DNA of 64,000 nucleotides, taken from NCBI GenBank assembly GCA_029246105.1, contig JAQWOA010000004.1, positions 1 through 64,000 on the forward strand. The letters run 5' to 3'. Source of the stretch: Woeseiaceae bacterium. GTDB taxonomy: Bacteria; Pseudomonadota; Gammaproteobacteria; Steroidobacterales; Woeseiaceae. How positions within the stretch are numbered: position 1 is the first letter of the stretch; every line of letters starts with the position of its first letter. A program made the translations under genes and the position numbers. This document shows, piece by piece, positions 1-64,000 of this stretch. A model generated the notes under the pieces. The model had not been told where the DNA came from. It did not search any database and saw only the letters and a list, made by a program, of their open reading frames with translations.

Positions 1-781
1 ACTCATCACGAAGACGCGCATTTTCTTCGAGCGTGCGACGCAACTCTCTTTCGGCTCTTCGTCGCTCTGTTACATCCTTTGAGGCAACAAGCATACGATC
101 GACATTACCATCTTTATCACGGTGGGATATTGCAGACATTACCAAATCGAGAACGGCACCATCTTTCGAAATCATTTGACGTTCAAGATTATTGAAATCA
201 CCATCACGGATCAGTTCACGTAAACGACCATCTGCATAATATTCACTGTCTCGAGAAGAAAAAAAATCAGTTATTGAGCGCCCAACAACTTCTTCCCTAT
301 TAAAGCCTAGCTTCTGTAGCCAGTGATCAGTCACCGTTACAATAAGACCTTCTCCGTCGACCGTATGTAACATCGCTGGTGTCGCACGATAAAGTGTTCG
401 ATACTTAAAATTTGCTCGAGCTTGATCAGAAATTTCAGCATACATCGCAACTGTTCGAAGATATTCTCCCTTCTGATCGAGCTCAATAATGGCGTTAGAC
501 ATACAGTCAACAACATCGCCGGACTTAGTAACAAAACTGATTGGCTTATTTTCCAATTTCCCGGTGCGACGCAAGGCAGGTTTTAGTTCATCTCGTATGC
601 GAGCTGCGCTTTCATGAGTTGAAAAATCTTCGGGGCTGCGGCCAACCATCTCTTCACGCTCATAACCCAGCCGCTCTAGCATCGCGTCATTAACATCCAA
701 GTACACACCATCTTCTGCAATCGAAGTCGCCATCATTGGTGACTTGCGAAACAACCATTGGTAATCGTCTTGAGAAATCAT
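1..781 (-). CDS. PAS-domain regulator/sensor protein, two PAS domains then a coiled coil (partial, runs off left edge)
   Basis: Open minus-strand frame from ATG at 781 to the edge: MISQDDYQWLFRKSPMMATSIAEDGVYLDVNDAMLERLGYEREEMVGRSPEDF...VVGRSITDFF...DVTERRRAERELRRTLEENARLRDE; two PAS-like repeats plus coiled coil. Confidence 0.8.
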   Translation of the reverse strand, partial: MISQDDYQWLFRKSPMMATSIAEDGVYLDVNDAMLERLGYEREEMVGRSPEDFSTHESAARIRDELKPALRRTGKLENKPISFVTKSGDVVDCMSNAIIELDQKGEYLRTVAMYAEISDQARANFKYRTLYRATPAMLHTVDGEGLIVTVTDHWLQKLGFNREEVVGRSITDFFSSRDSEYYADGRLRELIRDGDFNNLERQMISKDGAVLDLVMSAISHRDKDGNVDRMLVASKDVTERRRAERELRRTLEENARLRDE

Positions 782-836
782 CGTCTCATTATATATGACT
801 TTTCGTTAAAAAATCACGGTTTATCGTTAAAAATAA

Positions 837-867
837 TACGGAAAAGCGTAAATTACGATATTCCGTA
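837..867. promoter_or_regulatory. 31-bp nested dyad TACGGAA-N3-CGTAA-A-TTACG-N3-TTCCGTA, candidate upstream activator site
   Basis: Perfect symmetry of both arm pairs about position 852; lies 64 bp upstream of a sigma-54-like -24 element. Confidence 0.55.
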
Positions 868-914
868 ACAACTTAATATTCATTAACCCATTGTTTTTAA
901 TATAATTTTAATGT

Positions 915-930
915 TGGCACGACTTATGCA
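915..930 (+). promoter_or_regulatory. Putative sigma-54 (RpoN) promoter TGGCAC-N5-ATGCA
   Basis: TGGCACgacttATGCA; GG (916-917)-N10-GC (928-929) spacing matches -24/-12 consensus TGGCAC-N5-TTGCW with one mismatch. Confidence 0.6.
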
Positions 931-1003
931 TTATTAATATTGAAAAGCAATTAAATGTATTAACGACCAACATCGAAGAAGCGATTAACTTTAGGACAAG
1001 ATC

Positions 1004-1141
1004 ATGAAAATTGAATATTTTGAAAACGGGCTCGCCCTTTTGGCCGCATTGATCATTCTTATCGGCGTATCAGCTGCTGCTGAAATAGCGCTGAATGGAG
1101 ATCTTGGCACAATTAAAACTTACAACGCTGCTCAAAGATAG
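1004..1141 (+). CDS. Small hydrophobic protein, 45 aa
   Basis: ATG..TAG: MKIEYFENGLALLAALIILIGVSAAAEIALNGDLGTIKTYNAAQR; AGGA-like RBS upstream; downstream of the sigma-54-like promoter; absent from the supplied track (below its length cutoff). Confidence 0.55.
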   Translation: MKIEYFENGLALLAALIILIGVSAAAEIALNGDLGTIKTYNAAQR

Positions 1142-1160
1142 CAGTACCAAATACCCTACC

Positions 1161-1311
1161 GGGGCCCGACGCCAGATCCCCCCTTATCTTTTGGCTCTGG
1201 GCCCCGAATCTCACCGAATGAAATTCGGTGAACAAACGGACCAAGTTGGTCCGACACGGCACCCCCCTGCCGTTCTTTGAACGCCGAAGATTATTCTTCG
1301 GCGTTTTTTTT
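1161..1311 (+). ncRNA. Putative structured sRNA or 3'UTR RNA: five consecutive hairpins, two with C6 loops, ending in an intrinsic terminator
   Basis: Stems GGGGCCC(1161-1167)/GGGCCCC(1199-1205) with inner GCCAGA/TTTGGC; CACCGAAT(1212-1219)/ATTCGGTG(1223-1230); CGGACC(1237-1242)/GGTCCG(1248-1253); CGGCA(1257-1261)-CCCCCC-TGCCG(1268-1272); terminator stem 1281-1304. Confidence 0.6.
1281..1311 (+). terminator. Rho-independent terminator
   Basis: ACGCCGAAGA-TTAT-TCTTCGGCGT followed by a T tract. Confidence 0.9.
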
Positions 1312-1452
1312 AATTACCATAAGTGAGCTTCAGCACGAATGGCAAGATCGCCAGACATTATTGAATTCATGGAAACTTTTCGATAAAGACACTATTTCGA
1401 TATGTAATATAATTAAAAAGAGATAGGTGAATCAAAAGTAAATTTCACAAAT

Positions 1453-1608
1453 TCAATCGTCCTCATCGCTTTTCCATTTCTTCAGTTTTTTCTTATCAAC
1501 CTTTTTCCACTGACGATCGCTTTGTCGCATATAAGAGATCACTTTTATGATTGTGTATAGAACTACAAAAGCAATAAAGATTAATAGATACTTCAGGCCA
1601 TCGGACAT
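1453..1608 (-). CDS. Small membrane protein, 51 aa, with charged C-terminus
   Basis: MSDGLKYLLIFIAFVVLYTIIKVISYMRQSDRQWKKVDKKKLKKWKSDEDD: one TM segment plus a basic tail; not in the supplied track. Confidence 0.5.
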   Translation of the reverse strand: MSDGLKYLLIFIAFVVLYTIIKVISYMRQSDRQWKKVDKKKLKKWKSDEDD

Positions 1609-1945
1609 GATGGAAACCTCAAAATAACGTAAGTTAAAAATTTTGAGTTATTGTAATAAACAATTTGACTAAACAGCAATCCAATTTGATCCAAACGATT
1701 TTTTTGAGGCTTAATGCAAATAATGGCCGGTATTTCGCGAGAAGATGCCCGTAGGGTAAACTTATTTTTGCAAGTTTTAAGCCTTCGTATCGAGCTCAGC
1801 ATATAATTTGCGATCGTGCATTTAATAGTCCGCGATGGCGCTCACAAATCTATAATAAGATTCCTAGTTTTTGAATCAACCGTATAAATATTCATCAACG
1901 TGAGCATCAAAATTTAACTATAGAATCCTGAGACTTAAAATTTTT

Positions 1946-2740
1946 ATGTCAAATCTGAAACTCATAGAAATTCACGATGCCACTCTTTGGCGTGGATCGA
2001 CCTGTGTATTTAAAAACCTTACGCTCAGCATCAAAGAGCATGAACGCGTAGCCATACTCGGGCCAAACGGGTCCGGTAAATCAACACTGCTTAAGACAAT
2101 CAATCGAGAAATTTATCCGGCAACAAAAGCAGGTTCATACATACGTATTCTTGGTCGAGATAAATGGGATGTATGGGAATTACGTAAAAAAATAGGCGTT
2201 GTATCAAACGACCTTCATCAACGCTATACCGCAACTACTACCGCAATTGAGGTTGTCGTCTCTGGATTTCACTCAAGTATTGGTGTCCACGGCACACTGG
2301 CTAATCGTATAACTAAAGATCAGGTTGTTGCTGCTCGAAGCACATTATCTGAACTGGGAATTGACGAATTACATGGGACACCATTAAATCGAATGTCTTC
2401 AGGCCAACAAAGACGATGTATTCTAGCCCGTGCATTGGTTCATAATCCGATCACGCTTATTCTTGACGAACCAACGACAGGTCTCGACTTTGCTGCTAGC
2501 TTCGACTACCTCGAGCGCATTAGAAGGCTCGCGCAATCAGGTCACAACATCGTTATCGCAACCCATCATTTAAATGAGATACCGCCAGAGATAGATCGGG
2601 TAATTCTATTGCAAAATGGTGCTATTGCCGCTGATGGCCCTAAAGATAAAATCCTGACGGGAGAGACTTTAAGCGCTGTTTATGAAACACCAATCTGTGT
2701 CAATAAGGTTGCTGGCTACTATTTAGCATACCCAGGTTAA
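1946..2740 (+). CDS. ABC transporter ATP-binding protein (orphan ATPase)
   Basis: Walker A GPNGSGKST, signature MSSGQQRR, Walker B LILDEPTTGLD. Confidence 0.9.
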   Translation: MSNLKLIEIHDATLWRGSTCVFKNLTLSIKEHERVAILGPNGSGKSTLLKTINREIYPATKAGSYIRILGRDKWDVWELRKKIGVVSNDLHQRYTATTTAIEVVVSGFHSSIGVHGTLANRITKDQVVAARSTLSELGIDELHGTPLNRMSSGQQRRCILARALVHNPITLILDEPTTGLDFAASFDYLERIRRLAQSGHNIVIATHHLNEIPPEIDRVILLQNGAIAADGPKDKILTGETLSAVYETPICVNKVAGYYLAYPG

Positions 2741-2764
2741 TCATTATCAATTAATCGCTAAGTC

Positions 2765-3049
2765 CTAATCTGTCCATAATGTTTGTAAACTTTGAACGCC
2801 GTCAATTAGGGCCTTTTTTTCACTACGATTAAGCCGTTTAATTCTATACTCAAGACTGGATGCTTTAGATCTACCCCCCACAACCTCACTAAAAACTAAT
2901 TTTAAGGGACCTCGCCCTCGTAGATACCTCGCACCTCGAGAGCTATTCTCGTGCTCTTTAAGTCGCCGTTCAACATCTGTAGAGATGCCAGTGTAATAAG
3001 AGCCATCATCGCAATATAAAATATAGACGCTATATTCTGTGTTCTCCAT
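2765..3049 (-). CDS. GIY-YIG nuclease family protein
   Basis: YSVYILYCDDGSYYTGISTDVERRLKEHE. Confidence 0.9.
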   Translation of the reverse strand: MENTEYSVYILYCDDGSYYTGISTDVERRLKEHENSSRGARYLRGRGPLKLVFSEVVGGRSKASSLEYRIKRLNRSEKKALIDGVQSLQTLWTD

Positions 3050-3163
3050 GAATATCAGGCACCATCATCATAAAAAATATATTCATAAACGCAAATCATC
3101 ATCTTTGGCGAACTTGGCGAAAGGTCCTTATTTTATTATTCAATAGTAATTCCAGCATCTAAT

Positions 3164-3535
3164 TCAGGCATTACCACCAACAAGTATATTACCAAATACA
3201 AGAAGTGAACCTGCTTCTATACTTTCAATATTTTCTGGAGAATCAATCCAAGTCAATACAATATCGGTTGCTCCATCTAGCTCTTCAGCGGGATTAAATA
3301 ATCTCAAAGTTAGAACGTTTCCAGTCATTTCGGCCTCACGGATCAAATCATTTCCACCATATTGCCCCTCGTTAATCTCAATATAGATCGACTCTTTGAG
3401 ATCTTCGTTCATGTTACGCATCAATAACAAATAATCAGAAATATCACTTTGATCAATGATCTTCGCAAAAAATAATATGATCTCATTATCACGAACATCA
3501 AATGCAACGGTATCGTACTGCCTGCTAACTGCCAT
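3164..3535 (-). CDS. Hypothetical protein, 123 aa
   Basis: Intact ORF overlapping the upstream acyltransferase gene by 11 nt on the same strand. Confidence 0.6.
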   Translation of the reverse strand: MAVSRQYDTVAFDVRDNEIILFFAKIIDQSDISDYLLLMRNMNEDLKESIYIEINEGQYGGNDLIREAEMTGNVLTLRLFNPAEELDGATDIVLTWIDSPENIESIEAGSLLVFGNILVGGNA

Positions 3536-4439
3536 TTATGTTTCCTGTATTTTCTTTTGTAATCCTAACTATTTCCACATCCTTCTTGCTCCAAAGATCA
3601 GTCAACCAAGAATGTAGTTCTTTTCGAAAAGCTCGATCACTCTCATAATCGCCATCTATGAGCCAACGCTCAATTAGTCTTTCATGAATTTCGACTATGA
3701 CGCGAATATCCTTACCGCAACACATATCCCAGAATCTAGAAGAATTATCAGGATATATAAGCGTGACATCTACGATGCTATTAAATAAATCACCCATTGA
3801 CGAAAGAGTTATCGCAAAACCGCCAGCTCTTGGTTGCAAGAGCTTATTGTAAGGAGACTTTCGATCTGCTCGCTTTTGTTCTGAAAAACGTGTTCCTTCG
3901 ATGAAATTTAAAACTGAGGTCGGAGTATCCCTAAATTTGTTACAAGCGCTTCGTGTCATTTCCAAATCTTTACCCCTCATATTTGGGTACTTGGATAAAT
4001 ACGAAGGTGAAAAACGCTTCATAAATGGCATATCCAGTGCCCACCATGCGATTCCCAATAATGGAAACCACATCAACTCCTGCTTAAGAAAAAACTTCAA
4101 AAATGGCACGCGACGATTAAATACCGCCTGTAAAATGAATATATCAATCCAAGTCTGATGATTTGCAATAATGAAATACCATCCATCTCGTTTGAGTCTA
4201 TCGCCGCCATTGCTTTCAATACGAACCGATCCAGCGTATTGCATTAACCACCCATTTACGCTGACCCAATTTTCGCCAAATGCCATCAGAATTCGCGTTA
4301 TGGTATGTCTTAAAATCGTTATTGGTAGCAATAATTTAGCCACAGCAAAAACGATGATCGGTATGAACCAAAAAAAAGTATTAGCTGTAAGGCCGGCAAA
4401 AAATATGACGCCACGAATGTTTTGAAAGAATCTTGTCAC
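3525..4439 (-). CDS. 1-acyl-glycerol-3-phosphate acyltransferase family protein (YihG-like)
   Basis: NHQTWIDIFILQ and EGTRFS acyltransferase motifs. Confidence 0.85.
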   Translation of the reverse strand: MTRFFQNIRGVIFFAGLTANTFFWFIPIIVFAVAKLLLPITILRHTITRILMAFGENWVSVNGWLMQYAGSVRIESNGGDRLKRDGWYFIIANHQTWIDIFILQAVFNRRVPFLKFFLKQELMWFPLLGIAWWALDMPFMKRFSPSYLSKYPNMRGKDLEMTRSACNKFRDTPTSVLNFIEGTRFSEQKRADRKSPYNKLLQPRAGGFAITLSSMGDLFNSIVDVTLIYPDNSSRFWDMCCGKDIRVIVEIHERLIERWLIDGDYESDRAFRKELHSWLTDLWSKKDVEIVRITKENTGNINGS

Positions 4440-4634
4440 GATATTTAAAAGCTCATCTAAAGAACTATATTTTAGCCTGAATCACTCTAAGGTAAAATCA
4501 TGAATGACTTTATAATTTTTCTCAAACAATTGCCCAATCGTCTCGGAATCATAAGAATGGCATGTACATAGCATTAAATTATATTTCTACTGGGTATACT
4601 CAGCCCTATAAGTGAGCTCAAGGACACAAAGATA

Positions 4635-5531
4635 ATGACAGTTGCAAGACGGATAGATGGCAAAACAAAGGCAGAAAATCTCGCTGAGTCAGTTACACGG
4701 GAAACAGCAATACTGCAGAAAGACCATGGCATAACACCTGGACTTGCCGTCGTAATTATAGGTGAAGATCCTGCAAGCCATATATACGTGCGCAATAAGA
4801 AGCGTATAGCTGAATCCTGTGGCTTTCATTCCGTGCAGCATACACTTGCTGACAATGTCCCACAAAACGAGATTCTACAGTTAATCAAAGAGCTCAATAC
4901 CGATAATGCAATTCATGGCATTCTTGTGCAATTGCCATTACCCCCACACCTTGATGAGCTAATCATTATGCAGGCTATTGAGCCATCAAAAGATGTCGAC
5001 GGATTTCACTTCATAAATATTGGCAAGTTAGCCGCTGGTAATACGTCTAATGCATTTATTCCCTGTACACCAGCAGGCTGCATGATGATGATCGAAGACG
5101 AACTGGGTAGTGATCTTTCTGGAAAAAATGCAGTTGTCATAGGTAGATCAAATATTGTTGGAAAGCCAATGTCCTCACTTTTATTACAAGCTAATGCAAC
5201 AGTGACGATTACTCATAGTCGGACAAAAAATTTACCGGAAATAGTTTCGACTGCAGATATCATAGTTGCTGCAGTCGGTCGTCCAAATATAGTCAAAGCA
5301 AACTGGGTCAAGCCCGGTGCTATTGTTATTGACGTAGGCATCAATCGAGTGGGCAAAGTCATCGATGGTGAAATCAAGATGGGGCTTACTGGTGACGTCG
5401 ACTTTGACGACGTATGTAGTGTCGCTGATGCAATAACACCTGTGCCAGGAGGTGTCGGACCAATGACGATTGCAGTGCTTATTTCTAATACATTACGTGC
5501 AGCACGTCTCTCTGCTGGACTCGAAGATTAA
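4635..5531 (+). CDS. folD: Bifunctional methylenetetrahydrofolate dehydrogenase/methenyltetrahydrofolate cyclohydrolase
   Basis: [49 protein letters not shown]. Confidence 0.96.
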
Positions 5532-5707
5532 AAGCTAGCGCGGACTAAAGCTCGCAATAATGACGGCAGCAAAAGGTATGGGCATCATTTTTTAGCGTAC
5601 CAACTAAAAAAATACCTAAAAATATAATGTGCGAATGCAATTACTATAAATTAAAAACACCCTTTTTAAATAATAGACACTCCTCAAAAAGATCTGCTCA
5701 TAACATC

Positions 5708-6268
5708 CTATTTGTCATCCTGAATTACATCGCGCTCGAGTTTTATATTAAGCTCAGATGATGGTAACCATTTACCACGTAACATAACCCCATGAACTCT
5801 ATTACTATTCTTAATTTTGTCGAGTGGATTAGAATCTAGTAGAACTAAGTCAGCATCTTTACCTTCAGCAATTATTCCTCCATTGGAGCCGAGAAAATTA
5901 GCTACTTCCACCGTCCCCGTTCTTAGCGCCTCATAGGGCGTCAACCCTGCAGCAACCAAAAGGCTGAGACGGTCGACCTCTGATGGATGAGTATTCGTGA
6001 CATGAGCATGCATCTCCGCAAGCCCGGGCATAAGAAAACGCTTTGTCCCATCAATTATTAACGCATTTTTGGGAATTGAAATTGTATCCACATGCCCAAT
6101 TTCAGTAATCTCACCATCGGCAACAATAACTGTCTGCTGAAACAATACTGTTTCTGTAGACATCGGAATGACATTGACATTAACAAATACTGCCATGTCG
6201 GCTGACACACTACTCACAGATAAAATAATACTGATGGACAGCACTGAAAAACTAAAAAAATTCTTCAA
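5708..6268 (-). pseudogene. Amidohydrolase-family remnant with in-frame internal deletion of the catalytic core (186 aa)
   Basis: Signal peptide and N-terminal MPGLAEMHAHV (HxH) joined almost directly to C-terminal LLVAAGLTPYEALRTGT...GKDADLVLLDSNPLDKI; central metal-binding region absent. Confidence 0.7.
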
Positions 6269-6384
6269 ATGAATAACCTATATGACCTTCTTTTAGTTGA
6301 TGAAAATGAACCGACGAAAACTGCTCATCGTTATCGATTTTCCACCATTTAATATTGACAGACCTTACCTAGCTAATACGCTAA

Positions 6385-7440
6385 TTACCTGTAACGATTT
6401 TGAAGCTTCTTCAGCTCATTTGAGCCCGGGTTGAGGTTCTCAAGAGGCAATTTAGATAAGGGTGTATTAATATTTTCCATCAACTCGTGCATTTCAGCCT
6501 GAGATTCATCTAAATAAAGAAGACCTGTCATGATTTCTCCCGCGTTGGAATGCTCACGCAGATACTGAAATACCGACGCTCTACTTGTTAAATCATAGTC
6601 CTTATCAACCTTACGTAAAACGATCGTGCTGCCATCATGCATTTCAATAGGCATTGCTTCACCCTCAGCATACGCAGCTTTGATTTCTTTGGCTGGTGGT
6701 ATGTAATCAACATCAATAACTTGATGATAAAACTGTCGAGTATGAGCATAGCTTTTTGTTGACCCTTCATGGTCATTAAACGTGACGCAAGGACTAATGA
6801 TATCTACCAGCGCAAAGCCTCGATGCATTAAGGCACCTTTCAACAATGGTACAAGTTGTTCTTTATCTCCAGAGAAGCTTCTCGCTATATATGTTGCACC
6901 GAGACTCAACGCAGTGCTAACAGGATCAATTGGCTCCTGATTATTCGGCTCGCCTTTTTTTGGTTTGCTACCGATATCAGCTGAAGCAGAGAACTGCCCT
7001 TTTGTCAGGCCATAAACACCATTATTCTCAATCACATAGCACATGTTGACGTTTCGACGAATTGCATGCGCAAATTGCCCAATGCCAATCGATAATGAAT
7101 CGCCATCTCCCGAAACACCAATGTACATCAGGTCACCATTAGCCACGTTCGCTCCAGTCGTAACAGATGGCATGCGGCCATGCACAGAATTAAATCCATG
7201 TGACTGACTGACGAAGTATGTGGGAGTCTTTGATGAGCAACCAATGCCGCTCATCTTTGCCAGCATATGCGGCTCAATATTCAATTCGAAAACAGCCTGA
7301 ATAATTGCAGCAGTGACTGAATCATGACCGCAACCAGCACACAGCGTCGACACGGCGCCTTCATAATCACTTGAAGTCAATCCGAGATTGTTTTTCTTCC
7401 TTCCCGGATACATAATTTTTGGTTTAGCTATGTAACTCAT
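6385..7440 (-). CDS. 2-oxoacid:ferredoxin oxidoreductase subunit beta
   Basis: STLCAGCGHDSVTAAIIQA, GIGCSSKTPTYFV, GDGDSLSIGIGQFAHA (TPP binding); start chosen at internal ATG 7440, alternative 7464. Confidence 0.88.
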   Translation of the reverse strand: MSYIAKPKIMYPGRKKNNLGLTSSDYEGAVSTLCAGCGHDSVTAAIIQAVFELNIEPHMLAKMSGIGCSSKTPTYFVSQSHGFNSVHGRMPSVTTGANVANGDLMYIGVSGDGDSLSIGIGQFAHAIRRNVNMCYVIENNGVYGLTKGQFSASADIGSKPKKGEPNNQEPIDPVSTALSLGATYIARSFSGDKEQLVPLLKGALMHRGFALVDIISPCVTFNDHEGSTKSYAHTRQFYHQVIDVDYIPPAKEIKAAYAEGEAMPIEMHDGSTIVLRKVDKDYDLTSRASVFQYLREHSNAGEIMTGLLYLDESQAEMHELMENINTPLSKLPLENLNPGSNELKKLQNRYR

Positions 7441-7453
7441 TAGTCTTCTGGCC

Positions 7454-9256
7454 TCAGGCAGCACGACCCTTTGTTATTTCCTCAAGTATTCGGTCAACGA
7501 CAAATCCAGAGTTAATTGGCATACCGTTATAATGCAATAACGATACCAATTTTCTCTGATTCGCCTCTATATCATTAATTAACAAGGTGCGTAACTGTGC
7601 GTCACGGTTCTGCTCAACGACGTATACAACATCATGCTTTTCAATAAACTCAGCAACATCTTTACTGAACGGAAACGACCGGATTCGGCAGTAGTTCAAA
7701 CCGATATCCTTTACCACTAATCGATCCAACGCTTCCTTGCATGCACTGTCTCCACTTCCGATAGTGATTATCCCAGCCTTATTGAGTTTGGAATATAGAA
7801 TTTCTGGTTTCGGCAAAATGCTGCGTGCAGTTTCCCATTTTATTAGCAATCGATCGATGACATCCTGATAGGCTGTGGCGTCTTCAGTATAAGTTCCTAA
7901 CTTGGTATGGCCAGATCCTCTCGTAAAAAATGCACCCTTTGGATGTTCTCCTGGAAGTGTTCGGTAAGGAATTCCATCGCCATCAACGTCGAGATATCGA
8001 TAAAATTTATCCATCTCCTCAAGTTGCTCTGCATTCAAAACTTTACCTCGATCCGGCACATAGGATTCATCCCACTCTAGCTCTGGCACTATCCAGTCAT
8101 TCATTCCGATATCAAGATCCGACATAACTATCACAGGTGTTTGCAGGCGTTCAGCCATATCGAATGCTTTAGGTGCCATATAAAAACATTCTCCAGGGTC
8201 CGAAGGAAATAATAGAACATGCTTGGTGTCGCCATGGGAAGCATACGCACAACTTAGTAGATCACATTGTTGTGTGCGTGTTGGCATTCCTGTCGACGGT
8301 CCAGTTCGCTGAACATTGAATATGACAGTTGGAATCTCAGCATAATAAGCAAAACCAATGAATTCACTCATTAACGAAATTCCTGGACCACTGGTTGGTG
8401 TAAAAGAGCGGGCGCCATTCCATGCCGCTCCCAAAACCATACCAATTGCGGCCAACTCATCTTCAGCCTGAATTATTGCGTAAGTATTTTTGCCGGTTTC
8501 AGGATCAACCCTATAGCGTGAACAAAAGCCTCGAAAAGCGTCCATGAGTGATGTCGATGGGGTTATCGGATACCAGGCACCGACAGTTGCACCAGCGTAC
8601 ATACAACCAAGTCCTGCGGCCGTATTACCATCCATAATGACACTGTTTGACGTCTTATCCATTTTCTCGACATGCATAGGTAATGGACATGTGAAGTTAT
8701 TTTTTGCGTAGTCATAGCCAAGACGAATAGCTTGCATATTAGAATCAATCAGATGGGATTTTGCTGCGAACGTTTCCTCGAGTAGCTTTATTATAATTTC
8801 CAGATCAATATCAAGTAATGCCGCAATAGTGCCGACATAGGCAACATTTTTCATTAGGATGCGCGTCCGTACACCGTTAAAACTCTCGTTACATAATTTT
8901 GAGAGTGGAATTCCAATAACAGTTATATCCTCGCGATTAAGTAACTCACTACGCGGCCAAGTTGAGTCATATATCAGCCATCCACCCGGAGTAACTTCAG
9001 CCATATCTTTTACGTAGGTTTGAGCATTCAGAGCGACCATAACGTCGACGCGATTCGAACGTGACTTATAGCCGGCGCCTGTTACACGAATTTCATACCA
9101 AGTTGGCAGTCCTTGGATATTGGAAGGAAAGTAGTTCTTGCCCACTACCGGTATGCCCATACGGAATATGGACTTCATCAGTAATCCATTAGCACTTGCG
9201 GAACCGGTTCCGTTCACTGTGGCAATCTTAATAACAACGTCATTTATCGTCGACAC
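7454..9256 (-). CDS. 2-oxoacid:acceptor oxidoreductase gamma-alpha fused subunit
   Basis: N-terminal gamma domain (VNGTGSASANGLLMKSIFRMG) then alpha domain (WYPITPSTSLMDAFRGF, FTPTSGPGISLMSEFIGFAYYAEIP). Confidence 0.88.
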   Translation of the reverse strand: MSTINDVVIKIATVNGTGSASANGLLMKSIFRMGIPVVGKNYFPSNIQGLPTWYEIRVTGAGYKSRSNRVDVMVALNAQTYVKDMAEVTPGGWLIYDSTWPRSELLNREDITVIGIPLSKLCNESFNGVRTRILMKNVAYVGTIAALLDIDLEIIIKLLEETFAAKSHLIDSNMQAIRLGYDYAKNNFTCPLPMHVEKMDKTSNSVIMDGNTAAGLGCMYAGATVGAWYPITPSTSLMDAFRGFCSRYRVDPETGKNTYAIIQAEDELAAIGMVLGAAWNGARSFTPTSGPGISLMSEFIGFAYYAEIPTVIFNVQRTGPSTGMPTRTQQCDLLSCAYASHGDTKHVLLFPSDPGECFYMAPKAFDMAERLQTPVIVMSDLDIGMNDWIVPELEWDESYVPDRGKVLNAEQLEEMDKFYRYLDVDGDGIPYRTLPGEHPKGAFFTRGSGHTKLGTYTEDATAYQDVIDRLLIKWETARSILPKPEILYSKLNKAGIITIGSGDSACKEALDRLVVKDIGLNYCRIRSFPFSKDVAEFIEKHDVVYVVEQNRDAQLRTLLINDIEANQRKLVSLLHYNGMPINSGFVVDRILEEITKGRAA

Positions 9257-9265
9257 GTGATGCCT

Positions 9266-11080
9266 CTATGAGTTCGATTCAATAGCTGATAAGGGTTCTT
9301 CATCAGATAATTGATCTTTTGCATAAGGAATAAGTATTGCAGATTTCTGCATATCCCAGGCTCCTGTCGGACAACGCTCTGCGCACAAACTACAATGCAC
9401 ACAAAGATCTTCATCTTTAATCATTACGCGTCCAGTGTGCGGAAGATCATCTGATACATATAAATCCTGTTCGTGATTATTCGCTGGCGCAGACAAACGC
9501 GTACGAAGATCATCCTGCTCACCATTCATAGTAATCGTCAGACAGTTGACTGGGCAAACATCAATGCAAGCATCACACTCAATGCAGAGATTAGCAGTGA
9601 AAACAGTTTGGATATCGCAGTTTAGACACCTCTCAACTTCCTGCACCGCTTGCTCTGCAGTAAAGCCAAGCTCAACTTCAATATCAACTTTCTTAAAGCG
9701 ATCCAATAAATCCACATGCGGCATTAATCGACGAGACGCATCGTCATAGTCATTTGAAAAACTCCACTCATGCATGCCCATTTTCTGACTGACGAGATTC
9801 AGTCCATCAGGAAGTCGCTTTGAAATACTTTCGCCCTGACAATAGCGATGTATGGATATTGCCGCCTGATGCCCATGCTCTACTGCCCAGATAATATTTT
9901 TAGGCCCAAAGGCTGCATCACCACCAAAGAAAACACCATCACGGCCACTCATCATTGTGGTCTCATCCACCAAAGGACAATCCCAATCATTAAAATTAAT
10001 ACCAATATCTCGTTCAATCCATGGGAACGCATTGTCTTGGCCAATAGCCAATACAACATCATCACAAGGTATGATTTTTTCACCGCTAACGGTGCCACGA
10101 TCAATACCACCGCTCTCATCGACTTTATATTCCATTAATTCAAACTTCATGCCGACTAGTTTGCCATCTTTAATAACAAACTCTTTAGGCGAATGATTAG
10201 TTAATATTTCAACGTTTTCTTCCTCAGCATCTTCAAGTTCCCATTCTGACGCCTTAAAAAATCCGCGTGGCTTCCTAGCCATAACTTTCACACTTTCAGC
10301 GCCAATTCTAAGAGATGTTCTACAGCAATCCATAGCAGTATTGCCAACACCAATAATGAGAACGTTCTTGCCAACTTCTTTAATATGTTCAAAAGCGACA
10401 GACTCGAGCCAATCAATACCAATATGAATTCGATCTGAATCATAGCGTCCTGGAATCTCAAGATTCTTACCACGTGGCGCACCGGTACCAACAAACACTG
10501 CATCAAAGTTATCTTCAAGCAACCCTTTCAGGCTATCGATGGGATGATTCAACTTTAAATCAACGTCCATATCGAGAATATAACCAATCTCTTCATCCAA
10601 AACCTTCGGTGGCAATCGAAATTGAGGAATATTAGTACGCATGAGGCCACCAGTGATTGGTAGCGCTTCAAAAATAGTCACTTCATATCCCAATGGCGCA
10701 AGATCATTTGCCACCGTCAAAGAAGCACATCCAGCACCAATCAATGCAACTCTTTTGCCGTTGCTAATTTTCGGCGCTTTTGGCAAAAATTCAGTGATGT
10801 CATCTCGATGATCAGCCGCAACGCGCTTAAGTCGACATATAGCAACTGGTTCATCTTCGACTCGCCCACGACGACACGCTGGTTCACAAGGGCGGTCACA
10901 GACTCTACCGAGAATACCCGGAAAAACATTGGATTTCCGATTCTCCATGTAAGCTTCGGAAAATTGCCCCTGCGCAATCATTCGAATGTATGCGGGCACA
11001 TCAGTATGTGCGGGACAGCCCCATTGGCAGTCAACTACCTTATGGAAGTACTCAGGATTGGAAGTATCTGTTGGCTTCAT
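9266..11080 (-). CDS. GltD-like FAD/NAD(P) oxidoreductase with C-terminal 2x[4Fe-4S] ferredoxin domain
   Basis: RVALIGAGCASLTVANDL, VLIIGVGNTAMDCCR, CIECDACIDVCPVNC and CVHCSLCAERCPTGAW. Confidence 0.88.
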   Translation of the reverse strand: MKPTDTSNPEYFHKVVDCQWGCPAHTDVPAYIRMIAQGQFSEAYMENRKSNVFPGILGRVCDRPCEPACRRGRVEDEPVAICRLKRVAADHRDDITEFLPKAPKISNGKRVALIGAGCASLTVANDLAPLGYEVTIFEALPITGGLMRTNIPQFRLPPKVLDEEIGYILDMDVDLKLNHPIDSLKGLLEDNFDAVFVGTGAPRGKNLEIPGRYDSDRIHIGIDWLESVAFEHIKEVGKNVLIIGVGNTAMDCCRTSLRIGAESVKVMARKPRGFFKASEWELEDAEEENVEILTNHSPKEFVIKDGKLVGMKFELMEYKVDESGGIDRGTVSGEKIIPCDDVVLAIGQDNAFPWIERDIGINFNDWDCPLVDETTMMSGRDGVFFGGDAAFGPKNIIWAVEHGHQAAISIHRYCQGESISKRLPDGLNLVSQKMGMHEWSFSNDYDDASRRLMPHVDLLDRFKKVDIEVELGFTAEQAVQEVERCLNCDIQTVFTANLCIECDACIDVCPVNCLTITMNGEQDDLRTRLSAPANNHEQDLYVSDDLPHTGRVMIKDEDLCVHCSLCAERCPTGAWDMQKSAILIPYAKDQLSDEEPLSAIESNS

Positions 11081-11186
11081 TCAGATGCTCAAAACTGGCA
11101 TCTAATGATGCCAGATAGTCAATTACGGTCCTTAGTTTTTCGCTAGCATAACGGTATCGCTGTGAAAGTAAACAAATTCTGCCTAC

Positions 11187-12527
11187 TCAGCGCGCGCGTC
11201 CGTAAATCAATCTCTTTCCAGCTATATTCCCGGTCAGCTTACCGTCGTCATAAACAATAGCGCCATTAACAATCGTTGTATCAATACTGGCAGAAAACTC
11301 ATGATTTTCAAACGGTGACCACTGGCACTTAAATAAAATATTTGAGGGTGTGACGCGATACGATTTCTTTGGGTCGACAATCACAAGATCTGCGAACCAC
11401 CCTTCTCTCACATAACCTCTCTCAGAAACACCAAAAATGTCCGCCGGAGCATGACAAGCTCGATCTACTATCAATTCCGGGCTAATTTCATCATTAGCAG
11501 CGAGATCAAATAAAATTAGCAACGCATGTTGAACCAATGGCAATCCAGCTGGAGCTTTAAAATATTTCTTTGCTTTTTCAGTTGCCGTATGAGGTGCATG
11601 ATCTGTTGCTATAACATCGATGCGTTGGTCATTAAGTGCTGCAATTAGTGCCTCTCGGTCCGCCCTGCTTTTTATCGCTGGGTTAGTTTTAATTTTTGCA
11701 CCAAGCTCTTCGTATCGTGAATCATCAAACCAAAGATGATGGACGCAAGCCTCTGCAGTAATACGCTTTTGTGAGCGATGAGAGCTATTAAATAAGCCCA
11801 TTTCAACGGCCGTGGTCAGATGCAAAACGTGCAGCAAAGCATCGTGACGACTTGCAAGCCCGACGGCCAACTGCGAAGACTTCAAGCATGCAGCTTCTGA
11901 ACGAATTGTCGGATGCTCTGAAAATGGAACATTGTCACCGTACCTTTTCCGCGCTTTATCTTCAGCAGTCCAGATCATCGGAGAATCCTCACAATGAGTA
12001 AGTACTATTGTTGGAGCATGCTCAAAAAGCTTCTCCAGCGCCTCTGGATTATCAACTAACATGTCTCCAGTTGACGCACCCATGAAAGCTTTAATACCTG
12101 CCCCCTCACCAACCTTGAGGGCCTTGATCTCTTCAATATTGCTATTAGTCGCACCGAGATAGAAACCGTAATTTGAAGTGCAGCGGTTTTCGGCGATTCC
12201 GTATTTATCGCGCAGCGCGGTGCGCGTGGTAGTTTGCGGATTCACATTCGGCATATCCATAAAGCTGGTTATACCTCCAGCTGCCGCTGCCGCTGACTCT
12301 GATGCCAAATCAGCTTTATGGGTCATTCCCGGCTCACGAAAATGCACCTGATCATCAATCATACCGGGCATCAAATATTTACCCGCCAGATCGATCACTG
12401 ATGCGCTCTCTGGCGCAACTATCGAAGTATCAATCTGAGCAATGCGTTCACCTTCAATAAGGACATCCGCATCCCGAATCTGGCCCTCGTTTATCAAACG
12501 GGCATTCGTTAATAAAAGCTTACTCAA
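11187..12527 (-). CDS. pyrC: Dihydroorotase (class I type)
   Basis: MPGMIDDQVHFREPGMTHKADL, KAFMGAST, ATDHAPHT. Confidence 0.88.
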   Translation of the reverse strand: MSKLLLTNARLINEGQIRDADVLIEGERIAQIDTSIVAPESASVIDLAGKYLMPGMIDDQVHFREPGMTHKADLASESAAAAAGGITSFMDMPNVNPQTTTRTALRDKYGIAENRCTSNYGFYLGATNSNIEEIKALKVGEGAGIKAFMGASTGDMLVDNPEALEKLFEHAPTIVLTHCEDSPMIWTAEDKARKRYGDNVPFSEHPTIRSEAACLKSSQLAVGLASRHDALLHVLHLTTAVEMGLFNSSHRSQKRITAEACVHHLWFDDSRYEELGAKIKTNPAIKSRADREALIAALNDQRIDVIATDHAPHTATEKAKKYFKAPAGLPLVQHALLILFDLAANDEISPELIVDRACHAPADIFGVSERGYVREGWFADLVIVDPKKSYRVTPSNILFKCQWSPFENHEFSASIDTTIVNGAIVYDDGKLTGNIAGKRLIYGRAR

Positions 12528-12575
12528 TTGACTAATCCCACTAAATTCAATTCCTAATTATGGGAGGGCCGAACG

Positions 12576-14147
12576 ATGATTACCATTACTACTTTTGCGG
12601 AACGTCTCCTAGTATGCGATAACCGCGAGATGAACGCTATCAACTACCTCGAGTTAATTCGGAATGCGGATGTCTATGACGTGGCGATAAAATCGCCACT
12701 TGAGCTCGCCAGTGCTCTCTCTAAGCGAGCAAATAACCGCATCTTAATGAAACGTGAAGACTTACAGCCGGTTTTTTCATTCAAGCTTCGTGGTGCCTAC
12801 AATAAAATCGCCAATTTAAGTGACGATGAACTTGCCAAAGGTGTCATCTGCAGTTCAGCAGGCAATCATGCACAGGGTGTCGCATTAGCTGCTAAGAAAC
12901 GCGGAGTTCGTGCGGTTATTGTGATGCCAGTGACTACACCGCCCATTAAGGTAGATGCAGTTCACGCGCTCGGTGGGGAAGTTATATTGAGCGGCAACGC
13001 CTATGATGACGCTTATGAATATGCCAGGCGACTTGAAATCAAACAAGGTCTCACATTCATTCACCCATTTGATGATCCAGCTGTAATTGCGGGACAAGGG
13101 ACCATTGGCGCAGAAATCTTGCAACAGACTGATGGTAAAATTGATGCTGTTTTTGTACCGATCGGCGGTGGTGGTTTGATCGCTGGAATCGCAGCTTGCA
13201 TTAAACTTCAATATCCAAAAATCAAAATCATCGGTGTCGAACCAGATGACTCAGCAGCTATGCGAGACTCAATCGTAGCAGGCAAACCAGTGTCGCTTGA
13301 GCATGTTGGAATTTTTGCTGATGGTGTCGCGGTGCGTCGCGTTGGAGACGAAACATTCAGACTTTGTCAGAAATTTGTTGATGAGATTATTACAGTCGAC
13401 ACAGATCAGTGTTGCGCAGCGATACGCGACATATTTGAAGACACCCGTTCCATCGTTGAGCCCGCAGGTGGGCTTGCCGTTGCCGGTGCCAAAAAATATA
13501 TCGCGTTGAATAATCTAAATGACAAAACCCTAGTTACGATAAGTTGTGGCGCAAATGTTAATTTCGATCGTTTACGGCATATCGCAGAACGTGCCTCAAT
13601 CGGTGATCGAGCAGAAATGTTACTCGCCGCCGAGATCCCAGAAAAACCTGGCAGCTTCCGTCAATTTTGTGAAGTACTAGGCAATAGAGGAATCACAGAA
13701 TTCAATTATCGATATGCTGATAAAAATAAAGCGCATATTTTTGTCGGTGTTCAGCTATCAAAACGCCAAGGTGAAGCTAGCGAACTATTGACAGAACTTA
13801 ATAAAACTAACACAAATGTTATCAATTTAAGTGACAACGAAATGGCCAAATTGCATGTTCGACATATGGTAGGTGGTCGATCAACTGATATAAAAAATGA
13901 AAGGCTATTTCGATTCGAATTTCCAGAACGACCTGGAGCTCTTCTAGACTTTCTGAACGCTATTGGTACCGATTGGAACATCAGTTTATTTCACTATAGA
14001 AATCATGGCTCTGATTATGGTCGTGTACTAACAGGTATCGATGTACTCGAAAGCGAAAGCGAGAAACTGGAAGCACACCTTTTAAAGCTTGGTTACTCCT
14101 ACTGGGAAGAAAGTGATAATCCCGCCTACACAATGTTCCTTCAATAG
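12576..14147 (+). CDS. ilvA: Threonine ammonia-lyase, biosynthetic
   Basis: PVFSFKLRGAYNK (PLP Lys), SSAGNHAQGVALAA, GGGGLIAGIA; two C-terminal ACT-like regions (FPERPGAL); GGGAGG SD supports start at 12576. Confidence 0.93.
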   Translation: MITITTFAERLLVCDNREMNAINYLELIRNADVYDVAIKSPLELASALSKRANNRILMKREDLQPVFSFKLRGAYNKIANLSDDELAKGVICSSAGNHAQGVALAAKKRGVRAVIVMPVTTPPIKVDAVHALGGEVILSGNAYDDAYEYARRLEIKQGLTFIHPFDDPAVIAGQGTIGAEILQQTDGKIDAVFVPIGGGGLIAGIAACIKLQYPKIKIIGVEPDDSAAMRDSIVAGKPVSLEHVGIFADGVAVRRVGDETFRLCQKFVDEIITVDTDQCCAAIRDIFEDTRSIVEPAGGLAVAGAKKYIALNNLNDKTLVTISCGANVNFDRLRHIAERASIGDRAEMLLAAEIPEKPGSFRQFCEVLGNRGITEFNYRYADKNKAHIFVGVQLSKRQGEASELLTELNKTNTNVINLSDNEMAKLHVRHMVGGRSTDIKNERLFRFEFPERPGALLDFLNAIGTDWNISLFHYRNHGSDYGRVLTGIDVLESESEKLEAHLLKLGYSYWEESDNPAYTMFLQ

Positions 14148-14303
14148 AGTATCTAGGCAATCTATACGACAAATTCACTAATAATTATTATTATTTAATC
14201 AGATGTCGTCACTATCACAACACTCATTACTATGTTGCGTCAGGTCGTGTATAAACAGGGTAAACCCTAAATTTATATTTGCGATAGGCAAAAGAATAAA
14301 CAA

Positions 14304-16664
14304 ATGACGTTCGAGATTGGACTAATCCTCGGAATACTCGTTATTTCACTGATACTTTTTATTAGTGAAATAATTCGTATGGACGTTGTTGCATTGCTCG
14401 TTCTCGGCACACTAGCCATCACAGGATTGGTTGATTCGAAACAGGCTTTCGCTGGATTCAGCAACAGCGCTGTTATTACCGTCTGGGCCATGTTCATATT
14501 AAGTGCGGGGCTAACTCAAACAGGCATCGCTGATATCATTGGCCGACAGATCATGCGAATCGGTGGTAACCGAGAGATCATTCTGATTTTCGTCATAATG
14601 ACTACTGGCGCCGTTTTATCGGCGTTCATGAATAATATTGGCGTCGCAGCACTAATGTTGCCAGTTGTTGTAGAAGTAGCGCAGCGTACCGGTGTCGCTG
14701 CGTCTCGCTTACTAATGCCGCTAGCCTATTCGACGTTGCTCGGTGGCCTCATGACGCTTATTGGGACGCCCCCTAATCTTCTTATAAGTGAATCACTATT
14801 CCTCAGCGGCCATAAGCCTTTTGCTCTGTTCGACTTTATGCCTCTTGGCTCAATAATCATGATTATTGGCGTTCTATTTATTGTTCTTTTAGGTCGGTTT
14901 TTATTGCCAAAAATCAGTATTGAGAGCGAAAAACACGTTAGCCAACGCAGTTTACGATCGCTATACAAACTACAAGAACGCACATTCATGCTACATGTAC
15001 CAAAGAATTCCGTTCTTGTTGGCAAAACACTTATGGAAACACGCATTGGAGCATCAACTGGACTAATAATCCTATCGCTGTTTCGAAATGGTCGGAATGA
15101 CATGCTACCGACGCGAAAAACAATAATTAAGGGTGGCGATGGCTTACTAGTACAAGGTCGGATCGATCAGTTTCGTGAGCTACAGAGATGGAGTGATCTC
15201 GTCATCGAGAGAGAATCAGAAGTTCTCAAACAAATGGTAGCATCAAAAGTCGCATATGCATCGATCGTCGTGACAGAAGGATCGCCTGTTGTTTCCGAAC
15301 TTATCCGGCATGCCGCCTTTCGTACTCGATTCGATGTCGCAGTCGTCGGTATCATGCGAAAAGGAGGTTATCGTCTAACTAACCTCGCTTATGTTCCAAT
15401 CAAAGCCGGTGATCAAATCCTAGTCCAAGGAGAATTAGAGGCGATAGCTCAATTAGAACGATTTCCAGATTTCGAAAAAGTCGAAGTTTATTCGTCAGAG
15501 CAACTTGAGCAGACCTACCAAACTGATGAAAGAATGTTTGTCGTAAGAATTCCTAAGGAGAGTGATCTCGCCGAAGAAACGTTGAAGAAAAGTCGCCTTG
15601 CCGATGTATTCGACTTTCGAGTCTTAGCAGTTTTTCGTAACGGTGAACTTAAAGTAATGCCGCGTGGGGATGAAATTCTTTTTGGATGTGACTTATTGTT
15701 AATCGAGGGACAACAAAGCGATCTGGACGTTTTGCGTGGTATGCAAGAACTCGATATCAACACCAAAGCGCCCAGAAATCAGGCGTCGCAAGAAACTGAA
15801 CGCCTTACACTTATGGACGCGACGTTAGATCCACGCTCTTCTCTAGCAGGCAAAACTGTCGGAGAATTGAATTTTCGAGAGAGATATGGAATCGAATTAA
15901 ATGGAATCTGGCGCGAAGGTAAAACAATAGGCACAGAGCTTGCAGACGAACGTCTGCAAATCGGTGACGCGCTATTGCTACTGGGACCACGTGATCGACT
16001 ACAGCTCTTATCGTCTGATTCAGATTTCCTTATTCTTACTCCGCTCGGACAAAAACCACCGGATACTCGCAAAGCGCCACTCGCCGGATTTATAATGGCG
16101 GCAGTCATCGGCTCAGTAATGGCAGGATACACTCCAATTTCAATTGCAGCCGTTATTGGTGGAACCATCATGGTCCTCACTGGCTGTCTGAGCATGGAGC
16201 AAGCTTATCGATCAATTGACTGGCGAGCTATTTTTCTGATCGCTGGGATGCTGCCACTCGGAACTGCTATGCAAGAAAGCGGCGCAGCTACTTACATTGC
16301 AAGTCAAGTCATGGCCTTCCTTGGTGATGCGGGCCCATGGCCAGTCATTATGAGTCTATACATCTTAACGGCAATAGCGACAATGATTATTCCAACTGCT
16401 GCACTCGTCGTTCTAATGTCTCCAATTGTTTTGTCGGCGATGTCAGATATGGGATTAGCGCCTGAAACCGCAATGATGGCAGTTGCAATAGCCGCATCAG
16501 CGAGCTTCACAAGCCCAATATCACACCCGTCTAATCTGCTCATCATGGGTCCTGGCGGATATCGATTTGTCGATTATCTGAAAGTCGGCATACCGTTAAC
16601 GATTATCGTATTTATTGCGGTAATGATATTGCTGCCTGTTTTTTGGCCGCTGCAGATCTCATAG
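14304..16664 (+). CDS. SLC13/DASS-family permease with four central TrkA-C (RCK_C) domains
   Basis: TM halves flanking about 350 aa of cytoplasmic repeats; GTPPNLLIS and SPISHPSNLL motifs. Confidence 0.88.
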   Translation: MTFEIGLILGILVISLILFISEIIRMDVVALLVLGTLAITGLVDSKQAFAGFSNSAVITVWAMFILSAGLTQTGIADIIGRQIMRIGGNREIILIFVIMTTGAVLSAFMNNIGVAALMLPVVVEVAQRTGVAASRLLMPLAYSTLLGGLMTLIGTPPNLLISESLFLSGHKPFALFDFMPLGSIIMIIGVLFIVLLGRFLLPKISIESEKHVSQRSLRSLYKLQERTFMLHVPKNSVLVGKTLMETRIGASTGLIILSLFRNGRNDMLPTRKTIIKGGDGLLVQGRIDQFRELQRWSDLVIERESEVLKQMVASKVAYASIVVTEGSPVVSELIRHAAFRTRFDVAVVGIMRKGGYRLTNLAYVPIKAGDQILVQGELEAIAQLERFPDFEKVEVYSSEQLEQTYQTDERMFVVRIPKESDLAEETLKKSRLADVFDFRVLAVFRNGELKVMPRGDEILFGCDLLLIEGQQSDLDVLRGMQELDINTKAPRNQASQETERLTLMDATLDPRSSLAGKTVGELNFRERYGIELNGIWREGKTIGTELADERLQIGDALLLLGPRDRLQLLSSDSDFLILTPLGQKPPDTRKAPLAGFIMAAVIGSVMAGYTPISIAAVIGGTIMVLTGCLSMEQAYRSIDWRAIFLIAGMLPLGTAMQESGAATYIASQVMAFLGDAGPWPVIMSLYILTAIATMIIPTAALVVLMSPIVLSAMSDMGLAPETAMMAVAIAASASFTSPISHPSNLLIMGPGGYRFVDYLKVGIPLTIIVFIAVMILLPVFWPLQIS

Positions 16665-16824
16665 ATAAATACAATATAATTAAATTCGAAAAAATGCTCT
16701 TGGTTGAAAATTTAATTATCGTAAACGCGAATTATGTTACGGAACAACTAATCATATGACTAAAATAGCAGAGATTTGCACAAATCATTCGGCGATGAAT
16801 ATGGCCCCTAGTACTGTTTTAAAT

Positions 16825-18381
16825 TCAGTATTGTGACAAGTACTCGTCAAGACTTATGATATCTGAAGCTTCAATATCCATCTGACGTTGTAGTGATTCA
16901 TCTACCTCATCTTGATATAGCTCATGCTTGGCTCTACTAGACTCAGCAATCGTTGAAAAGTAATCACGATGGCTCTCAGCCATTGCCAAGGTAAATTGAG
17001 AAAATTCAATATCCGCTTCCATAAGATCGGAAATTATTCTAGCTGATGGAGTTGCATTAGGATCATCAACCAATTTTTGCATTAGTCGCACAGCCCCTGA
17101 ATAGCTTTCATTATTATCATGTTGATCAATTTCAGCTGCAACAGAAAAAACTCCATCGAGAATTTCATCTGCCCAATCCTTAATTGACAACAACTCCCTA
17201 TCTCGAATTAACTTGAATGCGGGATCGCGACCATAATTAGCCATTGAAGTATGATTCTTCGAAATCTCTATAAGTTCATCTGAATCCAATTTCGGACTCT
17301 CTAATAACAAGCAATAAAGCAGCAACGCCTCCATGAAACGCATCGTATTTTGATTAATGCCACATGGATCAAAAAAATTAATATCCAATGATCGAATCTC
17401 TACATATTCGATACCTCCACGCAGCAAAGCAGTTGTTGGTCGTTCCCCAGAATATGCAACTCGCTTAGGCCTAACCGATGAATAGAATTCATTTTCAATT
17501 TGTAAAAGATTAGTATTCAACTGCCGGTAATGGCCGTCGACCTTTACTCCGATATCCTCATAAGAGGATGCAGGCGTTACTATTGCATTGCTAAGATCAC
17601 GCACATACTCCGATAGACTATTCAGCGAGATATCAATGCGTGATTGATTCTGATTGCTATAACCAAGATCACTCATGCGTAATGAGGTACCATATGGCTT
17701 ATAATAGGTTTCGTCATTTAATGATTTCATTGTTGTTGCCTTATCATTTGAAAATGACTTACATAAAGCCGGTGACGCCCCAAACAAATATAATACTAAC
17801 CAACCTATGCGCTTAAAATTTCGGATCATGCCAAGGTATTGTTCCGACCTAAATTCATTAATATCTGAGTTTTCACCAAGAATATCTCTATATACTTCCC
17901 AAAAATTCTGTGGCACAGAATAATTAAAATGAATGCCAGCAATGGTTTGCATTTGCCGGCCATAGCGATGACCCAAACCTCGCCGATAAATTGTTTTCAT
18001 CTGCCCGACGTTCGATGAACCATATCGAGCAAGTGGAATTTTATCCTCCACGGGTATACGACAAGGCATACTAGCGGGCCATAACATCTCATCATCAAGC
18101 TTGCTATAGGCAAACTGATGGATGCCAAAAACATGGTGTAATGCTTCCCAGGTCGTCTCGGAAGTGGGTGTGACAAATTCTAATAAAGCCTCAGAAAAAT
18201 CTGTCGTAATAAAACGGTTCGTCAACGCAGAGCCAAGATTAATAGGGTGGTCCAACATCGAAAGTGAACCATCAGTTGTAATGCGCAACGATTCTTTCTC
18301 AATACCTTTCAATCCCCCATAGAGAAGATTACCTCCAGCGGAGGCTATAGCCTGAAGTCGTTTATCAAATTTCTTAACCAA
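16825..18381 (-). CDS. gshA: Glutamate-cysteine ligase
   Basis: GGLKGIEKESLRIT, TTDFSEALLEFVTP, GIHFNYS, YVEIRSLDINFFDPCGI. Confidence 0.95.
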   Translation of the reverse strand: MVKKFDKRLQAIASAGGNLLYGGLKGIEKESLRITTDGSLSMLDHPINLGSALTNRFITTDFSEALLEFVTPTSETTWEALHHVFGIHQFAYSKLDDEMLWPASMPCRIPVEDKIPLARYGSSNVGQMKTIYRRGLGHRYGRQMQTIAGIHFNYSVPQNFWEVYRDILGENSDINEFRSEQYLGMIRNFKRIGWLVLYLFGASPALCKSFSNDKATTMKSLNDETYYKPYGTSLRMSDLGYSNQNQSRIDISLNSLSEYVRDLSNAIVTPASSYEDIGVKVDGHYRQLNTNLLQIENEFYSSVRPKRVAYSGERPTTALLRGGIEYVEIRSLDINFFDPCGINQNTMRFMEALLLYCLLLESPKLDSDELIEISKNHTSMANYGRDPAFKLIRDRELLSIKDWADEILDGVFSVAAEIDQHDNNESYSGAVRLMQKLVDDPNATPSARIISDLMEADIEFSQFTLAMAESHRDYFSTIAESSRAKHELYQDEVDESLQRQMDIEASDIISLDEYLSQY

Positions 18382-18647
18382 TAATCTTCCTAACGCTTAC
18401 ACTTACTATCAATAACCAGTTTTACCATAATGAGAAAAAAACACGTGCGCTTTCAATAAATATCGTACCCAAAACCTTGCGACAAAAAAATTTAGACTAT
18501 TAAAATTAAATAATTTAGTCGTTGAGGATAGTAATCTCGATTTTGTTTTTTCGTCTGATTTCACTCATGCTCCCCGACATGGTTAAATCATCATATACTT
18601 AACTAAATATCCGTGAATTATTTGCGGCTATAAAAGAGGCCAATTAC

Positions 18648-19007
18648 ATGATAAAAATTCAAAAGCTGATAATTTCTATGGTGCTTATTTTTTGCGCGCC
18701 CCTTGCTTTAGCATGCAATTATCCTGCACCCCCTAAAGACCTTCCAGATGGTACCACGTCAACTAAAGATGAAATGCTGGCTGGAGTGAAGTTGATAGCT
18801 GCTTATCAGGAAGATATGACTGCGTATTTATCCTGCATAGAAACAAATGAAATAAAAGCCAATAAAGCACTTGCGGGTGATGGTGACGAGAAAAAACAAC
18901 GAAAAGAATTATTTGAAAAAAAATATAATGCTGCTATTTCCACACAAATACGCACAGTTGAATTATTCAACGTCGAGATCCGAGTCTTCAAGGAAAAATT
19001 AAAATAA
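18648..19007 (+). CDS. Small secreted hypothetical protein, 119 aa
   Basis: Signal peptide MIKIQKLIISMVLIFCAPLALAC; intact ORF. Confidence 0.6.
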   Translation: MIKIQKLIISMVLIFCAPLALACNYPAPPKDLPDGTTSTKDEMLAGVKLIAAYQEDMTAYLSCIETNEIKANKALAGDGDEKKQRKELFEKKYNAAISTQIRTVELFNVEIRVFKEKLK

Positions 19008-19080
19008 TATTATTATAGTGAAAGGCACAAGAACCAAGCTTGAAAAGACGTATATTTTTTAAACAATTGAACCTGCAACC

Positions 19081-19194
19081 TATAAATTCAAAAAATCCTT
19101 TACTCTCAATATCGAAGCTGGCGTTGAGGCACAGATGTGAAAGATTAAATTACTCAACGCCGAAATTCATGCCTTTAAGACACAATCAAAATGA
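19081..19194 (+). pseudogene. Decayed partial copy of the preceding 119-aa gene (C-terminal part)
   Basis: In-frame VEAQM*KIKLLNAEIHAFKTQSK* aligns with STQIRTVELFNVEIRVFKEKLK*; internal stop falls at the Arg codon position. Confidence 0.5.
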
Positions 19195-19213
19195 TATCAC
19201 TTTAGTTAGAAGT

Positions 19214-19603
19214 CTAGTCACTATTACCAGAGTCCTTAGTTGATCTGATTGATTTTGCACGTACCAGAAGTTCCTTAATATCTAGATTAAGACGGCCGAT
19301 CGTCAATACGATCTCGGGCCATTCTTTGTTTATAAAACGTTGTCGCTCAGCTTTTAGAAGCATGGCATGCGCACCATCATTTACAAACATGCCTCGACCA
19401 CGTCTTTTCTCAATCAAACCTTCATCTACTAATTCCTGGTAGCCTTTAAGTACCGTCAACGGGTTAAGCTGATATTCAGCAGCAACGTTTCTGACCGACG
19501 GTAAGATATCCCCATCACGCAAGACCTGTTCAAGAATCATTGTCACAACCAGGTTTCGCAGCTGCCTATAGATCGGCTGACCTTCATTCCATTTTTGATC
19601 CAT
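19214..19603 (-). CDS. GntR-family transcriptional regulator (YtrA-like, short effector domain)
   Basis: PIYRQLRNLVVTMILEQVLRDGDILPSVRNVAAEYQLNPLTVLKGYQELVDEGLIEKRRGRGMFV. Confidence 0.9.
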   Translation of the reverse strand: MDQKWNEGQPIYRQLRNLVVTMILEQVLRDGDILPSVRNVAAEYQLNPLTVLKGYQELVDEGLIEKRRGRGMFVNDGAHAMLLKAERQRFINKEWPEIVLTIGRLNLDIKELLVRAKSIRSTKDSGNSD

Positions 19604-19764
19604 TGATTATCTGCCTCCTATTACTCATAAGCTTTAGATACCCAGAGAAAAATTCACTTTGACAGGTTAAAGAGCAACGATCTGATAAATCAGTTTGATA
19701 GAAATTTACAGCGCTACCTTATCAATCCTTAGTATGGAGACTATTGAAGTCGCTTATATGTGAA

Positions 19765-19792
19765 TTAGTGTTATAGATGACTATAACACTAA
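19765..19792. promoter_or_regulatory. Perfect inverted repeat TTAGTGTTATAG-ATGA-CTATAACACTAA, candidate operator
   Basis: 12-bp arms, 4-bp spacer, about 160 bp upstream of the GntR start codon. Confidence 0.5.
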
Positions 19793-20173
19793 GAATTCTG
19801 ATTACAAGTGATTAATAATCATTAAAACGCCAAACGCAAATTCGAGGTATCAATGTAATAGGTAGAGAGTTTTGAAAGACTATTTAAAAACGAGACTTAC
19901 AATCTCTTCGATGCTTAATGACTGGTCCAGTCTTACCCTTTAGGAAATAAGATTAAATAACTATTAATATTTCACTACAAGAAAACTTCGACATATCTGC
20001 TCGATCTTACGCTGACCATCTCATGCTTGCTTGGTTTGTTGTATAGCAACCCAAATGAATTTTAGAGCCAGCATAGTAAGATCGCAGGCCCTCCAAAATA
20101 GAACCAATTGACATATCGATTCATAGAAGCGGCATTCAGATTAAAATCATTAAACAAATTTATATTTAAGCGT

Positions 20174-20620
20174 CTATTTTATAGAACCTCTCATTACGAC
20201 GGAATGACTCATCACCGTACAGAAAAAACTATATTCGTCAGACGCTTTCAACCACTCTGGCCGCAATATTATCTCAGTGCTTTCGCCACCACCAATAATC
20301 TTGGAAGAGGCAATCACTCGATCGTCTCCAGCTAGCAACCAATCGCCAGCCATTCCAACCTTATTTGCATCATTCTGAATGGGTTGTAAATCAGAAGACT
20401 TCGCAACCACGAAGTTATGACCCATAACAGCTGCAGGGAGAGAGCCCAGATGATCGAAAGTAACAACCACCTCCTCACAATTACTAGGTAACTCAATTTC
20501 CGGCATGCTGTAGGCTAGATTATCGCCCGCTGTAATTTTTATTGAACAGTCAGCCGCTTCTACAGCATCAGTCGTGAACATCAAAACAGCTACGAATAGG
20601 GTTGTAAATCCAAGCTTCAT
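20174..20620 (-). CDS. Azurin-like blue copper protein
   Basis: Signal peptide; MGHNFVV and FFCTVMSHSVVMRGSIK (type-1 Cu His/Cys/His/Met); start chosen at internal ATG 20620 after AAAAGGAAAAG. Confidence 0.92.
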   Translation of the reverse strand: MKLGFTTLFVAVLMFTTDAVEAADCSIKITAGDNLAYSMPEIELPSNCEEVVVTFDHLGSLPAAVMGHNFVVAKSSDLQPIQNDANKVGMAGDWLLAGDDRVIASSKIIGGGESTEIILRPEWLKASDEYSFFCTVMSHSVVMRGSIK

Positions 20621-20900
20621 TTCTTTTCCTTTTAAATTGCGAGTAAAACGTGGAAATACCATTAATATGAATCTCCACTATTTATGTACTTTGCATGATA
20701 ATTAATATGATTCATGGTTGAAAGCTAACTCTTGATTTTTTTATATCTAAAATCCTTAGGTCTTTATATTTTGAACGATTTTTAACAATTTAATGAAAAT
20801 ACTATTACAACTGTCGTTCGACCGCGGTTACAAGCTCAACTGCCAGTGCTAGAATTCTCGAACTTAATTAATTCTAAGCACTTAAACAGGAATTACTAAA

Positions 20901-21878
20901 ATGAAAACACCTGTTCGCGTCACTATCACTGGCGCAGCTGGCCAAATTGGATACCAGCTCGCATTCCGAATCGCCGCTGGCCAAATGCTCGGCCCCGACC
21001 AGCCGATTATTTTGCAAATGCTCGAAATCCCACAGGCATTATCAGCCTTGCAGGGCGTTGTAATGGAGGTTGATGATTGTGCGTTCAGCACACTCGCCGG
21101 TGTTATTGGAACTGATGACCCCAATGTAGCATTTAAAGATAGTGACTTCGCCTTGCTAGTGGGTGCTCGCCCACGTGGACCGGGTATGGAACGCAAAGAT
21201 TTATTGGAAGCTAATGCAGCAATTTTTTCAGTACAAGGCAAAGCCATAAATGACTATGCAAATAGTGACATTAAAGTTCTGGTAGTAGGCAACCCAGCCA
21301 ATACAAATGCATTAATTGCTAGCAGTAACGCACCTGATATTGACTCTGGAAGCTTTACCGCGATGACGCGACTGGACCATAATCGGGCAAAAGCAAAACT
21401 TGCAATGAAGACTGGCTGCCACGTAAATGACATTAACCAGATGACTATATGGGGTAATCACTCAGCAACACAATATCCAGACGTCAACCATGCCACTATT
21501 CACGGCGAAAAGGCCACTAATTTTGTCGGCCAGAAGTGGCTCGCAGAATCATTCATTCCAATCGTTCAGCAACGTGGCGCAGCCATTATTGCAGCAAGAG
21601 GTGCCTCTTCTGCAGCTTCTGCTGCATCCGCCGCAATCGATCACATGCGTGATTGGTCGCTTGGAACAGCAGATGACGATTGGGTAAGCATGGCAATCCC
21701 GTCCGATGGTAGTTATGGTATAGAACCAGGCATCGTCTATTCCTACCCGGTTCGCTGCAGCGGTGGCCAATATGAGATCGTTCAGGGTCTCAATATTGAC
21801 GATTTTAGTCGGCAGCGAATGGAAGCGACGGAAGTCGAGCTGCGCGAAGAACGTAATGCTATAGAGGCACTGCTATAG
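20901..21878 (+). CDS. mdh: Malate dehydrogenase
   Basis: [49 protein letters not shown]. Confidence 0.97.
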
Positions 21879-21944
21879 AAACTGCTATAAAATCTACAAT
21901 ATCACGGTCGTGTTTTACGGCTACTATTCCAAGAGGAAAAAAAA

Positions 21945-24500
21945 TTGTTTGAATTCATTATAGCATTTCTCTGGTTCTTACTATTTTTCAGTGGTGGTAT
22001 TTTTCTCGCATATCAGAGAGTAGATCTTCAATCATCCACGATTGCCGCTGGAGCGGCTATCGCGGTCTATGTGATTTTCAGTGAAGGTCATCCACTGTGG
22101 AAACTATTCCTGATAGCTGCTTTTAGCGTAATGCTCATTCTTAATCTAATCGAGTTCCGGCGCGAAAAAATCACTAAGCCGTTACTTTCAATTTACAAAC
22201 GAATGCTACCTTCGATGTCAAACACTGAACGTGAAGCATTAGAGGCAGGAAGTGTCTGGTGGGATGGTGAATTGTTTTCTGGTATGCCTCAATGGGATAG
22301 GCTCATATCCAACCCTGCACCGAAATTATCAGAAGAGGAGCAGGCTTTCCTTGATGGGCCCTGTGAGGAGCTCTGTCAGATGCTTGACGACTGGGATATA
22401 TGCCACTTCCGCGCTGATATGCCTGAAGAGGTATGGAACTACATCATTGAGAAGCAATTTTTCGCTATGATTATTCCAAAAAAATATGGTGGCCTTGAGT
22501 TTTCGTCATACGCCAATGCAATTGTCATAACAAAACTCGCAAGTTGTAGTCCGACAGCATCATCAACGATCGGCGTACCAAACTCACTTGGACCTGCTGA
22601 ATTATTGCTTCATTACGGCACCGAAGAACAAAAACAGCTTTATCTCCCTGGGTTGGCCACAGGAAAAGAAATTCCTTGTTTCGCATTAACTTCACCACAA
22701 GCTGGGTCGGATGCTGCAGCGCTAATAGACAATGGTATTGTTTGTAAAGGTAAGTGGAAGGGTAAAACTATCACCGGTATCCGCCTTAACTGGAATAAGC
22801 GTTATATTACGCTCGCTCCCATCGCAACAGTACTCGGCCTAGCCTTCAAATTAAATGATCCTGATCACCTAATCGGCGAAAAAGATGAATATGGCATCAC
22901 TGCTGCATTAATTCCAACAAATATAGACGGAGTCGAAGTAGGGCGACGACATTACCCATTAACAATTGCATTTCAAAATGGGCCGACCTCTGGCAAGGAT
23001 GTATTTGTGCCACTAGATTACATTATTGGTGGACCCAAAATGGCTGGCAAGGGATGGAAAATGCTAGTCGAGCTTCTTTCAGTCGGACGTGCCATAACAC
23101 TACCATCCACAGGCTCAGGTGGTGGCCAAGCAGCCGCTTATGCGACCGGTGCATACTCAGTAATTCGCAAACAATTTAATACCTCCATTGCTAACTTTGA
23201 AGGTGTTGGCGAAGCGCTAACGAGAATAGCCGGACACACTTACATAATGAACGCGGCAGTTTCCGTAACTTCAGCCGCCATCGATCAAGGTGAGAAACCC
23301 GCAGTCCCGTCAGCAATACTTAAATATCACTGCACTGAACTCGGTCGGAAAATTGCTAATGACGCAATGGATATACATGGCGGTAAAGGCGTGATGATGG
23401 GGCCTAAGAACTATCTCAGTCGAGCATATATGGCGACTCCGATTGCAATTACAGTTGAAGGTGCAAATATCCTCACTCGCAGTCTAATTATATATGGCCA
23501 AGGCGCGATTCGCTGTCATCCATTTGTACTGCGTGAACTCAACGCTGCTGGCGATGAGGACAAGGACCGCGGTCTCATCGAATTTGACAATGCACTGTTC
23601 GGCCATATTGGATATGCGATCAGCAATATGGCTCGTTCTTTTTTTCTTGCAATAACCCATGCTAAGTTTAGTCGAGTACCCCTAAACACACCAACTCGAC
23701 GCTACTATCAGAACATTAATCGTTATAGCGCGGCCTTTGCGCTAGCTTCCGACTTTGCAATGCTTACGCTAGGCGGTTCACTTAAAAAGCGCGAATTACT
23801 CTCTGCGCGTCTTGGAGATATCTTAAGTTCGATGTATCTAGCATCTACAGTATTAAAGCATTTTGAAAACCAAGGTCGTCGGGCAACTGATCTGCCGCTT
23901 GTAGAATGGTCGATTCGAACATTAATGTACCAGGCGCAGGAAGCATTGCACTCGTTTCTACGTAACTTTCCAAATAGATTTGTTGCCGCTCTTCTAAGAT
24001 TCTTTATTTTTCCTCGTGGACGCACCTACTCTGCACCATCGGATGAAATATCTGGAAAAATAGTCAATTTAATTACAACACCAGGTGAGTCGCGAGAACG
24101 CCTTAGTGAATTCGCCTACACAACTAATGATTCAAACAATCCTCTCGGTTTACTGCAAGAAGCACTTGAGCTCGTTAAAGAATATGAACCTATCGAACGG
24201 CGTTTGAGACAAGCCCATAAGGAAGGCCTTCTGGTCTCTGACTACCTAGGCGATCAAATTATCGAGGCAGAAAAAGCGCAAGTTATTAGTAAAGCAGAAA
24301 GTCGCAATATGCGTATATACCATGAAAAAGTTCTTGCACTTCTAGCTGTTGATGATTTTACGCCTGAGGAATTATCTCGAAACACAGGAAAGAAAACGTC
24401 TTCAAATACAGCATCTAAAAGGAAATCATTAACCAAGAAAAAAACAACTAAGAGGAAAGCGGCAAAAAAATCATCCTTAACGAGTAAGAAAGAAGCTTGA
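21945..24500 (+). CDS. fadE: Acyl-CoA dehydrogenase (FadE type) with Lys-rich C-terminal tail
   Basis: Two N-terminal TM segments, FALTSPQAGSDAA, DIHGGKGVMMGPKNYL; C-term KRKSLTKKKTTKRKAAKKSSLTSKKEA; TTG start. Confidence 0.93.
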   Translation: MFEFIIAFLWFLLFFSGGIFLAYQRVDLQSSTIAAGAAIAVYVIFSEGHPLWKLFLIAAFSVMLILNLIEFRREKITKPLLSIYKRMLPSMSNTEREALEAGSVWWDGELFSGMPQWDRLISNPAPKLSEEEQAFLDGPCEELCQMLDDWDICHFRADMPEEVWNYIIEKQFFAMIIPKKYGGLEFSSYANAIVITKLASCSPTASSTIGVPNSLGPAELLLHYGTEEQKQLYLPGLATGKEIPCFALTSPQAGSDAAALIDNGIVCKGKWKGKTITGIRLNWNKRYITLAPIATVLGLAFKLNDPDHLIGEKDEYGITAALIPTNIDGVEVGRRHYPLTIAFQNGPTSGKDVFVPLDYIIGGPKMAGKGWKMLVELLSVGRAITLPSTGSGGGQAAAYATGAYSVIRKQFNTSIANFEGVGEALTRIAGHTYIMNAAVSVTSAAIDQGEKPAVPSAILKYHCTELGRKIANDAMDIHGGKGVMMGPKNYLSRAYMATPIAITVEGANILTRSLIIYGQGAIRCHPFVLRELNAAGDEDKDRGLIEFDNALFGHIGYAISNMARSFFLAITHAKFSRVPLNTPTRRYYQNINRYSAAFALASDFAMLTLGGSLKKRELLSARLGDILSSMYLASTVLKHFENQGRRATDLPLVEWSIRTLMYQAQEALHSFLRNFPNRFVAALLRFFIFPRGRTYSAPSDEISGKIVNLITTPGESRERLSEFAYTTNDSNNPLGLLQEALELVKEYEPIERRLRQAHKEGLLVSDYLGDQIIEAEKAQVISKAESRNMRIYHEKVLALLAVDDFTPEELSRNTGKKTSSNTASKRKSLTKKKTTKRKAAKKSSLTSKKEA

Positions 24501-24689
24501 ATATCGTCTCTCAAAAGTTATACATTACATTGGATTTTTTTATTTCGGTATAACTGTATACGTTGATGCGCTATGTTTACGGATAGAAGCACCTGAACTA
24601 GGATATTAAAAATCTTGTGCTGATCGTCACTAATTTAATTAGCGCTAAACTTGTTGAGTTATTATCAACCTGATGCCAGGAACAGTGAA

Positions 24690-25181
24690 ATGAAATCAAT
24701 CATTCCAGTAATTATTAGCAGCTTTCTAATTTTTGCTGCCTGTAGCGAAAAAAAATCTCATAATCAACCTATAGTTGATCATGGCCATGTCACTGAAGTT
24801 GTTGAGGAACCCATGGGAATGCCACGTTCATATTCAGCTAAAGGTGCCAAAGTGCAGCTCATAGAACCTAAAGATGGCGCGATAGTATCCAATCCCATTG
24901 CAATTGAATTCGGCGTCAATGGAACTATGGTGATAGTAAAAGCTGGCACCAAGGAAATAAACTCGGGGCATCATCACCTCTTGATCGATACCGAATTACC
25001 CGCAATGCATATGCCTATACCAGCAGATGACCATCATATTCACTTTGGGGATGGCAGTATTAAAACTGAAATAAATCTAGAACCGGGTGAGCACACTTTG
25101 CAGGCAATACTAGGTGACCATCTACATGTTCCACATGATCCACCCCTTTTTTCTGAAAAAATAATGATTACTGTGAAATAA
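24690..25181 (+). CDS. DUF4399-like lipoprotein
   Basis: Lipobox FAAC; VQLIEPKDGAIVSNPIAIEFGVNG...GHHHLLID...PADDHHIHFGDG. Confidence 0.8.
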   Translation: MKSIIPVIISSFLIFAACSEKKSHNQPIVDHGHVTEVVEEPMGMPRSYSAKGAKVQLIEPKDGAIVSNPIAIEFGVNGTMVIVKAGTKEINSGHHHLLIDTELPAMHMPIPADDHHIHFGDGSIKTEINLEPGEHTLQAILGDHLHVPHDPPLFSEKIMITVK

Positions 25182-25239
25182 TGTATTTGAGCAAAATTTA
25201 TAGGGCCACTAGAATTGTCAAACTAGACAAATATCATTC

Positions 25240-26724
25240 ATGAATCAATCTAACTTAAATAGATCTATCGGAATCAGCGGACTTGCTGCGTACGTACCTC
25301 CGTACAGAGTATGGTTGGAGGATTGGTGTGGCTGGACAAATAATGAGTGGCCCAAAATTCGTGATGTTGTGGGACGTAGTTTCCGTGTACGCGGACCTGA
25401 TCAAAGCGTCTATACGATGGCAGCCAATGCTGTAATTCGTCTTATTGATCAGTATGATATTGATCCAAGTCGCGTTAAGTTTTTTGGACTTGGTACTGAG
25501 TCGAGTACTGATAATTCCGCAGGTGCGATCATTGTAAAAGGCATGGTTGATGAAGCCATGGGAGTTAGGGGTAAAGCACCAATTTCACGCAGCTGTGAAG
25601 TACCTGAATTCAAGCATGCATGTCTCGGTGGCGTTTACGGAATGAAAGGAGCAATACGTCATCTTGCTTTAGATGGCATTGGTAGCCAAGCAATTGTTGT
25701 TTGTGCCGATATTGCGGAATATGCACGAGGCAGCTCAGGAGAGCCCACACAAGGAGCAGGCGCTGTTGCGATGCTGCTTGAGGAAAACCCACAGCTCGCA
25801 GTCGTCGACTTGACCGGATCTGGATCAGCATCGGACTACCGTATCATGGATTTTCGTAAACCCATGCTACGTTTCTGTGGCCAAGACCGTTCTGAGACCC
25901 ATCAGGTTCGGGACTTCCCCGTATTTAACGGCAAATATTCCACCACCTGTTATATAGATCAAACTCTACATGCACTAAATGACATGTATGAGAAAAGACA
26001 ACTCAAACCAATTAAGTATCTGCGCTCGCTAAAAACCTTATTTCTACATCGACCATATCGTCGTATGCCAGAAACTGGCTTAGCATTATCCTATCTGTTT
26101 GCATTAGGACAAGGTAATTCCAAAGATCGAGAAGAACTTGCATCATATTGTGATGATGTGAATGTTGAAATAGATAAATTACTTTTGGAAATGGTGAGTA
26201 AACCTGATATATCGGATTTTGCTGGACCAGAAAAACATCAGCATGAAGCTTATCCTATGGCGATGGCTGTACTCAGGGCGTTCCGTACCTCAAGTCATTA
26301 CCAACATGAGGTAATTAACAAACTGCCTCTAGGTAGCGATGCCATGCTTGATCTAGGCAATCTATATACCGCAGCTCTTCCAGCGTGGATGGCAGCTGGT
26401 TTCGAGCAAGCACTTAGCGCAGACTCACTAACTTCTGGGGAAGAAGTTTTAACCCTCGGTTACGGCAGTGGTGATGCAGCTGAAGTGATTCCATTCTTCA
26501 TGGCTGAAAACTGGAGAAAGGCAGCTGAAAAAATTAACTTCGCCGCAGCGATGAAACCAACGATAGACCTTAACTATAAACAGTATGAAATGTTACACGA
26601 TGGTCGACGCGTGCAAGGCCTAAACTACGTTGCCCATAATGAATTCATCATTGATCGTGTAGGCGTTAATGATGATCGACACTTTTCCGATCTGGGTATC
26701 GAGTATTATCGCTATATTGCGTAA
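25240..26724 (+). CDS. mvaS: Hydroxymethylglutaryl-CoA synthase
   Basis: SGLAAYVPPYRV, ESSTDNSAGAIIVKGMV, EFKHACLGGVYGMKGA (catalytic Cys). Confidence 0.88.
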   Translation: MNQSNLNRSIGISGLAAYVPPYRVWLEDWCGWTNNEWPKIRDVVGRSFRVRGPDQSVYTMAANAVIRLIDQYDIDPSRVKFFGLGTESSTDNSAGAIIVKGMVDEAMGVRGKAPISRSCEVPEFKHACLGGVYGMKGAIRHLALDGIGSQAIVVCADIAEYARGSSGEPTQGAGAVAMLLEENPQLAVVDLTGSGSASDYRIMDFRKPMLRFCGQDRSETHQVRDFPVFNGKYSTTCYIDQTLHALNDMYEKRQLKPIKYLRSLKTLFLHRPYRRMPETGLALSYLFALGQGNSKDREELASYCDDVNVEIDKLLLEMVSKPDISDFAGPEKHQHEAYPMAMAVLRAFRTSSHYQHEVINKLPLGSDAMLDLGNLYTAALPAWMAAGFEQALSADSLTSGEEVLTLGYGSGDAAEVIPFFMAENWRKAAEKINFAAAMKPTIDLNYKQYEMLHDGRRVQGLNYVAHNEFIIDRVGVNDDRHFSDLGIEYYRYIA

Positions 26725-27281
26725 GCGGCAAGCTGCTCAGCATATATCTCCCGAAGCATCTTCCATTCTTTTTTGAACCAAGGCGTAAAACGGCCTGGAT
26801 TTTTAGCAAGTTCGCTATCCAGTTCATCGGCCGAAATATATCGGATATTTTCAACTTCATTGTCATTTGGGCGAACAGTACCCTTCAAATTACCCAGAAA
26901 TACATGACACAATTCATTCTCTGATCCGGCTTCACCAAAGTTGGCCTGGTACTTAAAGTGATAAATCAATTCAAGCTCTGCGGCTACATTCAGCTCTTCA
27001 TTCAAGCGCCGCATGGTGGCAATTGATAGCGACTCACCTCGACGTGGGTGACTGCAACAACTATTAGACCAATAACCTGGCCACAGTCTTTTTTTCTCAC
27101 TTCTTTGCTGCAGTAACAATCGTCCTTCATTATTAAATAAAAACAAGGAAAACGCTCGATGCAAAACACCATCTCCATCATGGCAATTCGCTTTTGATAA
27201 AAAACCGATCTCATTATCCTGATCATCAACCAGGATTAACTCCTCACCTTCTGACGATACTCGGCGATGTACATTATTCAA
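26712..27281 (-). CDS. idi: Isopentenyl-diphosphate delta-isomerase, type I
   Basis: LHRAFSLFLFN, WSNSCCSHPRRGE Nudix-type motifs. Confidence 0.94.
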   Translation of the reverse strand: MNNVHRRVSSEGEELILVDDQDNEIGFLSKANCHDGDGVLHRAFSLFLFNNEGRLLLQQRSEKKRLWPGYWSNSCCSHPRRGESLSIATMRRLNEELNVAAELELIYHFKYQANFGEAGSENELCHVFLGNLKGTVRPNDNEVENIRYISADELDSELAKNPGRFTPWFKKEWKMLREIYAEQLAAYAI

Positions 27282-29506
27282 CTCATTGACCCTCTTGAGG
27301 CATGCGACTGAAAAGTTTCATAACCCGCCTGATGTAATGCCGATCGAACTTTATCTAAAGTACCCGGACATAAAGCTACCATCGATCCACCTCCACCGGA
27401 TCCAGTCAACTTAGCTCCACTTGCACCACTATCGCGTGCAATAGCAATCATATTCTCGAGATCAGGCGTTGATAGCTCGATCGCATTTAATAAGCCATGG
27501 CAAATATTCATCAATCGTCCCAACTCTTCATAATGCCCTGCTGTCAACGCTCTCGATCCTCTACAACTAATTTCGTCAATCTGATCAAATATAGCCTCGT
27601 ACTGAGACAAATTCTTATCATAGCGAGAGCGAACTCCCAAAACCTGATCAATAGTAAGACTTGTGTTTTTACTAAATCCAACAAGCAATGGTAGTGGATT
27701 ACAGAGCTCCAGTGCCTTAGACGCAAGAGGTTTTCCCTTCTGAAATAACATCGGTTTGCCATAACAAGACAATGTGTTATCTAATCCAGACGGATTGCCA
27801 TGCGTCAATTTCTCACATGCATAAGCAATCGCATTGACACGTTCATCATCAATGTCGGCCCCGATACATAACGCAATAGCACGAGTAATAGCTACGGCGA
27901 TCGCCGCTGACGACCCTAAACCCATACCCCGTGGCAAATTCGATGACACATTTATCAGAAATTTAGAATTATCAACATCGAGCTCATCAAGAATCGTATT
28001 CACAACTGCACCCACACCACTCTGATTTTCACGATCAACAATAGTGTTAAGACCCCATTCTTTTAGGGTAAGGCATGTCTTATTGTCATTTAAAGTAGCG
28101 TTAGCACGTACAGCATCTAGGATGGGAATTGCCAGCGCATGTCTTCCATAAACAGCCGCATGTTCTCCTAACAAAATAATTTTTCCAGCTGCAAATGCAC
28201 TGCCAGTCGGATGTCCGGCCTGCTTATTTTCCAAGTCTTGGAGTATCTCCATAGCTTTCCAGTCTTTAATCTCACCACTTGCGACCAAGCGCTGTATGGC
28301 AAGGTCAAGGTAACGGTCTGGAGTCCCCGCTGCCATTGCCACGCTGCGCGCATGCAAGCGCATATGGCCTTTTTGAATTCCACTGGTTACCAACGCCCTA
28401 AGCGCTGCAAAGTTTTGTGCCAAGCCGACCGCTGCCATCATTTCTGCCAGCTGTACCGCGGACTCAACTCCAGCAATTGCGATACCCAGTATTGCAGCCG
28501 GATTTGAGGATGTAGTTCCACCTACTATGCCTGGCTTAAGAGGTATAGTAATTTCTCCTAGCAAATCACCATTTGTTGTAGATGACCATTTAGTTAACGC
28601 TGAATAATGGCCGCTCCTTGCAGCATAACCATGAATGCTTGCCTCAATCGCTCGCCAATCATTCCCCGTTGCAATAGCAAATGCATCAATGCCATTCATC
28701 ACACCTTTATTATGAGTTACTGCTCGATATGAATCAGCAATGGCAATTTCGTTCGCCATAATAATTCGGTCTCTTACCTCTGCACCGGACATTGAATCAC
28801 TCATTAGATCATCGACTCTGTAAGTGACAGTCGCTGAACAAACTGAGCGGTCTACAAGATTTGAAAGAATCTTGAGTGCAGCCTCACCACCCGAGATTTT
28901 CTCAAGCATGGGTGCGATTGATTCGCATATCGTATTGACCAAATTAGCACCCATCGCATCACGGGTATCAACCAATATATGTACAGCAACAACAGATACT
29001 TCATTCGCAAGACTGAGGACCTTATATTCAATATCGCGTACGCCACCACCACGGGCACTAAGTCTTGGATGAATACCGTTCGCCTTATCAATCAATTGGG
29101 GAAGCTTTTCTCGCAATGACACAAGGGCCACCTCAACATCCGAGATACCAACAAGATGAATCTGCCCTATTAGCAATGATTCAGAAAGCAACGCTGTAAA
29201 ACCACCCGTAACCCTTGCCATTGCTGCAGCTGCGCTTAATCCAGCTACAACTGACGGCTCTTCGACAACTAGCGGCACAATGCATTCCCGCTTGTTAATA
29301 ATGAAATTAGGCGCTACCGCAAATGGCAATCCGAAGATACCCAGCGTGTTTTCGACCATCTTGTCTGCCGCTTTTTCAGCAATAACATGACGTCCTGATC
29401 TAAGATTTTTTGCCGCATCAGATGACAGCCAACCCAATTTCTCGAGTTTACTAATACGATTGGCAATTGAGAGTTTATGAAGTCCGGAAATGCGCGATTT
29501 ATTCAT
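27278..29506 (-). CDS. Fusion protein: class II HMG-CoA reductase (N-term) and mevalonate kinase (C-term)
   Basis: HMGR: ENTLGIFGLPFAVAPNF, VVEEPSVVAG, DAMGANLVNT, GHMRLHARS; MvK: GKIILLGEHAAVYGRHALAIP, PRGMGLGSSAAIAVA, GSGGGGSMVAL. Confidence 0.93.
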   Translation of the reverse strand: MNKSRISGLHKLSIANRISKLEKLGWLSSDAAKNLRSGRHVIAEKAADKMVENTLGIFGLPFAVAPNFIINKRECIVPLVVEEPSVVAGLSAAAAMARVTGGFTALLSESLLIGQIHLVGISDVEVALVSLREKLPQLIDKANGIHPRLSARGGGVRDIEYKVLSLANEVSVVAVHILVDTRDAMGANLVNTICESIAPMLEKISGGEAALKILSNLVDRSVCSATVTYRVDDLMSDSMSGAEVRDRIIMANEIAIADSYRAVTHNKGVMNGIDAFAIATGNDWRAIEASIHGYAARSGHYSALTKWSSTTNGDLLGEITIPLKPGIVGGTTSSNPAAILGIAIAGVESAVQLAEMMAAVGLAQNFAALRALVTSGIQKGHMRLHARSVAMAAGTPDRYLDLAIQRLVASGEIKDWKAMEILQDLENKQAGHPTGSAFAAGKIILLGEHAAVYGRHALAIPILDAVRANATLNDNKTCLTLKEWGLNTIVDRENQSGVGAVVNTILDELDVDNSKFLINVSSNLPRGMGLGSSAAIAVAITRAIALCIGADIDDERVNAIAYACEKLTHGNPSGLDNTLSCYGKPMLFQKGKPLASKALELCNPLPLLVGFSKNTSLTIDQVLGVRSRYDKNLSQYEAIFDQIDEISCRGSRALTAGHYEELGRLMNICHGLLNAIELSTPDLENMIAIARDSGASGAKLTGSGGGGSMVALCPGTLDKVRSALHQAGYETFQSHASRGSMS

Positions 29507-30486
29507 AATTCAATCCTAACGCCCACATCACTTAACTCACAGTCCAATATCTTAAAATTATTTGATAGCGAATGACAAAATGCATCCAGTTCTACATTAT
29601 CCAGTCCCAATAAAATACCCACGTCACCACCGCCTGCGCCACAAGGCTTGTATATCAGATTCCTTGCCTTTGCTTCACGCCATAATTCGTCATGCCCCAT
29701 ATCAAAAATTCCGAGCTTATAATCATCACTAAACTCTCGAAGCTGTTCACAATAGTCCCGGTAACCATTCAGAACTCTTACAGGATCTCCACTTTGCCAA
29801 TGGCATGCCATAGATTCTGATGCGTCAGCCAGCCGTACTCGAGAAGGTTTACTGACGCCCATATTCAACTGTGCGAGCTTGTCCCTAGTAATTGCAGGAG
29901 TGCCTGTCCAAATGAGTCGATATGATAACCCGTTAGGCCACGACAAAATTTTTACCGCATTGTCCTCAACTCGATATTCAATCAGTCCTCCTTGCAGGCT
30001 GGTAGCAATATCTACACCACTCCCTATGCCACCTTGTAGTTCCTTGTGAGCCTTATGTGCCAACATTCCAATTGTTGCAATATCAGCACATCCCATAACA
30101 GCAGCAGTCAAAGCAACACTAATCGCGGCACTTGATCCAACTCCTATTTTTTGAAGTGTTAGAGAATCAATGAACGAAGTAGTATCGAGATGAATATCTC
30201 GCCCAGTATCCTTACCTATATTCACCGCTTGCCAGACGGTATCTATAACAATGAAAGACTTCCGCCCAATCTGCCATCGAATTCCGCTGTCTGTGGATTG
30301 AAATTCGCCTCTCTCAGACACATACCCCTTGGATTCAACACGAGAAAAGCCATCAACACGAACACTGATCGTAGCCCGAGCCCGATAATTAATTGCCATA
30401 CAAATCGCTGGAGCGCAATCCAGAACAGCATACTCACCACTGAGTACGACTTTGCCCGGAGCAGTTGCAACGATTGACGTACTCAT
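29503..30486 (-). CDS. Phosphomevalonate kinase (GHMP family)
   Basis: APGKVVLSGEYAVLDCAPAI, QKIGVGSSAAISVALTAA, PCGAGGGDVGILL; operon context. Confidence 0.85.
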   Translation of the reverse strand: MSTSIVATAPGKVVLSGEYAVLDCAPAICMAINYRARATISVRVDGFSRVESKGYVSERGEFQSTDSGIRWQIGRKSFIVIDTVWQAVNIGKDTGRDIHLDTTSFIDSLTLQKIGVGSSAAISVALTAAVMGCADIATIGMLAHKAHKELQGGIGSGVDIATSLQGGLIEYRVEDNAVKILSWPNGLSYRLIWTGTPAITRDKLAQLNMGVSKPSRVRLADASESMACHWQSGDPVRVLNGYRDYCEQLREFSDDYKLGIFDMGHDELWREAKARNLIYKPCGAGGGDVGILLGLDNVELDAFCHSLSNNFKILDCELSDVGVRIEL

Positions 30487-31445
30487 GATGACTCAATCAA
30501 CCGAGCAGCAGTGCCTAGGCCACTTACCATTACTTGTTGAACACCAGGTGTTTTTTTCAATGCCTCTCGCACATCTATAGCGTACTCAGGCAAACATACC
30601 GCCTTAACTTGTGGGCCAGCGTCGATAGTAAAAAATACCTTACAGCCATCCTCTTGTAGTCGACGTATTCGCTGCATACAGGCTATCGTCGCAGAATTCC
30701 AATATACCAGTGAAGGCCGTGACGTCCACATTACTGAATGCATCTTGAGGCAATTGTGCTCAGCAACTGTAGCAAGGCCATCAAAGTCACGCCGATCAAT
30801 CGCAAGACGTGCTGAATCAAGATCTTTATCTTGTTGTGCAATCCAGCTCTTATAGAATGGTGACGTTTTACGAGAAAACTCCATCGCAACAGTGGAACCA
30901 ACTGCCTTTTGTCCGGTCTCGGTGATCGCAACGATTACTTGAATAGGCCAGGAATCGTCACTACAAAGCGATGTAACTTCAATGTTCTCACCAGAATTTT
31001 TTAGTTCCGCGAACCCACCATACAAAGACCGAGCGGCAGATCCTGATGCCTGTCCTGCAAGTTTCGCCAGCTCTGAAGTACTAAAAGACAGCCCTGCAGC
31101 ACCCGCTATGGCTACCGTTGTTGCTGCAAATGCAGAGGCAGACGATGCAAGTCCAGCAGCAATAGGAAAATTACTCTTGCTGCTGACGCGAACACGGCAC
31201 CGGTCACCTCCTGCCACGCTGTCGATACAAGCAGAGATTCTTGGCAACATTTCGATGTTTCGCTTGCCATTAACCACCAACTCATCCTGAGACAAGCCAG
31301 AGCTAAAATCGATACTAACCTCAGTATATAGATCGCTCAATGTGATCGAAATCGAACCAACCGCGGGTAGGTTTCGCGAAACATTGCGCTTACCCCAATA
31401 TTTGATTAGCGCGATATTCGGCTGTGCGATTGCCGTCGCATGCAT
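30483..31445 (-). CDS. mvaD: Diphosphomevalonate decarboxylase
   Basis: AQPNIALIKYWGKRN, AAGLASSASAFAATTVA, FTIDAGPQVKAVCLPE. Confidence 0.95.
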   Translation of the reverse strand: MHATAIAQPNIALIKYWGKRNVSRNLPAVGSISITLSDLYTEVSIDFSSGLSQDELVVNGKRNIEMLPRISACIDSVAGGDRCRVRVSSKSNFPIAAGLASSASAFAATTVAIAGAAGLSFSTSELAKLAGQASGSAARSLYGGFAELKNSGENIEVTSLCSDDSWPIQVIVAITETGQKAVGSTVAMEFSRKTSPFYKSWIAQQDKDLDSARLAIDRRDFDGLATVAEHNCLKMHSVMWTSRPSLVYWNSATIACMQRIRRLQEDGCKVFFTIDAGPQVKAVCLPEYAIDVREALKKTPGVQQVMVSGLGTAARLIESS

Positions 31446-31568
31446 TTAAGTGTGCCTCAATTATTTATCTGAATGAAAGATATGAATTATAGCTCAGAGA
31501 GAACCGCGCACAGTGAATGAATTCAGTGTACGCTTCATCACCAAATTTTTAATGGTAGCGACTTACCC

Positions 31569-32453
31569 TTGAAATTCAAAAACCGCATCGAAATGTATAC
31601 CAAAAGGGTTGACGCCAATTTGGAGGTAATATTGCCGCCAGCTTCTTCAAAGCCTGAGCGCCTGCATGATGCTATGCGCTATGCGATTTTTAATGGTGGA
31701 AAACGAATTCGACCGTTATTGGTTTATGCTACTGGTGAGTCCCTGAATGTAAATCCTGAATTACTCGATGCGCCTGCCGTCGCTATCGAGCTAATTCATG
31801 CTTTTTCGTTGGTTCACGATGACCTTCCCGCCATGGATAACGATGAGCTCCGACGTGGAAAACCATCAGTTCACAAACAGTATGACGAGGCGACTGCGAT
31901 TCTCGCGGCGGATGCACTGCAACCTCTTGCATTTTCAGTGCTGGCGAATATTAAAAAAGCACCGCCAGGCGTGGAACTTAAACTTATCCAGCTTTTATCG
32001 AGAGCCTGTGGCTCTATTGGCATGACTGGTGGTCAATCCATTGACCTTGCAGCAGAAGGCATGACCCTTACTCCCAATGAAGTTGAGCACATGTATTCCT
32101 TAAAAACAGGTGCGCTGATCCATGCCGCAATCTTGTCTGTCAGCCTCTTGAGTGAAAGCATCTCTGTGGAAGACACTTTGGCTTTGGATCGCTTTAGTCA
32201 TAATGTCGGTATAGCATTTCAGATTAAAGACGATATTCTCGATGTTGTCGGAAACACAAAGACCATCGGAAAACCAGTTAGATCAGACGAATTTCTGAGA
32301 AAAGCGACCTATCCCGCCTTATTTGGCATAGACGCCTCTCAAGCTCGTTGCAAAGAACTCTTAAAACAAGCGCTTAATGAGCTAACTAGATTTGGTGATA
32401 CTGGTGCCCCATTGGCATGGCTTGCTAGGTTTATTGTCGAGCGCGGCCTGTAG
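31569..32453 (+). CDS. ispA: Polyprenyl (farnesyl) diphosphate synthase
   Basis: FNGGKRIRPLLVYA, FSLVHDDLPAMDND, FQIKDDILDVVG. Confidence 0.95.
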   Translation: MKFKNRIEMYTKRVDANLEVILPPASSKPERLHDAMRYAIFNGGKRIRPLLVYATGESLNVNPELLDAPAVAIELIHAFSLVHDDLPAMDNDELRRGKPSVHKQYDEATAILAADALQPLAFSVLANIKKAPPGVELKLIQLLSRACGSIGMTGGQSIDLAAEGMTLTPNEVEHMYSLKTGALIHAAILSVSLLSESISVEDTLALDRFSHNVGIAFQIKDDILDVVGNTKTIGKPVRSDEFLRKATYPALFGIDASQARCKELLKQALNELTRFGDTGAPLAWLARFIVERGL

Positions 32454-32495
32454 TGGCAAGCGAAGAAGCTCGGCCAATAGGGTAGAATCTCAGTA

Positions 32496-34130
32496 ATGTA
32501 CACTAGTTTTTTCGGGCTTAATGAAAAGCCATTTTCAATAACGCCGGATCCGCGTTACCTTTTCATGAGCGAGAGGCACAGCGAAGCTTTAGCACACTTG
32601 GTATATGGCGTAACGGAAAGTGGTGGATTTTTACAGCTAACAGGTGAGGTAGGAACGGGCAAAACGACGTTGGTGCGTAGCTTGTTATTGAATCGAATGC
32701 CCGGCAATGCAGATGTGGCAGTCGTACTCAATCCACAAATAACGGCACAAGAATTCCTGCTGACTATCTGTGAGGAATTAAGCATCACGCCTCCTGAAAA
32801 AATAGATAGCATCAAGGCATTAACTGACACCCTCAATCAACACTTGTTAAGCGCTCACGCTGCTGGAAGACGGACGATACTGATCGTAGATGAAGCGCAA
32901 AATCTTGCTCCAGCTGTGCTTGAACAGGTCAGACTTTTAACAAACCTCGAAACAGCCAAACAAAAATTACTGCAAATAATCCTAATTGGTCAACCTGAAT
33001 TACGTGAACTACTTGGACGAAATGATCTCCGGCAGTTAGCACAACGAATCACCGGCCGTTATCATCTCGAGCCACTGACCAAAGAGGAAACTATTCAATA
33101 TATTGAACACCGACTCCGTGTTGCGGGAGCGCTCAGTGAAGTAATAGATAGTAGTGCTAAGAAAGAAATCTTTCGCCTTTCAGGTGGGGTGCCACGACTC
33201 ATCAATGTCATATGTGATCGAGCACTTCTAGGCGCATATAGTCAGGAATGTCGAGTCATTACAAAACGATTAATTCGCCATGCAGCAGCTGAAGTCTCGG
33301 GTGAGTTGGCAAGAAAACCACTTACTCCAAGCATTGCTATGGTCACAGGACTAATTGGTATGGTGATTATTATTTTGAGTATCTGGTCGGCAACAAGTGA
33401 AATTAATTTAACACCAGAAACATCACAAAATGCTGCAGTCCCAATTTCTGCCACTGAAAAACTGATTGTCGTTACCAAGAAAACAACATCAGCAACTCTA
33501 GCTGATAAACTTTCACTTGCTCAGGAATTAACAACAAAAGATTTTGCATTCTCTTCTTTATTCAGCCTTTGGGACCTCAATTATAAAAGTGAGTCAGATG
33601 ATGGCTGCTCACAAGCCGCCGCTGCCGGACTGGCATGTTTTATTCAGCGTGGATCCTGGAATGGGCTGAGTCAACTAGATCGACCCGCGATTCTTACTGT
33701 CATTGATGCTGAAGGAATTTCTCATGAACTGGTATTGATTGCCATTAATGAAGATATAGCGCACTTATCGATTGGAGGAGTGGCAGCTTCTCATCCAATA
33801 AATGAAGTGACAGATATTTGGTTTGGAGATTTTTTGATGCTGTGGCGGCCGCCGAGTAGTATCTCACTTTCGCTTTCGTCGAAATCTTTTGGCCCAGATG
33901 TTGTTTGGCTTCGACAAAGCTTGGCGGCAATCAATAAAAACTATGCAAGTGTTAACGCTAATAAAGAATCTTATGATATCAATTTACAAAATATTGTTAG
34001 GCAGTTTCAAAAAGACAATCGCTTGGAGGTTGACGGTCTCGTCGGTCAGCAGACCTTAATAATCATTAATTCATTGCTGGGTCTGAATGATTCCCCGCGA
34101 CTATCAGCTTCTCGACTTGCTCAGGACTAA
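32496..34130 (+). CDS. gspA: ExeA/GspA-like AAA ATPase with C-terminal peptidoglycan-binding domain
   Basis: YTSFFGLNEKPFSITPDPRYLFMSERHSEALAHL, GEVGTGKTTLVR; PG-binding-like VRQFQKDNRLEVDGLVGQQTL. Confidence 0.9.
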   Translation: MYTSFFGLNEKPFSITPDPRYLFMSERHSEALAHLVYGVTESGGFLQLTGEVGTGKTTLVRSLLLNRMPGNADVAVVLNPQITAQEFLLTICEELSITPPEKIDSIKALTDTLNQHLLSAHAAGRRTILIVDEAQNLAPAVLEQVRLLTNLETAKQKLLQIILIGQPELRELLGRNDLRQLAQRITGRYHLEPLTKEETIQYIEHRLRVAGALSEVIDSSAKKEIFRLSGGVPRLINVICDRALLGAYSQECRVITKRLIRHAAAEVSGELARKPLTPSIAMVTGLIGMVIIILSIWSATSEINLTPETSQNAAVPISATEKLIVVTKKTTSATLADKLSLAQELTTKDFAFSSLFSLWDLNYKSESDDGCSQAAAAGLACFIQRGSWNGLSQLDRPAILTVIDAEGISHELVLIAINEDIAHLSIGGVAASHPINEVTDIWFGDFLMLWRPPSSISLSLSSKSFGPDVVWLRQSLAAINKNYASVNANKESYDINLQNIVRQFQKDNRLEVDGLVGQQTLIIINSLLGLNDSPRLSASRLAQD

Positions 34131-34133
34131 CAA

Positions 34134-34772
34134 ATGTCATTTATTTTAGATGCACTTAAAAAGTCGGAAGTTGATCGTCAACAGCAAGGCTCTACTGAGT
34201 TCACTAGCATGCCATCAAGCAAAGCTAGTGTGGTAGTGCCGCGCTGGTTATGGATTATTTGCATCTTATTGGTGGTCAATCTCGCCGTTCTAATCGGCCT
34301 ATTACAGAGACTCGATTCAAAGCAAGTGGCAGCTGAAGTATCTACTACAAAATCAATAATGTCGGAGGTCGAGGATAAACCTGAGACATTGCCCAACTTT
34401 GTGGAGCAAGTGGAAAATGCGAAACAAAGTCGCCCAGATCTGCAACAGGAAATTCAGACCTCCGATAAATCCAATTTACAGTCCAATATGGTTGAGCCAA
34501 TTCTGGCTTCACAAGAACTTGCACTAACTTCGATACCCAAACTTTACCCTTCAATTTATGAAATCCGTGCAAGTGACACTAGAAATATTCCAGAACTACA
34601 TCTCGATATTCATGCCTATGATGACGACCCCTCAGGTCGATTTGTATTTATAAACATGGTGAAATATCGCGAAGGATCGCGGCTCGATGGCGACCTCATC
34701 GTCTCAGAAATTACGCCTGATGGTGTCGTGCTGGATCATAAAGGTCAATTGCTTCTGTTGCCACGTGAATAG
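34134..34772 (+). CDS. gspB: General secretion pathway protein B
   Basis: MSFILDALKKSEVDRQQQG N-terminus, one TM, C-terminal GspB-like domain. Confidence 0.85.
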   Translation: MSFILDALKKSEVDRQQQGSTEFTSMPSSKASVVVPRWLWIICILLVVNLAVLIGLLQRLDSKQVAAEVSTTKSIMSEVEDKPETLPNFVEQVENAKQSRPDLQQEIQTSDKSNLQSNMVEPILASQELALTSIPKLYPSIYEIRASDTRNIPELHLDIHAYDDDPSGRFVFINMVKYREGSRLDGDLIVSEITPDGVVLDHKGQLLLLPRE

Positions 34773-34788
34773 TCACCAATACTCACAT

Positions 34789-36606
34789 ATGAACACTGAT
34801 GATCTAGCGAATGCGCTTATTTCAGGTTTTCGCTCTGTCATTGCTCAACAAGAATATCTAAACCGCATAAATGTTTTTCCAGTAGCAGACAGCGATACCG
34901 GAACTAATCTCAGTCTTTCACTCAGCTCTGCCTTAGTTATTGTTGATAATAATAAGGAAAAGCACGTTGGTCCGATGCTTGTATCATTGGCAGACGCAAT
35001 GCTCGATGGTGCGCGCGGTAACTCTGGAGCAATTTTTGCTCAATTTTTTCAGGGTATTAGTGATTCTGCAGGTGAATTGACATATTTCACTACTGACACC
35101 TTTAGAGATGCCATAAATTTGGGTTCTGAATACGCTCACGACGCACTATCAAACCCACGCGAAGGTACCGTGCTATCGGTTATTCAGGCTTTCGCTAAAA
35201 GTATCACCCAGCTCACATCAGAAAACCCGGAAGCCGAATTCATAGACGTTATCAGTAAGGCTCAGGCCATAGTCGAAAAGGCACTTACTGAAACACCCAA
35301 ACAACTAAATATTCTCAAAAAAGCAGGCGTTGTAGATGCTGGAGCAAAAGGTTTTGCACTTCTCATCGGTGGTATGTCCGACTATCTTCAGAATGGAGTA
35401 ATCAAACCAATGCCAGAAATGGCTCTTCTGAATGAGGTCGAATCAGGAATTGAGATTTCCACTGACAATACCTCATCGCAATTCCGCTTCTGCACAGAAT
35501 GCCTAGTGACTGCAAGCGACATCGACCGAAGAAAATTACGAGAAGCTCTTGCTGGCCTCGGCGACTCAATTGTTTTGGCAGGCAGCAAACACAAGGCAAA
35601 GATTCATATTCATGTGGACAATCCTGACACCGTCTTTGGGGTTGCAAGACAATTTGGTGAGATTAGCGGAAAAAAAGCTGATGATATGCATCGACAACAA
35701 AGTGCAGCACATAATTCATCTAAAAGTTTTGTTGTTATTACAGACTCAGGTGCTGATATCAGTGACGAAGACATCGAGCGTCTTGATATTCATATGGTCC
35801 CATGCCGAATTCAATTCGGCAATCAAGGCTACCTCGACAAAGTGAGCATATCTTCAGCTGAGTTTTATGCAGAACTTAAAAATAATCCCCATCACCCAAC
35901 AACATCACAGCCCTCACCCGGTGATTTCCGACGACAATTCCAATTCCTAGCCAGTCATTTTGAGAATGTTCTTTCAATTACACTGTCTTCTAATGCCAGC
36001 GGAGCTTACGAAGGAGCAAAATTAGCGGCAAAGCGTAGCAAAGCGCCGGGGTATATTCATGTTGTTGATTCATTAAATGCATCAATAGGGCAAGGGCAAT
36101 TAACTATTCTGGCTGCCGAATGCGCAGCAGCTGGAATTAGTATTGATAAAACATTAAAAATTCTTGAGCGGGAAATTCCACAAACAAAGACTTTCGCACT
36201 TCTGTACGACTTAAGCTACGCCGTTCGTGGCGGCCGCCTTCCGCAATGGATTAAATTAATAGCCGACTTACTACGAGTAACGCCAATCATTTATATTAAA
36301 GCAAACGGACAACTTGGATTGGCAACATGCCTTCTCGGACGTGGCAACCGAATTAGAAGGTACGCTAAATTTATCAGCTCTCACTATAAAGATAACGAAA
36401 ATTTACAAATAGGCATTGGACACGCAATCTGCTCGAAAGATGCGGAAGAGCTGGCCAAGCAGCTCCGGAATAACATCGAATCAATTGATGAGTTGAAAAT
36501 TTGTGAATTAGGCCCTGGACTTGGTGCTCACGGCGGACCCGGAACACTAATTGTATCGACTCGTTCTGCAATATCAGATGATGGCCTCACCAGTGGGCCT
36601 AATTAA
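34789..36606 (+). CDS. DAK2 (DhaL)-DegV fusion protein, FakA/FakB-like
   Basis: NRINVFPVADSDTGTNLSLSL, DGARGNSGAIFAQFFQG (DAK2); VVITDSGADISDEDIERLDIHMVPCRIQFG, TTSQPSPGDF (DegV); start ATG 34789. Confidence 0.9.
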   Translation: MNTDDLANALISGFRSVIAQQEYLNRINVFPVADSDTGTNLSLSLSSALVIVDNNKEKHVGPMLVSLADAMLDGARGNSGAIFAQFFQGISDSAGELTYFTTDTFRDAINLGSEYAHDALSNPREGTVLSVIQAFAKSITQLTSENPEAEFIDVISKAQAIVEKALTETPKQLNILKKAGVVDAGAKGFALLIGGMSDYLQNGVIKPMPEMALLNEVESGIEISTDNTSSQFRFCTECLVTASDIDRRKLREALAGLGDSIVLAGSKHKAKIHIHVDNPDTVFGVARQFGEISGKKADDMHRQQSAAHNSSKSFVVITDSGADISDEDIERLDIHMVPCRIQFGNQGYLDKVSISSAEFYAELKNNPHHPTTSQPSPGDFRRQFQFLASHFENVLSITLSSNASGAYEGAKLAAKRSKAPGYIHVVDSLNASIGQGQLTILAAECAAAGISIDKTLKILEREIPQTKTFALLYDLSYAVRGGRLPQWIKLIADLLRVTPIIYIKANGQLGLATCLLGRGNRIRRYAKFISSHYKDNENLQIGIGHAICSKDAEELAKQLRNNIESIDELKICELGPGLGAHGGPGTLIVSTRSAISDDGLTSGPN

Positions 36607-37242
36607 GTACTTTCCCTGATTACGCACATTATTCACCTGAAAACTTACCGGCCAAGCACGTAATTTGGGTGTTTCCCGGTCTGCATTTTCAAGATAGTCA
36701 GCTTTTCCAAATAACCAATCATCAGTAGCATCAGCAGGAAGAATTACTGGCATTCGATGATGTAATTGCAGCATAAAGTCATTTGCAGCAATTGTTAACA
36801 ATGCCGTTGTCTGCATCACCCCACCGCTTTTGTGATCTTTCCAATTCTCCCAAATTCCGGCCAATGCAAATGGCTCGCCACTCGCGAGAGATATAAAATG
36901 TGGTATTTTTTTATCCCCCTGTTTATGCCATTCATAGAAACCATCAGTGAGCACAACACAGCGACGATGCCTAAATGCGGAACGAAAAGATGGTTTCTCA
37001 GTTACAGTCTCAGCACGAGCATTAATCATACGATTTCCAATCATAGGATCTTTCGCCCAAGATGGTATTAATCCCCAACGTAACATCGTAAGTTCACGCT
37101 GTTGTCGGTTGTCGTTTCGAATTACGGCTATGTATTGAGTTGGTGCGATGTTGAAATATGGTTCAACTTTGAGTGAACTATCAACACCAAATGAAGCTAT
37201 TGTCGATTCACTAGGAGAATAAAAAGCGAAACGTCCACACAT
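36574..37242 (-). CDS. SOS response-associated peptidase (SRAP, YedK/HMCES family)
   Basis: MCGRFAFYS with Cys2, YFNIAPTQYIAVI, RWGLIPSWAKDP, NARAET; real start at MCGRF. Confidence 0.93.
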   Translation of the reverse strand: MCGRFAFYSPSESTIASFGVDSSLKVEPYFNIAPTQYIAVIRNDNRQQRELTMLRWGLIPSWAKDPMIGNRMINARAETVTEKPSFRSAFRHRRCVVLTDGFYEWHKQGDKKIPHFISLASGEPFALAGIWENWKDHKSGGVMQTTALLTIAANDFMLQLHHRMPVILPADATDDWLFGKADYLENADRETPKLRAWPVSFQVNNVRNQGKYLIRPTGEAII

Positions 37243-37244
37243 AC

Positions 37245-38018
37245 TTATTCGCGAATTCCAATGCCTTTTTTCATTAAAAATAAACTTACCGAGAACAAAA
37301 GGACTACAAATACAACGAGTATGGTATACGCATAAGTAATACTTATATCCGAGGTTCCTAATATTCCATATCGAAAAGCATTGACCATGTAAAGAATTGG
37401 ATTCGCCTTCGAAATCCCTTGCCAAAAATCTGGCAACATGGATATTGAATAGAATACGCCACCGAGATACGTAAGCGGTGTAAGCACGAATGTAGGCACA
37501 ATTGAAATGTCGTCGAATTTCTTAGCAAAGACTGCATTTATAAATCCGGCTAACGAGAAGACAATAGACGATAACAAAACAACAGATATCATAATGAAAG
37601 GGTGTGCAATCTCAAGGCGTGTGAAAAACAAAGCTATTATGGTAACCAATATTCCAACTAGCATGCCGCGTAATACGCCACCTGCAACATGACCAATAAT
37701 AATGCTTACATTCGACATTGGTGAAACCAACATTTCTTCAATGTACCCAGTAAATTTTGCGCCGAAGAACGAGGAAACAACGTTTCCATAGGAGTTAGTA
37801 ATCACAGACATCATAATCAGGCCTGGAGCAATGTACTGCATGTAATCGAAGCCATCCATGCTACCAATACGACGCCCAATTAGATTGCCGAAAATTATAA
37901 AATATAGAGTCATAGTTATAGCCGGCGGCACAATTGTCTGAATCCAGATTCGGAGTACCCGATTCATTTCCTTACGAATTACTGTGCGCACCGCAACCAA
38001 ATTAAGTTGAATATTCAT
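37245..38018 (-). CDS. ABC-2 type transporter permease (YadH-like)
   Basis: Six hydrophobic segments; TLYFIIFGNLIGRRIG, SPMSNVSIIIGHV; coupled to the ATPase gene. Confidence 0.88.
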   Translation of the reverse strand: MNIQLNLVAVRTVIRKEMNRVLRIWIQTIVPPAITMTLYFIIFGNLIGRRIGSMDGFDYMQYIAPGLIMMSVITNSYGNVVSSFFGAKFTGYIEEMLVSPMSNVSIIIGHVAGGVLRGMLVGILVTIIALFFTRLEIAHPFIMISVVLLSSIVFSLAGFINAVFAKKFDDISIVPTFVLTPLTYLGGVFYSISMLPDFWQGISKANPILYMVNAFRYGILGTSDISITYAYTILVVFVVLLFSVSLFLMKKGIGIRE

Positions 38019-38947
38019 ATATTGCCAGCCGGTTCGTATTTACCATCAACCAAACGCAAGAATAATTCCTCAAGACGATTTGCCTTATTCCGCATACTCA
38101 CCACTCGAATACCGTTTGCATTGAGCTGCTCAAATAAATCATTAATATTACGATCAGGGCCTTTCTCAACCTCGAGCTGGCAGTCGCTACGTAGTTTTGC
38201 CTTGAAGCCCACGAGAGACGGCGCTTGTTTCAGATCATCTGCCAAACTTAAGATCAGCACTTCTCGCTGCAACTTCCGCAAAACTGTACTCATTTTCGCA
38301 TCCTCGATTATTTTACCTTCATCGATAATGGCAATATGACGACAAAGCGATTCCGCTTCTTCCAGATAATGCGTAGTCAATATAATCGTAGTACCTGCTT
38401 CATTAATTTCTTGCAGGTAATTCCACATAGAGCGTCGAATTTCGATATCAACTCCAGCGGTCGGCTCATCAAGTATGAGTAAGCTTGGCTCATGCACGAG
38501 CGCTCTAGCAATCATTAACCTACGCTTCATACCACCCGATAAACTTAATGCAATGTCATCACGTCGGTCCCAAAGATGCAGTGCACGCAAATATTTTTCG
38601 ACGCGTTGACGCGCAACTTTTTCACTAATGCCATAGTAACCAGCATGATTAATAACAATGTTACCGACGGTGTCCCACAAATTGAGATTAATCTCCTGTG
38701 GCACCAGCCCAAGAAAAGACTTTGCAACTTCGTGATCGCTATCAATACTGTGGCCAAATATTTCTACTTGACCGCCTGACTTATTAACTAATGAACTAAC
38801 GATACCGATCGCTGTAGTCTTTCCTGCGCCATTGGGGCCCAATAACGCATAGAAATCACCAGCCTCGACATTCAGGTCTATACCTTTAAGGGCTTGATTA
38901 CCGTTATCGTATGTTTTTTTAAGATTTTTTATTGTTAGGGCATTCAT
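38015..38947 (-). CDS. ABC transporter ATP-binding protein (YadG-like)
   Basis: GPNGAGKTT, LSGGMKRRLMIARAL, LLILDEPTAGVD. Confidence 0.93.
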   Translation of the reverse strand: MNALTIKNLKKTYDNGNQALKGIDLNVEAGDFYALLGPNGAGKTTAIGIVSSLVNKSGGQVEIFGHSIDSDHEVAKSFLGLVPQEINLNLWDTVGNIVINHAGYYGISEKVARQRVEKYLRALHLWDRRDDIALSLSGGMKRRLMIARALVHEPSLLILDEPTAGVDIEIRRSMWNYLQEINEAGTTIILTTHYLEEAESLCRHIAIIDEGKIIEDAKMSTVLRKLQREVLILSLADDLKQAPSLVGFKAKLRSDCQLEVEKGPDRNINDLFEQLNANGIRVVSMRNKANRLEELFLRLVDGKYEPAGNI

Positions 38948-39066
38948 AAAGTTCGGTATTGTAACCATGACATCTCATGATCGTCACAACTTCTTCTCTG
39001 TCACTCACAGTAGGGTATTATCCATCGCTTAATTTTGACTGAAATAATAAGGAAGCGCCCCACTGT

Positions 39067-39963
39067 ATGGAAGACCATAATGTTTTTGCCGGTGCGTTTG
39101 TTGACCGTAACACACAAAGACGTAAAGACAGCCATTGGCTGGATACAGCGTTGCTGCATGAGAACACGCGCTTCATTCCAATCTGCGGTGATTACTTCCT
39201 AATTGGCGGTGATCCTCTGCATCTCAAGCTACTTGAACGACATCAGGTTGAATCTCTTCTCGAAGAACACAACCAAATTTTTATTGGTTTATTCCGCGGA
39301 AATCCCACGTTCGCGATCATGACAAATAAGGATAAAATAACTACATATAGAGAACTTGGAGAGTTACAAGATCTTCGATCTCTTGGCAGCGCAATACCTG
39401 CTGACGAGGCGAATCTAGCGGCCCATGCTCGTGGATTAGCGCTATGGCATGGATCGCAACAATTCTGTGGTCAGTGTGGCTCATCAACGTACTCTGATAA
39501 TGGGGGTAATTCCCGTCGCTGTATGAACATCGATTGCAATCGCGCAATATTTCCAAGAGTAGACCCTGCAATCATAGTTCTTGTCACTGATGGCGATCGA
39601 TGTTTGCTTGGCCGACAGGCTGGCTGGCCAGAAGGCCGTTACTCGACTATCGCAGGATTTGTCGAACCGGGCGAAAGCCCCGAAGATGCAGTTTGCCGGG
39701 AAGTATTCGAGGAGACCAATATTCGAGTTTGTGACGTTTGCTATAGCAGCTCTCAACCTTGGCCATTCCCCTCATCATTAATGCTTGGTTTTATTACCAA
39801 GACTGATGCTACAGTCACTCAAGAAATACGTCTGAATGATGGCGAACTGGAGGATGCCGCTTGGTTTACACGCAAGGAATTAACCTCCGGATTTCCCAAG
39901 CTACCGCTTAGAATATCAATAGCACGTAGACTCATCGACGGCTGGCTATCGTTAGAGGGCTAA
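39067..39963 (+). CDS. nudC: NAD+ diphosphatase
   Basis: Zn ribbon CGQCG...CMNIDC; Nudix box GFVEPGESPEDAVCREVFEET. Confidence 0.95.
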   Translation: MEDHNVFAGAFVDRNTQRRKDSHWLDTALLHENTRFIPICGDYFLIGGDPLHLKLLERHQVESLLEEHNQIFIGLFRGNPTFAIMTNKDKITTYRELGELQDLRSLGSAIPADEANLAAHARGLALWHGSQQFCGQCGSSTYSDNGGNSRRCMNIDCNRAIFPRVDPAIIVLVTDGDRCLLGRQAGWPEGRYSTIAGFVEPGESPEDAVCREVFEETNIRVCDVCYSSSQPWPFPSSLMLGFITKTDATVTQEIRLNDGELEDAAWFTRKELTSGFPKLPLRISIARRLIDGWLSLEG

Positions 39964-39972
39964 TAAATAAAG

Positions 39973-40740
39973 ATGTGCCTCGTTGTAATAGCATGGCAGA
40001 AATGCGCAGATTACCCACTGATTGTTGCTGGTAATCGCGACGAGTTCTATGAAAGACCAACCGAGAACGCACACTGGTGGCCTGACAATCCTAACCTTGT
40101 TGGTGGCCGTGATTTACAAGCCGGCGGTACATGGTTAGCAATACATCGCAATGGTCGCTTTGCGACAATTACAAACTTCCGAGATGCCAAACCGTCGTCC
40201 GAAAGGTATCGATCCCGTGGACATCTCATTACGGAATTTCTAAATAGTGAGGACTCACCAATCGATTACTTCAAAAGCATTAATGGGTCACTCTATGATG
40301 GCTTCAATTTACTCGCATCTGATGGCAAGACACTTGGATGGCTCTCAAATCGCGATGGCGATGTAAAAATCCTTAAGCCAGGAATTTATGGCCTAAGCAA
40401 CTCTCTTCTAAACTCGCCCCAACACAAGGTAAAGCGAAGTAAAACAGCACTTAATAAGCTAATCCAGAATAACAAGATAAATGAAAAAGAATTGTTAAGA
40501 TTGTTATACAACAAGGAAAGAGCAGTCACTGAAGAAATAAACTCTAACTATCTACCTTTCGCGGCCGCACATGCAATCAGCGCTCCCTTTGTTACCTTAA
40601 ATGACTATGGAACACGAAGCTCTAGTATCGTGTTATGCGACTCAAAAGGTTACTGGCGACTTCATGAGCGTCGTTTCAATAAGAGCGGCAATCATCGTGG
40701 TGATTCAGCTTTTGCATTTACAGTCGGAGAAGATCGATAG
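39973..40740 (+). CDS. NRDE family protein (TANGO2-like)
   Basis: MCLVVIAW, AGNRDEFYERPT, GGRDLQAGGTWLAI. Confidence 0.92.
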   Translation: MCLVVIAWQKCADYPLIVAGNRDEFYERPTENAHWWPDNPNLVGGRDLQAGGTWLAIHRNGRFATITNFRDAKPSSERYRSRGHLITEFLNSEDSPIDYFKSINGSLYDGFNLLASDGKTLGWLSNRDGDVKILKPGIYGLSNSLLNSPQHKVKRSKTALNKLIQNNKINEKELLRLLYNKERAVTEEINSNYLPFAAAHAISAPFVTLNDYGTRSSSIVLCDSKGYWRLHERRFNKSGNHRGDSAFAFTVGEDR

Positions 40741-40741
40741 T

Positions 40742-41422
40742 TCAAGAGTAAATTTTTGATAGCCAGTTGCTGATATCAACTATTTCTTGTGAACATATCG
40801 TATGCGCCATCGAATATTCATGCCAATCGACCCTATATCCAGCCCCAACTATTTTGTCGGCCGATGCTAATCCCCAATCAATTTTCAATACTGGATCAAA
40901 ACTACCATGTGCCATAAAAATCGGAAGATCTCTTCGACTTACAGCAGCATCTGCAGCATCCGGTAAAGCTATATAAGTTGATAACGCCATCAAACCAGCA
41001 ATGTTATAGCTCGTTCGCAGGGCCGTATTAATGGCGATCGCCCCACCTTGCGAGAATCCAGCAATAACGATCATTTCTTCTTTTATTCCACGTTCTATTT
41101 CCCGTCTAATTAAATCATGCAAAATGTCGCTGCTTTTCAACACACCGGCTCTGTCAATCCTCCCCTCTGAATCAAAACTCAATATATCGTACCAGGCACG
41201 CATAGCCATTCCGTCATTGACAGTTACTGGTTGTATCGGAGCATGTGGAAACACAAACCGTAATGGGGTATCTATCGATAAGCGAAGCTCGGGAACGATC
41301 GATTCAAAATCATGGCCATCCGCCCCCAATCCATGCAACCAGATAACACTGCCCTGAGGATTGTCGCCAGTAGTGATTTCAACAATGTCAGATGATTGCA
41401 AAATACGCCCCAAATTACTCAA
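40742..41422 (-). CDS. Carboxylesterase/phospholipase (alpha/beta hydrolase)
   Basis: VIWLHGLGADGHDF, IAGFSQGGAIAI, SMAHTICSQEI. Confidence 0.92.
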   Translation of the reverse strand: MSNLGRILQSSDIVEITTGDNPQGSVIWLHGLGADGHDFESIVPELRLSIDTPLRFVFPHAPIQPVTVNDGMAMRAWYDILSFDSEGRIDRAGVLKSSDILHDLIRREIERGIKEEMIVIAGFSQGGAIAINTALRTSYNIAGLMALSTYIALPDAADAAVSRRDLPIFMAHGSFDPVLKIDWGLASADKIVGAGYRVDWHEYSMAHTICSQEIVDISNWLSKIYS

Positions 41423-41502
41423 AGCGGCGCAGTGTAACGCAAAAAATAAAAATAAAGCGCATTAGTATTTGACTAAATATGTGCATTATGTTGAAATTAT
41501 GC

Positions 41503-41514
41503 GCATATTTATGC
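41503..41514. promoter_or_regulatory. Palindrome GCATATTTATGC, candidate ArgR (ARG box) site
   Basis: Perfect dyad immediately upstream of argR, AT-rich centre. Confidence 0.35.
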
Positions 41515-41524
41515 GAGAAAGCCT

Positions 41525-41971
41525 GTGCCAATTACAAATCACGAAGAAAAATGCGAAGCACTCCGCCAATTATTAATGCAAGGCCCTGCCCAAACGCAAG
41601 GCAAGCTGGTCGATGCATTAAATGCTCTGGGTCATAATGCAACCCAGTCCAGTGTTAGTCGCAACTTGAAAGAGCTCGGCGCGATCAAGACGGCAGCTGG
41701 CTACGAGCTACCTATTGAAAACACTTCGGATGAAAATCATTTCGCCGAAGTTAAAGATTTGCTTCGCGCAATGTTTCCGGCGGGCCCCAACCTGCTTGTT
41801 GTTGATACAGAGATCGGTGCTGCACAGCGTGTTGCTCTAGCTTTTGATCGTTGTAATTGGCCTGAAATCGTCGGTAGCATTGGTGGCGATGATACCGTTT
41901 TTGTCGCAACTGAATCTGGTGTTGCACAAAAAAATATAATCTCAAGGATCGAGCACTCCGCTCGACTTTAA
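41525..41971 (+). CDS. argR: Arginine repressor
   Basis: GHNATQSSVSRNLKELGAIKTAAGYELP HTH; GTG start. Confidence 0.9.
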   Translation: MPITNHEEKCEALRQLLMQGPAQTQGKLVDALNALGHNATQSSVSRNLKELGAIKTAAGYELPIENTSDENHFAEVKDLLRAMFPAGPNLLVVDTEIGAAQRVALAFDRCNWPEIVGSIGGDDTVFVATESGVAQKNIISRIEHSARL

Positions 41972-41988
41972 CTTTTTCGGAGAGCGCA

Positions 41989-43197
41989 TTGAGTACAGAT
42001 AAATCACCTATAATTTTGGCGTTTTCAGGAGGCCTTGACACGTCATTTTGTGTTCCATGGTTAAAAGAGAACTATGGGCGCGATGTTATTACTGTTTGCG
42101 TTGATACTGGAGGCATTGACTTGCCTGCTGCTGTGGCGCTCAAAGAGCGTTCAATCGCATTAGGTGCGATTGAACATATTCTAATCGACGCAAAGCAAGA
42201 CTTTTTTAACACTGTTATCAAATACTTGATTGCCGGTAATGTACTGCGAGGTCAGGCCTATCCGCTGTGCGTCGGCGCTGAAAGAGGACTACAAGCAGAA
42301 AGACTAGCGAAGATTGCGTCCGAACGAGGTGCAACAACGGTTGCCCACGGTTGTACAGCAGCGGGGAACGATCAAGTGCGATTTGAGGTTGCCCTCAGAA
42401 CACTAAATCCTGGGCTAGAAGTTTTGGCACCAGTCCGTGACAACAACTGGGTTCGCGAGAACCAACTGGCTTACCTTAAAAAACATGGTTTGCCATTACC
42501 ATCTCAAGGATCTGCTTACTCAATTAACCGAGGTTTATGGGGTATAACCATCGGTGGCCAAGAAACACTGACATCAGAGTCATCGATTCCAGAGTCTGCG
42601 TGGGTTTTATCTTCGACTGCTTTTTCAAAGCCGCTTGTAGCATCTACTCATACCTTAGAATTCGTCAACGGAGTTCCAGCCGCTCTTGACAAAAGAGCAC
42701 TTGCGCCCGTTGAGCTTATTGAGCAACTCGAAACCCTTGCGGGCAGCTATGGTATCGGCCGAGGTATTCATCTTGGTGATACAGTTCTTGGAACCAAAGG
42801 ACGTGTCGCGTTCGAAGCACCAGCAGCGATCACATTAATTGCAGCACATCGTGAACTTGAAAAGCTGGTTTTAAGTGGTCAGCAGATACGAGTCAAAGAT
42901 AGTATATCTGCGATCTATGGAGATCTCGTACACGAAGGAAAGCAGTTGGATCTGGCTTGCGACGATATCGAAGCACTGCTGACTTCATCACAAAGACGTG
43001 TCAGTGGGGTTGTTACATTTACGTTAAGGCCGGGTCAGTTATTTATTGATGGATCTACCTCACAACACTCATTACTGGCCGCAACCAAAGGCGTATACGG
43101 TGAATCAGCTGGTGAATGGACCGCTGGCGATGCACTTGGTTATGCACGAATTCTATCATTGCCGGGCTCGCTCCAAACAAGAGCGGCGGAAGAATAA
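41989..43197 (+). CDS. argG: Argininosuccinate synthase
   Basis: ILAFSGGLDTSFCVPWL (N-type PP loop), GCTAAGNDQVRFE, IGGQETLTSESSIPE; TTG start. Confidence 0.94.
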   Translation: MSTDKSPIILAFSGGLDTSFCVPWLKENYGRDVITVCVDTGGIDLPAAVALKERSIALGAIEHILIDAKQDFFNTVIKYLIAGNVLRGQAYPLCVGAERGLQAERLAKIASERGATTVAHGCTAAGNDQVRFEVALRTLNPGLEVLAPVRDNNWVRENQLAYLKKHGLPLPSQGSAYSINRGLWGITIGGQETLTSESSIPESAWVLSSTAFSKPLVASTHTLEFVNGVPAALDKRALAPVELIEQLETLAGSYGIGRGIHLGDTVLGTKGRVAFEAPAAITLIAAHRELEKLVLSGQQIRVKDSISAIYGDLVHEGKQLDLACDDIEALLTSSQRRVSGVVTFTLRPGQLFIDGSTSQHSLLAATKGVYGESAGEWTAGDALGYARILSLPGSLQTRAAEE

Positions 43198-43198
43198 T

Positions 43199-44254
43199 AT
43201 GAAGAACATTGTAGTCGACAAAATAGCGTCCGTAGCTCAACATAATGATCTAACATCAGTGTTGCGACTATCGCCAGATATTCCTTGTGAAGAAGGTGTA
43301 CTCATCGCTGTTCGTGTATTAAACAATAAATCTCGATACAACCAACTCGAACTAATATCAGGTCGAATGGCGACTGTCACTATGGGCGACGTTGTGGTTG
43401 GAGCACTTGGACACCGTAATGCACTGCGCGGTTACTCTGGCCACTTACCCACTGAGCTATCAGTTGGCGATCATGTGCAGATCCTAAACATTGGTGGAGT
43501 TATCGGTATTTGTGATTCGGCAAATCCTGACGTTGGCGCGGCATTTAACTGCGAAGTGCTTGGCACTGTCCTAGAGTTTCCTTACTTGGGTGAACGAATA
43601 GGTGTTCCAGCTCGTGCTGGAATCGCTGCGCTTGATATTAATGCACAACTTGAAATGAATGGTGTTCCTGTTGTCGCGCTCGCAGGTACATGTATGGACT
43701 CGGGCAAAACTGCAGCGGCCTGTGCCATCGTCGGAAGATTACGGCACCTTGGATTAGACGTAGCCGCCTGCAAAGCAACAGGTGTTTCATTGCGTCGGGA
43801 TGTGCTCGCAATGGAAGATGCAGGCGCAACTAACACAATGGTCTTTTCAGATCTCGGAGTCGTCACGACGACAGCCGAAAATGGCCCAGCTCTAACACGC
43901 TCGCTATTAACTAGCCTTGGTGCGAAAAAACCAGACGTGATCGTCCTCGAGCTTGGCGATGGCCTACTCGGCACTTACGGCGTTGCCGCTATTCTTGCCG
44001 ACGAACAAATTAAAGACTCACTCACGGCAGTCGTATTGTGCGCCAATGATCCTGTATCAGCATGGGGTGGCGCCAAGATCTTGCGAGATGAATTCAATAT
44101 CGAACCTGCGGTGGTAACAGGTCCAGTTACGGACAATGATGTTGGTATACAACAAATCGATGAGCGTCTTTCTTTGCCAGGAATTAATGCACTCTCAAGC
44201 GGTGTTGTACTTGGTGATAAAATTGCTAATCTGCTCGATAGGGGCGCGACATGA
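43199..44254 (+). CDS. Uncharacterised P-loop NTPase-fold protein (BioD/DUF1611-like) in the arginine operon
   Basis: GTCMDSGKTAAACAIVGRLRHLGLDVAACKATG; P-loop layout as in BioD GTDTxVGKT; overlaps argC by ATGA; start ATG 43199. Confidence 0.75.
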   Translation: MKNIVVDKIASVAQHNDLTSVLRLSPDIPCEEGVLIAVRVLNNKSRYNQLELISGRMATVTMGDVVVGALGHRNALRGYSGHLPTELSVGDHVQILNIGGVIGICDSANPDVGAAFNCEVLGTVLEFPYLGERIGVPARAGIAALDINAQLEMNGVPVVALAGTCMDSGKTAAACAIVGRLRHLGLDVAACKATGVSLRRDVLAMEDAGATNTMVFSDLGVVTTTAENGPALTRSLLTSLGAKKPDVIVLELGDGLLGTYGVAAILADEQIKDSLTAVVLCANDPVSAWGGAKILRDEFNIEPAVVTGPVTDNDVGIQQIDERLSLPGINALSSGVVLGDKIANLLDRGAT

Positions 44255-45312
44255 ACACTTCAATTAAGGCAATCATTATTGGTGCAAATGGCTATGTCGG
44301 TGGTGAATTATTGCGATTGATTGCAGATCATCCAAAGTTCGAACTCGCTGCTGCTGTTTCCAATAGTTGCGCTAACCAATTAGTTAGTGAAACTTTCGGT
44401 CATCTATCTCAAGCATTATCAGGAACCCAATTTGTTAGTCGCAAAGATTGGTTAAGCAAAGTTGAAGACGGCAGCAATGTTGCTCTATTCTCTGCTGCGC
44501 CACACGGCGTTTCAGCTGGAGCAATAGCAACGGCGATTACAGCTGGTGAAGAAAAAAATCTAACCCTTCGAGTCGTAGATTCATCTGCAGATTTCAGATA
44601 CCCAGAGCAATCAGCCTGGGAGTCCATATATGGAGTGAAGCATGGTGCGCCAGAGTTGCTCAGTCACTTCACCTGTGCAGTACCCGAACATCTGAATACA
44701 ATTTCGACAGCGCATATTGGACATCCAGGTTGTTTTGCCACCGCGAGTCTGCTCGCAACAGTACCTTTGATGCAGTCGGACCTAACAGAACCAAATATTT
44801 TTATCTCGGGCATAACTGGCAGCACTGGGTCTGGGCGAAGTCCACAAGCAGGTACTCATCATCCTGAACGAAACAGTAATTTATATGCCTACAAACCGCT
44901 GGATCATCGACATTCACCAGAAATCGCGAGACTCGCAAGTGCTGCTAGTGGTCGTGAATCGACTGTGCATTTCGTGCCACACTCAGGACCATTCGCAAGA
45001 GGTATACATGTAACAGTACAAGCAAAAGCTAAAGTAACTGTGAGTGAAGATCAACTTCGAGATGTATATGTCAATGCATATAAAAATTCCCCGTTTGTTG
45101 AAGTCGTTAGCACGACACCTAAACTAAAAAACGTCGTAGCAAGCAATATGTGTCACATCGGTGTCGCTACTGACGGCGATTCAATCGTTGTAATGAGTGC
45201 AATTGATAATCTCGTCAAGGGTGCCGCTGGTGGCGCAGTACAATGGATGAATCGTCTCTGGAATTTGCCTGAAACCACTGGTCTCACGGCCGCTGCGCCG
45301 GGCTGGACTTGA
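44251..45312 (+). CDS. argC: N-acetyl-gamma-glutamyl-phosphate reductase
   Basis: IIIGANGYVGGELLRLI, HPGCFATASLL, GITGSTGSGRSPQAGTHHPERNSN. Confidence 0.95.
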   Translation: MNTSIKAIIIGANGYVGGELLRLIADHPKFELAAAVSNSCANQLVSETFGHLSQALSGTQFVSRKDWLSKVEDGSNVALFSAAPHGVSAGAIATAITAGEEKNLTLRVVDSSADFRYPEQSAWESIYGVKHGAPELLSHFTCAVPEHLNTISTAHIGHPGCFATASLLATVPLMQSDLTEPNIFISGITGSTGSGRSPQAGTHHPERNSNLYAYKPLDHRHSPEIARLASAASGRESTVHFVPHSGPFARGIHVTVQAKAKVTVSEDQLRDVYVNAYKNSPFVEVVSTTPKLKNVVASNMCHIGVATDGDSIVVMSAIDNLVKGAAGGAVQWMNRLWNLPETTGLTAAAPGWT

Positions 45313-46511
45313 TACCCATGAGCAATGATCAAACGATAATTTCAGATCCTCGAATTCGAGAATCCAACACAATGATTCCAGTTTATGGTCAATTGCCTTT
45401 TGTTCCAGAGAGTGCCAGTGGTTGCGACATATTTACAAAAGACGGCCGACGTATTCTCGATTTATACGGAGGTCATGCTGTCGCTGCGCTTGGTTACGGG
45501 CATCCAAAACAATTAAAAGCGATTACTGAACAGTGCAACAAACTGCTTTTTCAAAGTAACCTAGTGGCGCTAGATATTCGCGCTCAGGCTGCCGAGAAAC
45601 TAATAAGTGTTTCGCCAAAAGGACTGGATCGCGTCTTCTTCGTCAACTCCGGTGCCGAAGCAAATGAAAATGCCTTGCGCATGGCATGCATGGCGACGGG
45701 CCGCAAGAAAGTACTTGCAATTACTCATAGTTTCCATGGGCGCACAGTTGCTGCGGCCGCAGTAACCTGGAATAACGGGCGCTGGTATGGCTTCCCAAAT
45801 AAGCCGTTCGAAGTGGATTTTATAACACGTGATGACGTTGCTGCGGCAGAAGCAATGATAGGTGATGATATCGCAGCTGTAATCTTTGAGCCTGTTCAGG
45901 GCGTAGCTGGTGGATATGACTTATCGACAGACTTTATTCATGCCTTACGAAAACTTACCAGCGCCAACGGTGCACTTCTTATTGCTGACGAAGTACAGTC
46001 TGGCATTGGTCGCTGCGGTCAGTTCTTCGCGGTGGATGTACATCAGATAGAGCCGGACATTCTCACCAGCGCGAAAGCATTGGGAGGTGGAGTCCCCTGT
46101 GGCGCCGTTCTCTGCAGTAACTCAATTGCAGCCCTGTTTGGTAACGGCGACCTTGGCACGACCTTCGGTGGGGGACCACTAGCGGCCGCGGCAATAGCGG
46201 CAACGATCGATATAATTAATGAAGAAAACTTACTTAATAATGTGCGTCGTTCAGAGGCCTCCATTCGCAAAAAATGTGTTGTCGGACCAGTTACACGAAT
46301 TCAAGGTATGGGCCTCTTGCTTGGCCTAGTTTGTGACCGTCCAGCGGTCGAGGTACGCGATGCACTTCTGAGTCATGATATTTTAACGGGAACCAGCAGC
46401 AATCCGAATATAATCCGGATACTCGCTCCGCTTATTCTTGAATCAAAACACATTAATCATCTCGCTGAGGCGTTAATAAATATTGTGCCAAAAAACCAAG
46501 GGAAGTATTGA
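45309..46511 (+). CDS. argD: Acylornithine aminotransferase (class III PLP)
   Basis: FFVNSGAEANENALRMA, LLIADEVQSGIGRCGQFFA, ILTSAKALGGGVPCGAV. Confidence 0.93.
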   Translation: MIPMSNDQTIISDPRIRESNTMIPVYGQLPFVPESASGCDIFTKDGRRILDLYGGHAVAALGYGHPKQLKAITEQCNKLLFQSNLVALDIRAQAAEKLISVSPKGLDRVFFVNSGAEANENALRMACMATGRKKVLAITHSFHGRTVAAAAVTWNNGRWYGFPNKPFEVDFITRDDVAAAEAMIGDDIAAVIFEPVQGVAGGYDLSTDFIHALRKLTSANGALLIADEVQSGIGRCGQFFAVDVHQIEPDILTSAKALGGGVPCGAVLCSNSIAALFGNGDLGTTFGGGPLAAAAIAATIDIINEENLLNNVRRSEASIRKKCVVGPVTRIQGMGLLLGLVCDRPAVEVRDALLSHDILTGTSSNPNIIRILAPLILESKHINHLAEALINIVPKNQGKY

Positions 46512-47518
46512 TGAAAGCGTTTAACAACCTTACTGATTTTTCGAATGAAGAAATTCAAGCCCTTATAGAGCTTGCAGTTCGACTTGACTCAAACCCAGAA
46601 CCAGAAGCACTAAAAGGAAAAGTATTGTCGCTTTTATTTTTGAGTCCTTCATTGCGAACACTAGCCTCTTTTCAGGCAGCAATGACTCGCCTCGGTGGTG
46701 GCTCCTTTGTTATTTCACCTGAGATGTCCATCCATGGCATAGAATCAAGACCTGGAATTGTCATGGATGGAGCTGCTGCAGAACATATTCGAGAAGCTGT
46801 TCCAGTTATTGCATCTTATGGCGACGCCATCGGTATTCGTGCTTTTGCCGAACGCAAGAACATTGAAGCGGATATGCAGGAAAACGAATTTAGTGCTCTG
46901 ACAGATCTGATTGATACACCTTATATCAATATGGAATCAGCAATGAATCATCCCTGCCAGAATCTCGCTGACTGGAAAACCATGGATGATTTGAACGTAC
47001 CTTCTAATGGCGGTAAGTTTGTATTGAGTTGGGCTTATCACCCACTCGCTTTGCCTCTAGCGGTTCCTGCCTCCACCTTGCATATGGCTGCCAAACGTGG
47101 AATGGACGTTACAGTGTTGAGGCCAGAAGGATTCGAGCTACCTGCCGCTCTTATGGAAAAAGCAAATACAATCGCCGCAGCAACTGGTGGGTCCATAAAG
47201 GAAACAGATCAACGCGCGGAGGCAATGGAAGATGCACATATTATTTATGCAAAATCTTGGTCGTCAACCCGCCACTATGGCGACAAACTAAATGACCAGA
47301 AGCTGCGTGAACAGCATCTTGACTGGTGCGTTGATGAGCCCTGGTTCGAAAATGCTAGAAATGATTGCCGCTTCATGCACTGTTTGCCTGTTCGAAGAGG
47401 TGTTGTCGTTGCAGATAATATTCTAGACGGTCCACGCAGTGTGGTGATCGCAGAAGCGCGTAATCGAATGCTTGCGCAAATGGCCGTATTGCATCAAATG
47501 CTTGGAAATCAGAAATGA
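46508..47518 (+). CDS. argF': N-acylornithine carbamoyltransferase (AOTCase/SOTCase type)
   Basis: LSPSLRTLASFQAAMTRLGG, IVMDGAAAEHIREAVPVIASYGDAIGIRAFAERK, MNHPCQNLADWKTM, HCLPVRRGV. Confidence 0.88.
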   Translation: MMKAFNNLTDFSNEEIQALIELAVRLDSNPEPEALKGKVLSLLFLSPSLRTLASFQAAMTRLGGGSFVISPEMSIHGIESRPGIVMDGAAAEHIREAVPVIASYGDAIGIRAFAERKNIEADMQENEFSALTDLIDTPYINMESAMNHPCQNLADWKTMDDLNVPSNGGKFVLSWAYHPLALPLAVPASTLHMAAKRGMDVTVLRPEGFELPAALMEKANTIAAATGGSIKETDQRAEAMEDAHIIYAKSWSSTRHYGDKLNDQKLREQHLDWCVDEPWFENARNDCRFMHCLPVRRGVVVADNILDGPRSVVIAEARNRMLAQMAVLHQMLGNQK

Positions 47519-48444
47519 GTAAAAAAAATGATCATGCGATGGTGGTTTCGGCACTAAAACATGCCGCTCCATATATCCGTCTTTATAAGGGAAAAGTATT
47601 TGTCATCAAGGCGGGAGGCGAAATATTTGCCGATAAAGATAAAGCCGCCATATTAATGGAGCAGGTTGGCATCCTTTATCAGGTCGGTATTCGCGTCGTA
47701 TTGATTCATGGTGGTGGGCCGCAATCTACCAAACTAGCATCTGCACTTGGACTTGAAACCACATTCATTGAGGGTCGTCGTGTGACCAATAGCGAGTCAC
47801 TCGATGTTGCGACGATGGTCCTGAACGGCCAAATCAATACGCGAATTCTCGCCACTTGTCGTGACTTGCATATTCCGGCCGTCGGTATCAGCGGTGTCGA
47901 TGCTGGTTTGATTCAAGCGCATAAGCGGCCGCCGGTCGAGTGCGCTGATCAAACTTCTGTTGACTATGGCTTCGTCGGCGATATCGATTCTGTCGACGCT
48001 GATATTTTACGTAAGCAACTTGATAACGGAATGATGCCAGTCGTTAGTCCAATCTCATGTGACGATTCAGGTACCATTCTTAATATTAACGCCGATACAG
48101 TTGCAGCAGCCATTGCCGCTGAGTTAGGTGCCGAAAAATTGATACTCGCAACTGGAGAAGCAGGAATTCTAGAAGATATAAATGATCCAACGTCTTTGAT
48201 CAGTTACATCGACAGAGCTGCACTCAAGAAGCTCTGCGAATCTGGAAGCATTGCTGACGGAATGCTTCCAAAAGCTGCTGCGATAGACTCAGCCATCGCA
48301 AATGGAGTGCAGCGCGTGCATGTTATTTCTAGTAAAGTTGCCAATAGTATTCTTCTTGAAATCTTTACTAACGAAGGAACCGGCACTCTGATTGTAGATG
48401 ATATCGATGGACTAACGCATGCTGAGAAGAGTGCTGACTCATGA
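47515..48444 (+). CDS. argB: Acetylglutamate kinase
   Basis: FVIKAGGEIF, VVLIHGGGPQSTK, NINADTVAAAIAAELGAEKLILAT. Confidence 0.92.
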   Translation: MSKKNDHAMVVSALKHAAPYIRLYKGKVFVIKAGGEIFADKDKAAILMEQVGILYQVGIRVVLIHGGGPQSTKLASALGLETTFIEGRRVTNSESLDVATMVLNGQINTRILATCRDLHIPAVGISGVDAGLIQAHKRPPVECADQTSVDYGFVGDIDSVDADILRKQLDNGMMPVVSPISCDDSGTILNINADTVAAAIAAELGAEKLILATGEAGILEDINDPTSLISYIDRAALKKLCESGSIADGMLPKAAAIDSAIANGVQRVHVISSKVANSILLEIFTNEGTGTLIVDDIDGLTHAEKSADS

Positions 48445-49625
48445 GTAGACTCTGGGAAAAAGGCTTGCCACTCGACGAACGAATCTTGCGTTACACAGCA
48501 GGCGAAGACCATCAACTTGATGCTCGTCTTATTCCATATGACGTTCGCGGCTCAATAGCACATGCTGAAATGCTGACTGAACAGGGTTTAATCAGCGCGA
48601 CTGACTGTACTGCAATTTGCGATGGCTTAACTGCGCTTAGCAAGAGCTTCGAAGCAGGCGATTGGTGTATCAACCTCGAAGATGAAGATGCGCATACTGC
48701 ACTTGAATCACGGCTAACTGATGCGATCGGGCCAACAGGAGGTCGACTGCATCTTGGCCGCTCGAGAAATGATCAGGTTCTCACTGCACTCAGGATGTAC
48801 CTCCGAGACGCATCTAGTGATCTGGTTAGCCGTGTCAATCAACTACGTAAATCAATCGGCAATCTGCAGGATCGTCAGGGTGATATTAAGTTACCTGGCT
48901 ATACGCATATGCAACATGCAATGCCATCGTCAGTGGCACTTTGGTGTGGCGGATTCAACGAGGGATTTGCGGATGCTGCTGAAGGACTGGCGTCATTAAA
49001 AAAACGCATCAATAAGAATCCATTAGGAAGCGCTGCTGGCTATGGCGCGCCAGGACTCCCGCTGGATCGAGATGCAACAACCACGAAACTTGGTTTTGAT
49101 ATCACGCAGAATCCAGTAACAGCAGCACAGTTGTCTCGAGGTAAGGCCGAAAGTGCCTTACTTTTCGAGATTACACTCTTGTTGCAGGATCTCGGCCGCA
49201 TGGCAAGTGACCTTTTACTATTTTACACACAGGAATTCGCCTACATATCGCTCGCAACGGAGGTAACAACTGGCTCATCTATAATGCCGCAAAAGCGTAA
49301 TCCTGATGTCCTTGAGTTGCTTCGAGCATCATCAGCAACCGCACAAGCCTGTCTTGATGAGTCGCTAATGATCACCGCAAAACTACCGTCCGGTTATCAT
49401 AGGGACCTGCAACGCCTTAAGTCGCCGCTATTCCGCTCGATCGATTTGGCTATCGACAGCGTAGATATTATGGCGTATTTGCTGGAAGGACTGCAGTTTA
49501 TCCCTGACAACATTAATCTTGATGAAGCAATATTTGCGACCGAGGAAGCCTATCGGTTGGTTCACGAAAAAGGCATCCCTTTTCGTGATGCCTATAAGCA
49601 GGTCGCTAAACGCTTTGTAAAATGA
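48441..49625 (+). CDS. argH: Argininosuccinate lyase, short C-terminus
   Basis: DEDAHTALESRLTDAIGPTGGRLHLGRSRNDQVLTALRMYLRD, GSSIMPQKRNPDVLELLRA. Confidence 0.93.
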   Translation: MSRLWEKGLPLDERILRYTAGEDHQLDARLIPYDVRGSIAHAEMLTEQGLISATDCTAICDGLTALSKSFEAGDWCINLEDEDAHTALESRLTDAIGPTGGRLHLGRSRNDQVLTALRMYLRDASSDLVSRVNQLRKSIGNLQDRQGDIKLPGYTHMQHAMPSSVALWCGGFNEGFADAAEGLASLKKRINKNPLGSAAGYGAPGLPLDRDATTTKLGFDITQNPVTAAQLSRGKAESALLFEITLLLQDLGRMASDLLLFYTQEFAYISLATEVTTGSSIMPQKRNPDVLELLRASSATAQACLDESLMITAKLPSGYHRDLQRLKSPLFRSIDLAIDSVDIMAYLLEGLQFIPDNINLDEAIFATEEAYRLVHEKGIPFRDAYKQVAKRFVK

Positions 49626-49694
49626 TGCGCCTTACAAAACTTCAGGGCCTATAATTAATCAATCACTGTCTGCCGATATGTAAGAGTTAACCCT

Positions 49695-49883
49695 ATGAAA
49701 TGCTTTTATTTATTAATTTCTCTATTTATATCGATATTTGCTGTTATAGGTTGTGGGCAAAGTGGTGCTTTATATGTTCCCGGCAACCCAAGCCAAATAA
49801 CTGTCCTTCCATCACTGGAGACTAATGCTATGGAAGGTTCTGATGGCGTTGAGGACAACAGCGAAACAAACGAGCAGAAATAG
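49695..49883 (+). CDS. lptM: LPS translocon maturation chaperone LptM-like small lipoprotein
   Basis: Lipobox and CGQSGALYVPG near N-terminus. Confidence 0.8.
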   Translation: MKCFYLLISLFISIFAVIGCGQSGALYVPGNPSQITVLPSLETNAMEGSDGVEDNSETNEQK

Positions 49884-49885
49884 CA

Positions 49886-52576
49886 ATGGCCGACCTTGTC
49901 CTGATAGATGGGTCATCGTACTTATACCGCGCTTATCATGCACTACCGCCACTTACCAACGCCGCGGGCGAACCGACTGGTGCGCTGTATGGCGTTTTAA
50001 ACATGATCCAAAAACTCCTACGCAAAGAGCAGCCAAGCAATATTGCCGTGGTGTTCGATGCCCCCGGTAAAACATTTCGTGACAAACTTTACTCCGAGTA
50101 CAAAGCTAACCGACCACCAATGCCTGATGAGCTACGCTCGCAAGTACAGCCCATTCTTGATGCGATCGAAGCAATGGGATTGCCGCTGCTGAGAGTGCCT
50201 GGAGTTGAAGCAGATGACGTCATTGGAACACTGTGCAACCAAGCGAGTGAAACGGGCCTCAGCATTCTTATTTCTACCGGCGACAAAGATCTTGCTCAAC
50301 TCGTAAATGACAAAGTGACCTTGATCAACACCATGAACGATTCAAGAATGGATAGGGGTGGCGTCAAAGCGAAATTTGATGTTTTCCCAGAACAGATTGT
50401 GGACTATCTTGCTCTTATTGGTGACACATCAGACAATATTCCTGGAGTACCTAAGGTTGGCGCCAAAACCGCTGCAAAGTGGTTAAACCTATACGGCAGC
50501 ATCGATGGGATTTTAAAAAATGCTAACAAAATCAAGGGTAAAGTTGGCGATAGTCTTCGAGAGAATATAGAGCAACTTCGCTTATCCGAGAATCTGGCCA
50601 CCATTCGGATAGACCTTGATCTCGAGACGAGCATCGCGGAACTCGCTCTGAATCCAGCAAACACAAGTCGCTTGCGCGAACTTTACAGTCATTTTGAGTT
50701 GCGCTCTATGCTTGATCAACTTAATGATGAAACTCAACAAACAGTCACTTCAGTCAAAGAGACGAAGGAAATCAAATACGAGACCGTCCTCACGTGGGAA
50801 GCTTTTGAAAGTTGGATGGATAAAATAAATAAATCGAAACTCACTGCTTTCGACACCGAAACGACGAGCATCTATTACATGGAGGCGCAAATCGTCGGAC
50901 TCTCACTTTCTATAAGTGCAAATGAGGCTGCTTATATTCCTTTGACACATGACTATCCAGGCGCGCCAAACCAATTACCAAGAAACGAAGTACTAGAGAA
51001 ACTTCGTCGTTGGTTTGAAGACGAAGATAAGAAAAAAGTTGGTCATCATCTAAAGTACGATGCGCATATTCTGGCTCGATACGGTATCGCATTAGCAGGC
51101 ATGCAGTTCGATTCCATGATCGAGTCATATGTACTCAACAGCGTAGCAACGCGTCACGATATGGACTCGGTAGCAAAATACTATCTAAATCGCGAAACAA
51201 TCCATTATGAAGATGTTGCTGGCAAGGGTGTCAAACAACTTACATTCAATCAGGTCGACCTAGAAGTGGCCGCGCCTTATGCAGCTGAAGATGCTGACGT
51301 CACCTTGCAGCTACATAAAAACCTATGGAATCAACTGAATAAAAACCCCGCATTAAAGAGCGTTTATGAAGATATTGAACAGCCACTTGTGCCTATATTG
51401 CTGAAGATGGAAGAAAACGGTGTGTTAGTTGATCGTAAAATGCTCGCAAAGCAAAGCAGTGAACTAGCGAAAAAAATAATTGAACTTGAAAGTAGGGCGC
51501 ATGAACTAGCAGGTGGACCTTTTAATCTTGGTTCACCCAAACAGCTTCAACAAATACTTTTTGAACAACAGGGTCTGCCAATCATCAGAAAGACGCCTAA
51601 GGGGCAACCGTCAACGGCAGAGGACGTATTAGTTGAATTGGCAAACGACTATGAGTTGCCGGCCGTCATTATAGAATTTCGCAGCATCAGTAAACTCAAG
51701 AGCACATACACTGAAAAGCTGCCTTTGCAGATATCTGAAAGTACTGGACGTATACATACCTCATATCATCAAGCTGTCACTATCACTGGTCGACTTTCCT
51801 CCACCGATCCCAACCTACAGAACATACCCATTAGAACGCCGGAAGGCCGCCGTATCCGACAGGCATTCATCGCACCAAAAGATCAAATTTTACTGGCAGC
51901 AGACTACTCTCAGATAGAGTTACGCATTATGGCGCACTTGTCTTCAGACTCTAATCTAATAAAGGCCTTTTTAGATGAGAAGGATGTACATCGAGCCACG
52001 GCAGCTGAGGTTTTCGCCTTAACTATCGATGAAGTCACTGATGACCAGCGACGCTCTGCTAAAGCGATTAACTTTGGATTAATTTATGGCATGTCAGCGT
52101 TTGGTCTTGCCAAACAACTCGGTATTTCTCGCGGTGAAGCTCAGGAATATGTGGACATGTATTTTGACCGTTACCCAAGCGTGAAGACCTATATGGACAA
52201 CATACGCAAAACTGCTAGTGTCAATGGATTTGTTGAAACAGTTTTTGGTCGACGATTATATCTTCCAGAAATTAATGCCCGAAATGCCAATCGTCGCCAA
52301 TACGCTGAGCGCACTGCAATCAACGCGCCTATGCAAGGTACAGCTGCTGACATCATCAAGCGAGCGATGATTTCAATACATCAATGGCTACAAGATGAGC
52401 AACCTGATGTCCGCATGATTATGCAGGTACATGACGAACTCGTTTTCGAAGTTAATAAGAATAAAGTAGAGAATATTAAGGACCGCATTACAAACCTAAT
52501 GAATAACGCAGCATCCTTGTCAGTTCCTCTGAAAGTAGACGTTGGAATTGGCAAGAACTGGGATGAAGCACATTAG
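49886..52576 (+). CDS. polA: DNA polymerase I
   Basis: 5'-3' exo N-term, 3'-5' exo AFDTET, RRSAKAINFGLIYGMSAFGLAKQL, MQVHDELVFEV. Confidence 0.98.
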   Translation: MADLVLIDGSSYLYRAYHALPPLTNAAGEPTGALYGVLNMIQKLLRKEQPSNIAVVFDAPGKTFRDKLYSEYKANRPPMPDELRSQVQPILDAIEAMGLPLLRVPGVEADDVIGTLCNQASETGLSILISTGDKDLAQLVNDKVTLINTMNDSRMDRGGVKAKFDVFPEQIVDYLALIGDTSDNIPGVPKVGAKTAAKWLNLYGSIDGILKNANKIKGKVGDSLRENIEQLRLSENLATIRIDLDLETSIAELALNPANTSRLRELYSHFELRSMLDQLNDETQQTVTSVKETKEIKYETVLTWEAFESWMDKINKSKLTAFDTETTSIYYMEAQIVGLSLSISANEAAYIPLTHDYPGAPNQLPRNEVLEKLRRWFEDEDKKKVGHHLKYDAHILARYGIALAGMQFDSMIESYVLNSVATRHDMDSVAKYYLNRETIHYEDVAGKGVKQLTFNQVDLEVAAPYAAEDADVTLQLHKNLWNQLNKNPALKSVYEDIEQPLVPILLKMEENGVLVDRKMLAKQSSELAKKIIELESRAHELAGGPFNLGSPKQLQQILFEQQGLPIIRKTPKGQPSTAEDVLVELANDYELPAVIIEFRSISKLKSTYTEKLPLQISESTGRIHTSYHQAVTITGRLSSTDPNLQNIPIRTPEGRRIRQAFIAPKDQILLAADYSQIELRIMAHLSSDSNLIKAFLDEKDVHRATAAEVFALTIDEVTDDQRRSAKAINFGLIYGMSAFGLAKQLGISRGEAQEYVDMYFDRYPSVKTYMDNIRKTASVNGFVETVFGRRLYLPEINARNANRRQYAERTAINAPMQGTAADIIKRAMISIHQWLQDEQPDVRMIMQVHDELVFEVNKNKVENIKDRITNLMNNAASLSVPLKVDVGIGKNWDEAH

Positions 52577-52641
52577 ATCATCTATAGTATGCTTCTTCTT
52601 AACCTCTGAATAACTGCCACAACAACTTCTTATAGAATGTT

Positions 52642-53238
52642 TTATTCCTCACGCCCCAATGCCAAAAACTCATCTAGCTTAATGCGTGCATCATCTTCAC
52701 CCAAACGCGTCAGAGCTGAGAAATTTTGCACCGTAGCTACGTCGCCAAGATCTCTTTCTACTTCAAGTAATGCCTTCGCTGCCTGACCTCGCTTTAGCTT
52801 ATCTGTTTTCGTCAATAATACATGTGTTGGCAGCGAGATCTGCTCTGCGAAATCCAGCATCTGTAGATCATAGACCGTAATCTGCCTTCTAATATCCACA
52901 ATTAAAAACAGTCCGCGCAAGCTTTGTCGAGTTTCAAAATAATCGGCCATGAGATCACGCCAATGATACTTTTTCTTATCTGACACCTTTGCGAACCCAT
53001 AGCCTGGTAGATCAACCAGCCGCGTTGCTTCATTTAACGCAAAGAAATTGACTAGCTGCGTTCGACCGGGAGTTTTACTTGTACGAGCGAACTGGCGACG
53101 ATTGACAATGATATTAATAGCACTTGATTTACCAGAATTTGAGCGGCCAGCGACAGCAACCTCGGCCCCTAAATCCTGAACAAACTGATTCAGTGCATTA
53201 GCACTCTTAATAAAATGAGCTTCTGGATATTGCGACAT
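52642..53238 (-). CDS. engB: Ribosome biogenesis GTP-binding protein YihA/YsxC
   Basis: VAVAGRSNSGKSSAIN, TPGRTQLVNFF, LVDLPGYGFAKV, LLTKTDKL. Confidence 0.96.
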   Translation of the reverse strand: MSQYPEAHFIKSANALNQFVQDLGAEVAVAGRSNSGKSSAINIIVNRRQFARTSKTPGRTQLVNFFALNEATRLVDLPGYGFAKVSDKKKYHWRDLMADYFETRQSLRGLFLIVDIRRQITVYDLQMLDFAEQISLPTHVLLTKTDKLKRGQAAKALLEVERDLGDVATVQNFSALTRLGEDDARIKLDEFLALGREE

Positions 53239-53430
53239 AGGGTATGCCCTACGGATAATGTGTATAATTTAGGCTGCTAAGTACTGGACCGCCAGACTAA
53301 TCGGGCGTGCTCAGAAATGCCCAGCAAAACATTAAATAATCAAGTAACCTTTTAATCCTACGTCACTATTCGGTGTAATTAAATATTTGATTCACATATA
53401 CACAACGCAGGAAAGTCACAATTATACGAT

Positions 53431-54060
53431 ATGAAAATGAAGTTCTCACATCTATTCGCAATAGTCAGCCTAGTACTCATGAGCGCCACCATTCAGGCTG
53501 AAAGTCTCATAGAAGGAACGATAAACGCTGGCAAGCAGCGTGCAGTTACCTGCGTAGCTTGCCATGGTCCTGAGGGCAACAGCTCAATTCCAATGTGGCC
53601 AAATATTGCAGGTCAAAATGCACCTTATATACTTTCACAACTACAAGCATATAAGGATGGCAGTCGCAGAAATCCACTAATGTCTAGTCAGGCAATGATG
53701 TTATCTGACACTGATATGGCAAATCTCGCAGTCTATTATGAAAGCCTCTCAACAGCCGTTCAATCGGTCGCAGATGAGAACCTAATTGAACATGGTGAAG
53801 CACTTTATCGAGGTGGCAATAAAGAAACCAAAGTGCCAGCTTGTCTTGCCTGTCATGGCCCTAGTGGCAGTGGAAATCCTGCCGCTAATTACCCCTCTCT
53901 AAAAGGGCAGCATGCAGCGTATACAGCTAAGCAATTAAACGATTACGCAAACGGTACTCGTGCGACAGACGGCCCAACACGCATCATGCGAGATATCGCA
54001 GCGAATCTTGATAAAGATGATATTGCGGCACTTTCTTCCTACATACAGGGTCTTAAGTAA
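53431..54060 (+). CDS. Cytochrome c4 (diheme)
   Basis: CVACHGPEGNSSIPMWPNIAGQ and CLACHGPSGSGNPAANYPSLKGQ. Confidence 0.95.
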   Translation: MKMKFSHLFAIVSLVLMSATIQAESLIEGTINAGKQRAVTCVACHGPEGNSSIPMWPNIAGQNAPYILSQLQAYKDGSRRNPLMSSQAMMLSDTDMANLAVYYESLSTAVQSVADENLIEHGEALYRGGNKETKVPACLACHGPSGSGNPAANYPSLKGQHAAYTAKQLNDYANGTRATDGPTRIMRDIAANLDKDDIAALSSYIQGLK

Positions 54061-54062
54061 AC

Positions 54063-54905
54063 ATGAGAAAAACTACCTGGACCACCATAGCCATACTTGC
54101 ACTTTTCATTTCTGGATGCAGCAAAGAAGATACTGTTGAAATATCAGTTGCAGAAACCGCTGAAGAACAGATCGACAATAGCGCTGCTGAAGTCACAGAA
54201 TCAGCCACAGGAGAAAACGAGTCACTGGAGGTTGTCGAAGAATCAGCCGCAGAAACAGAACCAGAGGATAAGGCGATTATTCTAGCTCGTGCGGATGATC
54301 CTGCAGAAACAGTATCCAGATCTTGGAAATACAAGGAAGGCCGTAATTTCACTCGCCTAATCCCTACTCAACCAACTGTTGGCGGCCCAGATAAAATAGA
54401 AGTCGCTGAAATTTTCATGTACAGCTGCCCGCATTGTTTAACTCTCGAACCACATATCAATGGATGGGCTGAGAACAAAGATCCCAATGTCCGATTTGTT
54501 CGAATCCCTGCAATTTTCAATCAACTCGCTCAAATACATGCGCAGCTTTATTACACGGAAGTTTTTCTTGTAAGAAATGGTCAGCTTAAGAATCCCGCCG
54601 CGTTCCGCAAAATGGTTTTTGAGGAGTATCATAACCGCGGCAATCGCCTAACATCGCAAACAAGCATTGAACGCTTGTTTGTTCGCGCTGGCATAAGCTC
54701 AGATGAATTCAACCGTACGTGGAGCTCGTTTGAGGTCAATCAATCTTTACGCATTGCTCAAGATCTTGCCCGTCGCTATAACGTTACCAGTGTTCCGATG
54801 GTGGTTGTAAATGGAAAGTATCATACTGATGTCAGTAAGGCTGGTGGAATACCACAGCTTCTAGAGCTCATCGACGAACTCACTGAACGTGAAGGTTTAC
54901 GCTAG
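54063..54905 (+). CDS. DsbA-like thiol:disulfide interchange lipoprotein with acidic linker
   Basis: Lipobox ISGC, Glu-rich linker, EIFMYSCPHCLTLEPHI (CPHC), TSVPMVVVNGKY cis-Pro. Confidence 0.92.
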   Translation: MRKTTWTTIAILALFISGCSKEDTVEISVAETAEEQIDNSAAEVTESATGENESLEVVEESAAETEPEDKAIILARADDPAETVSRSWKYKEGRNFTRLIPTQPTVGGPDKIEVAEIFMYSCPHCLTLEPHINGWAENKDPNVRFVRIPAIFNQLAQIHAQLYYTEVFLVRNGQLKNPAAFRKMVFEEYHNRGNRLTSQTSIERLFVRAGISSDEFNRTWSSFEVNQSLRIAQDLARRYNVTSVPMVVVNGKYHTDVSKAGGIPQLLELIDELTEREGLR

Positions 54906-55807
54906 CCGACATCCTCGGCGACAATTTTTAAAAGACCGCTTTCCTCGCGACGCCAATACAGTCGAATAATGGAATTAATTTGCTTACTCGCAGTTCTTAC
55001 TGCTAATCGAAAATGACTTAAATAAAGACCCTCCTCCTCGGGGTAAGCTACCAACAAAAGGTCCTGAACCTTAGCGTTCTGATAATCTTTAAATTCATTC
55101 GACTGCATGGAAAGCGCCGACCATTCCGCCTTATTCATCCCCCAACGGCGAAAATCAGCGCCATATGAGGACAAATAGGCATGCAAATCACCATTCGCTT
55201 TGCTGGCCGCCCACTCAGAAACTGCTATTTCCAACTCAAGCCTGAGTGCCATGCCACTATGATCTTCCCTCCAGTCAAGCTGCTGCATAACTAATACCGG
55301 AGTTACGTTGCTTTTGATTTTGCCCTGCAATGAATTAAGGTCATCATTCGGCAGTGCGATGCAGCCGTCAGTATCGAATTCAGGTCGAAGACCGCCTTTC
55401 GGATGAACGCCATGCACCCAAATTCCATCGCCATCCCTTCCTTCGTTTTTGTCCCATACATTAGGATAGTCCAAAACATAAGCCGTCACTCCATATTTTT
55501 CATGAAGCTTGCTGGTATCCAATTGCTCCGTTACGAAGTAAAGGCCGAGTGGTGTTCGTTTGTCACCAGATCGTTGCTTGCCAGCACCCTTCTTTCCGAT
55601 CGACATATAAAAGCTATTGGCAATTGCAAGATTGCCATCAAGATTATTGAACTGATGAAATTCTGAAGTCGATGTTTCGGCAACAAAGACTGTTTTTATT
55701 GATTCAGGAACACGAATGAGCGCCGTAGGGTATCGATCTTCAGCAAGCAATAAGTCTGGAGTCACAAATACAAAAATGGCTAAGACAATCAACGAAAATC
55801 GGAGCAT
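54902..55807 (-). CDS. L,D-transpeptidase (YkuD) family protein
   Basis: Signal peptide; IGKKGAGKQRSGDKRTPLGLYF, GIWVHGVHPKGGLRPEFDTDGCIALPNDDL. Confidence 0.9.
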   Translation of the reverse strand: MLRFSLIVLAIFVFVTPDLLLAEDRYPTALIRVPESIKTVFVAETSTSEFHQFNNLDGNLAIANSFYMSIGKKGAGKQRSGDKRTPLGLYFVTEQLDTSKLHEKYGVTAYVLDYPNVWDKNEGRDGDGIWVHGVHPKGGLRPEFDTDGCIALPNDDLNSLQGKIKSNVTPVLVMQQLDWREDHSGMALRLELEIAVSEWAASKANGDLHAYLSSYGADFRRWGMNKAEWSALSMQSNEFKDYQNAKVQDLLLVAYPEEEGLYLSHFRLAVRTASKQINSIIRLYWRREESGLLKIVAEDVG

Positions 55808-55976
55808 ATATCGATAGTACAGCTAATTAGTGGAGATTCTAAAGTTTACCGTACACCAATTTCGCCAAAGAATCTGCCCATTGAGGATAGCTTCCACTCA
55901 TCGGCTGATGATATATAATCATAATCTGACGCTAGGCTTTTGCCCGGCACCTCCCTTGACACCCCCGGAGTTTACC

Positions 55977-56480
55977 TTGAGCCAGGACCAGAAATTTTTT
56001 GATATGTATTCCATCGTTATCATTGTTGTTTTGCTGGTAGCTTTTCTCGCTTATCTAATAAAAATATACGACCTCACACAAGAGGTTTACGTCAGTGATA
56101 CTACTGAAATACAAGCAGCGGTTGCCGAACGCATTCGTCCGGTCGGACAAGTCAATAGATCCAGCGAAGAGCAGAAAAGTTCAGCGCCTATCATTAAAAT
56201 ATCACCGGAGCCTATCGCCACAGCAATGACAGGACTGGAAGTTTACAACACAGCCTGTATCGCTTGTCATAGCGTAGGTGTTGGTGGTGCGCCTATTACT
56301 GGCGACGTTACAGCATGGACTGAACGTATTGCGCGAGGTGCAGCTATGCTTAAAAATAATGCTGTGCAAGGCTATATTGGGTCGGTTGGCTATATGCCGC
56401 CAAAAGGCGGTCGTCCTGATATATCAGATGCCGAAGTCGAAGCGGCTGTCGATTACATGATTGGCGAAGTTGAATTATGA
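55977..56480 (+). CDS. Cytochrome c5 family protein
   Basis: SQDQKFFDMYSIVIIVVLLVAFLAYLI anchor; YNTACIACHSVGVGGAP; TTG start inferred at 55977. Confidence 0.88.
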   Translation: MSQDQKFFDMYSIVIIVVLLVAFLAYLIKIYDLTQEVYVSDTTEIQAAVAERIRPVGQVNRSSEEQKSSAPIIKISPEPIATAMTGLEVYNTACIACHSVGVGGAPITGDVTAWTERIARGAAMLKNNAVQGYIGSVGYMPPKGGRPDISDAEVEAAVDYMIGEVEL

Positions 56481-56803
56481 AAAAACTTATCATCTTAACA
56501 AGCCTAATAATGTCAGGAAATTTATGGGCTAACCCAATGGATGAAACCTGTGTTATCTATACTAAAAATTCCATCATTGAGCGCATAGAGGAAAAAGTAA
56601 TAGCTGAAAGATGTGAAAGAAATAATATTTTAGTTGTCACGGGCTTAAATCTTATAGGTGCACACAATTCAGTTTTTCGTTTCTGTAGATTTGATAGAAA
56701 TGTAAATACTTCTGAAAGACCTAATAGCAGCTGGATGGTTTCATGCGTTCTTTATGATAAAAATTCTAGAGAATCAGCAACATCTAAATTTGGACTTAGG
56801 TAA
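56477..56803 (+). CDS. Small secreted hypothetical protein, 108 aa
   Basis: Signal peptide; ATGA overlap with the cytochrome gene. Confidence 0.65.
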   Translation: MKKLIILTSLIMSGNLWANPMDETCVIYTKNSIIERIEEKVIAERCERNNILVVTGLNLIGAHNSVFRFCRFDRNVNTSERPNSSWMVSCVLYDKNSRESATSKFGLR

Positions 56804-57039
56804 TGGAAATAATCAAAAAAATTGCTTTGGCTGTACATTGGATTGGCTTTATTTGTGCAATCTTTTTAGGCCTATTGTTCATTGGTTGGGCGCTAGTCCC
56901 TGAGTTTGCTGATCGACGTGTACTTATGTTTTCACTTGGGATATTTGGCTGCTTTTCGTGCTTAGGATTTGGTTGGTTGGCTAGATTTATTATAGTCGGC
57001 AAAGTACATTTTCTACCTTGGAAAAAACCAAGCAATTAA
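56803..57039 (+). CDS. Small membrane hypothetical protein, 78 aa
   Basis: Two TM segments; TAATG coupling to the upstream gene. Confidence 0.6.
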   Translation: MEIIKKIALAVHWIGFICAIFLGLLFIGWALVPEFADRRVLMFSLGIFGCFSCLGFGWLARFIIVGKVHFLPWKKPSN

Positions 57040-57102
57040 AAAACTGATACTTAATTTGTTGTAAGCCTTACTCAATAAGAATTAATTATAGGGATTTGTA
57101 TT

Positions 57103-57477
57103 ATGAAACGAGCTAAAGACTACTTAAGTCAAGCAAACAGTGTGTGCCCTAGAATCAGTGCAGCCGAAGGTGTCAAAAAATATGAAGCTGGACATTCAGT
57201 ATTCATTGATGTTCGAGACAGTGCAGAAATCAATGCTACAGGATCCATAGCTGGTTCTCTCAGGATACCAAGAGGATTTATCGAGTTTGCAGCAGACGAT
57301 GAAACTGACTTCCATAATAAATTATTAACAAAAGAATCTGATATTGTCTTAGTTTGTGGCGCCGGCGGAATGGCTGCGTTGAGCGGTAAAACTTTAATAG
57401 ATATGGGTTATGAAAACGTCTCTAACGTGGGTGGAATTGGCGATTGGATTGATGCGGGTGGTCCGATCGAGACCTAG
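57103..57477 (+). CDS. Rhodanese-like domain protein
   Basis: VFIDVRDSAEINATGSIAGSLRIPRG, IVLVCGAGGMAALSGKTLIDMGYENVSNVGGIGDW. Confidence 0.93.
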   Translation: MKRAKDYLSQANSVCPRISAAEGVKKYEAGHSVFIDVRDSAEINATGSIAGSLRIPRGFIEFAADDETDFHNKLLTKESDIVLVCGAGGMAALSGKTLIDMGYENVSNVGGIGDWIDAGGPIET

Positions 57478-57483
57478 AATATT

Positions 57484-57798
57484 TTGAATACTAGCTCAAA
57501 ATTTATTCTTAGATGTTTAAGCGTATTTTCAGTTATTTTAATACTGCCTTTTCCTACTGAGTTTTATTATTTTGCAAGGGTTATAGTTTTCTTAGGCGCC
57601 ATCTACGCCGCTATAAAGATCAAATCACTTAACTACACGCAAGGGGAATCTTTATTCTTCCTTCTTTGCGTAATTGCCTTTATTTTTAACCCTATAATAA
57701 TGATCTTCCTTTATTCAAAGGCCTTATGGTCAATATTAAACATACTGGCAGCTTTTGCTTTCTTTAAGGCTGCTTCTTTACCTAAAGATGAAAGCTAG
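57484..57798 (+). CDS. Small membrane protein, 104 aa
   Basis: Three to four hydrophobic segments; TTG-start ORF just downstream of the rhodanese gene. Confidence 0.55.
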   Translation: MNTSSKFILRCLSVFSVILILPFPTEFYYFARVIVFLGAIYAAIKIKSLNYTQGESLFFLLCVIAFIFNPIIMIFLYSKALWSILNILAAFAFFKAASLPKDES

Positions 57799-57807
57799 GA
57801 AGCTTAG

Positions 57808-57933
57808 ATGAGAGAAGACAATACAATAAGAAATATAGGCTTATTATTACTAGTACTTTACTTTGTCTTCAGATGCTCTGTTGGATTTGAACCTTATGAT
57901 GATAATAGCTTCTGGATGGACGGAGGTCGCTAA
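57808..57933 (+). CDS. Small membrane peptide, 41 aa
   Basis: MREDNTIRNIGLLLLVLYFVFRCSVGFEPYDDNSFWMDGGR; ATG..TAA, not in the supplied track. Confidence 0.4.
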   Translation: MREDNTIRNIGLLLLVLYFVFRCSVGFEPYDDNSFWMDGGR

Positions 57934-57942
57934 TAAACGATT

Positions 57943-57969
57943 AAAAAAAACGGGCCCGAAGGCCCGTTT
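57943..57969 (-). terminator. Intrinsic terminator whose T tract lies on the minus strand
   Basis: CGGGCC-CGAA-GGCCCG stem; A8 at 57943-57950 gives U8 on the minus strand, only T3 on the plus strand. Confidence 0.6.
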
Positions 57970-58164
57970 GGGTAACTGAAATGGCAATAAGCCGCTCTTA
58001 TACAATAAAAACCCTCCCTAAAAATGTATTAAATTAATAAAGAAAGCTGCAAAGTGGGAAGGAACTTTCTTAACGATCACTCGCAAGTCGACAATAAAGA
58101 GCTGATAATCAGCTGCTAGTATTTAGATAGAATATGCTGGTAGATAATAAGGAGTTATGCCCGT

Positions 58165-59091
58165 TTGAAAATTCGTATCGCAACTCGCAAAAGCGCTCTC
58201 GCGCTTTGGCAAGCTAAGCATGTTGCCGCTGAACTCATTAAGCTCCCGGACGTTTCAGAAGCTGAGCTTGTTCCGATGTCGACTAAGGGCGATGAAATTC
58301 TCGATCGCAGTTTGCAAAAAATTGGTGGTAAAGGACTATTCATCAAAGAGTTGGAGATTGCTATGCAAAATGGTATGGCAGATATTGCAGTACATTCAAT
58401 GAAAGATGTGCCAGCTGAAATGTCAACAGGATTCTGTATCGCCGCAACTATGACTCGAGCGAATCACAGAGATGCACTGATAACGAACGGTGGAATACAG
58501 CTCAATGATCTAGCAAAGAACGCATTAGTTGGCAGTTCGAGTTTACGCCGACAGGCACAACTTAAAATGCTCCGCCCCGACCTTTGCGTTAAGCCGCTCA
58601 GAGGCAATGTGGATACACGGCTCGAAAAACTTGAGAATGGTGATTATGACGCGATCATTCTCGCTGCGGCTGGCCTAGAGCGACTTCAACTCGAAAATCA
58701 TATAAGTCATCAGTTTTCGCCCACTGAGATGTTGCCAGCTGCAGCGCAAGGTGTGCTGGGAATCGAATGTCTTGAAGACAATATTGAACTTCGTAGAATA
58801 CTTAAATCGCTCAATAACCCGACAACATTACAAACCACCAATGCGGAGCGCGCAATTGCGCGCGTTCTCAAGGCAAGCTGTCAGTCTCCGGTCGCAGCAT
58901 TCGCCACAGTTAAAGATGGTGCATTGGAATTAACTGCCCTAGTAGCACATCCTAACGGCAGGGAAACAATCAAGGATTCAATCAACGGTGATGCAAGTGA
59001 GGCAGAACAGCTCGGCGAAATGCTGGCCTTTTGCTTAATTACCAGTGGTGCTAGAGAGCTTCTAGACTCTATTGAGGCTTTAAATGAATGA
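58165..59091 (+). CDS. hemC: Porphobilinogen deaminase (hydroxymethylbilane synthase)
   Basis: IRIATRKSALALWQA, AVHSMKDVPAEM, SLRRQAQLK; TTG start. Confidence 0.97.
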   Translation: MKIRIATRKSALALWQAKHVAAELIKLPDVSEAELVPMSTKGDEILDRSLQKIGGKGLFIKELEIAMQNGMADIAVHSMKDVPAEMSTGFCIAATMTRANHRDALITNGGIQLNDLAKNALVGSSSLRRQAQLKMLRPDLCVKPLRGNVDTRLEKLENGDYDAIILAAAGLERLQLENHISHQFSPTEMLPAAAQGVLGIECLEDNIELRRILKSLNNPTTLQTTNAERAIARVLKASCQSPVAAFATVKDGALELTALVAHPNGRETIKDSINGDASEAEQLGEMLAFCLITSGARELLDSIEALNE

Positions 59092-59857
59092 CGCTGTACT
59101 AAAAGGAATTGGTGTTCTTATTACTCGGCCAGAAGCTTTAGCTACCGAACTCATTGAGGCAATCGAGAAAAAAGGAGGAATTGCTTATTGCTTTCCTGCT
59201 CTAAAGATTCTACCTCGAGAAAGTGAGGTGATCGATGTGGAGGCAGCCAACCTACCAATTGCAGATATCGCTATTTTTGTTAGTCGTAACGCTGTTGCTA
59301 AGGGGCTTAAACATGCACAAAACGCCATTATATGTGCAATTGGACCGGCAACCGCAGCTGCTATTCGAAGCACCGGTCGAAACGTTGACACCGAACCCAG
59401 CGAAGGCTTTGATAGTGAAAATTTACTCAAAGAAAGATCTCTTCAGGATATCGCAGGTAAGCAAGTACGAATTATTCGTGGTAGTGAAGGCCGGGAAGTG
59501 TTGGCGGATACTCTAAGAGAGCGCGGCGCCATAGTTAATTACCTCTCCGTCTATGAACAAACGCTACCAAAAGTAGACGAAATAACATTAGCAAAAATTG
59601 AAACGGCGTGGCGTGATGGCAGAATTCATGTTGTCACGGCCATGAGTGTGCAAACACTCAAGAATCTTCCTACACTGCTACCAACATGGTGTCGAGAGCG
59701 ACTGGGATCGCTAACACTGGTTACACCAGCGACACGTGTGATAAAAGAGATGCAGGTACGCTACCCTTTGTCCCAACCTGTCTTGGCAGCTGGAACTGAG
59801 ACTAGCAAAATAGTTGACGCGATTGTTACTGCATGCAAACCAGATTACAAATCATAA
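59084..59857 (+). CDS. hemD: Uroporphyrinogen-III synthase
   Basis: VLITRPEALATELIEAIEKKGG, FVSRNAVAKGL, operon position. Confidence 0.9.
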   Translation: MNDAVLKGIGVLITRPEALATELIEAIEKKGGIAYCFPALKILPRESEVIDVEAANLPIADIAIFVSRNAVAKGLKHAQNAIICAIGPATAAAIRSTGRNVDTEPSEGFDSENLLKERSLQDIAGKQVRIIRGSEGREVLADTLRERGAIVNYLSVYEQTLPKVDEITLAKIETAWRDGRIHVVTAMSVQTLKNLPTLLPTWCRERLGSLTLVTPATRVIKEMQVRYPLSQPVLAAGTETSKIVDAIVTACKPDYKS

Positions 59858-59873
59858 CTACGATCTACACGTC

Positions 59874-60980
59874 ATGAATGAAAAACAAAAAAACGTACAA
59901 AAAAACGATGATGCAGAATTCGCCACGGAAGATTCCGCACCTAAAAAAAAGGTGCTATTAAGTAAGAGCATCAGATGGACAGCAATTGTGGTCGTAATTA
60001 TTGCGTTGGTCTCTGTTTATATAACGTTTGACGACTGGAACCCCTTCAATGGCTCAAGCGAACTCGACAATCTCACCAGCATCGAAAACATTAACCAGCA
60101 AGAGGAGCCGCCCAGAAGCACGCTCGAATCGCAGGATAACCAAATCAATGTTCCTGACTACAGCTTAGAAATAGATGCTTTACAAAAGAACCTTGAGGGT
60201 AGGTTACGTCAATTAAATTCACTGCCGTCACGTATGTCGACGATCGAAGACAGAGTCTCATCACTAGTCGGAATCTCAGCCGGCGCGCGAGAAGTCTTTT
60301 TATTGTCTGAGGCAGAATACTATTTACAGATAGCAAATGCTCAGTTACAGCTGGCAAACAATCCACGACTATCATCGCTTGCGCTTCAGTTAGCAAGCGA
60401 GAGGATTACGCAGATCTCAAATCCGGATTTAGACGACGTACGAGACGCCATTTCTGATGAGCTCGCCATGCTTGATGCAATGAAAACAACAGATCTGGAA
60501 GGTATAACACTGACGCTAGCAAGTCTCGCTCAGGTGGTTGAATCCCTGCCACTAGCGATTACGAAGTTAGCGGACGAAATTGACGAAGAAGTAGGTCCTG
60601 AAAAAAGCAATGTTGATCGTGCCTGGAACTCAGTGAAAAGTGCCATGTCAGGCCTAGTCAAAGTCACGCCTCCTGACGCAGAAAAACTTACGCCCATCAC
60701 TCCAAATACGGAATCTCTACTGCGCAATAATATTGCATTACAACTTCAATCAGCACGACTCGCACTCTTGCGAGGAGAACAAATAATTTTTGAGCAAACC
60801 CTCAATGACATCAGTACATTGCTCGATACTTTTTTTGACACTGACAGTGAGCAAGTAAATGGTGTTAAAGCAACAATTTCAGAAATTAAAACCACTGTCT
60901 TTACCCCATCAGTTCCAGATATTTCAGGATCGCTTCATCTATTACGTCAGTTCCAAACCTTACGTGAGGCGAGCAAATGA
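59874..60980 (+). CDS. hemX: HemX-like uroporphyrinogen-III C-methyltransferase family protein
   Basis: Cytosolic N-term, one TM, EAEYYLQIANAQLQLANN; hemCD context; start at ATG 59874. Confidence 0.85.
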   Translation: MNEKQKNVQKNDDAEFATEDSAPKKKVLLSKSIRWTAIVVVIIALVSVYITFDDWNPFNGSSELDNLTSIENINQQEEPPRSTLESQDNQINVPDYSLEIDALQKNLEGRLRQLNSLPSRMSTIEDRVSSLVGISAGAREVFLLSEAEYYLQIANAQLQLANNPRLSSLALQLASERITQISNPDLDDVRDAISDELAMLDAMKTTDLEGITLTLASLAQVVESLPLAITKLADEIDEEVGPEKSNVDRAWNSVKSAMSGLVKVTPPDAEKLTPITPNTESLLRNNIALQLQSARLALLRGEQIIFEQTLNDISTLLDTFFDTDSEQVNGVKATISEIKTTVFTPSVPDISGSLHLLRQFQTLREASK

Positions 60981-62146
60981 AAATCGGCATTATTGTAGTA
61001 CTCACATTATTTGCGAGCACATTTGCAGCATATTTCCTGCTTTCAGATGCTGGCCGCGTTGGTATCGAATATCGTGGCTACGTGATCGAAATGTCATAAC
61101 ACACTCTGGCTCTCTTGATGATAGCCCTGTTCGCCTTGATCTGGCTAATCAGCAAAATAATTATTGCACCTCGTAGAATTGGTGAGGCAGCAGGTCGCTA
61201 TCGAGCCGCTCGCTCCAGTCAAAAAATGACTCGCGGAATGATTGAAGTAGCTGAAGGTAATTTTACACGCGGTGAACGTATGCTTGCCACGGCTGCCAGC
61301 ACCAGCGACTCTCCATTATTTAACTACCTACAAGCAGCGCGAGCAGCACACCTGCAAGGTCGCAATGAACGCCGTGATGATTGGCTAAAACTTGCCTATC
61401 AGGAAGTCCCAGAAGCGGCGAATGCAGTGTTACTTACTCAAGCTGAGTTTCAACTTGATCAGGGCCAGCATGAACAGGCGCTAGCTACATTAAGACGCCT
61501 GGACGATAACTCAAAAAATCATGGGCACGCACTGGCTCTGATGGGGCGCCTGTATTTTCAACTGGAAGATTGGTCATCACTGCAGGAAATACTGCCGCGA
61601 ATAAAAAAATACGCACAAATAAAATCAGAGACAATGATTAAATGGACGTCACGAATTCACCGTGAAAAATTACAAGATGCATCCGACGGGGAAACTATCT
61701 TAGCCATATGGAAAAAAATTCCCCAATCTCACAAATCCGATATGTCACTACTCGAGGCCTACTATCAAGGATTAATACGCATCGGACTGCATGAAAAAGC
61801 AGAAAAAGAATTAGTCACCGCTCTGAAAAAAAACTGGCGAAGCCCTCTCGTTCTATTATTTGGACAAGTTCAAGGCGCCGACGCCACTAAACAACTAACA
61901 AAAGCAGAAGACTGGCTAGAAAACCACGCGGAAGATCCAGATCTGTTGTTAACAGTAGCAAGGCTTTGTCTTAAGAATGAACTCTGGGGGAAAGCTCGCA
62001 GCTACTTAGAGGCGCTGATAAACCTGAAACCCAGCGCAGAAGGCTACCAGGTATACGGTGATTTATTAAATCAAGTCGGTGAAGCCGATGCAGCATCAAA
62101 AGCCTATGAGGACGGCCTCAGAATGATTACTAAAAATACCCTGTAA
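60977..62146 (+). pseudogene. hemY: HemY, reading frame interrupted by in-frame TAA at 61097-61099
   Basis: MKIGIIVVLTLFASTFAAYFLLSDAGRVGIEYRGYVIEMS*HTLALLMIALFALIWLISKIIIAPRRIGEAAGRYRAARSS... both sides in the same frame and HemY-like. Confidence 0.75.
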
Positions 62147-62185
62147 GTTAAACAGGTACAGCCCTTTAATAGTTTTAAAATCTAC

Positions 62186-62824
62186 TTAAGGTTGGCTGCG
62201 TTTAGTCCTGAGCCACGCGGTTAGGGGCTCCCACTCATACCAGTCTGGCCAGGCCATATACTCAGGTAGTTCAAAAATTCCGATGCCGCGCGTGTAAGCC
62301 CGCACGTAATTTTGCGCATCTCTTAGTGCTGCGATGTAGGGAACTCGTGCCTTGGTTAAGTATTCATCGAGATCTTCATAAATCAGCGTATTTTCACGAA
62401 CACGGTTCGCAACAACACCAATTTTCGCATTTTTCTTAGCGATTTTCGGAACCTCCTTTAATCCCCTAAGGAAATTGGAAGCTGCTTGCATATCGATTGG
62501 CGATGGCAATACTGGAACAACGATTGTCTCAGCATGCTTAATAAGATCCACCAATTCTGGGCCACGCGTTCGAGCTGGCGCATCTATAACGATAATATCT
62601 GCACTGCGTGGAGCATGTCGAAGGCCATCTTCAAATCCAGCAACACCCGCAATCTTTACACGATTATCTGGGCGACGTTCAAGCCAATCAAGACTCGAAC
62701 GCTGTGAATCATAGTCAGCCAATGCAACTGCAGCGCCCTCAGTTGCAAAGTAAGACGCTATATTGGTTGCAAGGGTGCTTTTACCGCTACCACCCTTCTC
62801 ATTTAGTACTACTATGTGTCGCAT
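62186..62824 (-). CDS. Orphan ParA/MinD-family ATPase
   Basis: NEKGGSGKSTLATNIASYFA deviant Walker A, DIIVIDAPART. Confidence 0.92.
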   Translation of the reverse strand: MRHIVVLNEKGGSGKSTLATNIASYFATEGAAVALADYDSQRSSLDWLERRPDNRVKIAGVAGFEDGLRHAPRSADIIVIDAPARTRGPELVDLIKHAETIVVPVLPSPIDMQAASNFLRGLKEVPKIAKKNAKIGVVANRVRENTLIYEDLDEYLTKARVPYIAALRDAQNYVRAYTRGIGIFELPEYMAWPDWYEWEPLTAWLRTKRSQP

Positions 62825-62930
62825 ATCGCGCTCCAGGGGCAGTTTATTAGTTTAGGTGGCATTTATATGTAAACTACAGACGCCACATTAAAAAGTCCAT
62901 TAACACATATAACAAAGCATAATCAACGAC

Positions 62931-63761
62931 ATGCAAATTCCTTATAAAAAAATGCACGGTACTGGAAATTTAATTCTGGTAATTGATCAACGTCACGGAA
63001 ATTTACCTCCGCCGAGCAGTAGCAAATTACAAGAGCTCAGCGACGAAAAAACAGGGCCTGGTTTCGATCAATTAATGTGGCTTAGCCCATCCAAGAACGA
63101 AGAGTATTTAGCGAGCTATCGAGTATTTAATAGCGATGGCTCTGAAGCAGAGCAATGCGGAAATGGTGTTCGCTGCGTTGCGCAGTACTTGGCTGGGATA
63201 GAAAAAAATGCAAAATCATTCACGTTGATGAGTCCAGCAGGATTAGTTTCTGCCCGTGTTTATGAGGATGGCCTTGTTGAAGTCAGTATGGGTGTACCTA
63301 ATTTTGAACCATCGAATATTCCCTTTGTAGCCAGTAAAAATCAGCTCTCCTATGAACTAATCGTTGATAATAAAACTATAGAAATCAATGTACTTTCTAT
63401 GGGAAACCCTCATGCTGTTTTACAGGTGGATGACGTTAACATTGCTCCAGTAAGCCAAATTGGACCCTTGATAGAGGTTCATGAGCGGTTTCCAGAGCGA
63501 ACGAATGTCGGTTTTATGCATATAACAGACAAGGCCAACATCGAACTGCGCGTACACGAACGTGGTGCTGGTGAAACAGCCGCGTGCGGCACAGGCGCGT
63601 GCGCAGCGGTGGTGTCAGGCCAACGGCTAGGATTGCTCGACAAAGAGGTCTCTGTTCAACTGCCAGGCGGTCAAGTCGTGGTAAGCTGGCTTGGTAGTGA
63701 CGCACCTGTCTGGCTCAAAGGCAATGCCGTTTTGATCGAAGAAGGGACGATGAACCTATAG
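62931..63761 (+). CDS. dapF: Diaminopimelate epimerase
   Basis: KMHGTGNLILVID, NSDGSEAEQCGNGVRC, ERGAGETAACGTGACAA. Confidence 0.97.
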   Translation: MQIPYKKMHGTGNLILVIDQRHGNLPPPSSSKLQELSDEKTGPGFDQLMWLSPSKNEEYLASYRVFNSDGSEAEQCGNGVRCVAQYLAGIEKNAKSFTLMSPAGLVSARVYEDGLVEVSMGVPNFEPSNIPFVASKNQLSYELIVDNKTIEINVLSMGNPHAVLQVDDVNIAPVSQIGPLIEVHERFPERTNVGFMHITDKANIELRVHERGAGETAACGTGACAAVVSGQRLGLLDKEVSVQLPGGQVVVSWLGSDAPVWLKGNAVLIEEGTMNL

Positions 63762-63774
63762 GAATGGGTGAACT

Positions 63775-64000
63775 ATGAGCACGCAAGCAGAAGTTGATTA
63801 CGAAAACGAAGAATTGTCAGAGCAATCTGTACACAATTATCTCGCAGCACATCCGGATTTTTTTGAAAAACACGCGGATCTTTTAGGTTCTCTTAACCTG
63901 TCACACGCCTCAGGCGAAGCAGTATCATTGGTCGAACGACAGGTCTCTATGTTACGCGAAAAAGACCTCACTCTTCAGAAACAGCTCAAAGAATTGATTG
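63775..64000 (+). CDS. DUF484 family protein (partial, runs off right edge)
   Basis: VHNYLAAHPDFFEKHADLLGSLNLSHASGEAVSLVERQVSMLREKDLTLQKQLKELI. Confidence 0.9.
   Translation, partial: MSTQAEVDYENEELSEQSVHNYLAAHPDFFEKHADLLGSLNLSHASGEAVSLVERQVSMLREKDLTLQKQLKELI

Follow-up and report, generated by a model that had tools for sequence, protein, structure and literature searches.

We analysed a 64,000-nt stretch of Woeseiaceae DNA, referred to here as the window, and found that it encodes a real, new and conserved RNA that sits in a well-defined regulatory module. The conserved fold of this RNA, its nearly invariant C loops, the promoter, the palindromes and the small ORF that accompany it, and the linkage among them were all computed here. 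The best explanation, which we regard as probable, is that a sigma-54-driven transcript supplies both a small protein and a C-rich-loop RNA that would silence G-rich leaders in trans.

A five-hairpin RNA supported by covariation

The region from 1155 to 1320 had a folding energy of −78.1 kcal/mol, compared with −40.5 ± 3.9 kcal/mol for 200 dinucleotide shuffles (z = −9.7), none of which matched the native value. Its minimum-energy fold contained five consecutive hairpins on the + strand at 1160–1306, the last being the terminator, which bears out the back-to-back arrangement claimed in an earlier note on this DNA. Hairpin 1 (HP1, 1160–1206) has an 8-bp outer and an 8-bp inner helix and a C-rich loop, HP2 (1211–1231) has 9 bp, and HP3 (1237–1253, CGGACC..GGTCCG) has 7 bp, all three being supported by covariation as well as by the fold; HP4 (1256–1273) carries a second C-rich loop on a nearly invariant 6-bp stem, and the intrinsic terminator (1279–1306) consists of a 12-bp stem followed by a U run. 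The layout of stems in the earlier note agreed with this fold, while its stem lengths were each 1–2 bp short. The two C6 runs that it had reported were placed exactly, with 1178–1183 lying in the HP1 loop and 1262–1267 in the HP4 loop, both unpaired. Many relatives (e.g., L010, 1541–1625) have a long branched terminator downstream with a conserved GGCGCCGGAGACCGCTCCGTGTCGGA-like segment, and the window has a simple terminator.

A DNA search recovered eight relatives from the same genus that had a common architecture and differing stem sequences. The first covariance model (R1) matched 66 of the 73 genomes of the genus and, when run over 397 genomes of the order, added two Woeseiaceae genomes and one genome of another family. 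The second model (R2) matched 80 of 107 Woeseiaceae genomes, representing 8 of 12 genera, and among 369 genomes drawn over the class it found matches in the window's own genus only and none in other genera. Copy number was nearly always one per matching genome. The known range of the RNA thus takes in Woeseiaceae plus a second family of that order, and the named records behind the matches were labelled either Woeseiaceae or, more loosely, Gammaproteobacteria or Proteobacteria. A DNA-pattern search of named genomes yielded 30 true members; pattern matches in Streptomyces, Ectothiorhodospira, Methylothermaceae and others scored below 24 bits or had no model score, and the seven of these that we inspected look like chance.

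In an alignment of 70 copies (median identity 62%), whose fitting to the model somewhat inflates the covariation figures, 92.2% of cells were standard pairs, 25 of 33 pairs showed compensatory change, double-change cells numbered 356 against 96.9 ± 9.5 in shuffled alignments, and the covariation score was 0.451 against 0.161 shuffled, a value reached by 0 of 500 shuffles; structures slid by 1–3 columns scored at most 0.09. A nine-sequence MAFFT alignment that was not fitted to the model gave the same sign (9 double-change pairs versus 2.9; 0 of 500). Variation was greatest in HP1, its inner helix and HP2, and HP4 was almost frozen. Compensatory stem changes together with invariant C loops, the pattern that the earlier note had proposed as support for the RNA, were found on the 70 sequences, with the C-rich loops nearly fixed. 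Rfam returned no family at the gathering score in the window and, for 12 related loci, none with an E value of 0.1 or better, and 6C was not among the matches to 880–1330 up to E = 10.

Exposed C runs and an upstream small protein

Runs of at least five Cs were present in the HP1 loop of 67 of 70 copies, usually preceded by UCUCU, and in the HP4 loop of 65 copies, compared with 9 and 14, respectively, when the loop letters were shuffled; a C run never occurred in the HP2 or HP3 loops of the same 70 copies. The RNA therefore displays the exposed, conserved C runs in hairpin loops that mark the class of C-rich-loop sRNAs. In a fold-based count over 94 loci, which is generous because it covered 760 nt, every locus had at least one exposed run of four or more Cs and 84 had at least two; some members have one clear C loop only.

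Upstream of the RNA lies an ORF (1004–1141, + strand) for a 45-aa small membrane or secreted protein. The earlier note had claimed this ORF, and it proved to be real: third-position changes dominate, and 15 equal-length copies gave a dN of 0.24 and a dS of 1.27 (dN/dS ~0.19), showing that the small protein is under purifying selection. The small-protein mRNA context that was also claimed is conserved family-wide, most loci having the ORF ahead of the RNA. Relatives of the protein range from about 30 to 98 aa and have a hydrophobic N-terminus in common, and neither Pfam nor NCBIfam contained a family for the 45-aa protein. A separate 51-aa hydrophobic small protein (MSDGLKYLLIFIAF...), encoded at 1453–1608 on the − strand and convergent with the RNA, is kept in the two closest relatives (L003 and L004) and had no Pfam match.

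A sigma-54 promoter and a divergent activator

The sigma-54-like promoter reported in the earlier note stood up to comparison. A −24/−12 promoter, TGGCACGACTTATGCA, is located at 915–930 (+ strand), and the sequence TGGCA(C/T)(G/A)N5TGCA was found in 68 of 68 loci, with an invariant GG/GC core and constant spacing to three palindromes (97–100 nt after the first). A GG-N10-GC core, rpoN in the genome and an adjacent enhancer-binding protein together identify it as a sigma-54 promoter, and transcription would be expected to start near 941. The palindromes (ACG-N6-CGT) are candidate activator sites at 816–827 (ACGGTTTATCGT), 838–849 (ACGGAAAAGCGT) and 855–866 (ACGATATTCCGT), lying 99, 77 and 60 bp upstream of the promoter, respectively, and the position of the first is conserved. 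Across 69 loci we counted 202 such palindromes against 6.8 expected, three of them at constant spacing between the divergent genes.

The divergent gene (2–781, − strand) encodes the N-terminal part of a regulator with two PAS domains identified by Pfam, the contig ending at this point. Its full-length relatives, of ~600 aa, are enhancer-binding proteins with the Pfam architecture PAS-PAS-Sigma54_activat-HTH_8 (two were scanned, and in one the HTH_8 match fell below the Pfam cut-off); none of the matches listed reached an NCBIfam equivalog cut-off. The same regulator was divergent from the RNA in 69 of 70 loci, the exception lying 13 nt from a contig end. This activator would bind the palindromes, presumably in response to a signal sensed by its PAS domains. 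The sequence TGGCAYRN5TGCA occurred 5, 5, 5 and 16 times in the four genomes searched, and among the 30 sites read in these genomes the three palindromes at −99, −77 and −60 were found at the module locus only, at one site per genome. Since the promoter and its three sites were seen once in each of the four genomes, the activator looks dedicated to this single promoter. Another sigma-54-like promoter, TGGCACAACAACTGCA, is identical in three species and has no palindromes (L277, L270 and L276, in G000:C46, G004:C6 and G011:C54).

In the window, no separate promoter was found in the stretch between the ORF and the RNA, including a sigma-70 promoter for the RNA itself. At L010 a TTGACA-17-TATACT-like sequence, read by eye, precedes the RNA, and the sigma-54 promoter is also present there.

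Linkage of the activator and the RNA

The activator was detected in 93 of 107 Woeseiaceae genomes, including 80 of the 80 that carry the RNA, and none of the 14 activator-negative genomes had the RNA. In the 13 activator-positive genomes without a model match, other than at locus L184, the promoter was accompanied by two or three palindromes and C-rich hairpins came after it; at L184 the promoter and palindromes were present. HP2 and HP3 are often missing from diverged loci or have other loops there, and the C loops are kept. At L176 (genome G150), for example, at least three separate hairpins with C8, C8 and C6 loops come after the promoter of the module and a small protein of the secreted type. 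Each of the seven module-positive genomes tested had both rpoN and hfq, and neither these two genes nor the activator nor the RNA was matched in three small genomes of a sister genus (g24; G162, G228 and G257). The window's own genome, at 1.35 Mb assembled, is also small and keeps all four. The genes downstream of the RNA differ among relatives.

Alternative readings

The loops of HP2 and HP3 raise the question of whether the RNA serves chiefly as a Csr/Rsm-type protein sponge that sequesters CsrA with its GGA loops, the C loops playing a lesser part. CsrA sites are characterised by a GGA displayed in a hairpin loop (PMC7652899), and we found GGA in the HP2 loop of 54 of 70 copies (13.8 shuffled) and the HP3 loop of 48 (10.8 shuffled), with at least one such loop in 61 copies; HP3 of some members (ACCAGGAUGG) resembles the CsrA SELEX consensus RUACARGGAUGU, and McaS is already an example of an RNA that both base-pairs and antagonises CsrA (PMC7652899). 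Moreover, csrA was present in 13 of 15 genomes tested, including the window's own. That genome nevertheless retains csrA alongside an RNA copy in which GGA is absent from both loops, so that the several GGA loops characteristic of Csr/Rsm RNAs are not found in the window copy. Nine of the 70 members have a GGA loop at neither position, diverged members have lost HP2 and HP3 or changed their loops while keeping the C loops, and two sites are few for a sponge. Because the window copy and the diverged members do without GGA loops, we demoted CsrA titration as the main function and judge it unlikely.

Similarly improbable, in our estimation, is that the hairpins are a mere stabilising 3′UTR and terminator of an mRNA whose effector is the small protein. 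This would fit with the purifying selection on the protein, its position just upstream in most loci and the absence of a detectable separate promoter between the ORF and the RNA, but a stabiliser needs no near-invariant C5–6 loops on freely changing stems, several C-loop hairpins recur in diverged loci, and the loops stay while the length of the protein varies about threefold. The C loops might instead act elsewhere than at ribosome-binding sites, either as a sponge of a G-rich sRNA or through intramolecular kissing between a GGA loop and the UCC of HP1. GGA and UCUCC are indeed complementary within the same RNA, and no conserved mRNA target was identified in this analysis; however, the C loops are retained in copies that have no GGA loops, that of the window among them, and we consider this reading very unlikely. 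The trans-acting RNA remains the best reading because of the terminator, the differing downstream genes and the nearly invariant loops on changing stems.

Comparison with known RNAs

Qrr, GlmY and other sRNAs are controlled by sigma-54 and an enhancer-binding protein; here, in contrast, the activator is adjacent, of PAS type and apparently devoted to a single target promoter, and the transcript is also protein-coding. The CcsR RNAs of Rhodobacter have C-rich loops and are processed by RNase E from a 3′UTR. The 3′UTR position is a likeness to CcaF1-CcsR1–4 (PMC8625941), but CcaF1 is a DUF1127 RNA-binding protein, whereas the peptide here is hydrophobic, membrane or secreted, and without a Pfam match, and CcsR comprises four units as opposed to five unlike hairpins. 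The comparison with CcsR drawn in the earlier note was apt as an analogy; membership does not follow, since there was no Rfam match and Pfam and NCBIfam searches of the 45-aa protein gave no match, so that the RNA does not follow a DUF1127 (CcaF1) gene.

According to the portions of the report on Xanthomonas sX13 used here, that RNA has several stable hairpins with apical C4–C5 loops and represses mRNAs in which a G-rich motif lies close to the start codon (PMC3771888). The two RNAs share C-loop hairpins and confinement to a narrow gammaproteobacterial range (Xanthomonadaceae for sX13). As to differences, sX13 is given in those portions as 115 nt long, encoded after polA and reported to act independently of Hfq, and neither a small ORF nor a dedicated activator nor a sigma-54 promoter is mentioned in them. 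Since our RNA was found only in Woeseiaceae and a second family of their order and matches no Rfam family, it does not belong to the sX13 family. The actinobacterial 6C RNA/B11 likewise has two C-rich loops, and B11 represses an mRNA with six Gs in its leader, either loop being sufficient (PMC10470900); phylum, architecture and promoter all differ, and there was no Rfam match. McaS and the Csr/Rsm sRNAs resemble most relatives in having GGA in hairpin loops, but differ in that the window copy has no GGA loops or Rfam match and in that the C loops are the constant part. C-loop chemistry is thus already known from unrelated sRNAs, and in the literature searched we found no report that combines C loops with a sigma-54 promoter, a PAS activator dedicated to it and a small protein (plus GGA loops in most species).

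Proposed mechanism and candidate targets

Exposed C loops are the functional element of sX13 (PMC3771888) and B11 (PMC10470900). By analogy with sX13 and 6C/B11, the RNA is most likely a 3′UTR-type trans-acting sRNA that pairs with G-rich ribosome-binding sites. We propose that the divergently encoded, dedicated PAS-type enhancer-binding protein, acting at the three palindromes, would switch on the sigma-54 promoter to give a single transcript of ~370 nt (roughly 941–1310). This transcript would code for the small membrane or secreted protein and end in the structured C-rich-loop regulatory RNA, which may act while still joined to the mRNA or once cleaved from it. The C5–6 loops of HP1 and HP4 would prevent translation by pairing in trans with G-rich stretches in or close to ribosome-binding sites, with Hfq probably assisting at the U-rich terminator.

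More tentatively, one enhancer-binding protein could, through a single sigma-54 promoter, control a transcript with up to three outputs, namely a small protein of the envelope, C loops directed against Shine-Dalgarno sequences and, in the majority of species, CsrA-binding GGA loops, thereby joining RpoN, Hfq and CsrA, with the CsrA arm lost in the streamlined lineage of the window; we hold this possible but doubtful. In surveys of marine sediment, 1–22% of 16S sequences come from Woeseiales (PMC7082342), and our literature search found no sRNA of Woeseiales. The RNA described here is a near-universal one, strongly backed by covariation and equipped with a defined switch. As an independent C-rich-loop case, coupled here with a sigma factor and a small protein, it suggests that silencing G-rich leaders by such loops arose repeatedly. 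The circuit is directly testable, and the lineage has a single-contig complete genome (G133).

The G-run-before-ATG search for targets established no single conserved target. A-G5 occurred 2–14 nt before ATG 39, 36 and 51 times in three genomes, compared with 14, 18 and 14 times for the backward pattern, an excess that ordinary Shine-Dalgarno preference predicts likewise. Candidate targets, named by eye from translations, are class II ribonucleotide reductase, ihfA, a PII protein, rplV, a TonB receptor and a dicarboxylate symporter; since G-rich ribosome-binding sites are expected anyway, such leaders serve as leads only. A-G5/6 lies just before the start of class II ribonucleotide reductase at L217 and L215 (G000:C2 and G004:C6), and just before the start of ihfA at L213 (G011:C20) and at G004:C25:14739–14760, each gene thus having such a leader in two species, and both genes are possible C-loop targets.
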